The translations under genes and the position numbers were made by a program. Of a stretch of 57,507 nt of DNA, positions 1-57,507 are shown in pieces. The notes below the pieces were generated by a model. It did no database searches. It saw only the letters and a program-made list of their open reading frames with translations, and was not told the origin of the DNA. Every line of letters begins with the position of its first letter. The first letter of the stretch is position 1. The DNA is from Lampropedia hyalina DSM 16112 (GTDB taxonomy: Bacteria; Pseudomonadota; Gammaproteobacteria; Burkholderiales; Burkholderiaceae_C): NCBI RefSeq assembly GCF_900129055.1, contig NZ_FQUZ01000002.1, positions 1 to 57,507 of the forward strand, written 5' to 3'.

Positions 1-1054
1 CATTGCCCCCCAGCATGTCCCGCGCCAGCCGCGCAATCTCCAGTGCCTTGCCGCAACTGTTGCGCTTGATGATGGAGGTGATCTCCACCGGAGCCTGATG
101 CAGGTCTTTGAGCCGCCCCACTTGCAGGCAGCCTTGCAGCCCCAGGTGGATTTCCGTCAGCGCATCGGCCAGCTTCTTCTGGATGAGCTGGTTGGCCGCC
201 AGCGGACGGCCAAACTGCTTGCGATCCAGTGTGTATTGCCGCGCCACGGCCAGGCAGTCTTCCGCTGCTCCCAGCGCGCCCCAGGCGATGCCGTAGCGCG
301 CACTGTTCAGGCAGGTGAACGGGCCTTTGAGACCACGCACTTCGGGGAAGGCGTTTTCTTCGGGAACGAATACTTCGTCCATGACGATTTCACCGGTGAT
401 GGAGGCCCGCAGGCCCACCTTGCCGTGGATGGCCGGGGCCGACAGCCCTTTCCAGCCCTTCTCCAGCACGAAGCCGCGAATCTGCCCTTCATCGTCCTTG
501 GCCCAGACCACGAATACGTCGGCAATCGGGCTGTTGGTGATCCACATCTTGGAGCCGGACAGGCTGTAGCCGCCTTCGACCGTGCGGGCACGGGTAATCA
601 TGCTGCCGGGGTCGGAGCCGTGGTTGGGTTCGGTCAGGCCAAAGCACCCTATCCATTCGCCCGAGGCGAGTTTGGGCAGGTATTTCTGTTTGGTCGCTTC
701 GTTGCCGAATTCGTTGATGGGTACCATCACCAGCGAGGATTGCACGCTCATCATGGAGCGGTAGCCGGAATCGACGCGCTCGACTTCGCGGGCAATCAGG
801 CCGTAGGCGACGTAGTTCAGGCCCGCGCCGCCGTACTGTTCGGGGATGGTGGCTCCCAGCAGGCCGATCTCGCCCATTTCGCGGAAGATGGCCGGGTCGG
901 TGGATTCGTGGCGGAAGGCCAGTTGCACGCGCGGCTTGAGCTTGTCCTGGGCGTAGGCGTGGGCGGCATCGCGGATCTGGCGTTCGTCTTCGCTGAGCTG
1001 GCTTTCCAGGTTCAGTGGGTCTTCCCATTGGAAGCGGGGCTTGGCGTGCGTCAT
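1..1054 (-). CDS. gcdH: glutaryl-CoA dehydrogenase (3' end outside window)
   Basis: FAD-dependent acyl-CoA dehydrogenase that oxidises and decarboxylates glutaryl-CoA to crotonyl-CoA in lysine and tryptophan degradation. About 351 of the roughly 395 residues usual for the family are visible; the C-terminus runs off the left edge. The glutaryl-CoA dehydrogenase hallmark [15 protein letters not shown] (about residues 96-110) distinguishes it from general acyl-CoA dehydrogenases. The flavin/substrate stretch [13 protein letters not shown] (139-151) and KMWITNS (near 170) are also present. The ATG at 1054 is preceded by AGGAG at 7-base spacing. It diverges from a LysR gene, the usual arrangement for gcdH and its GcdR-type activator. 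The identification is firm; only the missing end is unknown. Confidence 0.93.
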
Positions 1055-1177
1055 GAGGGGTCTCCTGTGAAGGTTGAATTGCAGTAATTGCATTCTAGGA
1101 ATCACAAAAGGTCATGACAAACGAAAATTTCGCAGAAACCTGTGCGCTTTCCGCACTTCGTCTTTATGATGGCCGCC
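1055..1177. promoter_or_regulatory. divergent gcdH / LysR promoter region
   Basis: This 123-base region separates divergently transcribed gcdH and its LysR-type neighbour and so should hold both promoters and the regulator's binding sites. Visible elements are a direct repeat of ATTGCA at 1078 and 1087 (9-base period) and the dyad ATTC-TAG-GAAT at 1092-1102. Either could be part of a LysR operator. The assignment is inference from position; no -35/-10 pair was convincing. Confidence 0.35.
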
Positions 1178-2092
1178 ATGCGCCGCAAGATTCCCAGCAC
1201 CCACGCCCTGCTCGCCTTCGAGGCCGCCGCCCGGCATGAGAGTTTCACCCGTGCCGCCGACGAGCTGGCCCTGACCCAGAGTGCCATCTGCCGCCAGATT
1301 GCCACGCTGGAGGATTTTCTGGGCGTGGCCCTGTTTCGCCGCACCCGGCGCGGCGTGCAACTGACCGAGGCCGGGCAGGACTACTGCCGCCAGATCACCC
1401 CGCGCCTGGACGCGCTGGCGCGCGACACGCTGGCCGTGATGGCGCAGCAGGGGGCCAGCACCACGCTGGAGCTGGCGGTGGTTCCCACCTTCGCCACGCG
1501 CTGGCTGCTGCCGCGCCTGCCCCGGTTTCAGCAGGCGCATCCGCTGGTGAACATTCACATGCACACGCAAACCCGGCCTTTTCTGTTCGATCAGACCGAG
1601 TTCGATGCTGCCCTGTACTTTGGCGATGCGGGCTGGCCGGGCACCGAGGCGCATTTTCTGATGCACGAATACCCGGTGCCGGTGTGCAGCCCCCATCTGG
1701 CAGGCGTGTCCCCCCACATGACCCCGGCACAGATTGCCACGCTGCCGCTGCTGCAACAGACCACGCGCCCCTACGCCTGGCGGCAGTGGTTCGAGGCGGC
1801 CGGGCTGCACATTGCGCACGATATGGCCGGGATGCGGCTGGAGCTGTTCTCCATGCTGGCGCAGGCAGCCATCGAGCGCATGGGCGTGGCCCTGATTCCG
1901 CCCTTCCTGATTCAGCGCGAACTCGACAGCGGCGCGTTGCTGATCCCCTGCCAGCAGGCCCTGGTGACGGAGCGCGCCTATTACCTCATCATGCCCGAGC
2001 GCAAGGCGCAACGCCCCGCACTGGAAGCCTTCCGGCACTGGCTGGTGCAGCAGGTGCAGGAGTGCCTGCCACTACCGGACAACACCCATTGA
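1178..2092 (+). CDS. LysR-family regulator, GcvA/GcdR type, divergent from gcdH
   Basis: Transcription factor of 304 residues with an N-terminal winged helix-turn-helix (about residues 5-65, with AFEAAARHESFTRAADELAL and FRRTRRGVQLTEAG) and a LysR substrate-binding domain (about 90-295). The N-terminal sequence resembles the GcvA branch. Divergence from gcdH suggests it activates glutaryl-CoA dehydrogenase in response to glutarate or glutaryl-CoA, as GcdR does in pseudomonads; this is inference from context. The start at 1178 was chosen because MRRKIPSTHALLAFEAAARH matches the usual family N-terminus. In-frame ATGs at 1166 and 1169 and a GTG at 1142 are alternatives. Confidence 0.85.
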   Translation: MRRKIPSTHALLAFEAAARHESFTRAADELALTQSAICRQIATLEDFLGVALFRRTRRGVQLTEAGQDYCRQITPRLDALARDTLAVMAQQGASTTLELAVVPTFATRWLLPRLPRFQQAHPLVNIHMHTQTRPFLFDQTEFDAALYFGDAGWPGTEAHFLMHEYPVPVCSPHLAGVSPHMTPAQIATLPLLQQTTRPYAWRQWFEAAGLHIAHDMAGMRLELFSMLAQAAIERMGVALIPPFLIQRELDSGALLIPCQQALVTERAYYLIMPERKAQRPALEAFRHWLVQQVQECLPLPDNTH

Positions 2093-2168
2093 AACAGGCC
2101 AGAACCCGCATCCAACATTCGACCTTTCTACAATAGCCGCTTTGCCACCATTGCCACCGACACTTGCC

Positions 2169-3506
2169 ATGACTTCCCTTCCCCCTTCCAACGCCTCCCG
2201 GACTCCCAATAATCCCAGCGTGTACGCACTGGATCGCCAATATGTGTTCCATTCCTGGTCGGTGCAGCGCACGCTTGATCCACTGGTGATTGCAGGCGGC
2301 GCAGGCTGCGAACTGTGGGATTACGATGGCCGCCGTTACCTGGATTTCTCCAGCCAGTTGGTCAATACCAACATCGGCCACCAGCACCCCAAGGTGGTAG
2401 CGGCGATTCAGGCGCAGGCCGCACAACTGACGACGATTGCCCCGTCCACCGCCAACTGGCAGCGGGGCGAAGCGGCACGGCGCATCATCGACTGGTCGCC
2501 CGAAGGCTTTGCGAAGGTGTTCTTCACGAACGCCGGGGCCGATGCGGTGGAAAACGCCATTCGCATGGCGCGGCTCTACACCGGGCGCGACAAGGTGCTG
2601 TCGGCCTACCGTTCCTACCACGGCAACACCGGCGCAGCCATCGTCGCCACCGGCGACCCCCGGCGGCTGCCCAACGAATACGCACGCGGGCATGTGCATT
2701 TCTTCAACCCCTACCTGTACCGCTCGGAATTCCACGCCCAGACCCCGGAAGAAGAATGCGAACGTGCGCTGCACCATCTGCGGCGCATCATCACCCTGGA
2801 AGGCCCTGGCCAGATCGCCGCGCTGCTGCTGGAAACAGTGCCCGGCACGGCCGGCATTCTGGTGCCGCCACCGGGTTATCTGCAAGGGGTGCGGGCACTG
2901 GCTGATGAATTCGGCATCGTGCTGATTCTGGACGAAGTCATGTGCGGTTTTGGCCGCACCGGCCAACGCCTCGCGCTGGACCACTACGGTGTCACGCCCG
3001 ACCTCATCACCTTCGCCAAGGGCGTGAACTCGGGCTATGTGCCCGCAGGCGGGGTCGTCATTTCACAGCCCATCGCCAATTATTTCGAGGACCGCTACTT
3101 CCCCGGCGGGCTGACCTATTCCGGCCACCCGCTGGCCATGGCCGCCATCGTCGCCACGCTGGATGCCATGACGGAAGAAAACATGGTGGAAAACGCCGCC
3201 CGCATCGGGGCTGAGGTGCTGGGGCCGGGTCTGGCCGCACTGGCCGAGCAACACGCTTGCGTGGGCGAGGTGCGCGGACTGGGGCTGTTCTGGGCCATCG
3301 AACTGGTGAATGAGCGCGAACACAAGACCCCGCTGACCGCCGCCGCCATGCAGCGCATCAAGAATGCCCTGCTGCAACGCGGCCTGTTGCCGTTCATCGC
3401 CGACAACCGCATCCACGTCGCGCCGCCGCTGGTGGTCACCGCCGCCCAGGTGCAGCAGGCCCTGGCGACTTACGATGAAGTGCTCACCGAAACCGCGCAG
3501 TCCTGA
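2169..3506 (+). CDS. class III pyridoxal-phosphate aminotransferase
   Basis: PLP-dependent omega-aminotransferase of 445 residues. Features of class III are visible: the cofactor-binding FTNAGADAVENAIRMAR stretch, the LILDEVMCGFGRTG motif with the ring-contacting Asp, and TFAKGVNSGY carrying the Schiff-base lysine. Sequence style is closest to taurine-pyruvate or beta-alanine-pyruvate type enzymes, but the amino donor cannot be assigned from sequence. It follows the LysR gene on the same strand after 76 bases, so co-regulation with gcdH metabolism is possible but unproven. The ATG at 2169 was preferred over an upstream in-frame TTG at 2142. It converges with rhlE. Confidence 0.88.
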   Translation: MTSLPPSNASRTPNNPSVYALDRQYVFHSWSVQRTLDPLVIAGGAGCELWDYDGRRYLDFSSQLVNTNIGHQHPKVVAAIQAQAAQLTTIAPSTANWQRGEAARRIIDWSPEGFAKVFFTNAGADAVENAIRMARLYTGRDKVLSAYRSYHGNTGAAIVATGDPRRLPNEYARGHVHFFNPYLYRSEFHAQTPEEECERALHHLRRIITLEGPGQIAALLLETVPGTAGILVPPPGYLQGVRALADEFGIVLILDEVMCGFGRTGQRLALDHYGVTPDLITFAKGVNSGYVPAGGVVISQPIANYFEDRYFPGGLTYSGHPLAMAAIVATLDAMTEENMVENAARIGAEVLGPGLAALAEQHACVGEVRGLGLFWAIELVNEREHKTPLTAAAMQRIKNALLQRGLLPFIADNRIHVAPPLVVTAAQVQQALATYDEVLTETAQS

Positions 3507-3530
3507 ACCAGACGATAGCTGAAGAGCCGT

Positions 3531-4997
3531 TTATTTACCCGCCGCCGACCCGGCATCCTGCGGCTTGAGCAGGGCGGCAACGCGGTTGCGGCTTTTGATA
3601 TTGACGGAACGGCGCGCCGCACTGTGGCTGGCACTGCCCGCCTTGGTCGCAGGTTCCCAGGCCGGTGGAGTGCCAGCGGACGATTCCTGATACGGCTGGT
3701 TGAAGAAGGGGTCTTGCGGGTTGGATGGGGCACGGCGGTAGGAGGAGAGCCGATCCTCGCGCACCTCGCGGCGTGCAGGGGCCGGATAGGCCTCGCGGCT
3801 GCGGCCACTGCCCTGGGCAGGACGGGCACTGCCTTCGTCGCGCCGAGCGGGTCGAGCCAAGGACAAAGGCTGCGGCTGCACGTCCTTGCCGATGAGCTTG
3901 GCGATTTCCTTGATGGATTTGCCATCGCTGTCCGCCACCAGTGTGAACGCCTGCCCCGACGCACCGCCGCGCCCGGTACGGCCAATGCGGTGGACATAGT
4001 CTTCGGCGTGGAAAGGCACGTCGTAATTGAACACGGCAGGCACGTCCTTGATGTCCAGCCCGCGAGCGGCCACATCCGTGCAGATGAGCATCTGTACCTC
4101 ACCTGCCTTGAATGCTTCCAGCGATTTCAGGCGTTCTTCCTGGCTCTTGTCGCCATGCAGTGCCGCCGTGCGCAAACCATCGCGCTCCAGCGAACGCGCC
4201 AGCCGGGCGCAACCCAGGCGGCTGTTCACGAACACGAATGCCTGCGGGCAGGCGTATTCCTGAAACAGTGCGAGCAGGGCACGGCGTTTGTCGTCTTCCG
4301 CCACCGCGTAGAAACGCTGTTCTATGGACGATGCCGTGGCATTCGGGCGCGCCACCTCGATCAGCACCGGGTCTTGCAGATAGCTGCCCGCCAGCCGCTT
4401 GATTTCCGGCGAGAACGTGGCCGAGAACAGCAGCGTGGTGCGGCCCGCCTTCGGCAGGTGCGACAGAATGCGCTGCAAGTCGGGCAGAAAGCCGATGTCC
4501 AGCATGCGGTCGGCCTCGTCCAGCACCACATATTCCACCTGGCTCAGGGACGTGGACTTGGCTTCCAGATGGTCGAGCAGCCGCCCTGGCGTGGCCACCA
4601 GCACTTCCACGCCGCCCTTGAGTTCGGCCGTCTGGGGCTTCATGTCCACACCGCCGAACACCACGGCACTGCGCAACTTGGTGAACTGGGCGAACTGCGC
4701 GATCTGCGCGGCCACCTGGTCGGCCAGTTCGCGCGTGGGCAGCAGCACCAAGGCCCGCACCGGATGGCGCGCAGGCGACATGGAGCTGTTCTCGTGCTTG
4801 AGCAACCGCTGAAGCAGCGGCAGCGCGAATGCCGCCGTCTTGCCCGTGCCGGTCTGCGCCGCGCCCATCACGTCCTGCCCGGCCAGCACCACCGGGATGG
4901 CCTGTTCCTGAATGGGTGTCATGGTGGTGAACCCCATCTGGGCAATCGCGCGCTGAATCGGTTCAGCAAGAAGAATGGTTGTGAATGCTTTGGTCAT
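3531..4997 (-). CDS. rhlE: DEAD-box ATP-dependent RNA helicase, RhlE type
   Basis: Cytoplasmic RNA helicase of 488 residues involved in ribosome maturation or RNA turnover in characterised relatives. The two RecA-like domains carry all core motifs: AQTGTGKT (47-54), PTRELA (87-92), ATPGRL (135-140), DEAD (160-163), SAT (192-194), ARGLDI (311-316) and HRIGRTGR (336-343). The C-terminal tail from about residue 375 is Arg-, Ser- and Pro-rich and low in complexity, typical of RhlE RNA-binding extensions. The ATG at 4997 lies 14 bases downstream of a short hairpin in the leader (see that entry). The gene stands alone, converging with the aminotransferase. Confidence 0.93.
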   Translation of the reverse strand: MTKAFTTILLAEPIQRAIAQMGFTTMTPIQEQAIPVVLAGQDVMGAAQTGTGKTAAFALPLLQRLLKHENSSMSPARHPVRALVLLPTRELADQVAAQIAQFAQFTKLRSAVVFGGVDMKPQTAELKGGVEVLVATPGRLLDHLEAKSTSLSQVEYVVLDEADRMLDIGFLPDLQRILSHLPKAGRTTLLFSATFSPEIKRLAGSYLQDPVLIEVARPNATASSIEQRFYAVAEDDKRRALLALFQEYACPQAFVFVNSRLGCARLARSLERDGLRTAALHGDKSQEERLKSLEAFKAGEVQMLICTDVAARGLDIKDVPAVFNYDVPFHAEDYVHRIGRTGRGGASGQAFTLVADSDGKSIKEIAKLIGKDVQPQPLSLARPARRDEGSARPAQGSGRSREAYPAPARREVREDRLSSYRRAPSNPQDPFFNQPYQESSAGTPPAWEPATKAGSASHSAARRSVNIKSRNRVAALLKPQDAGSAAGK

Positions 4998-5011
4998 GTA
5001 ACTCGTAATTG

Positions 5012-5026
5012 TCGCACCCTGTGCGA
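5012..5026 (-). promoter_or_regulatory. hairpin in the rhlE leader
   Basis: TCGCAC-N3-GTGCGA is a perfect 6-bp inverted repeat 14 bases before the rhlE start codon. On the transcript the loop reads AGG, so folding would place a possible ribosome-binding purine run in the loop. A second dyad, CATCAGG-C-CCTGATG (5054-5068), lies further upstream. RNA helicase genes are often controlled through leader structure, for example in the cold, but here that is inference only. Confidence 0.35.
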
Positions 5027-5258
5027 AAACAAACCGGAAAAACCCTCATACCCCATCAGGCCCTGATGCACACCATGACGATGGATGGCAGCTCAATGCG
5101 CACCGGTGCGGGCATGGCCCGGCACAATACCCTTGTAATTCATATACTGATACACGATATCGCATAATGCTGCAATGCACAATAAGAGAATTCACTCCCG
5201 TATGCTGGCGGCTGCCGCCTCCGGCTTTTCCTGACCGCCCTTGTCCCGCTTTTGCGCC

Positions 5259-6044
5259 ATGAACCCTCCTGCCAAGCCACCGCATTCCGGCTCGATTCAG
5301 GCATCAGCGTCTGGACAGGGCCACACGCAAGCCACCCCGCCCGCGCCACCCAAGACCCGCGCCCTGCCGCTGATGATCCCGATTCGCTCGCTGGGCCCGG
5401 CACAGCGCGAGCAGATTCGTCACCACCTGCTGAGCCTGTCCTCGCGCGACCGCTACCTGCGCTTCGGCTACCCGGCCACCGACGTGCAGGTGGGCAGCTA
5501 TGTCCAGGGGCTGGACTTCTCCCGCGACGAGGTCTTCGGCATCCTCAACCGCAAGCTGGAATTGATTGCCGTGGCCCACCTGGCCTATGCCGAGGGCAAC
5601 GAAACCACCGCCGAGTTCGGCGTGTCCGTGCTAAGCCATTACCGGGGGTAGGGGTTGGGCGCGCGCATGTACGACCGCGCCGTCATCCATGCCCGCAATG
5701 CCGGGGTGGAGCAGATGTACGTCCATGCCCTGTCGGAAAACACCCCGATGCTGCGCATTGCCCGCAATGCCGGCTCCACGGTACACCGTGACGGCATCGA
5801 ATCCGAAGCCTTCCTGAAACTGCCACCGGCCAACTTCAACTCGCACATGGCCGAAGCCATCGAAGAGCACTATGCCGAGTTCGACTACCAGCTCAAAGTG
5901 CAGGCCAATCATGTGCAAGACCTTTTCGAGAACTTGCAGAAATGGCAGCGCAGCCTGCGCGGCCTGCCTCCGGCGGCAGGCACCGGGCAGGAAAATGCCC
6001 CCGCCGAACCTGCGGCCACACCGAAACACCCCGATCACTCATAA
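5259..6044 (+). pseudogene. GNAT-family N-acetyltransferase interrupted by an in-frame TAG
   Basis: The reading frame is open from the ATG at 5259 to TAA at 6044 except for TAG at 5649-5651 (codon 131). The upstream part carries the first strands of a GNAT fold; the downstream part continues in the same frame with ARMYDRAVIHARNAGVEQMY and a long helical tail. The stop sits inside the acetyl-CoA pyrophosphate loop (R/Q-x-x-G-x-G): SHYRG-stop-GLGAR would read RGQGLG if TAG were CAG. A truncated product would lack the cofactor site. It could be a true nonsense mutation, a sequencing error in the G-rich run (5644-5660), or rarely a readthrough codon. The acetylated substrate is unknown. Confidence 0.75.
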
Positions 6045-6181
6045 GGGGGCACCACCGGCGCACCAGCACATCGCAACATGGTTGCCAGGGCACACAGGAT
6101 TCACAAAACCGTACCGATAATCCGTTATGCTCCCATCATGTTTGACTTTTCCTGCGCCCTGCCCTGCGCACCTTCACGACA

Positions 6182-7054
6182 GTGACCGCCGACCACCCCC
6201 CTTCACGCCCTCCTGAAAAAGACACCCGGCGCAGCCTGCGCCAGCGTCTGGCCGAACTGCTGCACCCGGCCCCGGCCAATGCCGACGACCTGATCGAAAC
6301 CATTGGCGAGGTGGAAGACAAGGACATCATCGATGCCGATACGCGCATCACGCTGGAGCGCGTCATCCGCATGGCCGACATGACGGCCGCCGATGTCATG
6401 GTGGCGGCTCCCCGGATCGACATGCTGGATGTGAATGCGCCGTTCGAGGACAACCTGCGCGAGGTCATCCACACCGCCCACTCGCGTTTTCCGGTGTACC
6501 AGGACTCGCGCGAGAACATCATCGGCATTCTGCTGGCCAAGGACTTGCTCAAACTCCAGCGCGCCCCGAACCTGAACATCCGCGCTTTGTTGCGCCCCCC
6601 GCTGCTGCTGCCCGAAAGCAAGGGGCTGAACGATGTGCTGCGCGAATTCCGCCTGCAACGCAACCACATGGCCGTGCTGCTCGACGAGTTCGGGCGCATT
6701 TCCGGCCTGGTCACCATTGAAGACGTGCTGGAGCAGATCGTCGGGGACATCGAGGATGAATTCGACATCCCGGAAGAGGACGACGGCAACATCTTCGCAC
6801 TGGCCGACCATTCGCTGCGCATCAACGGCAACACGGCCATCGCGCGTGTCGAGGAAACCTTTGGTGTCACGCTGCAATCGCCACAGACAGAGGACGAATT
6901 CGACACCATCGGCGGCCTGGTGGCACACCACGCCGGGCAAGTGCCCGAACGCGGCCAGCATGTGGTGCTGGCAGGGCTGGATTTCGAGGTGCTGCACGTC
7001 AAGGGCGGAGCAGTGCACTGGTTCCGGGTGCGGCCTGTGGCCCAGCCGGCCTGA
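6182..7054 (+). CDS. corC: CorC/YbeX-type CBS-domain transporter-associated protein
   Basis: Protein of 290 residues with two CBS domains (about 65-190; VMVAAPRIDMLDV and the second repeat ending GLVTIEDVLEQIVGDIEDE) followed by a CorC_HlyC domain (about 205-285). Members are linked to magnesium/cobalt efflux and ribosome metabolism, and the gene typically precedes lnt, as here (57-base gap). The usual upstream partners ybeZ and ybeY are not present; the broken acetyltransferase gene occupies that place. The start is GTG at 6182, the only plausible in-frame start ahead of the conserved region. Confidence 0.88.
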   Translation: MTADHPPSRPPEKDTRRSLRQRLAELLHPAPANADDLIETIGEVEDKDIIDADTRITLERVIRMADMTAADVMVAAPRIDMLDVNAPFEDNLREVIHTAHSRFPVYQDSRENIIGILLAKDLLKLQRAPNLNIRALLRPPLLLPESKGLNDVLREFRLQRNHMAVLLDEFGRISGLVTIEDVLEQIVGDIEDEFDIPEEDDGNIFALADHSLRINGNTAIARVEETFGVTLQSPQTEDEFDTIGGLVAHHAGQVPERGQHVVLAGLDFEVLHVKGGAVHWFRVRPVAQPA

Positions 7055-7111
7055 AGCCCGGCCATGCGCAACACACGGCGCGGCCTTCTGCATTTTGGTT
7101 GATTTCGGTTT

Positions 7112-8773
7112 ATGACTCGCCTGGCCCATGTCCATCTGTACCACCGCATCGGGCGGTTGCTGGTTTTTCTGTTTCTGCCGGTCGTGGGCTATCTACAGGC
7201 ATACGCGCTGGCCTCCCCCACAGATGGCAGCACCACCTGGTGGTTGCAGGTGCTTGCACTGGCAGGCTTCTTCCTGACACTGGATGCCAGTCGCACGGTC
7301 TGGTCGGCAGCCCGGCGTGCCTGGTGGTTCGCCACCTGCTGGCTGGTGAGCGTATTCTGGTGGCTCTATATCTCCATGCACGTCTATGCCGGATTGAATC
7401 TGGCCATGACAGTGCTGGCCATCGTGGCCCTGGCCGCATTTCTGGGGCTGTACTACGCTGTGGCAGGCGCGCTGTACTGGAAGATGCGGGTGCGCGGCTA
7501 CTGGGGCAGTGCCATGATGTTCGGCGCGTGCTGGACGCTGGCCGAACTCGCACGGGGGCAATGGCTCACTGGCTTCCCGTGGGGTGCGATTGGCTATGCG
7601 CATGTCGATGGCCCGCTCGCCTGGCTGGCCCGCTATGTCGGGGTGTATGGCGTGGGTTATGTGGCGGCTTTCCTGTCAGTGCTGGTGGCCTTCAGCATCA
7701 TCAGCATCATCGCCTACATCTTCGGGCGGTTCATCAGCGTGGCGCGCCTGCCGCTGTCGGGCATTCGGGTGGCATCCGCCTTCGTCTGGCTGGGGGCCGT
7801 GGCCGCAGCCCTGTGGTGGGGGCAATCCTGGCAGCAGCGACAGTTCGATCAATTCGATGCCCGCCTGCATCAGCCGCCCCACCTGAGCGTCACGCTGGCC
7901 CTGTTGCAGGGCAATATTCCGCAGGAAGAAAAATTCATGCCCGGCAAGGGCATTCCCGACGCGCTGAGCTGGTACGGACAGCAATTGCTGACCAGCGAAG
8001 CCCAGCTGGTCATTGCTCCCGAGACGGCCATTGCGCTGCTGAAGACCGACCTGCCCCCAGGCTACTGGCGGCGCATCGAAGGGCATTTCCGCCAGGGAGC
8101 CGGGCAGGCCATGCTGACGGGTATCCCGCTGGGCAACTTCGAGGACGGCTATACCAATTCGGTGGTGGGCGTGCAGCCGGGCAATGCCGATTATGTGTAC
8201 AGCAAATCGCATCTGGTGCCCTTTGGCGAATTCATCCCGCCCCTGTTCCGCTGGTTCACGGACCTGATGAATATCCCCCTGGGCGACTTCGACCGGGGCA
8301 CGCTGGCACAGCCCTCCTTCCAGTGGCGCGGCGAACGCTTCGCCCCCAACATCTGCTATGAAGACTTGTTTGGCGAGGAACTGGCGCGCCGCTTCGCCAC
8401 CCCTGCCGAAGCCCCGACCGTGCTGGTGAACTTCAGCAACATCGGCTGGTTTGGTGATGGCGTGGCCATCGACCAACACCTGCACATCAGCCGCATGCGC
8501 ACGCTGGAGCTGGAACGCCCAATGGTACGCGCCACCAACACCGGAGCCACTGCCGTGATCGACCACCGGGGCGTGGTGCAGGCCATGGCACCGCGTGCCA
8601 CGCGCCATGTGCTGCACGCCAGCGTGACGGGAGTCGGGCAGGATGGTCACCTCGACAGCATCACACCGTTTGCCCGCTGGAGCAGTGCCTTCGGCCTGCT
8701 GCCCGCCTGGCTGGCGACCCTGACCCTGCTGGTAATTGCCGGAATGTTCTGGAAACGGGTAACGCAATATTGA
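7112..8773 (+). CDS. lnt: apolipoprotein N-acyltransferase
   Basis: Inner-membrane enzyme of 553 residues that transfers an acyl chain from phospholipid to the N-terminal Cys of lipoproteins, the last step of lipoprotein maturation. Several hydrophobic segments fill residues 15-235, then a periplasmic nitrilase-like domain (about 258-510). The catalytic triad is visible: Glu304 in APETA, Lys365 in YSKSHLVPFGEF and Cys415 in NICYEDLF, corresponding to E267, K335 and C387 of the E. coli enzyme. A final membrane segment lies near 525-545. It follows corC in a conserved pair and converges with alr, leaving 36 bases between stops. Confidence 0.95.
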   Translation: MTRLAHVHLYHRIGRLLVFLFLPVVGYLQAYALASPTDGSTTWWLQVLALAGFFLTLDASRTVWSAARRAWWFATCWLVSVFWWLYISMHVYAGLNLAMTVLAIVALAAFLGLYYAVAGALYWKMRVRGYWGSAMMFGACWTLAELARGQWLTGFPWGAIGYAHVDGPLAWLARYVGVYGVGYVAAFLSVLVAFSIISIIAYIFGRFISVARLPLSGIRVASAFVWLGAVAAALWWGQSWQQRQFDQFDARLHQPPHLSVTLALLQGNIPQEEKFMPGKGIPDALSWYGQQLLTSEAQLVIAPETAIALLKTDLPPGYWRRIEGHFRQGAGQAMLTGIPLGNFEDGYTNSVVGVQPGNADYVYSKSHLVPFGEFIPPLFRWFTDLMNIPLGDFDRGTLAQPSFQWRGERFAPNICYEDLFGEELARRFATPAEAPTVLVNFSNIGWFGDGVAIDQHLHISRMRTLELERPMVRATNTGATAVIDHRGVVQAMAPRATRHVLHASVTGVGQDGHLDSITPFARWSSAFGLLPAWLATLTLLVIAGMFWKRVTQY

Positions 8774-8809
8774 AATACGCTGCGGTGAGCCTGCCCCAGG
8801 AGACCAGGG

Positions 8810-9946
8810 CTAAGCCAACTCCTCCACCAACACTGGCACGCGAGCGGCCACGGCACACATCAGTTCATAGCCCACCGTCTGGGCGTGGGCGGCCACGGTA
8901 TCGATGGACAGTGATGTCCCGTGGCTGGAACGCCCCCACAGCACCACCTCACTGCCATATCCAGCAGCGCGCCCAGCAGCCCGTGCAGGCTCCAGATCAA
9001 CGGCCAGCATGTCCATGCTGACGCGCCCGATGGTGCGGCTGGCCACGCCATCGACCAGCACTGGCGTGCCCGTGCCGCAAATGCGCGGATAGCCATCGGC
9101 ATAGCCACAGGCGACCACCCCGAGGCGCATGGGCCGCTCGGCCACGAACGTGGAACCATAGCCCACCGTGTCGCCCGGCTGCAATTGCTGCACGGCAATG
9201 ATGCGACTGCGCAGGCTCATGGCAGGTTGCAAATTCCAGTCTGTGGCGGTGCGGTGCGGGTAGTCGGGCGCACTGCCATACAGGGCAATGCCGGCACGCA
9301 CCCAATCCAGCCCCATCTGCTGTGGCTGGCCAAAGCGCAGCAAGGCAGCACTGTTGCAGATGCAGCGTTCGCCGGGCAAATCCTGCGTCACTTGCTGGAA
9401 CATGGCCAGCGGGGTGGCTACCGCAGTAGTATCCGAGGCATCCATGCCATAACGGTCGGCATCGCTGAAGTGCATCATGAAGGAGACTTCTTCCACTTGC
9501 GGCAGGGCATTCAGGCGCGACCACGCAGCGCGATAGCGCGCGGGCGTGAAGCCCAAGCGGTTCATGCCTGCATTCAGCTTGAGAAAAACCCGATGCGGCA
9601 CATGCGTCTTGTGGGCCGCCAGCATGTCGATCTGTTCGTCGCAGTGTACGGTGTGCCACAGCCCCAGGCGGGAGCACAGTTCCAGGTCGCGGGCATCAAA
9701 CACGCCTTCCAGCAGCAGAATCGGGCCACGCCAGCCCAGCGCACGCACGCGCTGCGCCTCATCCACTTCCAGCAGTGCGAAGCCATCACTGGCACGCAGA
9801 CCGGCATAGGCATTCTCGATACCATGACCGTAGGCGTTGGCCTTGACGACCGACATGATGCGCGAATCGGGCACATGGCGGCGCATGACTGCCAGGTTGT
9901 GCCGCAGGGCAGACTGGTGGATGATGGCTTGAATGGGGCGGGGCAT
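8810..9946 (-). CDS. alr: alanine racemase
   Basis: PLP enzyme of 378 residues interconverting L- and D-alanine, supplying D-Ala for the Ddl and MurF ligases encoded further right in the window. The PLP lysine is Lys35 in VVKANAYGHG and the second catalytic base is Tyr263 in TVGYGSTF. The TIM barrel and C-terminal beta domain are complete. The ATG at 9946 (MPRPIQAIIH) is preferred to an in-frame TTG at 9961. The stop is TAG, showing that amber is used as an ordinary terminator here. Whether it is the biosynthetic (alr) or catabolic (dadX) form cannot be told from sequence. Confidence 0.93.
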   Translation of the reverse strand: MPRPIQAIIHQSALRHNLAVMRRHVPDSRIMSVVKANAYGHGIENAYAGLRASDGFALLEVDEAQRVRALGWRGPILLLEGVFDARDLELCSRLGLWHTVHCDEQIDMLAAHKTHVPHRVFLKLNAGMNRLGFTPARYRAAWSRLNALPQVEEVSFMMHFSDADRYGMDASDTTAVATPLAMFQQVTQDLPGERCICNSAALLRFGQPQQMGLDWVRAGIALYGSAPDYPHRTATDWNLQPAMSLRSRIIAVQQLQPGDTVGYGSTFVAERPMRLGVVACGYADGYPRICGTGTPVLVDGVASRTIGRVSMDMLAVDLEPARAAGRAAGYGSEVVLWGRSSHGTSLSIDTVAAHAQTVGYELMCAVAARVPVLVEELA

Positions 9947-10265
9947 AAGGGCTTGCTGCAACCGGGGCAGGCATCCGAAAAGACGAAGCCTTCGATTGTG
10001 GCACTGTGGCGAAGCCGCAAATGCTTCGGCAAGCCTGTGCCCGCCAATGGGATGCAGCGCAAGGCGGATTTTGCTGACCTTCCCTCACAGGGCTGCCTTG
10101 GCAGTGTGATATAACGCCTTGCCATCGCCAGCAACAGACCACCGCAGCGAAGCGTGGCGGTGGATTCGCACGATGTCATGGGCTTGCGAGCCTTCTTTGA
10201 CGGATTTGTCAGGTCGCCTTGGGCAACTCCTTGCCATTACCCCTTCCTCAGACCAGCACACACCC
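9947..10265. other. alr / lplT divergent intergenic region
   Basis: 319 bases without a convincing gene, holding the divergent promoters of alr and lplT. A TATAAC hexamer in GTGATATAACGCC (about 10105-10117) may be an lplT -10 element. A 7-bp inverted repeat CCACCGC-N11-GCGGTGG spans 10139-10163 in the lplT leader, and CGAAGC-N7-GCTTCG lies near 10010-10030. The lplT frame stays open upstream to a TTG at 10119, but that stretch does not resemble an N-terminus of the family. Confidence 0.4.
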
Positions 10266-11576
10266 ATGAAACCCGGTTTTTCCAAGATCATGTCGGCGCA
10301 GTTCTTCAGCTCGCTGGCAGACAATGCCCTGTTCGTGGTGGCGGTCGAGATGTTGCGTACCGGCGGCGCGCACCCCTGGCAGAGTGCCGCGCTGGTGCCG
10401 ATGTTCGCACTGTTCTATGTGCTGCTCGCGCCGTTCGTCGGAGCCTTTGCCGATGCCTACCCGAAAGGGCGCGTCATGTTCATGAGCAACGCCATCAAGG
10501 TCGTGGGCTGTGTGATGATGATGTATGGCTCGCACCCGCTGCTGTCCTACGCGCTGGTGGGCCTGGGCGCAGCCGTGTATTCCCCGGCCAAATACGGCAT
10601 CCTGACAGAGCTGCTGCCGCCATCCATGCTGGTCAAGGCCAACGGCTGGATGGAGGGACTGACAATCACCTCCATCATCCTCGGGGTGGTGCTGGGCGGG
10701 GTGCTGGTGAGCGAAAGCCTGTACCTGTGGATGCTGGACTGGCATCTGCCCGGTTTCTCGATGCTGCTGCACGACCGCATCCAAATGGCCCTGGGGCTGA
10801 TCGTGTTGGTCTATGGGCTGGCAGCGGCCATCAATATCTTCATTCCCCGCACCAATGCGGCCACCCGCCCGATGTGGCGCAACAAGAATCTGGGGCCACT
10901 GGGCTGCCTGCAAGTGCTGACACGGGATTTCTGGCGTTCCAACCGCCGCCTCTGGCGCGACAAGCTGGGGCAGATCTCGCTGGCCACCACCACGCTGTTC
11001 TGGGGTGCGTCGGGCAATCTGCGCTACCTCGTACTGGCCTGGAGTGCCGCCGTGCTGGGGCTGGGAACCACGCAGTCCTCCGCGCTGCTGGGTGTGGTGG
11101 CGATTGGTACGGCCATCGGTGCCGTGGTATCGGCCATGCGCATCCGGCTGGATCAGGCCACCCGGGTACTGCCCCTGGGCGTTCTGATGGGCGTGGTGGT
11201 CGTGGCCATGCACTGGATTGGCCACATCGCGCTGGTGGTGCCGATCCTAGTGTTCGTCGGCATTCTGGGCGGCTACCTGGTCGTGCCGATGAACGCCCTG
11301 CTGCAACACCGGGGACACTCGCTGATGGGCGCGGGCCGCTCGATTGCAGTGCAGAACTTCAACGAACAACTGTGCATCGTGCTGCTGGGCATGCTCTATG
11401 TGCTGGCCACCACGCTGGGGCTGTCGGCACGGGGGGCCATGACATCGTTCGGCATCATGGTGATGGCGGTCATGCTGCTGATCGCATTCTGGAACCGCCA
11501 CAATATGCAGCACCACCACGAGGCCATCGAGCACGAACACCATCTGATCCGGCTCGATCACCATCGGCAGAGATAA
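10266..11576 (+). CDS. lplT: lysophospholipid transporter LplT (MFS)
   Basis: Inner-membrane MFS flippase of 436 residues that brings lysophospholipids back across the cytoplasmic membrane for re-acylation. The N-terminal MKPGFSKIMSAQFFSSLADN and the SPAKYGILTELLP stretch near residue 110 are typical of LplT. About twelve hydrophobic segments run to residue 405, then a His-rich cytoplasmic tail (HHHEAIEHEHHLIRLDHHRQ) that might bind metal. No aas acyltransferase gene is next to it, unlike enterobacteria. The ATG at 10266 is used; the longer in-frame opening from 10119 has no family resemblance. Confidence 0.9.
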   Translation: MKPGFSKIMSAQFFSSLADNALFVVAVEMLRTGGAHPWQSAALVPMFALFYVLLAPFVGAFADAYPKGRVMFMSNAIKVVGCVMMMYGSHPLLSYALVGLGAAVYSPAKYGILTELLPPSMLVKANGWMEGLTITSIILGVVLGGVLVSESLYLWMLDWHLPGFSMLLHDRIQMALGLIVLVYGLAAAINIFIPRTNAATRPMWRNKNLGPLGCLQVLTRDFWRSNRRLWRDKLGQISLATTTLFWGASGNLRYLVLAWSAAVLGLGTTQSSALLGVVAIGTAIGAVVSAMRIRLDQATRVLPLGVLMGVVVVAMHWIGHIALVVPILVFVGILGGYLVVPMNALLQHRGHSLMGAGRSIAVQNFNEQLCIVLLGMLYVLATTLGLSARGAMTSFGIMVMAVMLLIAFWNRHNMQHHHEAIEHEHHLIRLDHHRQR

Positions 11577-11607
11577 TCGCCCCATTTCCTGTGCAGAATA
11601 CCGTCGC

Positions 11608-12408
11608 ATGACCCCGCCCGCCACACCACCCGCCCTGCCACCACGGGCACAAGCCATGATTCTGGCTGCCGGACGCGGCGCGCGCATGCAGCCCCTGACC
11701 GACCACACCCCCAAGCCACTGCTGCCCGTTCACGGCAAGCCCCTGCTGCAATGGCACCTGGAAGCCCTGCAACAGGCCGGTGTGGGCCACGCCCTCATCA
11801 ACACCGGCTGGCTGGGTGAGCAGATCGCCCACCGCTGGGGCGATGGCCTGCACAGCGCGCACGGCAGCCTGCACCTGCAATACTCGCGCGAAGACTTGGA
11901 CTTTGGCGCAGGCATCGAAACCGCCGGCGGCATTGCCCGCGCCCTGCCTCGACTGGAAGACACCTTCTGGCTGGTGGCTGGCGATGCCTTCATGCCCGGC
12001 TGGCAATTCGATGAGGCACAGCGCGCCCGCTTTGGCAGCAGCCCCCTGCTGGCGCACCTGTGGCTGGTGCCCAACCCCGAGCACCACCCGCAAGGCGACT
12101 TCGGACTGGGGGCCGACGGGCTGGCCATCAACCCGGCCTCCTGCGGTGCTGCACAGCCGCTCCCGGAAACGCTCTATACCTACAGCGGCCTGGCCCTGCT
12201 GCGCCGCGAACTGTTCCAGTCGCCCTGGTGCGACATTCCCGCAGGCAACCCCCAGGGAGTGGCACAACCGCTGGCCCCGCTGCTGCGCAAGGCCATGGAT
12301 GCGGGCCGCGTCAGTGCCGAACTCTATCGTGGCCCGTGGGTGGATGTGGGCACACCCGCGCGACTGGCAACCGTCAATGCCCCAGACCATTCACATCACT
12401 ATCTCTGA
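11608..12408 (+). CDS. murU: MurU-like sugar-1-phosphate nucleotidyltransferase
   Basis: Nucleotidyltransferase of 266 residues. The N-terminal AMILAAGRGARMQPLTDHTP (16-35) is the NTP-binding G-x-G-x-R-x-x-P-L-T signature and is followed by KPLLPVHGKPLLQWHLE. AGDAF near 130 supplies a metal Asp and WVDVGTPARL closes the domain. The size and motifs fit MurU, which makes UDP-MurNAc from MurNAc-1-phosphate in the cell-wall recycling route of pseudomonads and many betaproteobacteria. The kinase partner AmgK is not visible nearby, so the assignment to MurNAc rather than another sugar is by family similarity. It sits 31 bases after lplT on the same strand. Confidence 0.78.
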   Translation: MTPPATPPALPPRAQAMILAAGRGARMQPLTDHTPKPLLPVHGKPLLQWHLEALQQAGVGHALINTGWLGEQIAHRWGDGLHSAHGSLHLQYSREDLDFGAGIETAGGIARALPRLEDTFWLVAGDAFMPGWQFDEAQRARFGSSPLLAHLWLVPNPEHHPQGDFGLGADGLAINPASCGAAQPLPETLYTYSGLALLRRELFQSPWCDIPAGNPQGVAQPLAPLLRKAMDAGRVSAELYRGPWVDVGTPARLATVNAPDHSHHYL

Positions 12409-12559
12409 CTCCCTGCCAAGGTGCAAATAAGCGACAGTCATCACGCAGCCCGGTGCTGCATTCGTTTACCATAGAAACCTGTGCGCGACGGGAACGCCAC
12501 CGCAACAGGCGGCTCCCGCGCCAATCATAATGGGCCATACCAGCAAAGGAATTATCGGC

Positions 12560-13306
12560 ATGTGGGAACGCATCAAGGGTCTCTGGCAGCAGCAAGACCA
12601 CCCAGAACTGGCACGATCAGAGCAAGAACAACAAACCGACCTCGACTTCTTATCGCAAGAGTTGCAGGCACAGCGGCTGGATGGACTCGAACAGCAACTG
12701 CGCCCCCTCACCACCTCCAAATTCCGCCCCGTCGCCCAACGGGCCGAACGGATGCTGGGGCTGGTCTGGTTCCACCAGCGCAAATACACCAAGGCCCTGC
12801 CGATCTTCGAGGATCTGGCCCGCCAGACCAACAGCCTGAACGACTGGTTCAATGTGGTCACCTCCGCGACCCTGGGCGGGGAAATCGCCCGTGGAGCCGG
12901 AGCCTTCGAGCGTGCCCTGGAACGCCAGCGCAGCCAGGCCGATGAAGCTTCGGCAGATGCCGCCGCGCAACCGAGCATCGCCATGCTGCATTACTTCTAC
13001 GCCTGTGCACTGCGGGATGCGCAGGCCTACGAACAGGCATTCGAGCAGTTGCAGATTCTGCGCACACTGTTCGAGAAGCTCTCCAAGGGCAGTGACCCGG
13101 AACGCCTGCACCTGCGCGGCCTGCCATCGCTGGAGCAACTGCTGGAGCTGATGGTGGATGTACTCTCACAATCGGACAGCACCTCGGAAGCCGCCGGCTG
13201 GGTACAGGCCTTTGGCGGCAAACTGGACAATGCCTTTCAGGAGCCGGTGCAGCAGGCCGTCGTGCAGTTGCTGCAAACGGCCAGCAATGACAGTGCACCG
13301 TCCTGA
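12560..13306 (+). CDS. uncharacterised helical (TPR-like) protein
   Basis: Soluble protein of 248 residues, not recognised by name. It is almost all helical, with TPR-like helix pairs such as AERMLGLVWFHQRKYTKALPI and FYACALRDAQAYEQAFEQLQ (each spaced like A/G-Y-A repeats), and an acidic/Gln-rich N-terminus. There is no signal peptide or membrane segment. The start at 12560 (MWERIKGLW) was chosen because AAAGGAA stands 8 bases upstream; an in-frame ATG at 12530 has none. It follows murU after 151 bases and ends at a hairpin shared with the converging methyltransferase gene. A scaffold role is possible but not shown. Confidence 0.72.
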   Translation: MWERIKGLWQQQDHPELARSEQEQQTDLDFLSQELQAQRLDGLEQQLRPLTTSKFRPVAQRAERMLGLVWFHQRKYTKALPIFEDLARQTNSLNDWFNVVTSATLGGEIARGAGAFERALERQRSQADEASADAAAQPSIAMLHYFYACALRDAQAYEQAFEQLQILRTLFEKLSKGSDPERLHLRGLPSLEQLLELMVDVLSQSDSTSEAAGWVQAFGGKLDNAFQEPVQQAVVQLLQTASNDSAPS

Positions 13307-13312
13307 CGCCTT

Positions 13313-13346
13313 GAACCGGGTCGGCGGGCACAAACGCACCCGGTTC
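13313..13346 (+). terminator. candidate terminator between converging genes
   Basis: A perfect 9-bp inverted repeat, GAACCGGGT-N16-ACCCGGTTC, starts 7 bases after the stop of the helical protein gene and is followed on the plus strand by GAAATTT. It lies between convergent genes, so it could end transcription from the left; the T-tract is weak. Confidence 0.5.
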
Positions 13347-13361
13347 GAAATTTCCCTGCAA

Positions 13362-14186
13362 TCATCCGGCCACTCGGTTCTGTGCAGGCACATGCACCAC
13401 GGCGGGCCATTGATCCTGTAGAAAAGGCATGTTGTCCAGCCAGAGCCATGGCGAAACATCAGGCCGAATGCTGCGGATGGGCTGGACATGCACCGCAACC
13501 GGTCGCGCACACCATTGCGACAGCAGCGACTCCACCTCTGTGGGTACCACGCCCCAGGGCATGGGCGGCACCTTGTAGAACGGGGTCTTCCAGAATCCCA
13601 GCGGACTGGTGGTCCAGAGTGAGATCCACGGTGGAATCACGTCAAACACCAGTTCGACACGGGGAAAACGCTCCAGAATCGCGGTCAGCAACCCGCGTAC
13701 CTGCTGCTGCGAGAAATACATCAGCAGCCCCTGCACCGTGACCATCAGTGCGCCATCCGGGTCGATTTGTTCCATCCATTCCAGCGACAGGCAATCCTGG
13801 GCAATGTGCCGGCAACGGGCGTGGTCGGTGACCAGTCGTTGCCGCCATGCCAGGCTCTCGGGCAGATCCACCAGCAGCCACTGGGCCTGCCCGTTGTCCA
13901 GGCGGGCATTCTGCGTCTCCAGACCGCAACCCAGCTCCACCACTGTGCCATTGGGGTGTTGCGCCAGCCACTGCGACACGATGGCATCGAACAGGCAGGC
14001 ACGCGCGGCAATCGAGCCATCCGGCGGGCCGAAATGGTGCAGAAAACTGAAATCGATCTGGCGGTAGATCTGCTCTGCCGCTTCATCTTTCAGCAGGGTG
14101 TCGGGGCGCATGGACTCGGCGGCCCGGTGGTACAGCGTCCACAGCATGGTCTGTGGTACACCGGCAAGCTTGACATCGGGTTTCAT
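13362..14186 (-). CDS. SAM-dependent methyltransferase, LCM/TcmP (PPM1) family
   Basis: Class I methyltransferase of 274 residues. The SAM-binding glycine motif is VVELGCGLETQNARL (near 85), followed by LLVDLPESLAWRQRL and a post-motif VQGLLMYFSQQQVRGLL that is typical of the leucine carboxyl methyltransferase / tetracenomycin O-methyltransferase family. Bacterial members methylate carboxyl or hydroxyl groups of small molecules; the substrate here is unknown. The ATG at 14186 has AGGAG 8 bases upstream (CAGGAGACCCCACCATG); the frame opens further to 14216 without such a site. The gene seems monocistronic, with a dyad operator-like element 110-140 bases upstream. Confidence 0.83.
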   Translation of the reverse strand: MKPDVKLAGVPQTMLWTLYHRAAESMRPDTLLKDEAAEQIYRQIDFSFLHHFGPPDGSIAARACLFDAIVSQWLAQHPNGTVVELGCGLETQNARLDNGQAQWLLVDLPESLAWRQRLVTDHARCRHIAQDCLSLEWMEQIDPDGALMVTVQGLLMYFSQQQVRGLLTAILERFPRVELVFDVIPPWISLWTTSPLGFWKTPFYKVPPMPWGVVPTEVESLLSQWCARPVAVHVQPIRSIRPDVSPWLWLDNMPFLQDQWPAVVHVPAQNRVAG

Positions 14187-14298
14187 GGTGGGGTCTCCTG
14201 AATGGGCAGGCAGCACGCTGTTTCAGATGACCAAATACCATCGGAGGCTGCGCTGGCTTGAGGGCATGTACGGACTGAATCCGCCTGTTTGATTGCAC

Positions 14299-14326
14299 AC
14301 AGTGTCTGGAACAGATTCCACACTGT
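14299..14326. promoter_or_regulatory. two-part dyad upstream of the methyltransferase gene
   Basis: ACAGTGT-CT-GGAA-CAGA-TTCC-ACACTGT is a nested inverted repeat: 7-bp outer arms and 4-bp inner arms separated by a two-base bulge. It lies 113-140 bases upstream of the leftward methyltransferase start, inside the 269-base gap to the STAS-domain gene, so it could be an operator. No adjacent regulator gene explains it. Confidence 0.35.
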
Positions 14327-14455
14327 CCATCATACCTGCCAGTGCCGACCCAGCCACCGGCAAACCTCACGTTCACCCGATTCAGAAAACCCCATACCAT
14401 CCAACCGACTGGCCGAAACCGCCTACGCTACCCCGTCCCCACAGGGGCGAAGCCT

Positions 14456-16144
14456 TTATTTCTTGCGCAACACGATGGTGGCGTATTCATGAATGCCCAG
14501 AATATTGAAAAAGATCGCAATCAAATGATGGGGGTGATGGAAAACCACATTGCGCCCCTGTTCGCGCTGCTGGATGGCCCAGTTCAGCACCGAACCCGCC
14601 GCCGGAAAATCAATGCGAATCAGATGACCACATTCGATGATCGCGGACGCTCCCGCTTCCAGCCTGGACACCGCCTGATTCAGTGCCTGCTCGGCATCGT
14701 TTTCGATCACTCCCTGCAACTGACTCTGACGGCCTGTACGCGGCTCCAGAGCATCCTCTGCCAGCAAATCGGGCAAGGTCTCGGTCGTATCGGTATAGCT
14801 GGCTCTGGGGGCCACCCATGAAGGCGGCGATTCTTCATAGGTGATGGTGAAATCCAGCGCGGCTTCGTCGAAGGCCCCCTGATCGCCCATCAGGAACAGA
14901 ATGGCCAGCAACAGCGACCACCAGCCCCGATGTGTATCAGGCTGCCCCACCTGGGTGTGCTCACGCACCAATGCCAGCAAGTGTTCACCGCCAATGAAGA
15001 CCACTTCGCCCGGCTGTTGCGCCAGCTCAGTGACCATTTCTGCCAGAGAGACCAGCGCATCCTCCTGCACAGCCAGCAGCTTGCTCCAATTGAGCTGATA
15101 AGGCGCGCAGGCACGGTTTTTCAGAGTCCTCGCCGTCGCCAGCGATTGGACAGACAAATCCGGGGGGCTTAACCATGAAAATGGCCGCACATTCGATGCC
15201 GTGCTCGCCCGTTCCTGCCCCAGCAGTTCGGGAATCGAAAACCAGACCGGAGCAGTGCGTCCAAACAGGCTGGCAAACTCAATCGACATGGTATCGAAAC
15301 CCTCGTGATTGCCAGTGGCACGGTACAGGTCGAACAAGGTCAGCCAAACATCCAGATAAGGCTGCAAAGGCTGAATCTCGCTGCCGATGGGTTGTTTTCT
15401 GACAATATCCAACAACAAGCTTTCTGTTTCTGCCATGCGGTCACTGGCAAACAGAATGGCCGCTTCTTCCAAATCAGACTCGTACATGCAAATATCCTTT
15501 GAATCCGCTCCATGCGCTGTGTTTTGCTGCCGCCGCAGTACCCTCTCCTGCCACAATGCCAGCAAAGGCTGATGCTCCAACTGTAACAGTTCCTTTCGCA
15601 ACCAGCGACCAAGGGGTGTGAAGTGTGGTGCTGGTTCTCCCAACGGGGCCGTGCCTGCCGCATCCCAGGCGGCTTCGATGGTCGTCGGACGGGCCACTGC
15701 CATGGCAGGCGGTGCATCCCCAACCTGCTCGTGTTCCGGCAGATGGTCCGTTTGCCACCATTGCTGGGCCAGCTTTTTTTCGATGGCATCGATCTTTTGC
15801 AGGGTGCCCACCCGCTGCTGCCGGGCCATATGGCTGGCGGTACCCGGCTCTGGTCCGAGCATGGAAGCACGAAAATCCGTGTTGGCCATCAATGGTGCCT
15901 GGGGCTGTTTCTTGCGGCTCTGGATGATCTTGCGGATGCGGGCAAACTCGGTCTTGCGGATGAAATTGTTGCGCCTGGCCCGTTCGCACTGCTCCTGTTC
16001 CTGCCGTGCCTCCAGAGCTTGCGGGGCTTTGGCTGGCCTGGAGGTTCCCAGATCGTTCCAGTCCCTGGTGGGATGGCGCACGAACAGCAACAGCCTGGAC
16101 AGAAAGCCCGGTGTCGTCTGCTCTGACTCTGGATTGTCCTTCAT
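14456..16144 (-). CDS. uncharacterised protein with C-terminal STAS-like domain
   Basis: Cytoplasmic protein of 562 residues without signal or membrane segments. The N-terminal 100 residues are basic and low in complexity (RKIIQSRKKQ). The middle third is helical and TPR-like (LLLDIVRKQP, LFDLYRATGNHEGF). The stretch GAFDEAALDFTITYEESPPSW introduces the C-terminal region, whose last 75 residues (AIIECGHLIRIDFPAAGSVL, then NVVFHHPHHLIAIFFNILGI) have the strand-helix pattern and DxxAA core of a STAS domain. A second, weaker STAS-like copy may lie near 380-450. This architecture recurs in betaproteobacteria but its function is not known to me. GGAGG precedes the ATG at 16144 by 6 bases. Confidence 0.75.
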   Translation of the reverse strand: MKDNPESEQTTPGFLSRLLLFVRHPTRDWNDLGTSRPAKAPQALEARQEQEQCERARRNNFIRKTEFARIRKIIQSRKKQPQAPLMANTDFRASMLGPEPGTASHMARQQRVGTLQKIDAIEKKLAQQWWQTDHLPEHEQVGDAPPAMAVARPTTIEAAWDAAGTAPLGEPAPHFTPLGRWLRKELLQLEHQPLLALWQERVLRRQQNTAHGADSKDICMYESDLEEAAILFASDRMAETESLLLDIVRKQPIGSEIQPLQPYLDVWLTLFDLYRATGNHEGFDTMSIEFASLFGRTAPVWFSIPELLGQERASTASNVRPFSWLSPPDLSVQSLATARTLKNRACAPYQLNWSKLLAVQEDALVSLAEMVTELAQQPGEVVFIGGEHLLALVREHTQVGQPDTHRGWWSLLLAILFLMGDQGAFDEAALDFTITYEESPPSWVAPRASYTDTTETLPDLLAEDALEPRTGRQSQLQGVIENDAEQALNQAVSRLEAGASAIIECGHLIRIDFPAAGSVLNWAIQQREQGRNVVFHHPHHLIAIFFNILGIHEYATIVLRKK

Positions 16145-16534
16145 GCCCACCCTCCGATTGCAAGTTTCGCCCGGGCGTGTCATATTCTCAGATGCCCCAA
16201 AGCCTTCGGATTATCGATGGACGATTCATTTATTATTCCGATTGCCTTGAAAACTGGATTATCCGCAGCACGCTCCTTACTGCCAACATTGAGGCAGCTA
16301 ATGTACCATGCCCGGCCAAAACCCTTATGACACCACTTGAATGGATATAGCCTGAATGGACCAGCCTGTATGCCATTCGGATATTCATACCAAAGTGTCA
16401 TTTGTTGATTATGCTCAACAAATGATGAAGATTGGCCAAAATAACGAAACACATTGGCGGCATTCTTTCGCCAGAAAATACCAGCGGTTGATTTATTGGT
16501 GAAATCAAACCCCGATGCGATTCACCCCACCCCC
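16145..16534. other. AT-richer intergenic region with an 11-bp dyad
   Basis: 390 bases between the end of radA and the STAS-domain gene, clearly poorer in G+C than its surroundings from about 16185 to 16500. It contains the perfect dyad TCATTTGTTGA-TTATGC-TCAACAAATGA at 16398-16425, which lacks a following T-tract on either strand and so looks more like an operator or a processed hairpin than a terminator. A 90-codon minus-strand frame (16180-16452, GTG start) covers most of it but has no ribosome-binding site and no recognised relatives. The promoter of the STAS-domain gene must lie here. The region could be a remnant of acquired DNA. Confidence 0.5.
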
Positions 16535-17926
16535 TCAGAAACCGCGCACCACCTCCAACGCCTGTTCGATGCGCTCGACGGCATGCACGGTCAGGCCCTC
16601 GATGGGCTTTTTCGGGGCATTCGCCTTGGGGACAATCGCCACGGCAAAGCCCAGCTTGGCGGCCTCGCGCAGGCGTTCCTGGCCCCGCGTGGCAGGGCGT
16701 ACCTCCCCGGCCAGCCCCACTTCACCAAAGGCGATGAAGCCCTTGGGCAAGGGCTTGCTGCGCAGCGATGACTGGATGGCCAGCAGCACGGCCAGATCGG
16801 CCGCCGGCTCGCTGATGCGCACCCCGCCCACAGCGTTGATGAACACGTCCTGATCGCCACAGGCCACCCCCGCATGGCGATGCAGCACGGCCAACAGCAT
16901 GGCCAGACGGTCGCGCTCCAGCCCCACCGAAAGGCGGCGCGGGCTGGGGCCGCCGCTGTCCACGAGTGCCTGAATCTCCACCAGCAGCGGGCGCGTGCCT
17001 TCCAGCGTCACCAGCACGCAACTGCCGGGCACGGCTTCGCTGTGCTGGCTCAGGAAAATGGCACTGGGGTTGGTCACGCCTTTCAGGCCAGTTTCGGTCA
17101 TGGCGAACACGCCGATTTCATTGACCGCACCGAAACGGTTCTTGATGGCGCGAATCAACCGGAAACTGCTGTGGGTGTCGCCTTCGAAGTACAGCACGGT
17201 ATCGACCATGTGCTCCAGCACGCGCGGCCCCGCCAGCGCACCTTCCTTGGTGACATGCCCCACCAGCACGATGGCAATGCCGCTGGCCTTGGCCAGCCGG
17301 GTAAGGTGGGCCGCACATTCACGCACCTGTGCCACCGAGCCGGGCGCGGAACTGAGCTGGTCTGAGTACAGGGTCTGGATGGAGTCGATCACCGCAATCG
17401 CCGGTTGCGTGGCCTCGATGGTGGCAAGAATTTTCTCCAGCTGGATTTCCGTCAGCACCTGCACCTGGCTGGCGGGTAGGCCCAGACGGCGCGACCGCAA
17501 CGCGATCTGCGCCCCGCTTTCCTCGCCACTGACGTACAGCGTGGGCAGCCCCAGGCGTTGCAGATGGTCGAGGGTTTGCAGCAGCAGCGTGGATTTGCCA
17601 ATGCCCGGGTCGCCGCCGATCAACACCACGGCCCCGTCCACCACACCGCCACCCAGCACCCGATCCAGCTCACCGATGCCAGTGGGCGTGCGGGCAATGT
17701 CGGTGGCCTCGATAGCCGCCAGTGGCGTCACCGGCTGTGCGGCTGCCAACCCGGCATAGTGCGAGGCCGCATAGCGGTTCTTGCCTGTGCCCGCCATGCC
17801 ACTGGCCGCGCCCGTGCTGGATTCCAGCATGGTATTCCAGGCATTGCAGGCCGGGCATTTGCCCAGCCAGCGCGAGGCAGTGGCCCCACATTCAGTACAG
17901 GTGAAAACGCTTTTTTCCTTGGCCAA
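16535..17926 (-). CDS. radA: DNA repair protein RadA
   Basis: RecA-related ATPase of 463 residues that promotes branch migration of recombination intermediates. The N-terminal C4 zinc finger (CTECGATASRWLGKCPAC, residues 10-27), the Walker A GGDPGIGKST (near 103), the RadA-specific KNRFGAVNEIG motif (near 262) and the C-terminal Lon-protease-like domain (about 350-455) are all present. The length is standard. It is the fourth gene of the leftward run tesA-pabBC-gtrA-radA, 13 bases after gtrA, so it may be cotranscribed. Confidence 0.96.
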   Translation of the reverse strand: MAKEKSVFTCTECGATASRWLGKCPACNAWNTMLESSTGAASGMAGTGKNRYAASHYAGLAAAQPVTPLAAIEATDIARTPTGIGELDRVLGGGVVDGAVVLIGGDPGIGKSTLLLQTLDHLQRLGLPTLYVSGEESGAQIALRSRRLGLPASQVQVLTEIQLEKILATIEATQPAIAVIDSIQTLYSDQLSSAPGSVAQVRECAAHLTRLAKASGIAIVLVGHVTKEGALAGPRVLEHMVDTVLYFEGDTHSSFRLIRAIKNRFGAVNEIGVFAMTETGLKGVTNPSAIFLSQHSEAVPGSCVLVTLEGTRPLLVEIQALVDSGGPSPRRLSVGLERDRLAMLLAVLHRHAGVACGDQDVFINAVGGVRISEPAADLAVLLAIQSSLRSKPLPKGFIAFGEVGLAGEVRPATRGQERLREAAKLGFAVAIVPKANAPKKPIEGLTVHAVERIEQALEVVRGF

Positions 17927-17939
17927 AACTGGAATCCCC

Positions 17940-18329
17940 TCAAGGCCGTTTCACACGGAACAGCCAGAACTTGCGCAACGCAAAAGACAGCACATACAGA
18001 CCGACATCCACAGCGATCTTGACCGGCACGGCAGGCCATTGTCCGCCCTGCACCCCCCATTGCACCAGATACGCCGATGCCAGCATGAAGACCAGCACCA
18101 GCGCGACATAGCCTACCAGTTGGGAGCCGACCGCGTGCACATGCCGACCGCGAAACACAAAATAGCGATTGCCCGCAAAGTTGTACACCGATGACAACAA
18201 CCGTGCCATCACGGTAGCAGCCAGAATACTTTGCGTAGCCCACAGGAAAACGGCGAACAGGGCCACATCCAAGGCAAACGATGTCCCGGCCACCAGCAAA
18301 TCCCTGAACAGCATCCGGTACATCCCCAT
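17940..18329 (-). CDS. GtrA-family small membrane protein
   Basis: Inner-membrane protein of 129 residues with four hydrophobic segments (roughly 10-30, 35-55, 75-97 and 103-120) and the GtrA-type SSVYNFAGNRYFVF motif after the second. Characterised GtrA proteins help translocate undecaprenyl-phosphate-linked glucose or other sugars across the membrane. No glycosyltransferase gene is beside it, so its lipid-sugar partner is unknown; it lies between pabBC and radA with small gaps. ATG at 18329 (MGMYRML) is used, with ATG 18323 and TTG 18350 as alternatives. Confidence 0.8.
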   Translation of the reverse strand: MGMYRMLFRDLLVAGTSFALDVALFAVFLWATQSILAATVMARLLSSVYNFAGNRYFVFRGRHVHAVGSQLVGYVALVLVFMLASAYLVQWGVQGGQWPAVPVKIAVDVGLYVLSFALRKFWLFRVKRP

Positions 18330-18362
18330 CAACCACCCATCCGGGAGCAACCCGCCACAATC

Positions 18363-20306
18363 CTACGACCAGCGCACCCGCGCCATCAACACCCCCCGCA
18401 AGGCGTTGCAAACGGCCACGGCGGTGGCCTGGTGCAACTGCGCACGGGTGATGGACTGCTCGCGCACCCGCCAGGCAGGGTCGTGCAATAGCTGTTGGCG
18501 CATGGTGCCGGGCAAAACGCCATCGTGCAGCGGTGGCGTGAGCCACTCACCATTCAGTTGCACCAGCACATTGCTGCGTGCCCCCTCGGTCAGATGCCCG
18601 GCTTCGTTGAAGAACAGACAGTCGAACGCGCCCTGCTGCTCGGCCTGCCGCATGGCCGCATCGTACTGGCGGCGCAGGGTGGTCTTGTGCTGGCGCAACC
18701 AGGCAGGCGTGTCGCACACCGCGTCACTACACATCAGTGTGACGGGTTCGGGGGCAGGCAACGCGGTGAGCAAACCGTGGCTGATCTCGCAACGTCCATC
18801 GGCATGCAGGGCCAGCCGCAGGCGGTATGCTGCTGCGGATGTGTCGGCATCGGGGCGCGGCAATTGCGCTTGCAGGTAGTGGTGCAACGCATCGGTGATG
18901 GCCGCCTCGTCCACGCGAAAGCCCAGCGTCTGGGCACTGCCGCGCAAACGTTGAAGATGGCCCGAGAGGTTCGCAATCTGTCCATCCACGTCCACACGCA
19001 TGGTCTCGAACAGCGCGAAGCCCACCGGGCTGGCCGTGGCAAAGTGGCTTTTCAGGGCACATTCCTGCCATTCCTCGTCAGGGCGGCTGTCCCAGACCAT
19101 GCCCGCGCCCACCGGCAGGCTGACGCGGTGCGCCCCCATGCCATCGGCACGCTCTTGCAGCAGCAGGGTGCGAATCGGCACGGACAGGCAGAAATCCCAC
19201 AAAGGGGCAGCCGTGCTGCTGTCGTCGGCCACGCCATCGGCTGCGGCCTGCTCGGTGGGCACGTCCAGCCAGCCGATTGCGCCAGTGTAGAGGCCGCGCG
19301 GTTGCGACTCCAGACGCTGAATCCAGCGCATGGTCTGGTGTTTGGGCGCGCCGGTGATGGAGCCGCAGGGAAACACCGCCTGCAACACTTCGGCCAGCCC
19401 GACCCCAGACCGCAGTTGTGCCTGCACCGTGGAAGTCATTTGCAGCACCTGGCCATGCTGCTGCACGTCAAACAAATCACGCACCTGCACCGAACCCGGC
19501 ACGGCCACGCGCCCCAGATCATTGCGCAACAAATCGACGATCATGACGTTTTCCGCGCGGTTCTTCGCATCCTGTTGCAGCCATGCGCGGCGTTGCTGTG
19601 TCTGTGCCTCGCTCTCGCCCACCGGGCTGGTGCCCTTCATCGGGCAGGCTGTGAGGATATGTCCCTGATGGCGCACAAACAGCTCGGGCGAGAACGACAG
19701 CACCCACTGCCCGCTCTCTGCGCCCGACGACGGCAGGCGCATCAACGCGCCGAACTCTGCCGGTTGTCGCTGGCGCAATTGCCGATACCACACCAGCGGA
19801 TGGCCATAGGCACGCGCATGGAACGGAAAGGTGAAATTGACCTGATAGGTTTCGCCTGCGGCAATCGCCTGGTGAATCTGCGCCAGCGCATCGTGAAACT
19901 GCACCTGCGTCAGCCCCGCCTGCCAGTCCAGTGCGCCGGCCTCGGGCGGCAGGCTCTGTGCCTGGGTGGCCAGCCAGTCGTCGGTCTGCGCTGCCGACAA
20001 TCTGCGCAATTGCGTGAACAGCTCAATGCGCAGACAAGCCCCCTGCGGCGCAGACGCATCGGCATCCGGCAGTCCCTGCAAGACTGCGCCCCACTCGTAA
20101 TCGGCCAGCAACAGGGCAAACAGCCCCTGCTGCCGTTGCAACTGCTGCAAGGTGCGCAGAATCTGCGGCAACTCATCGGGATGCTGGCACACCAGACTGC
20201 GCACCCAGCCGGTGTAGAGGCGGCTGCGTGGCTGCGCATCGCTGGCGAAACAATCGTCCAGCAGGGCAAAAGGAACTTGCAGGGAATCGGGGGACATCAA
20301 GGCCAT
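18363..20306 (-). CDS. pabBC: aminodeoxychorismate synthase component I fused to 4-amino-4-deoxychorismate lyase
   Basis: Bifunctional folate-pathway enzyme of 647 residues. The N-terminal chorismate-binding domain (about 120-385) has GETYQVNFTFPF, the catalytic CPMKGTSP with the active-site lysine, NRAENVMIVDLLRNDLG and the PCGSITGAPK signature. The C-terminal PLP fold-type IV lyase domain (about 430-647) has FALFETMRV and the EGARSNVLV cofactor-binding motif. Together they convert chorismate plus ammonia to p-aminobenzoate; the glutaminase PabA must be encoded elsewhere. The gene follows tesA by 5 bases and ends with TAG. The start could be ATG 20306 or ATG 20297. Confidence 0.92.
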   Translation of the reverse strand: MALMSPDSLQVPFALLDDCFASDAQPRSRLYTGWVRSLVCQHPDELPQILRTLQQLQRQQGLFALLLADYEWGAVLQGLPDADASAPQGACLRIELFTQLRRLSAAQTDDWLATQAQSLPPEAGALDWQAGLTQVQFHDALAQIHQAIAAGETYQVNFTFPFHARAYGHPLVWYRQLRQRQPAEFGALMRLPSSGAESGQWVLSFSPELFVRHQGHILTACPMKGTSPVGESEAQTQQRRAWLQQDAKNRAENVMIVDLLRNDLGRVAVPGSVQVRDLFDVQQHGQVLQMTSTVQAQLRSGVGLAEVLQAVFPCGSITGAPKHQTMRWIQRLESQPRGLYTGAIGWLDVPTEQAAADGVADDSSTAAPLWDFCLSVPIRTLLLQERADGMGAHRVSLPVGAGMVWDSRPDEEWQECALKSHFATASPVGFALFETMRVDVDGQIANLSGHLQRLRGSAQTLGFRVDEAAITDALHHYLQAQLPRPDADTSAAAYRLRLALHADGRCEISHGLLTALPAPEPVTLMCSDAVCDTPAWLRQHKTTLRRQYDAAMRQAEQQGAFDCLFFNEAGHLTEGARSNVLVQLNGEWLTPPLHDGVLPGTMRQQLLHDPAWRVREQSITRAQLHQATAVAVCNALRGVLMARVRWS

Positions 20307-20311
20307 CGGTT

Positions 20312-21013
20312 TCAGGGTTGTTGCACCAGTGCCCGCACGGCCGGCCAGACGGTTTGCAGAATCAATGGCTGCGCCAGGGCATTGGGGTGGATGCGGTCGG
20401 ACTGGAAATACCGCTCCAGTTGCGCCGGGTCGGAAATCGCCTCCAGCAGAAACGGCACCAGCGGCACCGACTCCTGCTCTGCCACGCTCACGAAGCCCTG
20501 GGCAAACTCCTCGGTGTAACGCTGGCCGTAATTGGGCGGCACCTGAATGCCCAGAAGCAAAACCCGTGCCCCGGCATCCTTGGCGGCCTGCACCATCGCC
20601 CGCAGATTGGTGCGCGTGCCTTCCAGCGGCAGGCCGCGCAGGGCATCGTTGGCTCCCAGCTCAATGGCAATGTAACGGGGCTGGTGCTGCTGGAGCAAAG
20701 CCGCCATGCGCGAACGTCCGCCCGCCGTGGTTTCGCCGCTGATGCTGGCATTGACCACCCGCACCGCCGCACCCTCCTGCTGGAACTTTTGCGCCAGCAG
20801 ATTCACCCAGCCCTGGCCACTGGCAATGCCGTACTCGGCACTGAGGGAATCGCCCACCACCAACAACACGGCTGGCGCGCCCGCAGGAGCAGCCGATGGT
20901 GCAGCAGCATGGGCCGTGCCCGCCACGGCTGCCAGCACCATCAGCGACAGCGCAACGGCCAACCGCTGGCGGAACCCGTTACAGTAGAACCAGAAATCTT
21001 TGAGTCTGTGCAT
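20312..21013 (-). CDS. tesA: periplasmic SGNH esterase / multifunctional thioesterase I
   Basis: SGNH hydrolase of 233 residues with a signal peptide (LAVALSLMVLAAVAGTAHA, cleavage near residue 36). The four family blocks are visible: GDSLS (54-58), with the nucleophile Ser, a Gly in block II (SISGETTAGG), GAND (120-123) and DRIH (206-209) completing the triad. Relatives are TesA/arylesterase enzymes acting as thioesterase, lysophospholipase and esterase in the periplasm. The start at 21013 has GGAG 7 bases upstream. The gene diverges from ybbA by only 29 bases, a tesA/ybbA arrangement shared with enterobacteria. Confidence 0.9.
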   Translation of the reverse strand: MHRLKDFWFYCNGFRQRLAVALSLMVLAAVAGTAHAAAPSAAPAGAPAVLLVVGDSLSAEYGIASGQGWVNLLAQKFQQEGAAVRVVNASISGETTAGGRSRMAALLQQHQPRYIAIELGANDALRGLPLEGTRTNLRAMVQAAKDAGARVLLLGIQVPPNYGQRYTEEFAQGFVSVAEQESVPLVPFLLEAISDPAQLERYFQSDRIHPNALAQPLILQTVWPAVRALVQQP

Positions 21014-21042
21014 TGAAACACTCCCATCATTCAAAACCATCT

Positions 21043-21762
21043 ATGAACGCCAACGCACCCGCACGTTCCGAGCCGGATTCCGGCCCAAGCCTGATTATCG
21101 TGGAGCATCTGGGCAAGTCCGTACAGGACTCCACCGGAACCCTGGAAATTCTGCGGGACATCCACCTGCGGCTGGCCGCGCGGGAAACCGCTGCCATCGT
21201 GGGCGCGTCCGGCTCTGGCAAAAGCACCCTGCTGTCGCTGATCGCCGGGCTGGACACCCCCAGCACTGGCCGGGTGCTGCTGGACGGGCAGGACATCTTC
21301 GCCCTCGACGAAGATGCCCGCGCCGCACTGCGTGCAGCCAAAATGGGCTTTGTGTTCCAGAACTTCCAGTTGCTGGGCAGCCTGACCGCGCTGGAAAACG
21401 TCATGTTGCCGCTGGAGCTGGCCGGGCGTTCCCAGGCACGCGCCCTCGCCACCGACATGCTGGGGCGCGTGGGGCTGGCACAACGCCTGCACCACTACCC
21501 GAAGGTGCTCTCCGGCGGCGAACAGCAACGCGTGGCCCTGGCACGCGCCTTCGTGGTGCAACCCCAGGTGCTGCTGGCCGACGAACCCACCGGCAGTCTG
21601 GATTTCGCCACCGGTGCGGCCATCATGGAACTGGTGATGCAGCTCAACCGGGAGCTGGGCACCACCCTCATCATGGTGACACACGACCGCGACATCGCCG
21701 CCCGCTGCGACACCCGCATCCGCATTGAGGCCGGAGCAGTCGCCGCCATCGAGCGCAACTGA
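21043..21762 (+). CDS. ybbA: ABC transporter ATP-binding protein, YbbA type
   Basis: ABC ATPase of 239 residues in the LolD/MacB-like family. Walker A is GASGSGKST, the signature is LSGGEQQRVALARA, Walker B is VLLADEPTG and the H-loop is MVTHD. YbbA normally works with the large permease YbbP, but the next gene, hemE, converges only 8 bases after the ybbA stop, so no permease is adjacent. ATG 21043 is chosen; the frame opens further left through a TTG at 21013 that overlaps the tesA start. The promoter must overlap that of divergent tesA. Confidence 0.88.
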   Translation: MNANAPARSEPDSGPSLIIVEHLGKSVQDSTGTLEILRDIHLRLAARETAAIVGASGSGKSTLLSLIAGLDTPSTGRVLLDGQDIFALDEDARAALRAAKMGFVFQNFQLLGSLTALENVMLPLELAGRSQARALATDMLGRVGLAQRLHHYPKVLSGGEQQRVALARAFVVQPQVLLADEPTGSLDFATGAAIMELVMQLNRELGTTLIMVTHDRDIAARCDTRIRIEAGAVAAIERN

Positions 21763-21770
21763 ACAGGTTC

Positions 21771-22886
21771 TCACCCCCCGCGCCGCATGGCCCGCGAATG
21801 GCTGTGTACCGCCTCCACCAGCGCGTACACATGTTCCGGCGGGGTGAACTGGTTGATGCCGTGGCCCAGGTTGAAGATGTGCGTCGGCCCCGGCACGCGG
21901 GCATCGGTGTGGGGCGTGCCGAAGTCCTCCAGCACGCGCCGCGCTTCGGCTTCGATGATGGCCGGTGGCGCGAACAGCACATTCGGGTCAAGGTTGCCCT
22001 GCACGGCCTTGCCTGCGCCCCCGACCACCCCGCCTACCTGCTGGCGCGCACGCCCCAGGTGGGCCGTCCAGTCCAGCCCGAGCACCTCGCAGTCCAGACT
22101 GCGCATGACATCCAGCCAGATCGCTCCGCCCTTGGTGAAGACGATGCGCGGCACATCCTGCCCATCCGTGCCCACCCGCCGCAACTGTGCCAGCACCCTG
22201 GCCGTGTAGTGCAGGCTGAAGGCCCGAAAGTGGCTGTCGGCCAACACCCCCCCCCAACTGTCGAACAGCATCAGGGCCTGCGCCCCGGCTTCGATCTGTG
22301 CATTCAGGTAGGCCGCCACCGCATCGGCATTCACCGCCAGAATGCGGTGCATGAGATCGGGGCGGGCGTACATCAGGCTTTTCACCTGGCGGTAGTCGCT
22401 GCTGCTGCCGCCTTCCACCATGTAGCAGGCCAGCGTCCAGGGGCTGCCCGCAAAGCCGATCAGCGGCACCCGCCCGTCCAGCGCGCGCCGAATGGAAGAC
22501 ACCGCATCGAACACATAGCGCAAGCGTTCCAGATCGGGGACGGCCAGACGCGCCACTGCCGCCTCGTCGCGCACGGCATGGGCAAAGCGTGGCCCCTCAC
22601 CCTGGGCGAAACTCAGGCCCAGCCCCATCGCATCGGGCACAGTGAGAATGTCGGAGAACAGGATGGCCGCATCCAGCGCGTAGCGTTGCAGCGGCTGAAG
22701 GGTCACTTCGGTGGCGTAATCCACGTTGGTGGCCAAGTCCATGAAGCTGCCCGCACGGGCGCGGGTCTCGCGGTACTCCGGCAGATACCGCCCGGCCTGG
22801 CGCATCATCCACAAAGGCGTGTAATCGGTGGCCTGGCGACGGCAGGCCCGCAGAAAGCAATCGTTTTGGAGAGTGGGATAGGTCAT
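21771..22886 (-). CDS. hemE: uroporphyrinogen decarboxylase
   Basis: Cytosolic haem-pathway enzyme of 371 residues converting uroporphyrinogen III to coproporphyrinogen III. The N-terminal [16 protein letters not shown] (about 20-35) is the first family signature, with the substrate-binding arginines, and [12 protein letters not shown] supplies the catalytic Asp. [17 protein letters not shown] is the second signature. Length and start (ATG 22886) are standard. It converges tightly with ybbA and diverges from proQ across 163 bases. Confidence 0.96.
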
Positions 22887-23049
22887 GGCGGATATTGTCG
22901 CCGCATCCCCCGGCCTGGCCCGCGAAAACCGCCATGCCCCTGAGGAAGGGGTTCATTGCAACGCGGATGCAGCATCAGGCAAATGCCGGATAATAGACGG
23001 TTCCGTCCCGATGCCGCCCGGTGGTTTGCCACCGAACCTGAGCCTTTCC

Positions 23050-23883
23050 ATGACCCAACACCATTCCGAATCCGCCCCCTCCGATGGCCACGCTCCTGCA
23101 GCGGCCACGCCACCCGAGGCTGCCGCATCCCCGGCGACCCCTCCTGCCCGGCGGCGCGGCAAACGCCGTGGCAAAGGGGGGGCAGCACGCACCACGCCCG
23201 TCGAGGCCAGCACACCTGCTGCCGGTGCAAGCAACAGCCAGCCCCGCCCCCTGCACCCACTGCTGGAGCGTCTGGCCAGCGACTACCCGGCCCTGTTCGG
23301 CGCGCAGCCACTGCCGCTCAAGCGCGGCATCTTCAATGACTTGCTGCAAGCGCACCCGGACATTGCACAGGAAGAACTGAAACAGGCTCTGGCGCAGCAC
23401 ACCCGCAGCACCCGCTACCTGCAAAGCATGGCATCGGGCCAGCCACGCCACGACCTGGCATCGCAGGCCGTGGAGCCGGTGGCCGTGGAGCATGGTTTCC
23501 ACGCGCTGGTGGAGATTTTCCAGCGGCGGCAACAACACGGCAGAGCCACCGCCGAACGGCAGGCACAGGCGCGTGACTGGCTACTGCGCCGTTTGCAGCA
23601 GCACATTCATGCGGCCAACCTCGATACCCAAGCCTATCAGGAGGCCGTGCAAGTACGCCACCCCACGGTACAGGCCATTCTGGCCGAAGCCCTCCAGCAG
23701 GCCGACGCACGCAACGCCCGCGACGAAGCCCTGGCGCACATCTTCGAGTCCAGCCAGACCAGCGTGGAAGCCTTCGCCGAAATGTACGGCCTGAACTTGC
23801 AGGAGGCCCGGCGCGTGGCACGGCGGGCATCATCTGCGCCCGCAGCGTCACCGTCCGATACCAGCGGCACACAGGGCGAATAA
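23050..23883 (+). CDS. proQ: ProQ/FinO-domain RNA chaperone
   Basis: RNA-binding protein of 277 residues. A disordered Ala/Pro-rich N-terminus with a strongly basic patch (ARRRGKRRGKGG, about 37-48) leads into a FinO domain (about 65-175) with PLKRGIFNDLLQ, RYLQSM and GFHALVEIFQRRQQ, the regions that bind structured small RNAs and mRNA 3' ends. A helical C-terminal extension follows. ATG 23050 was chosen because the codons upstream (open to 22885) have no domain similarity. It diverges from hemE and converges with ftsZ. Confidence 0.83.
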   Translation: MTQHHSESAPSDGHAPAAATPPEAAASPATPPARRRGKRRGKGGAARTTPVEASTPAAGASNSQPRPLHPLLERLASDYPALFGAQPLPLKRGIFNDLLQAHPDIAQEELKQALAQHTRSTRYLQSMASGQPRHDLASQAVEPVAVEHGFHALVEIFQRRQQHGRATAERQAQARDWLLRRLQQHIHAANLDTQAYQEAVQVRHPTVQAILAEALQQADARNARDEALAHIFESSQTSVEAFAEMYGLNLQEARRVARRASSAPAASPSDTSGTQGE

Positions 23884-23921
23884 GCTCGGCTCGTCAAAGC
23901 CCCTTTCACAGGGCTTCATAT

Positions 23922-23956
23922 AGAAAAGGAGCCAGCAGGGAAACCCGCCTGGCTCC
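23922..23956 (-). terminator. intrinsic terminator after ftsZ
   Basis: Read leftward, GGAGCCAG-GC-GGG-TTT-CCC-TG-CTGGCTCC forms an 8-bp plus 3-bp stem (two-base internal mismatch) and is followed at once by TTTTCTAT, the classic stem plus T-tract. It lies 90 bases after the ftsZ stop. A further 10-bp dyad, GACATGGTTG-N8-CAACCATGTC (24002-24029), lies between, without a T-tract. Together they close the dcw cluster against convergent proQ. Confidence 0.75.
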
Positions 23957-24045
23957 AAATTTGCCACCGCCCCTGACGCACCAGGACAAGGCAGGTGCTG
24001 AGACATGGTTGCCAACTGCCAACCATGTCCCATTCAGCCCGATTC

Positions 24046-25284
24046 TCAGTCGGCCTGTTTGCGCAGGAAGGCGGGCACTTCCACGTCGTCCAGAGAGCCG
24101 GCAGAAGAAGACGAGAGGGCATCGACCCGTGCGGCCGCTGCGCCGCGTGGGCTGCGCCACACGGATGGCATGGCCATGGAGCTGTAGTCCAGACCCTGGC
24201 CTGCACCGCCACCGTAGGGAGCGGCTCCACTGCCCTGCTGGGGGGCCGCAAAAGTGGAAGCGTCCACGCTGGAGCGCAGGCTGCCGCTGAGTTGCGCACC
24301 GGCCTTGGGACGGTTAGGAGCCTTGTGCTCCAGGCCAGTGGCGACCACGGTCACGCGCAGTTCGTCGCCCAAGCTGTCGTCGTAGGCCGCGCCGTAGATG
24401 ACGTGGGCGTTTTCAGACGCATAGGCATTGATGGTGCTCATGGCCAGACGCGATTCGGAGAGCTTCAGGCTGCCACGGGCAGCGGTGACCAGCACCAGAA
24501 TGCCCTTGGCTCCCGAGAGGGCGATGCCTTCGAGCAGCGGGCAGGCAATGGCCTGCTCGGCGGCGATGCGGGCACGGTCCGGGCCAGCGGCACTGGCGGT
24601 TCCCATCATGGCCTTTCCGGGTTCGCTCATGACGGTTTTCACGTCGGCAAAGTCCACGTTCACATGGCCGTGCTCGTTGATGATCTCGGCAATCCCGCCC
24701 ACGGCATTGCGCAGCACATCGTTGGCAATGCCAAAGGCTTCTTCCTGGGTGATGTCGTCGCCATAGACGGTGAGCAGCTTCTCGTTGAGCACGACGATGA
24801 GCGAATCGACGTTGTTCTCCAACTCGGACAGACCGGCATCGGCATTGCGCATGCGGCGCGGGCCTTCCCAGTCGAAGGGCTTGGTGACAACCCCCACCGT
24901 CAGGATGCCCATTTCCTTGGCAATGCGGGCAATCACCGGAGCCGCACCAGTGCCCGTGCCACCGCCCATGCCGGCGGTGATGAAGAGCATGTTGGCCCCC
25001 TCGATGGTCTTGCGGATGTCGCTTTCGGCCTGCACCGCTGCCTCACGTCCCTGGTCGGGCTTGCTGCCCGCACCCAGACCATTCGCCCCCAACTGGATGT
25101 GCTTGTCGGCAGAGCTACGTGCCAGTGCCTGGGCATCGGTGTTGGCGCAGATGAATTCCACACCCTGCACGTTGCGCTCGATCATGTGCTCGACGGCATT
25201 GCCGCCGCCGCCGCCCACGCCCAGCACCTTGATGCAGGTACCCTGGTTGAATTCGGTGTTGTCGATCATTTCGATGCTACTCAT
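24046..25284 (-). CDS. ftsZ: cell division protein FtsZ
   Basis: Tubulin-like GTPase of 412 residues forming the Z ring. The GTP-binding signature GGGTGTG (within ITAGMGGGTGTGAAPV, near 105), the T7-loop region and the N-terminal IKVLGVGGGGGNAVEHM are present. After a variable linker the conserved C-terminal peptide VEVPAFLRKQAD, which binds FtsA and ZipA, ends the protein. The start at 25284 has AAGGAG 7 bases upstream; the frame is open much further left but without similarity. It is last in the dcw cluster, 172 bases after ftsA; lpxC, which often follows ftsZ, is absent. Confidence 0.97.
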   Translation of the reverse strand: MSSIEMIDNTEFNQGTCIKVLGVGGGGGNAVEHMIERNVQGVEFICANTDAQALARSSADKHIQLGANGLGAGSKPDQGREAAVQAESDIRKTIEGANMLFITAGMGGGTGTGAAPVIARIAKEMGILTVGVVTKPFDWEGPRRMRNADAGLSELENNVDSLIVVLNEKLLTVYGDDITQEEAFGIANDVLRNAVGGIAEIINEHGHVNVDFADVKTVMSEPGKAMMGTASAAGPDRARIAAEQAIACPLLEGIALSGAKGILVLVTAARGSLKLSESRLAMSTINAYASENAHVIYGAAYDDSLGDELRVTVVATGLEHKAPNRPKAGAQLSGSLRSSVDASTFAAPQQGSGAAPYGGGAGQGLDYSSMAMPSVWRSPRGAAAARVDALSSSSAGSLDDVEVPAFLRKQAD

Positions 25285-25456
25285 AGCGAAGCTCCTTGCG
25301 ATTGGGGTGTTGGTTCCAGAAAAACAGAGAATGGGGGTAAGTCGCGGTGAAAGTTGCTGCCATCGGCAAACAACCTGCAAACGGTCGTATTTTCGCCGGA
25401 TATGGCTGCCAAAAAACGCCAATAGCACATTTTGAGGGGTATGCGCCCATAAAAAT

Positions 25457-26686
25457 TCAGAAATTCCCGACGATGAAATCCCGCAGGCGGGCAAAGACAT
25501 TCTTGACCGGCCCGCTTTTGTGGGCTTCCTTGTAGCCGCGCTCCCGCCCCAGCCGGGCGTCTTCCAGCAGCCCCATGACGGTGGCGGCATGGGGCTGGCT
25601 GATGAGGTCGGCCAGCGGGCCACGGTAGCGTGGCATGCCCCGGCGCACCGGGCGCAGGAAGATGTCCTCGGCCAGCTCGACCATGCCCGGCAGGGCCGCC
25701 GATCCGCCCGTGATCACCACGCCCGAAGCCAGCAGTTCCTCGTAGCCAGAATCATGGATGACCTGCTGGGCCTGCATGAAGATTTCCTCGACACGCGCCT
25801 CGATGACCCCGGCCAGTGCCTGCTTGCCCACAGTGCGTGCGCCCCGGTCGGCCAGTCCGGGCACTTCCACCTGGGCATCGGGGTCGGCCAGCAGCACCTT
25901 GGCGCAGCCGTGTTCCACCTTGATGTCCTCGGCATCGCGGGTGGGCGTGTGCAGGGCCATCGCAATGTCGCTGGTGATGAGGTCGCCCGCAATCGGGATG
26001 GACGCCGTGTGGCGGATGTAGCCGCCCGCGAAGATGGCAATGTCGGTGGTGCCTGCGCCAATGTCCAGCAGCACCACGCCCAGTTCGCGTTCGTCGTCGG
26101 TGAGCACCAGGTGGCTGGAGGCCAGCGGGTTGAGCAGCAACTGCTCCACGTCCAGCCCGCAGCGGCGCACGCATTTGATGATGTTCTCGGCGGCACTCTG
26201 CGCACCGGTGACGATGTGCACGCGCGCTTCCATGCGCAAGCCGTTCATGCCCAGCGGTTCCTTGACCTCGTGGCCGTCCAGCACGAATTCCTGCGAGGCC
26301 ATCAGCAGCAGCCGCTGGTCGGAAGGAATGTTGATGGCGCGGGCCGTCTCCAGCACGCGGGTGATGTCGGAGCGCGAGACTTCCCGATTCTTGATGGCCA
26401 CCATGCCGCCGGAGTTGAAGCAGCGGATGTGGCTGCCGGTGATGCCGGTATAGACGCGCTGAATCTTGCAGTCGGCCATCAGCTCGGCCTCGCGCAGGGC
26501 CTGCTCGATGCTCTTGACGGTGGCCTCGATATTGACGACCACGCCGCGCTTGAGGCCGCTGCTGGGGGCCATGCCAAAGCCAGCGAGGCGCAACTGGCCA
26601 TCGGCCTGTACCTCGGCGACGACGACCATGATCTTGGCGGTGCCGATGTCCAGGCCCACGATGACGTCTGTGTGTTCTCTTGCCAT
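25457..26686 (-). CDS. ftsA: cell division protein FtsA
   Basis: Actin-like ATPase of 409 residues that tethers FtsZ to the membrane and recruits later division proteins. The phosphate-1 motif VGLDIGTAKI (near 10), the 1C domain, and LLDIGAGTTDIAIFAGG (phosphate 2, near 205) are clear. The C-terminal amphipathic helix NVFARLRDFIVGNF provides the membrane anchor. It begins 81 bases after ftsQ, and the 172-base AT-rich gap to ftsZ may hold an additional ftsZ promoter. Confidence 0.97.
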   Translation of the reverse strand: MAREHTDVIVGLDIGTAKIMVVVAEVQADGQLRLAGFGMAPSSGLKRGVVVNIEATVKSIEQALREAELMADCKIQRVYTGITGSHIRCFNSGGMVAIKNREVSRSDITRVLETARAINIPSDQRLLLMASQEFVLDGHEVKEPLGMNGLRMEARVHIVTGAQSAAENIIKCVRRCGLDVEQLLLNPLASSHLVLTDDERELGVVLLDIGAGTTDIAIFAGGYIRHTASIPIAGDLITSDIAMALHTPTRDAEDIKVEHGCAKVLLADPDAQVEVPGLADRGARTVGKQALAGVIEARVEEIFMQAQQVIHDSGYEELLASGVVITGGSAALPGMVELAEDIFLRPVRRGMPRYRGPLADLISQPHAATVMGLLEDARLGRERGYKEAHKSGPVKNVFARLRDFIVGNF

Positions 26687-26767
26687 GTTGTTACTGTGAG
26701 GGTCCGAAATAAATGACTGACTGCTGTGGTTGCGGTGGTGGAAGGGTGTGCGGGTCTGCCGGGGCCA

Positions 26768-27574
26768 TCAGCGGCGTGGGCGGCGCACCGGTTGCGCGGC
26801 ACTCTTTCCCGTCACCACGCCCTTGAGGCGGATGGCGTAGCCATTGCCGTGGCGCAGGTCGGCGTATTCCAGCGACTGGCTGGTGCGCTCCAGCGGCTCC
26901 AGTGCCGCAGGCAGGGATTGCAGAAAACGCTCCAGCCGCCATGCGACTTCGTCGGGTTGGCCTGCTCCCAGCTCCAGCACGGCGTTGTTGGCCAGCACGG
27001 CCTGCCAGTTGCCGCGCGCGTTCAGGAACAGCGCGTGGGGGTGCATATGGTGCGATTCCAGCAACGGCTGCACCCGCTGGTACATGGCCAGCACCTGTGC
27101 GGAGTGCTCGCGCGGGCCGCTCAGGCGCGGCAGGCTCTCGTGCTCGACCTCGCCCCGGTTGGCCTCGAAGACTTCGCCCTGGCGGTTCACCATCAGGGAG
27201 TCATTCTGGTTTTCTTCCCACAGGGCTGCGGGCACATGCTCTTCCAGCTCCACCTGAAGGGTGCCGGGAAAGATACGTTTGACGATGGCATTGCGCACCC
27301 AGGGCATTTCCTCGAATGCCTGCTGCGTCTGCTCCAGGTTCAGCGTGAACAGATTGCCTTGCAGCCTGGGCATGACATTGGTTTGCAGGGCCATCGCGTT
27401 GCTGTGCTCGGGCTGCCCCTCCACCACGACGCGCTCGATGGCGAATGCCGGATTGCGCAGAATCCACATGAAGGCTGCTGCGGCCAGCAACGCGAACACC
27501 AGCGTGAACACGACCGACGCGGTCGCGTTCATCAGGCGGACATCCGCAGGCTGGCGCAACACGACGTGGCTCAT
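26768..27574 (-). CDS. ftsQ: cell division protein FtsQ
   Basis: Bitopic inner-membrane protein of 268 residues that links FtsL/FtsB to the Z ring. A single membrane segment ([16 protein letters not shown], about 21-37) is followed by the POTRA domain, [20 protein letters not shown], and a periplasmic FtsQ beta domain. The C-terminus is short and basic. The start at 27574 overlaps the ddl stop as ATGA; the upstream open frame is an out-of-frame continuation into ddl. Confidence 0.94.
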
Positions 27575-28563
27575 ACCGTCGCATCTCCCGTCACTGGGCG
27601 ACCTTCCAGCCGCGCTGCGGCCAGAATGTGCAGGCACAGGTCTTCATAGGCAATGCCCAGCGCGCGCGCGGCCAGCGGCACCAGCGAGTGGCTGGTCATG
27701 CCCGGCGAGGTGTTGATTTCCAGCAGGAAGGGCTGCTGGTCACTGCGGCGCACCATCACGTCCACGCGCGACCAACCTCTGGCATTGACGGCCTGGTAGG
27801 CCTGCAATGCCAGCGTGCGGATGGCCTGCTCCAGCGCGTCGGGCAACTGGCTGGGGCAGAAATACTGGGTTTCGTCGCTGTAATACTTGTGCTCGAAGTC
27901 GTAGTTGCCACCGGGCGCGACGATGCGGATGACCGGCAGGGCCGTATCCTGCCCGCCCAGCTCGACCACAGCACAGGTGGTTTCCTCGCCATCGATGAAT
28001 TGCTCGCACAGCACTTCGGGGTCGTAGCGGGCGGCCAGCCGGTAGGCCTGTTCGCATTCCTCGGGGGTGCTGACCTTGGTCAGGCCGATGGTGGAGCCTT
28101 CACGCGCGGGCTTGACGATCATCGGCGCGCCCAGTGCAGCCAATGCCGCGCGGGTGTCGTCGGCCGATGCCACCAGCCGCCAGTCGGGTGTGGCCAGCCC
28201 TTCGGCACGCCAGACGCGCTTGGTGACGATCTTGTCCATGCCCACGCTGGAGGCCAGCACGCCGGGGCCGGTGTAGGGAATGCCCAGCAGCTCCAGCGCG
28301 CCCTGCACCGTGCCGTCTTCGCCACCCCGGCCATGCAGGGCGATGAAGCAGCGGTCGAAGCCCTGTGCCTTCAGTTCCCACAGGGACTGTTCGGCAGGGT
28401 CGAAGGCATGGGCATCCACGCCCCTGGCCCGCAAGGCGGCCAGCACGCCCTGACCGGACATGAGCGAGACTTCGCGCTCGGACGAAGTGCCACCCAGCAG
28501 CACGGCCACTTTGCCCAGGCTGCGGGAATCGGGGGTAGAACGGGTGGCGGCAGGGGTGCTCAT
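27571..28563 (-). CDS. ddl: D-alanine-D-alanine ligase
   Basis: ATP-grasp ligase of 330 residues making D-Ala-D-Ala for MurF. Visible motifs are [55 protein letters not shown] and [17 protein letters not shown], with the metal-binding Glu and Asn. The start at 28563 overlaps the murC stop (ATGA) and the stop overlaps the ftsQ start. It depends on the D-alanine made by Alr, also encoded in this window. Confidence 0.96.
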
Positions 28564-30044
28564 GCCAGTGTCTCCTGGGAATTTTCGGTATTTTGGGGGG
28601 AAGTGGAAGATGGGGTATTGTCCGCTGCCGGTGCTTCGCCATCGGCCACGCGCAGGCGTTCGGCCATCTGTCCGGCGGTTGCGCCAATGGAGCCTGCCCC
28701 CATGCACAGCACCACGTCGCCGGGCTGGGCGGTGTCCAGCAGGGCCTGGGGTAGATCGGCAATGTGCTCGACGAATATCGGCTCCACCTTGCCTGCCACG
28801 CGCAGGGCGCGGGTGAGGCTGCGGCCATCGGCCGCGACGATCGGGGCCTCACCCGCCGCATAGACTTCGGTGAGCAGCACGGCATCGGCACTGCCCAGCA
28901 CCTTGACGAAGTCCTCGAAGCAGTCGCGCGTGCGGGTGTAGCGGTGCGGCTGGAAGGCCACCACCAGCCTGCGCCCCGGAAAGGCTCCGCGTGCAGCGGC
29001 AATGGTGGCAGTCATTTCCACCGGGTGGTGGCCATAGTCCTCGATGAGGCGAAAGCTGCCGCCCGCTGGCAACGGGATGTCGCCGTGACTCTGGAAGCGT
29101 CGGCCCACGCCCTTGAACTGCGCCAGCGCGCGCACCACGGCCTCGTCGGGGATGTTCAGCTCCACCGCGATGGCAATGGCCGCCAGCGCGTTGAGCACAT
29201 TGTGCTCGCCCGGCAGGTTCAGGGTGACGGACAGATCGGGCAGGGTCACGCCGTTGCGCCGCTGCACGGTGAAGTGCATCTGGCCGTTGTCGGCACGCAC
29301 GTCGATGGCACGCACCTGGGCATCCTCGCCAAAGCCATAGGTGGTGATGGGGCAGTGCAGTTGCCCCAGCAGGCTGCGCAGGGCGGGGTTTTCCAGGCAC
29401 AGCACCGCCGTGCCGTAGAAGGGCATGCGGTGCAGAAAGTCCCGGAAGGCGGCCTTGAGGCGTTCAAAATCGTGGCCGTAGGTTTCCATGTGGTCGGCAT
29501 CGATGTTGGTGACGACGGACATGACGGGCAGCAGGTTCAGGAACGAGGCATCGGACTCGTCGGCCTCCACGACAATGTAATCGCCCGACCCGAGCTTGGC
29601 ATTGGCCCCGGCACTGTTGAGGCGGCCGCCGATGACGAAGGTGGGGTCGAGTCCGCCCTCGGCCAGCACGCTGGTGACCAGACTGGTGGTGGTGGTCTTG
29701 CCGTGGGTGCCGGCAATGGCAATGCCCCGGCGCATGCGCATCAGCTCGGCCAGCATCATGGCACGCGGCACGACCGGAATGCGCCGCGCCTTGGCGGCCT
29801 GCACTTCGGGGTTGTCCGCCTGCACCGCCGTGGAGGTGACGACGGCATCGGCCGTGGAGACGTGCTCGGCAGCATGGCCGACGAACGTGGCAATGCCCAG
29901 CGATTGCAGGCGGCGCAACACGCTGCTGTCGGCCAGATCGGAGCCGGAAATCTGGTAGCCCAGGTTGTGCAGCACCTCGGCAATGCCGCTCATGCCGGAG
30001 CCACCGATGCCGATGAAGTGAATGTGTTGGATGGCGTGCTTCAT
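28560..30044 (-). CDS. murC: UDP-N-acetylmuramate-L-alanine ligase
   Basis: Mur ligase of 494 residues adding L-Ala to UDP-MurNAc. The Rossmann motif [17 protein letters not shown] is at the N-terminus, the ATP site is [13 protein letters not shown] (near 113), and [11 protein letters not shown] and GVGRRFQ.., [10 protein letters not shown] (near 345) follow. The last 25 residues are a low-complexity acidic/Ser tail. The start at 30044 overlaps the murG stop as ATGA. The frame stays open right through murG by chance of base composition and is not coding there. Confidence 0.96.
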
Positions 30045-31132
30045 GCCAGCACCTCCTCGCAGGCGCGGGTGATGGCCTGCACCGCATCGGGCTTGGCCAG
30101 CGTGTGCGCCTTGCTGGCGCGCTCCAGCAGCACGTCGCGCGTCAGGCCTTGCAGGAAGGCGGCCAGCCGCTGGGCATCCAGACCGGCCTGTGGCTCCAGC
30201 CAGGCGGCCCCGGCATCGACCAGATGGCGGGCGTTGGTGGTCTGGTGGTCGTCCACCGCGAACGGGAACGGCACGAAGCAGGCGGCCGCGCCCACGGCGG
30301 CGATTTCGGTGACGGTGCTTGCGCCAGCACGGCACAGCACCAGGTCGGCCTGGGCAAAGGCCGCTGCGGTTTCTTCGATGAATGGGGTCAATTCGGCTTC
30401 CACCTGGGCTTTCTGGTAGTTCTCTCGCAATGCGTCGATCTGGCTCGCGCCACTCTGGTGCAACACCTGGGGCCGCTGGGACGCGGGCAGCAGGGCGAGC
30501 GATTGTGGCACGAGTTCGTTCAGTGCCTTCGCCCCGAGACTGCCGCCCACCACCAGCAGGCGCAAGGCCCCGAAACGTCCGGCAAAGCGGGCAGCGGGGG
30601 CGGGCTGTTGCAAAAAGGCCGCCCGCAACGGGTTGCCCACCCATTCCCCGCGCGACAATACACTGGGGAATGCCGTGAACACCTTGCGGGCATGGCGTGC
30701 CAGCAGTTTGTTGGCCATGCCGGCCACGGAATTCTGTTCGTGCAGCATCAGCGGAGTGCGCGTCAGCAGCGCGGCCAGTCCACCGGGCATGGTGATGTAG
30801 CCACCAAAGCCCAGCACCACATCGGGCCGCACGCGCCGCACCACCCCCAAAGCCTGCCCCAGTGCCTTGCCCAGCCGCCACGGCAGGGCCAGCAGGGTCT
30901 TGAGGCCCTTGCCGCGCACGCCGCCAAAATCCACGCCTTCCAAGGCAAAGCCACGCTCGGGCACCAGCTTGCCTTCCATGCCGCCGGGCACGCCCAGCCA
31001 GTGCACCTGCCAGCCCTGCTGGCGCAGGGCCTCGGCCACGGCCAGACCGGGGAAAATGTGCCCGCCGGTGCCACCGGCCATAACCAGGGCGGTCTTGCGG
31101 CGCGCGGGCAGATGGTTTCGTGCTTCGGTCAT
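30041..31132 (-). CDS. murG: UDP-GlcNAc:lipid I N-acetylglucosaminyltransferase MurG
   Basis: GT28 enzyme of 363 residues that turns lipid I into lipid II on the inner face of the cytoplasmic membrane. The glycine loop [16 protein letters not shown] (near 18), HEQNSVAG and the UDP-GlcNAc signature [15 protein letters not shown] (near 270) are present. Both ends overlap neighbours (ftsW upstream, murC downstream) by 4 bases, supporting translational coupling. Confidence 0.97.
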
Positions 31133-32427
31133 ACCCGCCCTCCCCGCTTGAGAATGCGGTTCTCGTAATCCACCCGCAGCACCACGGCAATCGCAATCAG
31201 GTTCAGCAGCATGGCAGAGCCTCCAAAGCTCATCAGCGGCAGGGTCAGCCCCTTGGTGGGCAAGGCACCCAGGTTCACGCCCATGTTGATGAAGGTCTGG
31301 AAGCCAATCCAGATGCCGATGCCCTGCGCGACCAGACCGGAGAACACGCGATCGAGCAGCACGGCCTGGCGGCCAATCGTCATGATGCGCCGCGTCAGCC
31401 AGAAGAACAGGAAGATCAGCAGGCCCACGCCCAGCAGCCCGAACTCCTCGCCGATCACGGCCAGCAGGAAGTCGGTGTGGGCTTCGGGCAGCCAGTGCAG
31501 CTTCTCGACACTGCCGCCCAGCCCCACGCCGGTGACTTCGCCCCGGCCAATTGCAATCAGCGAGTGGGTAAGCTGGTAGCCCTTGCCCAGCACATGCTCA
31601 TCGGCCCAGGGATTGAGGTAGGCAAAGATGCGGTCACGCCGCCATTCGGAGGAGCCGATGATGCCGATGAAGGCCAGCCCGAGCAGCAGCATCATCAGCA
31701 GGAAGCCCCGGATGCTCACGCCGCCCAAGAACAGGATGCCCACGGCAATCACGCCCACCACCACGAACGCGCCCATGTCCGGCTCGGCCAGCAGCAGCAT
31801 GCCGATGATGCCCACGGTCACGCCAATCGGGAGCACGGCGCGAATGAACTGCTCGCGGATGTTCATGCGCCGCACCATGTAGTCGGCGGTGTAAATGACG
31901 ACTGCCAGCTTGGCCAGCTCAGAGGGCTGGAAGCGCATGATACCCATGGGCAGCCAGCGGCGCGCACCATTGACGGAAATGCCCAGCCCCGGAATCAGCA
32001 CCACGACCAGCAGCAGCACGGTCACGCCCAGAAACCACGGCGCGCACCTGCGCCAGACATTCATCGGTATCTGGAACACCGTCATGGCGACCACAAAGGC
32101 CACGCCAATCGACATGGCATGGCGCACCAGAAAGAATTCGTTGGAGATTTCGCCAAAACGGGGGTTGTCGGCCAGCGCGATGGAGGCCGAATACACCATG
32201 ATGACGCTCCACGACAGGATGGTCAGCACCACCGCCAGCAGGGCCTGATCGACCCCCTGCGGTTCGGATGAAATGCCGAAGTGCTGGAAGCGGTATTCCG
32301 TGCCGCCGGAGCGCACCGGCAGCTCGCCGATGACTTCCTCGCGCTGCCGCCAGCGTTCCAGCAGTGAGGCGCGTTCGCGCCTGGGCTGGGTGGTGGCGGG
32401 GCGGGGTGTGAATGCAAAACGCTTCAT
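31129..32427 (-). CDS. ftsW: lipid II polymerase FtsW (SEDS family)
   Basis: Ten-segment inner-membrane SEDS glycosyltransferase of 432 residues that polymerises septal peptidoglycan with FtsI. A 70-residue cytoplasmic N-terminus precedes the first membrane segment ([20 protein letters not shown]). [20 protein letters not shown] and [18 protein letters not shown], and the closing [18 protein letters not shown] are the family signatures. The start at 32427 overlaps the murD stop as ATGA. Confidence 0.96.
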
Positions 32428-33989
32428 GGCAGCACCTCCAGTTCCTGCCCGGCATCCAGGGCCAGACTGCGCACGCAGTCGGTGAAGACCTGGGCGCGGT
32501 GGGCATAGCCGTCGAACATGTCGAAGCTGGCACAGGCGGGCGAGAGCAGCACGGCATCGCCGGGCTGGGCCAGATCGGCGGCACGCGCCACGGCCTCGGC
32601 CATGCTTGCAGCAGGGCACAGCGGCACGCCGGTGGCTTGCAGCACGGCGGCGATCACCGGCGCATCCCGGCCAATGAGTACGGCCGCGCGGGCGTGCTGG
32701 CGCACGGCATCGGCCAGCGGGGCAAAGTCCTGCCCCTTGCCGTCGCCGCCCAGAATCACCACCAGACGGCGCGAAGCCCCCAGCCCGTGGAGGGCAGCCA
32801 CGGTCGCGCCGATATTGGTGCCCTTGCTGTCGTCGAAGTATTCCACCTCGCGCACCGTGCCGATGGGTTGCACGCGGTGCGGCTCGCCCCGGTATTCGCG
32901 CAGACCGTGCAGCATGGGCGCGAGGCTGGCACCGGCAGCCGTGGCCAGGGCCAGGGCCGCCAGCGCGTTGCTGGTGTTGTGGCGGCCCCGCAGGCGCATG
33001 GCATCGGCGGGCATCAGACGTTGCAGGGGCAGGCTGGCGACCGTTTCGGTGGTGCTGGCGGCAGCCCGCTGGCGGCGACCCGTCGGTGCGGCCTCGTCCA
33101 CCGCTGCCCGCACCAGCCAGGCCATGCCATTGACAGTCTCCAGCCCCCAGTCACCGGCGCGGCTGGGCACGTCCAGCCCGAACTGCACTTGCGGGCGGGG
33201 TGCGGCCACGGCCTTGCGCTTGCGCCCGGATGCGGTGGTCGTCGGCAAGGGTGCAGGGGCACGCTCCAGCAGCGACCGGGCCAGCGCGTCGTCGCGGTTG
33301 AGCACGGCCAGACCGTGGCGGCCGAAGATGCGCGCCTTGGCGGCAGCGTATTCGTCCAGGCTGCCGTGCCAGTCGAGGTGATCCTGCGTGAGGTTCAGCA
33401 CCGTCGCGGCCGTCGGCTCGAACTGGCTGGAGTACGCCAATTGAAAACTGGACAGCTCCAGCACCCACGCCTGCGGCAGGGCATCGGCTTCCAGAGCCTC
33501 GGTCAGGGTATCGAGCAAACAGGGGCCGATATTGCCGGCCACCGCCACGGTGAAACCCGCACGCTCGAGCAACAGGCCAGTGAGCGTGGTGACGGTGGTC
33601 TTGCCATTGGTTCCGGTGATGGCCAGCAGCCGGGGCTGGTAGCCCTGCGTCTGCTGCAACTGCGCCAGAGCCTGGGAGAACAGATCGAGTTCGCCGCCAA
33701 AGAACAGGCCGCGCTGCACGGCCGCCTGCTGCACCTCGGCGACGGTGGCGGGGGACAGGCCGGGGGAGCAGTACACCGCCCGCACTCCGTGCAGCAATTC
33801 AGCGGTGAAGGCACCGGCCACGAATTCCACGTCAGGGGCCGCCTGCAAGGCCGCCAGTTGCGGCGGGGCCGTGCGGGTATCGGCCACGCGCACGCGACTG
33901 CCCTGGCGCAGGCACCAGCGTGCCATCGCCAGACCGGACGCGCCCAGCCCCAGAACCAGGGTCAGAGGAGTAGAAGAATGGTCTGCCAT
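32424..33989 (-). CDS. murD: UDP-N-acetylmuramoylalanine-D-glutamate ligase
   Basis: Mur ligase of 521 residues adding D-Glu. [14 protein letters not shown] opens the protein, [14 protein letters not shown] (near 120) is the ATP site, LELSSFQL and [13 protein letters not shown] are typical, and [16 protein letters not shown] (near 375) closes the active site. It is about 80 residues longer than the E. coli enzyme because of two basic, low-complexity insertions in the central domain (around [18 protein letters not shown] and [15 protein letters not shown]). Longer MurD proteins are known in this bacterial family. It starts 12 bases after mraY and its stop overlaps ftsW. Confidence 0.95.
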
Positions 33990-34001
33990 GCCGTGCCTCG
34001 C

Positions 34002-35183
34002 CTATCGCAGTTTCAGGGTGGACAGTCCGGCCAGACACAGGAACATGGTGATGATCCAGAAGCGCACGACCACCTGGGTTTCCTTCCAGCCTTTTTTCTC
34101 GAAATGGTGGTGCAGCGGAGCCATCAGGAACAGCCGCCGCCCTTGGCCATAGCGTTTGCGGGTGTATTTGAACCAGACGACTTGCAGGATGACCGACACG
34201 GCCTCGGCCACGAAGATGCCGCCCATGACGGCCAGCACCAGTTCCTGGCGCACGATCACGGCAATCGTGCCCAGTGCGCCGCCCAGTGCCAGCGCGCCCA
34301 CATCGCCCATGAAAACCTGCGCCGGGTGGGTGTTGAACCACAGGAATGACAGCCCCGCACCCATCATGGCGGCGCAGAAAATCAGCAATTCGCCCGTGCC
34401 GGGAATGTACGGGAACAGCAGATAGCGCGAGTAGATCGCATGGCCCGTGACGTAGGCGAACACCCCCAGGGCCGTGCCCACCATGACCACCGGCATGATG
34501 GCCAGCCCGTCCAGCCCGTCGGTGAAGTTCACGGCATTGCTGGAGCCGACGATGACCAGAAAGGTCAGCAGCACAAAGCCGAACACCCCCAGCGGGTAGG
34601 CAACCTGCTTGAAGAACGGCACGAACAGCTCGATGCCCACCGGGAAATGCGGCGACAGGCCCGATTGCAGCCATTCGACGAACAGCGTCCAGGCACGCTC
34701 GTTGGAGCTTTCGGCAATGCTGAAGGCTAGAAACAGCGCAGCGACGATGCCAATGCCCGATTGCAGCAGGAATTTCTGGCGCGAGGGCATGCCCTCCGGG
34801 TCTTTGCGCACCACCTTGCGCCAGTCATCCGCCCAGCCAATCGCGCCGAAACCCAGCGTCACCACCAACACCACCCAGACGAAGCGGTTGGCCAAGTCGG
34901 CCCACAGCAGGGTGGCCACGGCAATGCCCAGCAGAATCAGTACCCCGCCCATCGTCGGCGTGCCGTTCTTGGCCAGGTGCGTCTGCACCCCGTAGCCGCG
35001 CACGGGCTGACCAATCTTCAATGAAGTGAGGTAGCGAATCACCCACGGCCCGGCCACCAGGCCGATGAGCAGCGCGGTCATGGCTGCCATGACCGCGCGC
35101 ATGGTCAGGTACTGAAACACGCGCAGAAAGCTGAACAGTTCGGGATCGAGGCTTTGCAGCCACTGGACCATCCACAGAATCAT
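34002..35183 (-). CDS. mraY: phospho-N-acetylmuramoyl-pentapeptide transferase
   Basis: Ten-segment inner-membrane enzyme of 393 residues that makes lipid I from UDP-MurNAc-pentapeptide and undecaprenyl phosphate. [11 protein letters not shown], the first Asp-rich motif [22 protein letters not shown] and the [12 protein letters not shown] motif are all visible. The start at 35183 overlaps the murF stop (ATGA); the additional codons to 35216 are not family-like. Length is standard for betaproteobacteria. Confidence 0.96.
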
Positions 35184-36616
35184 GCGATGCTCTCCTGTGC
35201 CGCAGGCTGGGTGCATTCGCGTGCGCGCTGCACGGCACGCTCCATGCCCATGAAACGCGAACCCTTGATGAGTACGCTGGTGTGCGTCTGCATGGTCTGC
35301 TCCATCTGCGCCTGCAAGGCAGGCATGTCGTCAAAATGCTGCGCGCCGTCGCCAAAGGCCGCCACGGCAGCCACCGAAGCCGCGCCCAGTGCCAGCAGGT
35401 GGTCGATGCCCCGCGCCTTGGCGTATTCCCCGGCTTCGGCGTGAAACTGCTCGCCCTGGTCGCCCACTTCGCCCATGTCACCCAGCACCAGCGTGCGCGG
35501 GGCAGGCAGCTCGGCCAGCACCTCGATGGCGGCCTTGACCGAATCGGGGTTGGCGTTGTAGCTGTCGTCGATCAGGTAGCGCAGTGCGCCATCGGCACTC
35601 TGGCGCAGTTCAAAGGCACTGCGCCCCTGCACCGGCTGGAAGTCGCGCAGTCCCTGCACGATGGCCTGGGGCGATACGCCCGCTGCCACGGCACAGGCCA
35701 CCGCCGCCAGCGCGTTGCGCAGGTTGTGCCGCCCCAGCATGGGCACGGCCACATCCAGCACGCCCTGAGGGGTCTGCACCTGTGCCTGCCAGCCCGTCGC
35801 TCCCCATTGCGCCTTGCGCAACTGCACCTGGCAGTCGGCAGAGCCACCAAAGGTCAGCACGGGGCGACCCGCTGCCAACTCGCGCCACAGCGGCGTGAAG
35901 GCATCGTCGCCGGGAAAAACCGCTACGCCATCGGCAGGCAGGGCCGCGAAGACCGAGCCGTTCTCGCGTGCCACTGCATCGATGGTGTGCATGAATTCCA
36001 GATGCTCGCGTTGGGCGTTGTTCACCAGTGCCACGGTGGGCTGGGCAATCTGCGCCAGATGCGCGATTTCGCCCGGATGGTTCATGCCCAGCTCCAGCAC
36101 CGCCAGCCGATGCTGCGAACGCAGGCGCAAGGTCATCAGCGGCACGCCGATTTCATTGTTCAGATTGCCCTGGGTGGCCAGTGCCGCCGCGCCGCATTCG
36201 GCCCGCAAAATGGCCGCCAGCATCTGGGTGACGGTGGTCTTGCCATTGCTGCCGGTGACGGCCATCAAGCCGCCCGCCCACTGCCGCCGCCAGTGCCGCG
36301 CCCATGCACTCATGGCATGCAGGGTGTCTTGCGGCACTTCAATGGCGTTCAGGCCCGCTGGCAGAGGCTTGCCCGCTTCCACGAGGGCCGCGGTCGCGCC
36401 CTGCTGCTGCACCTGGGGCAGGAAATCGTGGGCATCGAAGCGCGCTCCGCGCAAGGCGACGAACAGGTCGCCCGGCTGCACGGTGCGGCTGTCGGTGTGG
36501 ACGCGCTGCCACACGGCCTGCGCATCGCCATGCAGGCGCGCGGCCACGCCTTCGGCCTGCAAGGCGGTGAGCACCTGCTGCAAGGTGAATGAGAGGGTGG
36601 ATGCAGGGGCATTCAT
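35180..36616 (-). CDS. murF: UDP-N-acetylmuramoyl-tripeptide-D-alanyl-D-alanine ligase
   Basis: Mur ligase of 478 residues adding D-Ala-D-Ala to UDP-MurNAc-tripeptide. [19 protein letters not shown] (about 39-57), the ATP site [29 protein letters not shown] and [16 protein letters not shown] are the family blocks. Start 36616 overlaps the murE stop (ATGA) and its stop overlaps mraY. Confidence 0.96.
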
Positions 36617-38220
36617 GCGCGTGGCTCCTCCTGCAAGCACGGTGATGGCTGTGGTGACTGGCTGGATGCCAGTGCGGCGTTGGCTTGTTCCATGTCTGAA
36701 AACGGCAGGCGTTGTCCCTGCACTTCCTGGTAGTTCTCGTGCCCCTTGCCCGCCAGCAGCACCACGTCCTGGGGCTGTGCCTGGGCAATGGTGCGGGCAA
36801 TCGCCTCGTGGCGGCTCTCGCAGACCTGCACGGCGGCGCGCTGCCCGGTGGTCAGCCCGGCCAGCATCTGGTCGATGATGTCGCGCGGGTATTCATTGCG
36901 TGGGTTGTCGCTGGTGAGACAGACCCGCCCGGCTCCGCTCACGGCGGCCTGTGCCATCAGCGGGCGTTTGCTGGCATCGCGGTTGCCGCCACAGCCCAGT
37001 ACGCAGTGCAGCACTCCGCCGCGCTGCTGTGCCACTGGGCGCAGTGCCTGCAAGACCGCCGAAACGGCATCGGGGGTGTGGGCATAGTCCACAACCACCA
37101 GCGGCCGACCCGGCACGGCAATGCGCTGCATGCGCCCCGGCACGGCAGGCAAATGGGCGCAGACGGCAGCGGCTTCATGCAGCCCCACGCCCTGCGCGCG
37201 CAGAATGCCGATCACGGCCAGCAGATTGTGGACATTGAACAGCCCGGTGACGGGAGCCTGCACGGCCACCGCACGCTCATGGCGCAACCCAACCGTATCG
37301 CAGCCGATTTCGTGCAATGTGAAGTGCGTGCCTGCATCGGCAAAGTGAATGTCGGATGCCTGCAAGCGCGTCTGACCGGGTGTGGCCTGCCATGCGGCTG
37401 CATCATCTGCCACCGCATAGCTCCACAGGCGTTGCAGCGTACCGCCCTGTGCCATCTGGCCCGCCAGTCGGGCGGCCAGTTCGGCTCCGTGGGCATCGTC
37501 CACATTCACCACGGCACTGCGCAGACCGGGCCAGTCGAACAGGGACTGCTTGGCCTGCCAGTAGGCATCCATGCTGCCATGGTAATCGAGATGATCCTGG
37601 GTGAAATTGGTGAAGGCCGCCACCTGGATGCGCGTGGCATTCAGGCGGCCTTCCTGCAAGCCGATGGACGAGGCTTCCATGATGCAGCCTGCCGCCCCGC
37701 CCTGCCGCATGGCGGCCAGACCGGCCTGCAAGCGCAGTGGGTCGGGCGAGGTCAGGCCCGTGTCGGCCAGTTGCGGCCAGATGCCCACGCCCAGCGTGCC
37801 CATCAGCCCGAAGGGGTGGCCCAGTTGCTGCATGGCCTGCGCTACCCACCAGCTCACGCTGGTCTTGCCATTCGTGCCCGTCACCGCCACCACCGGCAGA
37901 TGCTGGCTGGGCTGGCCGTGCCAGAGGCTGGCTATCGCGCCACAATCGTGCTTGAGCCGGGGGTACAGAGCCAGTGCCGCCGTGGTTCCGGACTGCCATT
38001 GAAAGCGGTCGGCACCGTCGCCTTCGGCCAGACAGGCCACCGCTCCGGCCTGTACGGCCTGGTCGAGGAATTCCCGCGCATCCCGCGCCGCACCCGGCCA
38101 TGCCAGAAAGCCGTCGCCAGGCTGGATCAGCCGGTGGTCGGTGCGCAGTGTGCCGGTGACGCGGCCCTGCAACCACGCCACGGCCTCGGCGGGCGTGTGC
38201 CAGCGAGTGGAGGCGGTCAC
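36613..38220 (-). CDS. murE: UDP-N-acetylmuramoyl-tripeptide synthetase, meso-DAP type
   Basis: Mur ligase of 535 residues. AVTGTNGKTSVSWWV is the ATP site, NFTQDHLDYHGSMDAY follows, and VDYAHTPDAVSAVL and the specificity motif DNPR (in TSDNPRNEYP, near 445) point to meso-diaminopimelate rather than lysine. The start is GTG at 38220, sharing GTGA with the ftsI stop. The C-terminus has a short Ser/Gln/Pro tail beyond the usual end. Confidence 0.95.
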   Translation of the reverse strand: MTASTRWHTPAEAVAWLQGRVTGTLRTDHRLIQPGDGFLAWPGAARDAREFLDQAVQAGAVACLAEGDGADRFQWQSGTTAALALYPRLKHDCGAIASLWHGQPSQHLPVVAVTGTNGKTSVSWWVAQAMQQLGHPFGLMGTLGVGIWPQLADTGLTSPDPLRLQAGLAAMRQGGAAGCIMEASSIGLQEGRLNATRIQVAAFTNFTQDHLDYHGSMDAYWQAKQSLFDWPGLRSAVVNVDDAHGAELAARLAGQMAQGGTLQRLWSYAVADDAAAWQATPGQTRLQASDIHFADAGTHFTLHEIGCDTVGLRHERAVAVQAPVTGLFNVHNLLAVIGILRAQGVGLHEAAAVCAHLPAVPGRMQRIAVPGRPLVVVDYAHTPDAVSAVLQALRPVAQQRGGVLHCVLGCGGNRDASKRPLMAQAAVSGAGRVCLTSDNPRNEYPRDIIDQMLAGLTTGQRAAVQVCESRHEAIARTIAQAQPQDVVLLAGKGHENYQEVQGQRLPFSDMEQANAALASSQSPQPSPCLQEEPRA

Positions 38221-39977
38221 AACACTTCCTCCTCGGTGGCTGTGGCCAGAATCTGCGGCTGCACGGCCATGTCCGGCTGCACGTTCAGCAGGCGCAGGGT
38301 TTGCTGCACCACCTGACTGAACACCGGCGCGGCCACCGTGCCGCCGTAGTACACGCCGGCACTGGGTTCGTCGATCATCACGGCCACGACGATGCGCGGA
38401 TTGTCGATCGGGGCAATGCCGGTGAACCAGGAGCGGTGCTTGTTGGACACATAGCCGGAACCCACCTGCTTGCGGGCCGTACCCGACTTGCCGCCCACGG
38501 AATAACCCACCGTTTGCGCCCGCTGCCCCGAACTGCCTGGGCCGGTGGCGGTGTGCAACATGCCTCGCACCAAATCGGCGGTGCGCTGCGAGAACACCTG
38601 CACGCCCACCGCCGGTTCACTGCGCATCAGCAGGGTGGCCGGAATCAGCACCCCGTGGTTGGCAAACACGGTATAGGAACGCGCCAGTTGCAGCAGGCTG
38701 GCGGACATGCCATAGCCATACGACATGGTGGCCTGCTCCACCGGCTTCCAGGTCTTGTAAGGCCGCAGTCGCCCGCTGACCGCACCAGGAAAGCCAATCT
38801 GCGGCCGCTCGCCAAAGCCCAGGGCCGAAAACACCTCCCACATGAAACGCGGCTGCATCTGCAAGGCCAGCTTGGTGGTGCCCACGTTGCTGGACTTCTG
38901 GATGATGCCCTCGGCATTGAGCAGGCCGTGGTTGCGCACATCGGAGAGGCGCACGCCCGTGACGTGGATGGAGCCGGGGCGGGTATCGATGATGGTCTTG
39001 GTGGTGATGATGTTGGCTTCCAGTGCCATGGCCACCGAGAAGGGCTTCATGACCGAGCCAGGTTCAAACACATCGGTGATGGCACGGTTGCGCAATTGCT
39101 CACCGGTGAGCCGCCGCCGGTCCGAGGGGTTGAAGCTGGGGTAGTTGGCCAGAGCCAGAATCTCACCGGTGCGGGCATCCAGCACCACGACACTGCCCGC
39201 CTTGGCTTTCTGGGCTTCCACCTGTTCGGCCAGCTTCTGGTAGGCGAAGAACTGCACCTTGCTGTCGATGGAAAGATGCACGTCCTGGCCATCGACCGGT
39301 TCGATCACATCGCCCACGCCTTCCACCACTTGCCCCAGCCGGTTGCGAATCACCCGGCGCGAACCGGGAATGCCTGCCAGCACCTCGTCGTAGGCCAGTT
39401 CAATGCCTTCCTGCCCCTGATCCTCCACGCTCGTGAACCCCACAATGTGGGCCGCCGCCATGCCCTCCGGGTACTGGCGTTTGTATTCGCGCGTCTGGTG
39501 GATGCCCTTGATCTTGAGCGCGGTGATCTGCTCGCCGACTTCCATATCGACCTGGCGTTTGAGCCAGACGAAAGAACGATCTTCGTTCTCGAAGCGTTTG
39601 AGCAGGGAATCCAGCGGCATGTCCAGCAGCCGCGCCAGATCGGCCAGCTTCGCCCGCTCCTCCGGGCCATTCTGGTTCACATCTTCAGGAATGCCCCAGA
39701 TGCTGGTCGCCGGAATGCTGGATGCCAGAATCTGGCCATTGCGATCCAGAATCTTGCCCCGGTTGGCGGGCAGTGCCAGGGTGCGCGCATAACGCACTTC
39801 ACCCTGACGCTGAAAAAAATCATTGGCAAACACCTGCACATGGGCAGCCTTGGCCAGCAGACCCAGAAACGCCAAGGCCAGCAGACCCACCACAAAACGG
39901 CTGCGCCCCGTGGGAGCCTGACTCTCCAGCAAAGGGCTGCTGCTGTAGGCAACAGGGCGGCTCTTGGGCTTCTTCAC
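38217..39977 (-). CDS. ftsI: septal peptidoglycan transpeptidase FtsI (PBP3)
   Basis: Class B penicillin-binding protein of 586 residues. A short cytoplasmic N-terminus and one membrane anchor (FVVGLLALAFLGLLAKAA, 28-45) are followed by a pedestal domain and the transpeptidase domain with S-V-M-K (Ser308, Lys311), SSN (362-364) and KSGT (497-500). It crosslinks septal peptidoglycan with FtsW. The start is GTG at 39977, overlapping the ftsL stop as GTGA; the stop overlaps murE in the same way. Confidence 0.96.
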   Translation of the reverse strand: MKKPKSRPVAYSSSPLLESQAPTGRSRFVVGLLALAFLGLLAKAAHVQVFANDFFQRQGEVRYARTLALPANRGKILDRNGQILASSIPATSIWGIPEDVNQNGPEERAKLADLARLLDMPLDSLLKRFENEDRSFVWLKRQVDMEVGEQITALKIKGIHQTREYKRQYPEGMAAAHIVGFTSVEDQGQEGIELAYDEVLAGIPGSRRVIRNRLGQVVEGVGDVIEPVDGQDVHLSIDSKVQFFAYQKLAEQVEAQKAKAGSVVVLDARTGEILALANYPSFNPSDRRRLTGEQLRNRAITDVFEPGSVMKPFSVAMALEANIITTKTIIDTRPGSIHVTGVRLSDVRNHGLLNAEGIIQKSSNVGTTKLALQMQPRFMWEVFSALGFGERPQIGFPGAVSGRLRPYKTWKPVEQATMSYGYGMSASLLQLARSYTVFANHGVLIPATLLMRSEPAVGVQVFSQRTADLVRGMLHTATGPGSSGQRAQTVGYSVGGKSGTARKQVGSGYVSNKHRSWFTGIAPIDNPRIVVAVMIDEPSAGVYYGGTVAAPVFSQVVQQTLRLLNVQPDMAVQPQILATATEEEVL

Positions 39978-40369
39978 AGCGCACCTCCATGCTCGGCGGC
40001 CCGGGCTGCTGTCAAAGCCAGCGATCCGGCAGCAGGCACCGCCACCTGCGGCACAGACGACACCGCCGCAGGAGCGACCGCGTTCGCACTGGTGGGTGCC
40101 GGAAAGGGATCGGGCACATAGTGTGTGGTGGTGGGCGAGGCCGACTGCATTTTCAGTTGCTCCCGCGCAAAACTCTCCACCCGCGTGGCTGCCGCCTGGG
40201 CACGCACGGCCACCTTGAGCCGGTCGGAATCGATCTCCAGCTGGCGCGCCAGCGAAACCTCACGGTCCAGTTCGGAATACAGGCGGCGCGAGTCGTACTG
40301 CACCCGCACCAGCCACAGGGCAGAGCCAATCATCAGCAACAGCAACAGCACGTTCAGTCGCGCGATCAT
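39974..40369 (-). CDS. ftsL: cell division protein FtsL
   Basis: Small bitopic division protein of 131 residues. One membrane segment ([20 protein letters not shown], about 6-25) is followed by a heptad-rich coiled coil ([18 protein letters not shown]) that pairs with FtsB, then an Ala/Pro/Val-rich C-terminal tail. It is recognised mainly by position between rsmH and ftsI and by topology. The start at 40369 overlaps the rsmH stop as ATGA. Confidence 0.93.
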
Positions 40370-41307
40370 GCCACCACCTCCGTGCGCCGCGCCACGCGCA
40401 TGATGGCACTGCGCGCCCTGGGGTTGTCCTGCACTTCCTGGGCTGATGGCTTGGTGCGCCCCAGTGCCTCCAGCAGCATGGGCCGGGGCGGCGCAAAAGG
40501 AGCCTTGCGGTCGAACACCTGCCGGGAATGCTGCTCGATGAAACGTTTGACGATGCGGTCTTCCAGCGAATGAAAGCTGATGACCACCAACACCCCACCA
40601 GGGCGCAACACCGTCAGCGCAGCCTCCAGTGCCTGTTGCAGCTCGTCCAGCTCCCCATTGATGAAGATGCGCAATGCCTGAAAGGTGCGCGTGGCCGGAT
40701 GCTGGCCCGCTTCCCGGCTGCGCACCACCCCGGCCACCAGGTTGGCGAGTTCCGCCGTGCGGGTGAGCGGGCCTTTGCTCTGCCGGTGGGCCACGATGGC
40801 TCGGGCCACGCTGCCGGCAAAACGCTCCTCGCCATAGTCGCGGATGACGCGGGCGATTTCGTCCGCCTCCGCCTGCGCCAGCCATTGCGCCACGGTCTGG
40901 CCGCGTGTCACGTCCATGCGCATGTCCAGCGGGCCATCGAAACGGAAGCTGAAGCCGCGCTCGGCATCATCGATCTGGGGCGAACTCACGCCCAGGTCCA
41001 TCAACAGTCCGTCCACGCTGTGCGCAGGCAGACTGCCCAGATGCGCAAAACCTTCATGGCGCACCTGCACGCGGCCATCCTCCGCCGCCAGTGCCTGTGC
41101 CACCTCGATGGCCTGCAGATCCTTGTCGAATACCACCAGGGTGGCATCGGCAGGCAAACGCGCCAGCAGGGCGCGCGAATGCCCGCCCCGGCCAAAGGTC
41201 GCATCCACCCATTGGGAAGGACGCGCCGTGCAGGCAACTGCCGCCTCCACAAGCGCGTTCACCGCCTCATGGAGCAAAACCGTGGTGTGTCGCAGCCTCT
41301 CACTCAT
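40366..41307 (-). CDS. rsmH: 16S rRNA (cytosine-1402 N4) methyltransferase RsmH
   Basis: SAM-dependent enzyme of 313 residues. [13 protein letters not shown] opens the protein, [14 protein letters not shown] is the SAM site, and [32 protein letters not shown] and [15 protein letters not shown] are the family blocks. It methylates N4 of C1402 in the decoding centre. ATG 41307 is chosen; the frame opens to a TTG at 41331 directly after mraZ. Confidence 0.95.
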
Positions 41308-41331
41308 GCCAGCCCAACGCTCAAAACCCAA

Positions 41332-41766
41332 CTAAAAAACCAAATGATTGATGACTTCCGCCGGCATCTCCTTGCCCAGCACCTGTGCCTGCTGCGCGTC
41401 ATGGGTTGCGCGATCCCAGAGTTCCAGATACGCGCCCATGCCCAACAGGATCGCTTCCCGCTCCAGACCCACCGCCCGGCGCAGTTCCGGCGATACCAGC
41501 ACACGCCCGGAGCCATCCATCTCCACGTCCGTGGCATTGCCCACCAGAATGCGTTTCCACCACTGCATGGACATGGGCAATTGCAGGATTTTCTCGCGCT
41601 GCCGCTCCCAGACGATGCGTGGATACAACAACAGGCATCCTTCCGGGCTGCGCGTGATGGTCAGCCCACCCGCATCCTGTTCCAGCAGCGCGTCACGATG
41701 CCGGGCCGGTATCGACAGCCGCCCCTTCGCATCCAGACTCAATGAAGAACATCCCTGAAAAAGCAT
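41332..41766 (-). CDS. mraZ: transcriptional regulator MraZ
   Basis: DNA-binding regulator of 144 residues with two AbrB-like halves, each carrying the D-x-x-x-R motif: LDAKGRLSIPARHR (about 11-24) and MDGSGRVLVSPELR (about 83-96). In characterised bacteria MraZ forms a ring and represses or tunes its own dcw operon by binding repeated boxes upstream. Three such boxes lie 44-68 bases upstream of this start. It is the first gene of the cluster. Confidence 0.95.
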   Translation of the reverse strand: MLFQGCSSLSLDAKGRLSIPARHRDALLEQDAGGLTITRSPEGCLLLYPRIVWERQREKILQLPMSMQWWKRILVGNATDVEMDGSGRVLVSPELRRAVGLEREAILLGMGAYLELWDRATHDAQQAQVLGKEMPAEVINHLVF

Positions 41767-41809
41767 GTGTTTTCGTCACGCCCGCATGTATGGACATTTG
41801 CGCAAAAAA

Positions 41810-41834
41810 CCCACTCTCACCCACTTTTTGCCAC
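41810..41834 (-). promoter_or_regulatory. MraZ operator: three GTGGN boxes at 10-base spacing
   Basis: Read leftward the sequence is GTGGC-AAAAA-GTGGG-TGAGA-GTGGG, three boxes separated by exactly 5 bases. This matches the direct-repeat operator of MraZ proteins (TGGGN5-type repeats). The extended -10-like TGCTACAGT lies just upstream (41841-41849), so bound MraZ would cover the transcription start. The repeat is seen directly; its role follows from the MraZ family. Confidence 0.85.
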
Positions 41835-41905
41835 TTTCCGACACTGTAGCAGGATTTTATCCCCTTTTGTTACAACCCCTATTTTTTTTCAGTGTTATCA
41901 ATAGG

Positions 41906-41940
41906 TTAGCCCTCATGTTGCAAAGCACCATGAGGGCTAA
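41906..41940 (-). terminator. 12-bp dyad between hslU and mraZ
   Basis: TTAGCCCTCATG-N11-CATGAGGGCTAA is a perfect 12-bp inverted repeat 72 bases after the hslU stop, flanked by AT-rich DNA. Position suggests the end of the hslVU transcript. No T-tract follows on the minus strand, so a factor-dependent end, RNA processing site or protein-binding site is also possible. Confidence 0.5.
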
Positions 41941-42011
41941 ATATTCTTCAAAATTAATGGGTTAGACCCGCCGCCCAATCATTTAACCAAGTCGGGGCAC
42001 TCTTGCGGCCA

Positions 42012-43349
42012 TTACAAAATATAACGCGACAAATCCTCATCCTGGCTCAAGGTTTCGAGCCGTTGATTGACATATTCGGCATTGATGGCAATGGTCTGCC
42101 CATCCAGCCGCGCCGCATCGAAGCTGACTTCGTCGAGGAGACGCTCCATGACCGTGGAAAGCCGACGCGCACCAATATTCTCGGTTCTCTCATTGACTTC
42201 GTACGCAATCTGTGCAATGCGCTCGATGCCATCCGGGGCAAAATCCAGATGCACGTTCTCGGTGGCCAGCAATGCCTGGTACTGGCGCGTGATGGACGCA
42301 TCGGTGGACACCAGAATGGCCTTGAAGTCTTGCACCGACAGCGACTCCAGTTCCACCCGAATCGGGAAACGCCCCTGCAATTCGGGAATGAGGTCGCTGG
42401 GCTTGCTCAGATGGAAGGCCCCCGATGCCACGAACAGAATGTGGTCGGTCTTGACCAGACCGTACTTGGTCTGCACGGTCGTGCCTTCCACCAGCGGCAG
42501 CAGGTCACGTTGCACGCCCTGGCGCGATACGTCGGAGCCGGATGCCTCCTGGCGCACCGCCACCTTGTCGATCTCGTCGATGAAGACGATGCCGTTCTGC
42601 TCGGCATTGGCCAAGGCCCTGGCGCGGATTTCCTCCTCGTTCACCAGTCCAGCCGCCTCCTCGTCCACAAGCAGCTTGCGTGCCTCGCCAATCTTGATCT
42701 TGCGGCGTTTCTTGCGATCCTGCTGCAACTGGCTCATCCAGTCGCGCAGGTTTTCGGCCATGTCCTGCATCCCGGCAGGCCCCATGATCTCGAACTGCGG
42801 CTTGGCATCGGTCAGTTCCAGTTCGATTTCCTTGTCGTCCAGTTGCCCTTCGCGCAGTTTCTTGCGGAATACCTGCCGCGCCGCGCCTTCGCTCTTGAGC
42901 GTCAGGTCGTTGCCTGCGGTCGCAGAAGCCGGTGCAGTGGGAATCAGCGCATCGAGGATGCGGTCTTCGGCTGCGTCTTCGGCGCGGGTGCGCACCTGGC
43001 GCAGTTGCACTTCACGCTCCAGCTTGACGGAGACTTCCAGCAGGTCGCGGATGATGGAATCCACGTCCTTGCCCACATAGCCCACTTCGGTGAACTTGGT
43101 CGCCTCCACCTTGATGAAGGGCGCGTCGGCCAGCCGCGCCAGACGGCGGGCAATCTCGGTCTTGCCCACGCCGGTGGGGCCGATCATCAGAATGTTCTTG
43201 GGGGTGATTTCTGCGCGCAGGCCTTCATCGACCTGCTGTCTGCGCCAGCGGTTGCGCAGTGCGATGGCCACGGCACGCTTGGCGGCGTTCTGCCCCACCA
43301 CATGCCGATCCAGTTCCGAAACAATCTCCTGCGGTGTCATTGACGACAT
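42012..43349 (-). CDS. hslU: HslU, ATPase subunit of the HslVU protease
   Basis: AAA+ unfoldase of 445 residues that feeds proteins into the HslV peptidase. The N-terminal [20 protein letters not shown], Walker A GPTGVGKT (near 58), an intermediate (I) domain of about 120 residues, Walker [11 protein letters not shown] and the sensor region are present. The C-terminus ...[12 protein letters not shown] is the tail that inserts into HslV. It is 58 bases downstream of hslV in a heat-shock operon. Confidence 0.97.
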
Positions 43350-43407
43350 ACGCCTATCCTTTTTCCGTTTGCAAAATTCCCGGTGACGCTCCCCGAACCC
43401 GGCGGGT

Positions 43408-43956
43408 TCAGAGCACTTCGATGGTGTGGTTCAGGTTGGTATAGATGCACAGCTCGCCCGCAATTTGCAGGGACTGCCTGACAATGTCCTCGGCGGACAG
43501 GGCGGAATGCGCCAGCAGGGCCTTGGCCGCCGAATGGGCATACGCCCCGCCGGATCCGATGGCCACGATGCCCTGCTCCGGCTCCAGCACATCGCCATTG
43601 CCGGTGATGATGAGCGAGGCTTCGCGGTCGGCCACAGCCAGCATGGCTTCGAGGCGGCGCAGCACGCGGTCGGTGCGCCATTCCTTGGTCAGCTCGATGG
43701 CCGCACGCGGCAGGTTGCCCTGGTGCTTTTCCAGCTTGGCCTCGAACCGCTCGAACAGCGTAAAGGCATCGGCGGTGGCTCCGGCAAAACCGGCCAGCAC
43801 CTTGCCGTGGTAGAGCTTGCGCACCTTGCGGGCGGTGCCCTTGACGACGATATGGCCCAGCGTGACCTGGCCATCGCCGCCAATCGCCACCTGGGTGCTG
43901 CCATCGGGGAGCGTGCGGCGCACGCTCAAGATCGTGGTTCCGTGAAATTGTTCCAT
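43408..43956 (-). CDS. hslV: HslV, peptidase subunit of the HslVU protease
   Basis: Proteasome-like threonine peptidase of 182 residues. After a short propeptide (MEQFHG, typical of betaproteobacteria) the catalytic Thr starts [23 protein letters not shown] and [17 protein letters not shown] follow as in the family. The start at 43956 is fixed by the conserved propeptide, yet no ribosome-binding site precedes it and the sigma-32 -10 box ends only 9 bases upstream. A GAACCC-GCC-GGGTTC hairpin (43395-43409) overlaps the stop codon. Confidence 0.96.
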
Positions 43957-43965
43957 AGCTACTGT

Positions 43966-43993
43966 ACATGGGGGATATCCGTGTGTCTGCAAG
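43966..43993 (-). promoter_or_regulatory. sigma-32 (heat-shock) promoter of hslVU
   Basis: Leftward CTTGCAG (43987-43993), a 13-base spacer and CCCCATGT (43966-43973) match the heat-shock consensus CTTGAAA-N11-16-CCCCATNT at all but two positions. hslVU is a heat-shock operon in other proteobacteria. With the usual distance the start site falls 0-4 bases before the hslV ATG. Confidence 0.85.
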
Positions 43994-44199
43994 AGGGGCG
44001 CAGCACAATTTCATGCACAGGTGCGAAATCCGCCAGATGCCACGATCAGGGCTTCTACAATGGCAATTGGCAGAGGCTGCATGCGTGGAGAAAGGATGCC
44101 CGGACGGCGGAACTTCACGTCATTCCCACGCTCTGCGAATACACCTTGCTGACTCTGGCGATCAACCACCCGCTATTTCGACTTCCCGGAGATTTTCCC

Positions 44200-44838
44200 T
44201 TGAACGCCCAGACAGAACACTGCTTCCTGAACGGCCTGGCAGGCCGCATCGAGGCCCTGCACGACCGCGCCGTGCCACGCAGCGACGGCATGGTCAGAGG
44301 CACGGCCATCGTGGCACACCCGCACCCCCTGTTTGCCGGGACGATGAACAACAAGGTGGTGCAGACCCTGGCGCGCGCACTGGCACAGGATGGCTGGGAT
44401 ACCTGGCGTTTCAACTTTCGCGGGGTCGGGCAGTCCGAAGGAGTCCATGACCACGGCATCGGCGAGGCACAAGACCTGCTGCATGTCATCGAACAGGTGG
44501 CCCCCACCGGCACACTGGCCCTGGCAGGCTTCTCGTTCGGCACCTTCGTGATCGGGCAGGCCGTGCAGACCCTGCACCCGCAGCGCGACATCGCCAGCCT
44601 GCTGTATGTGGGCACGGCCGCCAGCCGTTTTGCGATTCCGGCCATTCCAGAGGAACTGCACCCGCGCACACTGGTCATTCATGGCGAGGACGATGACACC
44701 GTGCCATTGACCTGCGTGCAGGACTGGGCGCGGCCCCAGACCCTGCCCGTGCTGGTCGTGCCGCAAACCGAGCATTTCTTTCACGGCAGACAGATTCTGC
44801 TGAAGACCCTGGCTGCCCGGCACCTGCGCAGCATCTGA
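44200..44838 (+). CDS. alpha/beta hydrolase
   Basis: Serine hydrolase-fold protein of 212 residues. IVAHPHPLFAGTMNNKVVQT (about 37-56) carries the HPHP oxyanion-type loop of this branch, FNFRGVGQSEG follows, the nucleophile elbow is GFSFG (near 108), and IHGEDDDTVPL and EHFFHG supply Asp and His. The substrate is unknown. The likely start is TTG at 44200, with GGAG 8 bases upstream and a family-like N-terminus (NAQTEHCFLNG); no in-frame ATG fits. It diverges from hslV and lies 69 bases before the carboxypeptidase gene. Confidence 0.82.
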   Translation: MNAQTEHCFLNGLAGRIEALHDRAVPRSDGMVRGTAIVAHPHPLFAGTMNNKVVQTLARALAQDGWDTWRFNFRGVGQSEGVHDHGIGEAQDLLHVIEQVAPTGTLALAGFSFGTFVIGQAVQTLHPQRDIASLLYVGTAASRFAIPAIPEELHPRTLVIHGEDDDTVPLTCVQDWARPQTLPVLVVPQTEHFFHGRQILLKTLAARHLRSI

Positions 44839-44907
44839 TGCAGGCAGGCGGCCAGCCTCATTCCCGCTTCTTGTTTCCCCTCTTTGAACTATCGGACAGT
44901 GACTCTT

Positions 44908-46113
44908 ATGTTTTCCCGCATCCTGCGCGCCCTGCACCTCAGGCTCGACGGCCACCATCCCTGGATGGCCACCCTGTTCATCACCCTCACACTGGCCTGC
45001 GCCCTGCCGGCCCAGGCGCAGATGAACATCTCGCCTCCCGAAATCGCCGCCCGCAACTACCTGCTGCTGGACGTGACCGCCAGTCAGGTGCTGGCGGCCA
45101 AGAACATCGAGGAGCCTGTGGAGCAGGCATCGCTGACCAAGCTGATGACCGCCTATGTGGTATTCGATGCCCTGCGTGCCCAGAAAATCAGCCTGACGCA
45201 AACCCTGCCGGTGAGCGAACGCGCCTGGAAAATGCCCGGCTCGCGCATGTTCATCGACCCGAAAATGCAGGTGGCCGTCGATGACCTGCTCAAGGGCATG
45301 ATCGTGCAGTCGGGCAACGATGCCACCACCGCACTGGCCGAAGGCGTGGGCGGCACCGTCGAGCACTTCGTCAAGCTGATGAACGACCAGGCCAAGGCCC
45401 TGGGCATGAACGACACCACCTACAAGAACCCCGAAGGACTGACCGAACCAGGGCATCTTTCGACCGCGCGCGACCTGAGCATTCTCGCCACCAGCCTGAT
45501 GCGCGAGTTCCCCGAGTACATGCACTACTACTCCACCAAGCACTACCGCTATCCCGGCACCCCGGAGGCCAATGGCAACAACCGCAACCTGCTGCTGTTC
45601 CGCGACCCCAGCGTGGACGGCCTGAAGACCGGCTACACCAAGGCAGCAGGCTTCTGCCTGGTCTCCACCTCCCAGCGGGAAGTACCCAACGTGGGCCAAC
45701 GCCGCCTGCTGGCCATCGTGCTGGGAGCCGACAGCGAAAACAGCCGCGCCACCGAAAGCCAGAAACTGCTGAACTGGGGCTACACGGCCTTTGATGCCGT
45801 CAAACTGTTTGAAGGCCGTCAGGCCATGGCCACGCCCAGCGTCTGGAAAGGCAGTGCCAGCACCATCCAGATCGGCAGTCACGACCCCGTGGTCGTCGCC
45901 CTGCCCACCGGCTCGGCCGGACAACTCACCACCAGCATCGAGCGACCCGATCCGCTGCTGGCTCCGCTGTACCTCGACCAGTCCATCGGCACCCTGAAAA
46001 TCAGCCTGGGCAATACCGTGCTGAAGGAAGTGCCCGTTGTGGCCCTGGAAGACGTGAGCCAGGCTGGATTCCTGGGCCGCACCTGGGACAGCATCCGCCT
46101 CTGGATTCAATAA
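44908..46113 (+). CDS. dacA: D-alanyl-D-alanine carboxypeptidase (PBP5/DacA type)
   Basis: Periplasmic class C penicillin-binding protein of 401 residues that removes the terminal D-Ala of peptidoglycan stems. A signal peptide (FITLTLACALPAQAQ, cleavage near 38) precedes the peptidase domain with SLTK (75-78), SGN (135-137) and KTG (240-242). The PBP5 C-terminal domain (about 295-385) and an amphipathic membrane-binding end (FLGRTWDSIRLWIQ) follow. ATG 44908 gives a proper signal peptide; TTG 44884 is an alternative. Confidence 0.93.
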   Translation: MFSRILRALHLRLDGHHPWMATLFITLTLACALPAQAQMNISPPEIAARNYLLLDVTASQVLAAKNIEEPVEQASLTKLMTAYVVFDALRAQKISLTQTLPVSERAWKMPGSRMFIDPKMQVAVDDLLKGMIVQSGNDATTALAEGVGGTVEHFVKLMNDQAKALGMNDTTYKNPEGLTEPGHLSTARDLSILATSLMREFPEYMHYYSTKHYRYPGTPEANGNNRNLLLFRDPSVDGLKTGYTKAAGFCLVSTSQREVPNVGQRRLLAIVLGADSENSRATESQKLLNWGYTAFDAVKLFEGRQAMATPSVWKGSASTIQIGSHDPVVVALPTGSAGQLTTSIERPDPLLAPLYLDQSIGTLKISLGNTVLKEVPVVALEDVSQAGFLGRTWDSIRLWIQ

Positions 46114-46207
46114 CGATTTCACAACCCCGGAATCTGCTGGCACATGAACGCGGTCGCACTGCTGCGTACGCCATGCCAGCAGCTCCCCCGACACAAGGAG
46201 TGCCCGC

Positions 46208-47089
46208 ATGGCCCGACATCCGTATTCATGGCTGATTCCACTGGGCTTGGCGGCCGCTCTGGCCGCCTGTAGCACCACACCTCCGGCTTCCTCTCGCAAG
46301 CCACAGGGCGTCGATGCGACAGCCACGACACCCATCCCGCAGCCCTCCGCCGCGACATCCCCCTCTCTCTCCGCCCAGCACCTGCTGGACTACCACTGGC
46401 AACTGGAGCAAATCCGCCTGCCTTCCGGTCAGGAAGACCAGCAGTACCGTCAGCACCGGCAGGCGGGCCACCCACCCGTGCAACTGAGCTTCTTCAGCGA
46501 AGACCGACTGAGCGTACAGAACCTCTGCAATGGGCTGGGTGCCTCCTACCAGATCACCGGCCAGCGTATCAGCACCGGCTCCACCGTCAGCACCCAGCGC
46601 ATGTGCAGTGAGCCTGGACTGATGCAACTGGAGCGGCAAATCGGCACGGCACTGGGCCAGCTCTCGCACTGGCACATTGCGCAGCAGGCTTCCGCCGCCG
46701 GTACTGCCCCCAGCCTGACCCTGCAACTCGAGCTGGCCGATGGCAGCCAATGGATACTGTCAGGCGTACCCACCGATACCACCCGCTACGGCAGTGCCCC
46801 CGAACGCATCTTCCTGGAAGTGGCCCCCGAACTGGAGGCCTGCTCCCACCCGCTGATTCCCGATGCCCAGTGCCTGCGCGTGCGCAGCGTCGAATACGAT
46901 GGGCAGGGACTGCTGGTGCGCAAGGGCGAGTGGGAAACCTTCCACGGAGCCATCGACGGCTTCGCCTTTGAACCGGGCGTGCGCAACATTCTGCGCATCC
47001 ACCGCTACACGCTCCAGAATCCACCCGCCGATGCCTCGCGCTACGCGTATGTACTGGATATGCGCGTGGAAAGCGAGCGGCTTCGCTAG
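46208..47089 (+). CDS. META/DUF4377-like envelope lipoprotein
   Basis: Predicted lipoprotein of 293 residues. The signal peptide ends in the lipobox LAAC (Cys21), so Lnt could acylate it. After a Pro/Ser-rich spacer the region LLDYHWQLEQIRLPSG to about residue 180 resembles a META (HslJ-like) domain, and the last 90 residues (ERIFLEVAPELEACS, CLRVRSVEYDGQG, WETFHGAIDGF, YVLDMRVESERL) resemble DUF4377. Such proteins are envelope-located and often stress-linked; function is not established. CAAGGAG precedes the ATG by 9 bases. The stop is TAG. Confidence 0.8.
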   Translation: MARHPYSWLIPLGLAAALAACSTTPPASSRKPQGVDATATTPIPQPSAATSPSLSAQHLLDYHWQLEQIRLPSGQEDQQYRQHRQAGHPPVQLSFFSEDRLSVQNLCNGLGASYQITGQRISTGSTVSTQRMCSEPGLMQLERQIGTALGQLSHWHIAQQASAAGTAPSLTLQLELADGSQWILSGVPTDTTRYGSAPERIFLEVAPELEACSHPLIPDAQCLRVRSVEYDGQGLLVRKGEWETFHGAIDGFAFEPGVRNILRIHRYTLQNPPADASRYAYVLDMRVESERLR

Positions 47090-47155
47090 AATCCGCGCTG
47101 TCACTGAACTGACACCACCGACTGACTTCATTCTAAAAAACGAAAGGCAAACGAC

Positions 47156-48040
47156 ATGACAGACCAACTCCAGCGCATCCAGAACGGCCAAGGCTTCATC
47201 GCCGCACTCGACCAAAGCGGTGGCAGCACCCCCAAGGCACTCAAGCTCTATGGCATCGACGAATCTGCCTACAGCACCGATGCCGAAATGTTCAACCTGG
47301 TACACGCCATGCGCACCCGCATCGTCACCAGCCCCAGCTTCAGCGGTGAGCGTGTGCTCGGAGCCATCCTGTTCGAGGCCACGCTCGACGGCGAATTCGA
47401 AGGCAAGGAAGCCGCCCGCTACCTGTGGGAAGAAAAAGGCGTGGTGCCCTTCCTGAAAATCGACAAGGGCCTGCAAGACGAAGTCGATGGCGTGCAACTG
47501 CTCAAACCCATCCCCGGCCTGTCCGAACTGCTGGCCCGCGCCAAGGCCAAGGGCGTGTTCGGCACCAAGGAACGCTCCGTCATCAAGGCCGCCAATGCCC
47601 ACGGCATTGCCGCCGTGCTGGACCAGCAGTTTGAACTGGGCCAGCAAGTGCTGGATGCCGGACTGGTGCCCATCATCGAACCCGAAGTGGACATCAAGGC
47701 CGCCGATAAAGCCCATATCGAAAAGCTGCTCAAGCAAGGCCTGCTGATGCGCCTGAACCGCCTCGACCCCAAAACCCCGGTCATCCTGAAACTGACCCTG
47801 CCCAGCGTGGACAATTTCTTTGCGGAAGTGGTCGCTCACCCTGCCGTGCTGAAAGTCGTGGCCTTGTCCGGCGGCTACAGCCGCGAAGAAGCCAACGCCA
47901 AGCTGGCCAAGAACCCTGGTGTGATCGCCAGCTTCAGCCGCGCCCTCACCGAAGGCCTGAGCGCGCAGCAAAGCGACGCAGAATTCAACCAGGCACTGGA
48001 CGCTTCGATTGAATCCATCTACCAGGCATCCATCGCCTGA
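47156..48040 (+). CDS. fda: fructose-bisphosphate aldolase, class I
   Basis: Schiff-base aldolase of 294 residues cleaving fructose-1,6-bisphosphate to dihydroxyacetone phosphate and glyceraldehyde-3-phosphate. The N-terminal GFIAALDQSGGSTPKAL is typical, PFLKIDKGL contains a substrate lysine, EPEVDIKA the acidic pair, and VILKLTLPS the probable Schiff-base lysine (near 210). The bacterial short form of class I is common in Burkholderiales. A strong hairpin follows the gene 20 bases after the stop. Confidence 0.93.
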   Translation: MTDQLQRIQNGQGFIAALDQSGGSTPKALKLYGIDESAYSTDAEMFNLVHAMRTRIVTSPSFSGERVLGAILFEATLDGEFEGKEAARYLWEEKGVVPFLKIDKGLQDEVDGVQLLKPIPGLSELLARAKAKGVFGTKERSVIKAANAHGIAAVLDQQFELGQQVLDAGLVPIIEPEVDIKAADKAHIEKLLKQGLLMRLNRLDPKTPVILKLTLPSVDNFFAEVVAHPAVLKVVALSGGYSREEANAKLAKNPGVIASFSRALTEGLSAQQSDAEFNQALDASIESIYQASIA

Positions 48041-48060
48041 GTGAGCGGACTCCTCGATGG

Positions 48061-48106
48061 ACTGCCTTGCGCCCTGTGGAAACCATCGGGCCAAGGCAGT
48101 TTGCTT
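48061..48106 (+). terminator. terminator after the aldolase gene
   Basis: ACTGCCTTG-C-GCCC...GGGC-CAAGGCAGT forms a 9-bp outer and 4-bp inner stem starting 20 bases after the aldolase stop and is followed by TTGCTT. It isolates the gene from the AT-rich cysB promoter region. Confidence 0.65.
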
Positions 48107-48234
48107 ATGGGATCAGCAATCGGATCAACGATATTTGCTGATTTTTCTATACCCATAGGCATATAAGTTTATAAAATATTTAGTTATAAAAATACAAGAT
48201 AATAGATCATTTAGTTTTTTATCGAGCCATCCGC
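48107..48234 (+). promoter_or_regulatory. AT-rich cysB promoter and probable autoregulatory region
   Basis: A 128-base region far richer in A+T than the surroundings. It contains the dyad TATAA-GT-TTATA (48162-48173), a second ATAA-rich repeat (AGTTATAAAAATA) and a GATAAT hexamer that could be the -10 of cysB. CysB-family proteins bind AT-rich sites and repress their own genes, so this is a likely binding region; exact sites are inferred. Confidence 0.5.
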
Positions 48235-49185
48235 ATGAACCTGCACCAGTTTCGGTTTGTTCAAGAAGCCGTACGCCGCAACCTCAACCTCACGGAAGCG
48301 GCCAAGGCCCTGCATACCTCACAGCCTGGGGTTTCCAAGGCCATCATTGAGCTGGAGGACGAACTCGGCATCGAAATCTTTGCCCGCCACGGCAAACGCC
48401 TCAAGCGCGTCACCGAGCCTGGCGAGCACGTCCTGACCAGCATCGAGGCGATTCTGCGCGAGGTCGGCAACCTCAAGCGCATCGGCAACGACTACAGTGC
48501 CCAGAACACCGGCACGCTCAGCATCGCCACCACCCACACCCAGGCGCGCTACGTCTTGCCCGTGCCGGTGGCCAAGTTCCGCGAAGCCTATCCCAAAGTC
48601 AATATCAGCCTGCACCAGGCCACCCCGCACGAAGTGGCCAATATGGTGCTGACGGAAGTGGCCGATATCGGCATGGCCACCGAATCGCTGGCCGATTACC
48701 CCGATCTGGTCACACTGCCCTGCTACGAATGGCAGCATGTGCTGATTCTGCCGCCCTACCATCCGCTGGCAAAGAAGGAGCGCATCGGGCTGGAAGACAT
48801 CGTCAGTGAGCCACTGATTACCTACCACCCGTCCTTTACCGGACGCGGGCGCGTGGACAAGGCATTCGAGCGGCGCAACCTCAAGCCCCACATCGTGCTG
48901 GAAGCCATCGATTCGGACGTGATCCGCACCTATGTGCAACTCGGGTTGGGCATCGGCATCGTCGCGGAAATGGCTGTGCAGGGCGAGTTGCGCGGCGATC
49001 TGGTGGTGCGCCCGATGGGCGATCTGTTCGGCATGAACGTGGCACGGGTCGCCTTCAAGCGCGGTGCCTACCTGCGCCAGTTCGTTTACCGCTTCGCCGA
49101 ACTCATCAGTACCCGCCTCAGCCGCGAACAGGTCAAGCTGGCAATGTCCGGGCAGGGCACCGAAGACCTGGGCAATTCGCTTTAA
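48235..49185 (+). CDS. cysB: CysB-family LysR regulator
   Basis: Regulator of 316 residues controlling sulfur assimilation in relatives. The N-terminal helix-turn-helix (MNLHQFRFVQEAVRRNLNLT, AAKALHTSQPGVSKAIIELE) has the CysB/Cbl-specific form and the effector domain shows TTHTQARYVLPVPV, TESLADYPDLVTLPCYEW and YHPSFTGRGRVDKAF, all typical of CysB (O-acetylserine/N-acetylserine, sulfate binding). Length matches. No cys biosynthetic gene is adjacent, so targets are elsewhere. Confidence 0.93.
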   Translation: MNLHQFRFVQEAVRRNLNLTEAAKALHTSQPGVSKAIIELEDELGIEIFARHGKRLKRVTEPGEHVLTSIEAILREVGNLKRIGNDYSAQNTGTLSIATTHTQARYVLPVPVAKFREAYPKVNISLHQATPHEVANMVLTEVADIGMATESLADYPDLVTLPCYEWQHVLILPPYHPLAKKERIGLEDIVSEPLITYHPSFTGRGRVDKAFERRNLKPHIVLEAIDSDVIRTYVQLGLGIGIVAEMAVQGELRGDLVVRPMGDLFGMNVARVAFKRGAYLRQFVYRFAELISTRLSREQVKLAMSGQGTEDLGNSL

Positions 49186-49278
49186 ACGTCAAGTGTAGTT
49201 TTTCAACACGTTGGCCGCCCGCATCCTGCCACTGGGCGCGGGCTTGCTGGCAAGGACTTCGCAGACTTTCCTGGCCCA

Positions 49279-50184
49279 TTACTCCTGCGGCTCACCGGCA
49301 GCGGGAGCGCATGTCTGCCGCCAGTTTGACCACCAACGCCAGAGGTGCACTTTGGTCTTGCTGAGGTAATGGGGGCCGTCGAACAGGTAGATGCGCAGAC
49401 CGCAATAGGCCCGCAGTTGCTGCATCAACTGCGCAAGGCTGGCCGGGCGAAAGCCACTGCCCCAGCTTTTGGGCTGAAAGGCCTCCAGCACAATCGCCAC
49501 CCGGTCTGACCCGAAGCGTTGCACCAGCGCGTCGGCAATGCGCCGGGCCTCCTCGGGACTGCGAACACCCACCCCCACGCCATCCTGAAAAAAGACTCCC
49601 ACATCGGGTGGCAGCCAGCTCTCCAGCCACAGGTCAAAATTCTGCGGCAGGCGTTCACCAGCGTAGACACTCACCCAGAGCGGACGCGGCAGTCCCGCCA
49701 GCGTATCGCGCAACTGGTGGACATGCAGCCAGCTCAGATCGGCCTCTACCGGAAAGTAAAAGGCATGGGGTGTGAATGGCAGTGGTTTCTGGCTGATGGC
49801 CTGTCCCTCTGCCCCCAGTCGGTGCAGGTCGGCACGCGCCTGGGGTTCGCTGTAGCGACCACTGAGGCCAGCAACGATGCGACCGGCCCAGGGTTCGCTG
49901 GCAATGCGCCCCCAGTCAGGCTGCCGGTTCCACTGCGGAAAGTCTGCCGATGGATACCACGCCTGACCATCCACCATCAGCCACTGCACCACCAGTGTCT
50001 CGGCTCCCAGCAAGTGCCAGTTTCCTTCTGGCCGGGCCGTGGCATTGTCAGGCTGCCAGAACACTCCTTCGACCAGAGGAAGTAGCGTATGCTTCACACC
50101 CATACCAGAAGCCACCCAGCCAGCCCAGCTCACCCCTGCCAGGGCACAGAGGATTGCAAGCCACCATCGCGCTGGAATGCTCAT
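49279..50184 (-). CDS. membrane-anchored TIM-barrel / glycoside-hydrolase-like protein of the polysaccharide locus
   Basis: Protein of 301 residues with one N-terminal hydrophobic segment (WWLAILCALAGVSWAGWVAS, about 7-26), so the rest should be periplasmic. The remainder alternates strands and helices as in a TIM barrel (TLVVQWLMVDGQAWY, RIVAGLSGRYSEPQA, LPRPLWVSVYAGER, DVGVFFQDGVGVG, VAIVLEAFQPKSWG), resembling DUF4434-type glycosidase-like proteins; the Glu in VLEAFQP and Asp in FFQDGV are candidate catalytic residues. It is last in the locus, overlapping the BcsB-like gene by ATGA, a place held by hydrolases such as BcsZ in other systems. The substrate is unknown. Confidence 0.72.
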   Translation of the reverse strand: MSIPARWWLAILCALAGVSWAGWVASGMGVKHTLLPLVEGVFWQPDNATARPEGNWHLLGAETLVVQWLMVDGQAWYPSADFPQWNRQPDWGRIASEPWAGRIVAGLSGRYSEPQARADLHRLGAEGQAISQKPLPFTPHAFYFPVEADLSWLHVHQLRDTLAGLPRPLWVSVYAGERLPQNFDLWLESWLPPDVGVFFQDGVGVGVRSPEEARRIADALVQRFGSDRVAIVLEAFQPKSWGSGFRPASLAQLMQQLRAYCGLRIYLFDGPHYLSKTKVHLWRWWSNWRQTCAPAAGEPQE

Positions 50185-52076
50185 TCTTTCACACGTTTGA
50201 GTCGAGAGCTGTGCCACAGCCACCAGGCGGCAATCGCCAACAACAAGGCCAGAACCAATGCGCCCAGCATTGCCACGGTGGGCGGACGCATGGCAGGTGT
50301 GACCTTGGTGCTGGCCACATAGTGGCGCAGCACAATCGCCTCCCCATCCTGTGCCAGGAGCACTTCCTGGGCACCATCGCGCAAATGCGGCTGCACTCCG
50401 GCCCAGTGGCGCATGAAGTTGGCCACGCTGTCGGGGGTCTCGGCAATCACATGGAACCGGTCTTCACTGTGCAACAACAGTATGCCGTTTTCGGCATACG
50501 GGGCATACACCTTGTCCGGATGGGTCGCAATGCGCTGTCGGTACAGCTCAGGGTCGATGGTCACGCTGACGCTGTGGGGCACGCTCGCATCGGTTGTAAT
50601 CCGAGCTGGCACCGGTTTGTCATCAAGCAACATGCTCGAAGCCACCTGAAGCAAGCTGATGGCCAGACCCAGCGATCCCGGTGATTCATCCACCAGAATC
50701 ACCGGATGGGGCACCAATGCCGCAGAGATCGCCGCAATGCCCGATTTGAGACGGTGGGGCAATGTGACCTGGGACTTGGCAGCATCGATCCACAATGCGC
50801 CACGCGAACGCGGCAGGCAATCGCCGTTGGCGATCAGGGTGGTTTCAATTCGCACATCGAAACTGGCAGAGGCAGCCGGCCTGGGGGTCTGGAAAGCCAA
50901 GTTGCGTACATCTCCCCCGGCTTGAACGGCATCGAATGCCATGCTGCCAGCCAGCGCGTTGTCAATCCAGACGGCCAGCTTGGAACCTTGCAACAGTCCA
51001 TTCTGCACGTTCAATGCCAGCTGACCCTGCAAAATATCAGACGGCTGCCAGACACTCGGGAAGATCAGCTGCATATCGTGGCTGCCACCTTCCAGACGCA
51101 AATCCTGTATGCCCAGATCGGCCAGCGTCTGAATGCGGCGTAAACCTGCCCAACGCGGCGGATCGATGTTTTCGACAATATCGGCCTGTGCCGTACCAAG
51201 CTGCGCCAGATAATCCACGTTCAGCAACGCATGGACCGCATCATTCAGGCCCGCAGCATCCCGGTAGCGAATGCGAAACAACGGCATCTGGCGGTGCGCG
51301 GCTGTTTCCGGTGCAGCAACTGTGGCAAGCACCTGCCGCTCCAAACGCAGTTGCGCCCGGGAGTCAAGTTGTGGAGCATGTTCCAGCACCAGTCCAAAAT
51401 GGGCATCCTGTGCTTCGGCAGGCAACTGTGTCGCATCATGCCAACGCACCCCGGCAGCAGCCTTCCAGGCACTGCCCAGACGGGCCATTGCAGTCAATTC
51501 ATCGGCATCGCGCCGATCCAGTTGAACATGGGCAATATAAGGCTGCTCCCCCAGCACATGCGGATTGAACAAGGCATCTGGCAGGTGACGGATATGGTAG
51601 CCCTTGGGGTGCTGCACTTGGTAGGACAGGCGACTGTTACGCAGGGTGGCCGTACTTTCAATGCCCGCCTCGCAGAACTCCAGCCGGTCATCGGCAGGGC
51701 TGCCCCAATCGCCACGCTGCGTGAAAGAAAAATCAAGACGGTGAAAACCCGCCTGCAATACCGGCAGTGCAAACTGAATGTGGCCTTGCCCGGTCATATG
51801 CTGGCTGAACACGACCTTGCCATCCAACGACACGATCAGAAACAGATCGGATGACGCACGATATTGCGCGGCATAGTTGGCTCCGTCCCAGACCTCACCC
51901 TTGCCCACATAGAAATACTGGGTTTTGCTGGCAAACACATCCGACACCTGCATGGTCGCCAACGGCCATTCGGACGCACGGGAGGCACTGGCCAGCAACA
52001 GACACACTGCGACCACCGTGGCCTTGAACCACCAGGCCAGAGCCGATGGCAGACACATGCGAATTGGAACATCCAT
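50181..52076 (-). CDS. BcsB-like periplasmic subunit of a polysaccharide synthase
   Basis: Protein of 631 residues: a signal/anchor segment at the N-terminus (WWFKATVVAVCLLLASASRA), a long beta-rich periplasmic region with BcsB-like jelly-roll and flavodoxin-like alternation (LFLIVSLDGKVVFSQHM near 80, HPVILVDESPGSLGLAISLL near 440, FHVIAETPDSVANFMRHW near 540) and a C-terminal membrane helix (VAMLGALVLALLLAIAAWWLW, about 600-620) with a basic end. This topology is that of BcsB, which guides the polymer from the synthase through the periplasm. It is about 100-150 residues shorter than BcsB. It starts directly after the GT2 gene (TAAATG) with AAGGAG upstream. Confidence 0.75.
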   Translation of the reverse strand: MDVPIRMCLPSALAWWFKATVVAVCLLLASASRASEWPLATMQVSDVFASKTQYFYVGKGEVWDGANYAAQYRASSDLFLIVSLDGKVVFSQHMTGQGHIQFALPVLQAGFHRLDFSFTQRGDWGSPADDRLEFCEAGIESTATLRNSRLSYQVQHPKGYHIRHLPDALFNPHVLGEQPYIAHVQLDRRDADELTAMARLGSAWKAAAGVRWHDATQLPAEAQDAHFGLVLEHAPQLDSRAQLRLERQVLATVAAPETAAHRQMPLFRIRYRDAAGLNDAVHALLNVDYLAQLGTAQADIVENIDPPRWAGLRRIQTLADLGIQDLRLEGGSHDMQLIFPSVWQPSDILQGQLALNVQNGLLQGSKLAVWIDNALAGSMAFDAVQAGGDVRNLAFQTPRPAASASFDVRIETTLIANGDCLPRSRGALWIDAAKSQVTLPHRLKSGIAAISAALVPHPVILVDESPGSLGLAISLLQVASSMLLDDKPVPARITTDASVPHSVSVTIDPELYRQRIATHPDKVYAPYAENGILLLHSEDRFHVIAETPDSVANFMRHWAGVQPHLRDGAQEVLLAQDGEAIVLRHYVASTKVTPAMRPPTVAMLGALVLALLLAIAAWWLWHSSRLKRVKE

Positions 52077-53327
52077 TTATTTCTTCTCCTTGGTGCGTTC
52101 GGTTTTGTACCAAGTGATACCCTGACCCTTGATCTTTCCCTTGAGCATTTCCCATGCGGCCTTGAATACCACCACCAGAAAGAGCTGTGCATAGGTGAAA
52201 TAGGCCAGAACTGCGAAAAAATACAGCTGTGGCCGCCGCTCCTCCATCGACAGGGTGAAAAATACCTGGGCCACATAAATCAGAAACGAGAGCAGCCACA
52301 ACAAGGTAAACGGCCCCGGAATGGTCACCCCTCCCAGCCCCGTCAGTCCCATCAGCAACGCCGTATGGCTCATGACCAGGGCGGGCACGAACATCACATA
52401 GCACATGACATTGTTGAGAATCTCCAGCCCGATCGGAAACGGATGGGTCAATGCCACAGGCAGGTACTTATTGGTGACGTAGAAATTGCCCTGTGTCCAG
52501 CGCGAACGCTGCTTGAGGAAAATACGCAGCGGGGCCGGATCCTGCTGCCAACCCACCGCGTAGGGCACCCAGCGAATGCGGCGTTTGCCCAGGAATATGC
52601 GAAAACTCATCTCGGTATCGTCCACCAGCGAGAGTTCGTCGAATCCTCCCAGCGTCTCCAGGGCATCCCGCCAGATCACATAATTGGTTCCCATCAGCGT
52701 GGAAAGCCGGAACATATGCCAGCGACCACCCTGGAAAATCCATTGGAAGAAAATGAATTCGATGGCAATGAAACGCGTCATCACACTGTCGGCCCAGTTG
52801 CGGGTGCGCACCTTGCCATTGACTGCCACCAACGACGGATCGGCCAGCAGGGTCTGTGACAGCAAGCGCACACAATCGGGTTCCGGGGTGCTGTCGGCAT
52901 CGTAGACCACGATCAATTCGCCCCTGGCATGCGGCAGACCATTGTTGAGAGTGCGCGACTTGCCCTTGCCTCCCATGCCCTTGGGCACATTGACGATGCG
53001 GATGCACGCAAACTCCGCCGCCAGACGCTCCGCAATCTACAGCGTGTCATCCTTGGAGCCATCGTTGATGAGCACGACTTCGTAGCGGTGCGCCGGGTAA
53101 TCCTGCGCTGCCATGGCACGCAACGTATCCTCGATCACCAGCCCTTCGTTATAGGCGGGTATCAGCACACTGAGCATCGGCCACTCCTTGGGCTGCGGCA
53201 GCGATGCCAGCTCACGACGCGACGCAATCGAGTAACGCCAGGCCGCAAAGCTCAGTACGGCCCAGAAGGCCTGGGGTATCCAGATGCCCAGAAAACCAAA
53301 GGGGAACAGGGTATCTATGGTACTCAC
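52077..53327 (-). pseudogene. GT2 polysaccharide synthase (BcsA/PgaC-like) interrupted by an in-frame TAG
   Basis: Processive glycosyltransferase frame of 416 codons, open except for TAG at 53037-53039 (codon 97). Before it: an N-terminal membrane segment (GFLGIWIPQAFWAVLSFAAW) and LSVLIPAYNEG, INDGSKDDTL. After it, in frame: IAERLAAEFACIRIVNV, YDADST (DAD 143-145), VDDTEMSFRI (236-244) and QRSRW (273-277), the Q-x-x-R-W motif of polymerising synthases, then three or four membrane segments. There is no PilZ domain. TAG could come from CAG by one transition. The start is GTG 53327, overlapping the upstream stop (GTGA). Restart at ATG 52988 would lack the first nucleotide-binding strand. Either a disabled allele or a sequence error. 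Confidence 0.82.
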
Positions 53328-54340
53328 CACAGCCTCCGCAAACGGCGCAGGGCCGCCAGTATCAACAGCAGCAGCAAACCTGCGCCGATCACCAGGGAAA
53401 CCCACGAAATCGATGTTCCCACCCATTGCAGCACATTCGGCCAAGGTGTCGCAAAAAACAAGCCCACTGGCACAGAAAGCAGGGTCGCCATGGCCAGTAC
53501 ATGCCCCATCGGAGAAGTCTCCAACCCCTCCAGCCGACTATGGAAATCAGAGTTCAGATACTCCCAGGACAAACCCAGTTCAGGATAATCCACACGGCCC
53601 ACGCCACCATCGGGCCAATACTGCGGATCAATCACCACCGCGAATCCACCCCCATGCGGCAATGTGTCGCTTGCATGATAAATATACCGCCCTTGCACCT
53701 CATGCTGCCGGGCGGGTACCGGCAAGCCACCATAGCCACTGCTGCCACGGTGATCGATCAGATAAGCCCCCTTGCCTGCCGCCAGCAGATTGTCTGACCA
53801 ACCGTCCACCACCAGAGCAGCCAGTGGACGCAATCCCAGTGCCGAAGCAAAGCTGGCCCGTGCAGCAAAATGATCGAATTGGTGGTTGCGCATCGGCTGT
53901 ACGACAATCGCTCCCTCTTGCACGGCCTGGTAGTAAAAGCGGTATGTGCTGGGCTTGAGGATCTCCAGCGGATTCTCGGGCAACAGCACCCCGGGTTTGA
54001 CACCCGCGCCCAGCATCTGGCGGTAGATGGGCTGCGCGGCTTGCCGGTCAGTGAACAAGGGCCACCATCGCTGCTCAGCCGGAAAATAGCTGCCAATATC
54101 GCGCATGGCCACCACGGCCTGAGCCACTTCCAATTTAGCCACACGCCCGGGCAACGGAGCCGCAGTGCCATCCCCATCGCTTGGTTCCTGCTCCGGTGCG
54201 TCCAGAGCCGGAACCTTGTCTGGCAAACCACGCAACGGGTGGCAACCATATTCCTGCACATACAACTGCACCAGCAAGGGCTGCGGGGCAGGTGCCGGCT
54301 CCAAAATCAGGCTGCACAGCAGAATATGCGTCAGGATCAT
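53324..54340 (-). CDS. unrecognised membrane-anchored protein of the polysaccharide locus
   Basis: Protein of 338 residues that I cannot assign to a family. It has a hydrophobic start (MILTHILLCSLILEP), a long soluble region, probably periplasmic, rich in Pro, Gly and aromatic residues (GVLLPENPLEIL, QPMRNHQFDHFAARASF, GAYLIDHRGSSGYGGLP, VVIDPQYWPDGG), and two C-terminal hydrophobic segments (MATLLSVPVGLFFATPW and WVSLVIGAGLLLLLILAAL) ending in an Arg-rich cytoplasmic tail. Both ends overlap neighbours by 4 bases, so it should be made with the membrane GGDEF-like protein and the synthase. A role as an assembly or modification subunit of the synthase is inferred from position only. Confidence 0.65.
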   Translation of the reverse strand: MILTHILLCSLILEPAPAPQPLLVQLYVQEYGCHPLRGLPDKVPALDAPEQEPSDGDGTAAPLPGRVAKLEVAQAVVAMRDIGSYFPAEQRWWPLFTDRQAAQPIYRQMLGAGVKPGVLLPENPLEILKPSTYRFYYQAVQEGAIVVQPMRNHQFDHFAARASFASALGLRPLAALVVDGWSDNLLAAGKGAYLIDHRGSSGYGGLPVPARQHEVQGRYIYHASDTLPHGGGFAVVIDPQYWPDGGVGRVDYPELGLSWEYLNSDFHSRLEGLETSPMGHVLAMATLLSVPVGLFFATPWPNVLQWVGTSISWVSLVIGAGLLLLLILAALRRLRRLW

Positions 54341-55092
54341 GATGATGCCTCCACTGTGGGATTGCAGATATGTGCCGACATGCGCACCTGGAGAATCAAC
54401 TCTTTGATGCCCCTGAGCCTTTGCACGAAAAGAGGCTCCGTCTCGTCTTCAGGGAACTGGGTCACCTGCAAACAGCGAAGGTGCGTCAGGCCATTCTCGG
54501 CAAACACGAAAACCGCATCGTCGGCATGCTGCTCCAGCACTTCCAGCATGCGCAAGCGCGCACTCTGCCAGACCTGATCGCCCAGCATATCCAGAATAAG
54601 CAGGTGGTTCGTCACCACGACGTCAATGACACGATAGCCCTTCGTGCCGGAGCGGCGGCACAGTATGTCCAAGTGCAGCATGAAATGCGCACTCGCTGCC
54701 ATATTCAAAGTCAGCACATCGGTGCGCTGATTCAATTCCAGCAGCGCACTGCTGGCCACACGGCGCAACTGGAGATTGTGGTAGATGGCACTGAGCCACA
54801 ACGGTGCAGCGGGATTGAGCACCAGCATCAAGGTCTGCTGTTCGATCGGCAAACCCATACTGGCCTTGTAGAACATATACAGTGCCGTGAAAACAAAAGC
54901 CATCAACCCCAGTATTACCGCCTGTCCGACCCGCAACACCGCACCACTGGCCAGCAGCAGCAGGTAAATGATCCAGCCTCCGCGCAGATGCTCTGGAATC
55001 CACTCGTACGCCAGCAGGCCCGTCACAGCGAGACAGACCAACATCCAGCCGATGATGGTTTTTCTGCGCAGCGGAGTGATGATGGCAGGCAT
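54337..55092 (-). CDS. membrane protein with degenerate GGDEF-like domain (PelD-like role proposed)
   Basis: Protein of 251 residues. Three or four membrane segments occupy residues 12-90. The C-terminal half follows the GGDEF fold pattern: RTDVLTLNMAASAHFMLHLD (cf. D-x-LT-x-L-x-N-R-x-x), YRVIDVVVTNHLLILDMLGD (cf. the metal-binding strand and N-D-x-x-G) and AVFVFAENGLTHLRCL, where AENGL replaces GGDEF. The inhibitory-site RxxD position reads HADD. It therefore cannot be an active diguanylate cyclase; like PelD it might sense c-di-GMP or only act as a scaffold. Its stop overlaps the next gene and it follows wecB by 15 bases. Confidence 0.6.
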   Translation of the reverse strand: MPAIITPLRRKTIIGWMLVCLAVTGLLAYEWIPEHLRGGWIIYLLLLASGAVLRVGQAVILGLMAFVFTALYMFYKASMGLPIEQQTLMLVLNPAAPLWLSAIYHNLQLRRVASSALLELNQRTDVLTLNMAASAHFMLHLDILCRRSGTKGYRVIDVVVTNHLLILDMLGDQVWQSARLRMLEVLEQHADDAVFVFAENGLTHLRCLQVTQFPEDETEPLFVQRLRGIKELILQVRMSAHICNPTVEASS

Positions 55093-55107
55093 ATGGCAAC
55101 CCTGTAC

Positions 55108-56277
55108 TCACATCAAGGCTTGGGGCGGCACGCCCGTGCACACATCGGTGGCGATGCGCTCCAGAATCCGCAGCGAGGCCCGGCCATCGCCAAACGGGTT
55201 TTCTGCCCCCGCCATGCGGGCAAAGTGTTCGGCATCGTCCAGCAAACGCCCGGCCTCATGGACAATCAGATCGGCATCGGTTCCCACCAGCCTGCCCGCC
55301 CCGGCCTGCACCACCTCGGGACGCTCCGTGGTAGTGCGCAAGATCAGCACCGGCTTGCCAAACGAAGGGCACTCCTCCTGAATTCCGCCCGAATCGGTCA
55401 GGGCAAAATGGCTGCTTTGCAGCACCGCCATCAACTGCGGGTAATTCAACGGCGGCAGCAAATGCACGCGCGCGTTGTCTCCCAGGCTCTGGCGCACCAC
55501 ATCGCGCACTGCCGGATTCAGGTGTACCGGCCAGACGACGTGCAGATTCTCGTGCGTCTGCACCAGGCGTGCCACCGCATCGCAGATATGGCGGATGCCC
55601 TCCCCGAAATTCTCACGCCGGTGTGCCGTCACCAGCACCAGCCGTTCCTGTCCGGTCAGCGGCAGTCCCAATGCGGACAGCACAGCCTGCGCCGACTCGG
55701 TACCGGGCTGCGACAACCGCTGGCGTGCCCAATGCACGGCATCCACCACCGTATTGCCCGTGACCAGAATCCGCTCGCCTGCAACCCCTTCATTCTCCAG
55801 ATTCCGTGCCGACAGCGGCGTGGGCGCGAAATGCCAGTGCGCCAGACGGGACACCAGTTGCCGATTCCCTTCCTCCGGGAAAGGATGCTCCAGATCGAAA
55901 GAACGCAGGCCCGCCTCGACGTGCGCCAACGAAATCTTGTGGGCGAACGCCACCAGCGAGGCCGCCAGTACCGTGGTCGTGTCCCCCTGCACCACCACCA
56001 CATCGCGCTTGCGCCCATCGGCATAGACCCGTTCGATCTGCTGAAGACCCCGCGCCAGCAACTGCGTCAGGGACTGCCCTTCCTGCATCATGTCCAGACG
56101 ATGATCGATGTGGATGCCGAAGAAGCCGATGGCATCGCGCACCAACTCATCGTGCTGTGCCGTGAAAACCACCTCCACAGCAAAGCGCGCATCGGCCTGT
56201 GCCGCCAGAATCAGCGGTGCGAGCTTGACCAGCTCCGGCCGCGTGCCAAAAACGAACGAAATCAGAATGGGGCGCAT
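55108..56277 (-). CDS. wecB: UDP-N-acetylglucosamine 2-epimerase (non-hydrolysing)
   Basis: Cytosolic enzyme of 389 residues interconverting UDP-GlcNAc and UDP-ManNAc. FVFGTRPELVKLAPLI (8-23), VVQGDTTTVLAASLVAF, HVEAGLRSFDLEHPFPEEGN, VTAHRRENFGEGI and the UDP-binding TDSGGIQEE with LRTTTERPE (near 335) are all standard. No ManNAc dehydrogenase gene accompanies it here, so the locus appears to supply UDP-ManNAc itself to the synthase. It shares one base with the stop of the exporter gene (TGATG). Confidence 0.95.
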   Translation of the reverse strand: MRPILISFVFGTRPELVKLAPLILAAQADARFAVEVVFTAQHDELVRDAIGFFGIHIDHRLDMMQEGQSLTQLLARGLQQIERVYADGRKRDVVVVQGDTTTVLAASLVAFAHKISLAHVEAGLRSFDLEHPFPEEGNRQLVSRLAHWHFAPTPLSARNLENEGVAGERILVTGNTVVDAVHWARQRLSQPGTESAQAVLSALGLPLTGQERLVLVTAHRRENFGEGIRHICDAVARLVQTHENLHVVWPVHLNPAVRDVVRQSLGDNARVHLLPPLNYPQLMAVLQSSHFALTDSGGIQEECPSFGKPVLILRTTTERPEVVQAGAGRLVGTDADLIVHEAGRLLDDAEHFARMAGAENPFGDGRASLRILERIATDVCTGVPPQALM

Positions 56278-57464
56278 CAGAAACTCCGGTAATAGGTCAG
56301 CTCCAGCCGACGGTTGTGGTAACTGGCCCGACCATCGGCAGCCTTGCCCCGCAGATAGAACACCTTCACGGTTTCCAGATGCAGGCTCAGCGGCAGCCAG
56401 GCCGCCAAATCGAAGGCAATGCCAGGGCCGACTTCCAGAATGTTGTTGTAGAACAGGCCATCGGTATCGTGGGAACTGCGCACCTTGGCATAGCCGCGCA
56501 CCACAGCCTGCGGGGTCTTGACCAGATTCAGGCCGGGGCGCAGTCGCAAATCGGCAATGACGTTGTAATCGTTGCGGGAATAGGTCGCCACATTGCCGTA
56601 GAAGTCAGCATGGAAACGCTGCCCCAGACTGGGAAAACGGCAACCGGTTCCGGCCTCGCCGCAGTGGCGCGAAGTGTCGCCCCATTCCCGGAAGCTGGTC
56701 AGACCGGCCACCACACTCTCGCGGTACTTCGAGCGGTTGCGGTCGATCAGGTCGCGGCTCATACCCAGTTCCAGATAGGCGGTCAGGGGCCATGCAGTGG
56801 CCAGGCGGTAATTCAGCCCCATGCCAACGATCAGGGCGTTTTCGTCCACGACTTCAGGGCGCACCCCACCAGTGGAGCGGGTGTCGCGGTTCAGGGATGC
56901 AAAGCCATACCACTGGCCACGCTGCTCGCTGCCGTAATAGCGACCCAGGCGCAACTTCAGCGGCAGAATGCCTGCCTCCGAGCGCGACTCATAGGACGGG
57001 GAAGCGTAAATGTCAGCGAAAGAAGACCGCAGGGCACGGTGCGACTCCACGGCAAAGCCCAGGTTATCCGCCGCCTGGGTGGCGGTGGCCGCAATCTCCG
57101 GGTCTGATGACTGTCGCAGGCGGGTGAATTCCGCATGGGCCTGGACATTGCGCCCCAGCCCGTTCAGCAGATACGCCTTTTGCAGGCCAATGGCGTCATC
57201 GGCCGGATCGAGTGCCAGTACCTGATCGGCCAGGCCGATGGCCTCCTCGGGCTGGCCCGTGCGAATCTTCAGGTACAGCATCGACTTGAGTGCCATCAAG
57301 TCGTGCGGGGAATGCGCCAGAATCTGGCGCAGGCTGGCCTCGGCTACTGCATCATCACGAGATTCATGTGCATAAAACCGGCTCCAGAGCGCATGACGTT
57401 CTTGCGGCAAAATCTCCGCCAGACTGACGTTGGCCAAAGCCAGCAGCAAGACTCCACCCAGCAT
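56277..57464 (-). CDS. outer-membrane polysaccharide exporter: TPR plus beta-barrel (5' end probably outside window)
   Basis: From the ATG at 57464 the product has 395 residues: a hydrophobic stretch (MLGGVLLLALANVSLA), TPR-like helices (about 25-130; MALKSMLYLKIRTGQPEEA, QKAYLLNGLGRNVQAHAEF) and a strand-rich C-terminal half ending in Phe (LELTYYRSF), the C-terminal signature of outer-membrane barrels. The layout recalls BcsC, PgaA and NfrA exporters but is much shorter. The ATG has no ribosome-binding site, and the in-frame codons upstream (PVGLSACRPVGLSA, inside an 8-bp repeat array) complete a better signal peptide, so the true start is probably beyond the edge. It heads the polysaccharide operon. 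Confidence 0.75.
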   Translation of the reverse strand: MLGGVLLLALANVSLAEILPQERHALWSRFYAHESRDDAVAEASLRQILAHSPHDLMALKSMLYLKIRTGQPEEAIGLADQVLALDPADDAIGLQKAYLLNGLGRNVQAHAEFTRLRQSSDPEIAATATQAADNLGFAVESHRALRSSFADIYASPSYESRSEAGILPLKLRLGRYYGSEQRGQWYGFASLNRDTRSTGGVRPEVVDENALIVGMGLNYRLATAWPLTAYLELGMSRDLIDRNRSKYRESVVAGLTSFREWGDTSRHCGEAGTGCRFPSLGQRFHADFYGNVATYSRNDYNVIADLRLRPGLNLVKTPQAVVRGYAKVRSSHDTDGLFYNNILEVGPGIAFDLAAWLPLSLHLETVKVFYLRGKAADGRASYHNRRLELTYYRSF

Positions 57465-57507
57465 GGCCGACAGGCCGACAGGCCGACAGGCCGACAGGCC
57501 GACAGGC
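57465..57507. repeat. tandem 8-bp repeat (GGCCGACA) at the 5' end of the exporter gene
   Basis: Five perfect GGCCGACA units (57465-57504) plus GGC run to the right edge, so the array may be longer. Read with the gene (unit TGTCGGCC) every frame encodes the same cycle C-R-P-V-G-L-S-A without stops. Because 8 is not a multiple of 3, a change of one unit shifts the frame, as in phase-variable contingency genes. The copy number beyond the edge is unknown. Confidence 0.9.

Follow-up and report, generated by a model that had tools for sequence, protein, structure and literature searches.

A possible random on/off switch of a surface glycan: an octanucleotide array at the start of a polysaccharide exporter gene of Lampropedia hyalina

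Introduction

In Lampropedia hyalina DSM 16112 a perfect tandem array of an 8-bp unit lies directly before the annotated ATG of a polysaccharide exporter gene. The position raises the question of whether the array could switch the gene, and the operon that it heads, on and off, or whether it is the mark of a decaying locus, an element of an untranslated leader or a product of assembly. A preliminary description had placed a phase-variation array in the signal-peptide codons of the exporter. None of the literature matches listed described a repeat within nfrA or pgrG. The window, by which we mean the whole 57,507-nucleotide stretch of DNA that was analysed, comprises bases 1-57507 of the 151,318-bp contig C22.

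Results

An octanucleotide array adjoins the exporter start

The plus strand of the window terminates in (GGCCGACA)5GGC at 57465-57507, which amounts to five perfect 8-bp units and three further bases. The array adjoins the ATG (57462-57464, minus strand) of a 395-amino-acid exporter ORF, and the exporter is gene 1 of seven collinear and tightly packed genes. The features are as follows, with the basis of each assignment in parentheses.

57465..57507, minus strand: octanucleotide array, left part, coding strand (GCCTGTCG)5GCC (repeat search and sequence beyond the window)
56277..57464, minus strand: polysaccharide exporter, PgrG-like, 395 aa when started at the ATG adjoining the array and longer if read through the array (TPR segment, PGR comparison)
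55108..56277, minus strand: UDP-N-acetylglucosamine 2-epimerase, WecB, PgrF-like (TIGR00236, 426.6 bits, above cut-off)
54337..55092, minus strand: PgrA-like 251-aa protein (position and 25.9-34.7% identity; without a family match)
53324..54340, minus strand: PgrB-like 338-aa protein (position and similarity; without a family match)
52077..53444, minus strand: GT2 glycosyltransferase, PgrC-like and PgaC-related, split by a TAG at 53037-53039 (profile match and PGR comparison)
50181..52076, minus strand: BcsB-like protein, PgrD-like (Pfam BcsB, 17.2 bits against a cut-off of 21)
49279..50223, minus strand: DUF4434-like protein, PgrE-like (Pfam, 20 bits against a cut-off of 30)

The TRF score of the array is 86, compared with 45 for the runner-up in the window, and a perfect array of this kind would be expected by chance about 6 × 10−16 times per window by a rough analytic estimate. 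A two-unit probe with up to two mismatches gave four matches, all within the array, compared with 0.06 expected in shuffles. A repeat survey of the window and 20 stretches (372,810 of the 3,184,472 genome bases) found, at the thresholds used, no second tandem repeat with a unit not divisible by three, and the remaining repeats listed were tri- and hexanucleotides. In this respect, a perfect tandem array beyond chance with a unit not divisible by three, the locus resembles a contingency locus. Exact copies of two units plus three bases are confined to the array within the genome, and a three-unit array was found in one of ten genus genomes, the own one; on these exact matches, a dispersed element of the genome or genus was rejected. 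No other allele was found in plasmids or in viral contigs, the latter searched with one exact pattern, and an 11-kb stretch gave no Rfam match at the gathering threshold.

In each of its three frames the array reads as ACRPVGLS in cyclic order, and no frame contains a stop. The preliminary description had noted at least five perfect units before the annotated ATG and a repeat that holds no stop, so that off-frames would end only downstream; both points were borne out, and the frames from the upstream start codons described below, when wrong, end 33 or 40 codons past the array.

Two other repetitive features were observed. A short dispersed palindromic element lies at 49205-49272, between a LysR-type regulator gene and the end of the operon, with 41 matches in its own genome including this place, most of those listed being about 35-70 bp long. 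The record L037 (G000:C5), a 9.8-kb contig, carries GCATCG/GCATCA-type hexanucleotide arrays of up to 16.8 copies at 707-840.

A run of ten N conceals the length of the array

The window edge was considered as a contig end and this was rejected, since position 57507 sits inside the contig, where it borders a run of ten N. Past the ten N the identical 43 bases recur at C22:57518-57560, followed by an AT-rich stretch and then by a divergent acetyl-CoA hydrolase gene. The unit starts on either side of the gap are 53 bp apart, which is not a multiple of 8, so for a perfect array the ten N would be a placeholder and not a true distance. With n units the whole array measures 8n+3 bp; n is at least 5, and the gap hides its exact value. 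Because the ten N are out of register with the repeat, neither the frame used in the preliminary description nor a 444-aa ORF that the ORF caller drew across the N is established, and that ORF was rejected as proof of frame.

Upstream start codons enter the array in two frames

The preliminary description had pointed to the right of the window edge for an upstream start codon, and the leader there does hold two ATGs, while the gap conceals the frame in which they would reach the exporter. The ATG at C22:57611 precedes the array by 51 nt, and the frame that it opens, with the peptide start MKKYAKFFLVQFFRFIV, runs across the array. Only for n divisible by three does this frame (MKKYAKFFLVQFFRFIV-array-MLGGVLLL...) lead into the exporter, in which case the exporter would read MKKYAKFFLVQFFRFIV-(ACRPVGLS)k-A-MLGGVLLLALANVSLA..., and the ATG at C22:57618 (MTNEK..., peptide MTNEKICQIFSRAVFSIYRSLS) joins it only when n leaves a remainder of 1. 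One GTG and one TTG share the frames of these two ATGs. For a remainder of 2 there is no in-frame ATG, GTG or TTG within 140 nt upstream.

By eye, no Shine-Dalgarno sequence precedes any of the candidate starts, neither the two upstream ATGs nor the ATG at 57464, and in the last case this agrees with what had been described. Upstream of the ATGs one sigma-70-like site was found compared with 0.5 expected, a weak match; if used, this predicted promoter would place the transcript start near C22:57644. In 5,000 dinucleotide shuffles each of a 199-nt and a 101-nt leader, an ATG was open into the array in 2,327 and 2,061 cases, respectively, and open ATGs occurred in at least two frames in 325 and 213, so an open start by itself is nothing unusual. 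Starts that equal MKKYAK... in basic charge and hydrophobicity arose in 22 of the 5,000 shuffles of the 199-nt leader and in 15 of those of the 101-nt leader, with thresholds that are post hoc, the hydrophobicity threshold of 1.89 having been set after the peptide (1.90) was seen. At a hydrophobicity of at least 2.0, an equally post hoc threshold of which the observed peptide (1.90) falls short, 12 of 5,000 shuffles qualified. The first 390 bases of the leader had no listed match in the nine other genus genomes.

Translation from the ATG at 57464 would yield a signal of about 16 residues that contains neither Lys nor Arg, and this peptide is the most hydrophobic of the candidates (2.69, compared with 1.90 and 1.61), which weakens the earlier view that reading through the repeats yields a better signal peptide. 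The start used at remainder 1 would be a poor signal, with a charge of 0 and a hydrophobicity of 1.61. Translation through the array would give an unusual N terminus of at least 50 residues with two hydrophobic stretches. Of the Arg-containing n-region and longer hydrophobic core that had been proposed, the Arg stands, one in each ACRPVGLS, and the longer core does not, since ACRPVGLS would form a linker. The proposal that the repeat is coding finds partial support: the array is very unlikely by chance, lies at the position of the relatives' signal-peptide codons, is free of stops and is entered by ATG frames that traverse it at remainder 0 or 1, but the upstream ATGs have no Shine-Dalgarno sequence, the frame is hidden by the gap, and open ATGs are common in shuffled leaders.

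Relatives of the exporter begin where the array sits

The TPR segment of the exporter matches TPR segments of solved structures (PDB sequences) and scores below the cut-off of the Pfam TPR models; the C-terminal part, which ends in Phe, is taken by analogy as a putative outer-membrane barrel. PgaA was rejected as a strict label (TIGR03939, 14.8 bits against a cut-off of 366.65, over the TPR part only). The exporter profile found, at E 1e-20, one of 399 family genomes, the own one, and 4 of 369 class genomes, own included; at E 1e-40 it found 45 of 299 Moraxellaceae genomes. A single-protein search of 60 relatives returned, besides the own genome, four weak matches of 21-25 bits, which were not counted as exporters. 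The protein also matches seven records of the plasmid collection, all Acinetobacter and three of them chromosome-sized; because these records carry PGR-like exporters, the operon may travel. Two records of a phage collection match the exporter; they are probably mislabelled host contigs and were left aside.

The two closest relatives, both Moraxellaceae copies, begin MKLFL... and MKRLI... where the array sits here, and further relatives have plausible MK, MN or MR starts, often with longer alternatives (picked by eye from the listed frames). By sequence comparison, the array occupies the site at which relatives encode the basic n-region. Tandem repeats (unit of at least 2, at least 3 copies, at least 14 bp) between 400 nt upstream and 150 nt past the match start were found in none of 37 related records, which are 34 distinct loci once three duplicate records are discounted, with 30 of 46 Moraxellaceae matches taken as loci. 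The array was accordingly rejected as an ancestral feature of the exporter. Single-base runs of 8-9 occur in this interval in six of the 37 records.

The annotated exporter start of the A. baumannii locus (L052, 11836-11900) is probably internal, as another ATG lies upstream in the same frame, is accompanied by a GAGGTG-like site and would begin a signal peptide of the form MKN....

The operon resembles the PGR phage-receptor locus

Eight query pieces covering the seven genes all matched A. baumannii L052, A. variabilis L050 and Moraxellaceae L054, and seven of the eight matched L053, where the DUF4434 gene was missed. Each of the seven PGR genes thus has a counterpart in the one cluster studied here; the 251- and 338-aa proteins were identified as putative PgrA and PgrB from their position and similarity. 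The second part of the GT2 protein scores best with PgaC (76.5 bits), below the cut-off of that model. A. baumannii L052 corresponds to the PGR locus, which in the portions available of the published account is needed for adsorption of phage StAb3 and occurs, in whole or in part, in 958 of 994 complete A. baumannii genomes (PMC12507263). Judged by its gene content, the operon belongs to the PGR/NGR phage-receptor kind, and this strengthens the contingency idea.

Several variations were seen among related loci. A Moraxellaceae MAG (G792:C36) holds two PGR-like loci, L053 and L054, about 15 kb apart, each with an extra gene of 520-525 aa that shares one base with the start of the exporter gene. 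In L051, wecB is separated from the operon gene that follows it by an IS5-family transposase. The distant class relatives L025 and L027 have the order epimerase, TPR exporter and GT2 synthase, like the Nfr set.

The glycosyltransferase gene is interrupted

The GT2 gene carries an in-frame TAG at 53037-53039, and the frame is open and relative-like on both sides, the part downstream of the TAG being 76-77% identical to relatives. In all four compared relatives GT2 is a single open frame of 416-417 aa. A working PGR locus would have all seven genes open, and here GT2 is not. The TAG is either a sequencing error or a sign that the glycan has been lost in this strain regardless of the array; with it in place, the strain may fail to produce the glycan whatever the phase. 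It would also fit phage selection against the pathway. In the parts available of the published account, resistant Acinetobacter isolates carry insertions, a point change, missing loci and pseudogenes in PGR (PMC12507263).

Weighing the explanations

We consider it somewhat probable that the array represents a simple-sequence contingency repeat located within the translated 5′ end of the pgrG-like exporter gene, the first of the seven collinear genes. In its favor are the perfection and singularity of the array, the ATG frames that enter it in two of three frames, the rarity among shuffled leaders of a start as signal-like as the upstream one, the sigma-70-like site and the match to the PGR locus. 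Further, the closest relatives start with MK... at the place of the array and the predicted signal from the ATG at 57464 is without Lys or Arg; by analogy, simple-sequence repeats in the leader codons or 5′ end of outer-membrane protein genes, reported as phase-variable, would point the same way. Against it stand the lack of a Shine-Dalgarno sequence upstream, the weak promoter match, the commonness of open ATGs, the unusual N terminus, the poor signal at remainder 1, the more hydrophobic core from the ATG at 57464, the post hoc nature of the signal-peptide comparison and the TAG in GT2. That TAG is the main support for a different account, possible but doubtful, in which the operon is decaying in this lineage, its ancestral start region lost, and the array grew in unselected DNA, where it may vary in length and switches nothing. 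The restriction of the exporter to one of 399 family genomes at E 1e-20 suggests that the operon was probably acquired and is perhaps dispensable, no candidate start has a Shine-Dalgarno sequence, and in A. baumannii PGR is occasionally lost (absent in 3.6% of the 994 genomes) or disrupted by deletions or insertions (3.5% of PGR-positive strains), according to the parts available of PMC12507263. Decay is harder to reconcile with the other genes of the operon, which are open, collinear and alignable to relatives, with a GC content that in each of the eight pieces, even the one past the TAG, is lowest at the second codon position (a count with no non-coding control), and with an array placed exactly at the exporter start and not at a random site.

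If instead the ATG at 57464 were the true start, the array would lie in a 5′ leader and its length would alter mRNA structure or spacing, and hence the strength of expression and not the frame. We regard this as quite unlikely, even though that ATG adjoins the array and yields the most hydrophobic of the three peptides, and even though the array RNA folds at −18.9 kcal/mol and the leader-plus-array stretch at −36.3 kcal/mol. The ATG has no ribosome-binding site, and its signal is devoid of basic residues and does not reach the length seen in the two closest relatives; the folding of the sense strand is modest relative to shuffles (z = −1.65, with 11 of 200 as good, and z = −1.49, with 19 of 200), and the antisense strand alone stands out (z = −4.93, 0 of 200). 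Very improbable, in our judgment, is that one short array was entered twice around the ten N, so that n is exactly 5. The identity of the 43 bases on both sides of the gap and the ten N being out of register with the 8-bp repeat speak for such an assembly artefact, but at least five perfect units exist either way, and an assembler would have had little reason to break at an array of 43 bp or less. The best reading of the locus is an Opa-like contingency repeat in a phage-receptor-type operon of a strain that has possibly already lost the pathway.

Discussion

The locus resembles a switch that would turn a surface glycan on and off at random, and the counterpart of that glycan in Acinetobacter serves as a phage receptor. 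Under the contingency reading, translation would begin upstream of the array, slipped-strand mispairing would alter n, and each unit gained or lost would shift the frame that runs from the ATG at C22:57611 across the array. The exporter would then be read from C22:57611 when n is a multiple of three, from C22:57618 at a remainder of 1 and from neither at a remainder of 2. In out-of-frame alleles the exporter would be lost and, by polarity, the rest of the operon as well. The outcome would be a random on/off display of a ManNAc-type glycan that phage could use as a receptor, and such switching may serve as a bet-hedge against phage. The present isolate may be a non-producer owing to the TAG in the glycosyltransferase gene.

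The closest parallel in design is found in Neisseria opa, where CTCTT repeats in leader-peptide codons are described as causing phase variation by slipped-strand mispairing in the parts available of PMC3960869. In both cases a unit that is not a multiple of three would lie in the leader codons of an outer-membrane protein gene, although coding and variation here are predictions from sequence. The present unit differs from CTCTT in being 8 bp long and GC-rich, and its predicted product, ACRPVGLS, would lie between two hydrophobic stretches; the gene is that of a polysaccharide exporter and heads an operon. In Helicobacter pylori, CT repeats near the 5′ end of sabA, hopZ and oipA have been reported to switch (PMC3960876, in part); these too are repeats at the 5′ end of outer-membrane protein genes, but they are dinucleotides and concern adhesins and related proteins. 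The Haemophilus influenzae hmw genes share the length of the unit, an octanucleotide repeat having been proposed, in the portions available of PMC2651432, to mediate their phase variation; that repeat lies 200-213 nt upstream of the gene and not, as is predicted here, in signal-peptide codons.

In gene content the operon is like the pgrA-G locus of A. baumannii, with an exporter, WecB, a BcsB-like protein, a GT2 glycosyltransferase, a DUF4434-like protein and two more proteins. In L052, however, two genes and five genes face each other, GT2 is open and there is no repeat, whereas here the seven genes are collinear, the array is present and GT2 carries the TAG. E. coli NfrA, NfrB and WecB make the receptor glycan of phage N4, and this NGR system depends on c-di-GMP (PMC8669472). 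The present operon shares with it a TPR-containing exporter, WecB and a GT2 synthase, here predicted to make a phage-receptor glycan; unlike that of NGR, the synthase of this operon has its best scores, below the cut-off, with PgaC-type models. In some E. coli strains nfrB or dgcJ is disrupted by an insertion, a deletion or a premature stop, and the parts available of the same source do not mention a repeat for the NGR genes (PMC8669472).

A more specific version of the contingency reading, which we hold to be rather unlikely, is that an operon for a phage-receptor glycan, obtained by horizontal transfer, acquired at its first gene a frame switch that is reversible and has three states. Nested start codons in different frames would give two alternative N termini, the third state would be off, and cells would randomly show or hide the receptor, in contrast to the loss of the locus by insertion or deletion in Acinetobacter.

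If the contingency reading is true, the octanucleotide in the exporter gene would join the Opa-like set, and a reversible repeat switch would be a distinct way to keep the glycan and yet evade phage.
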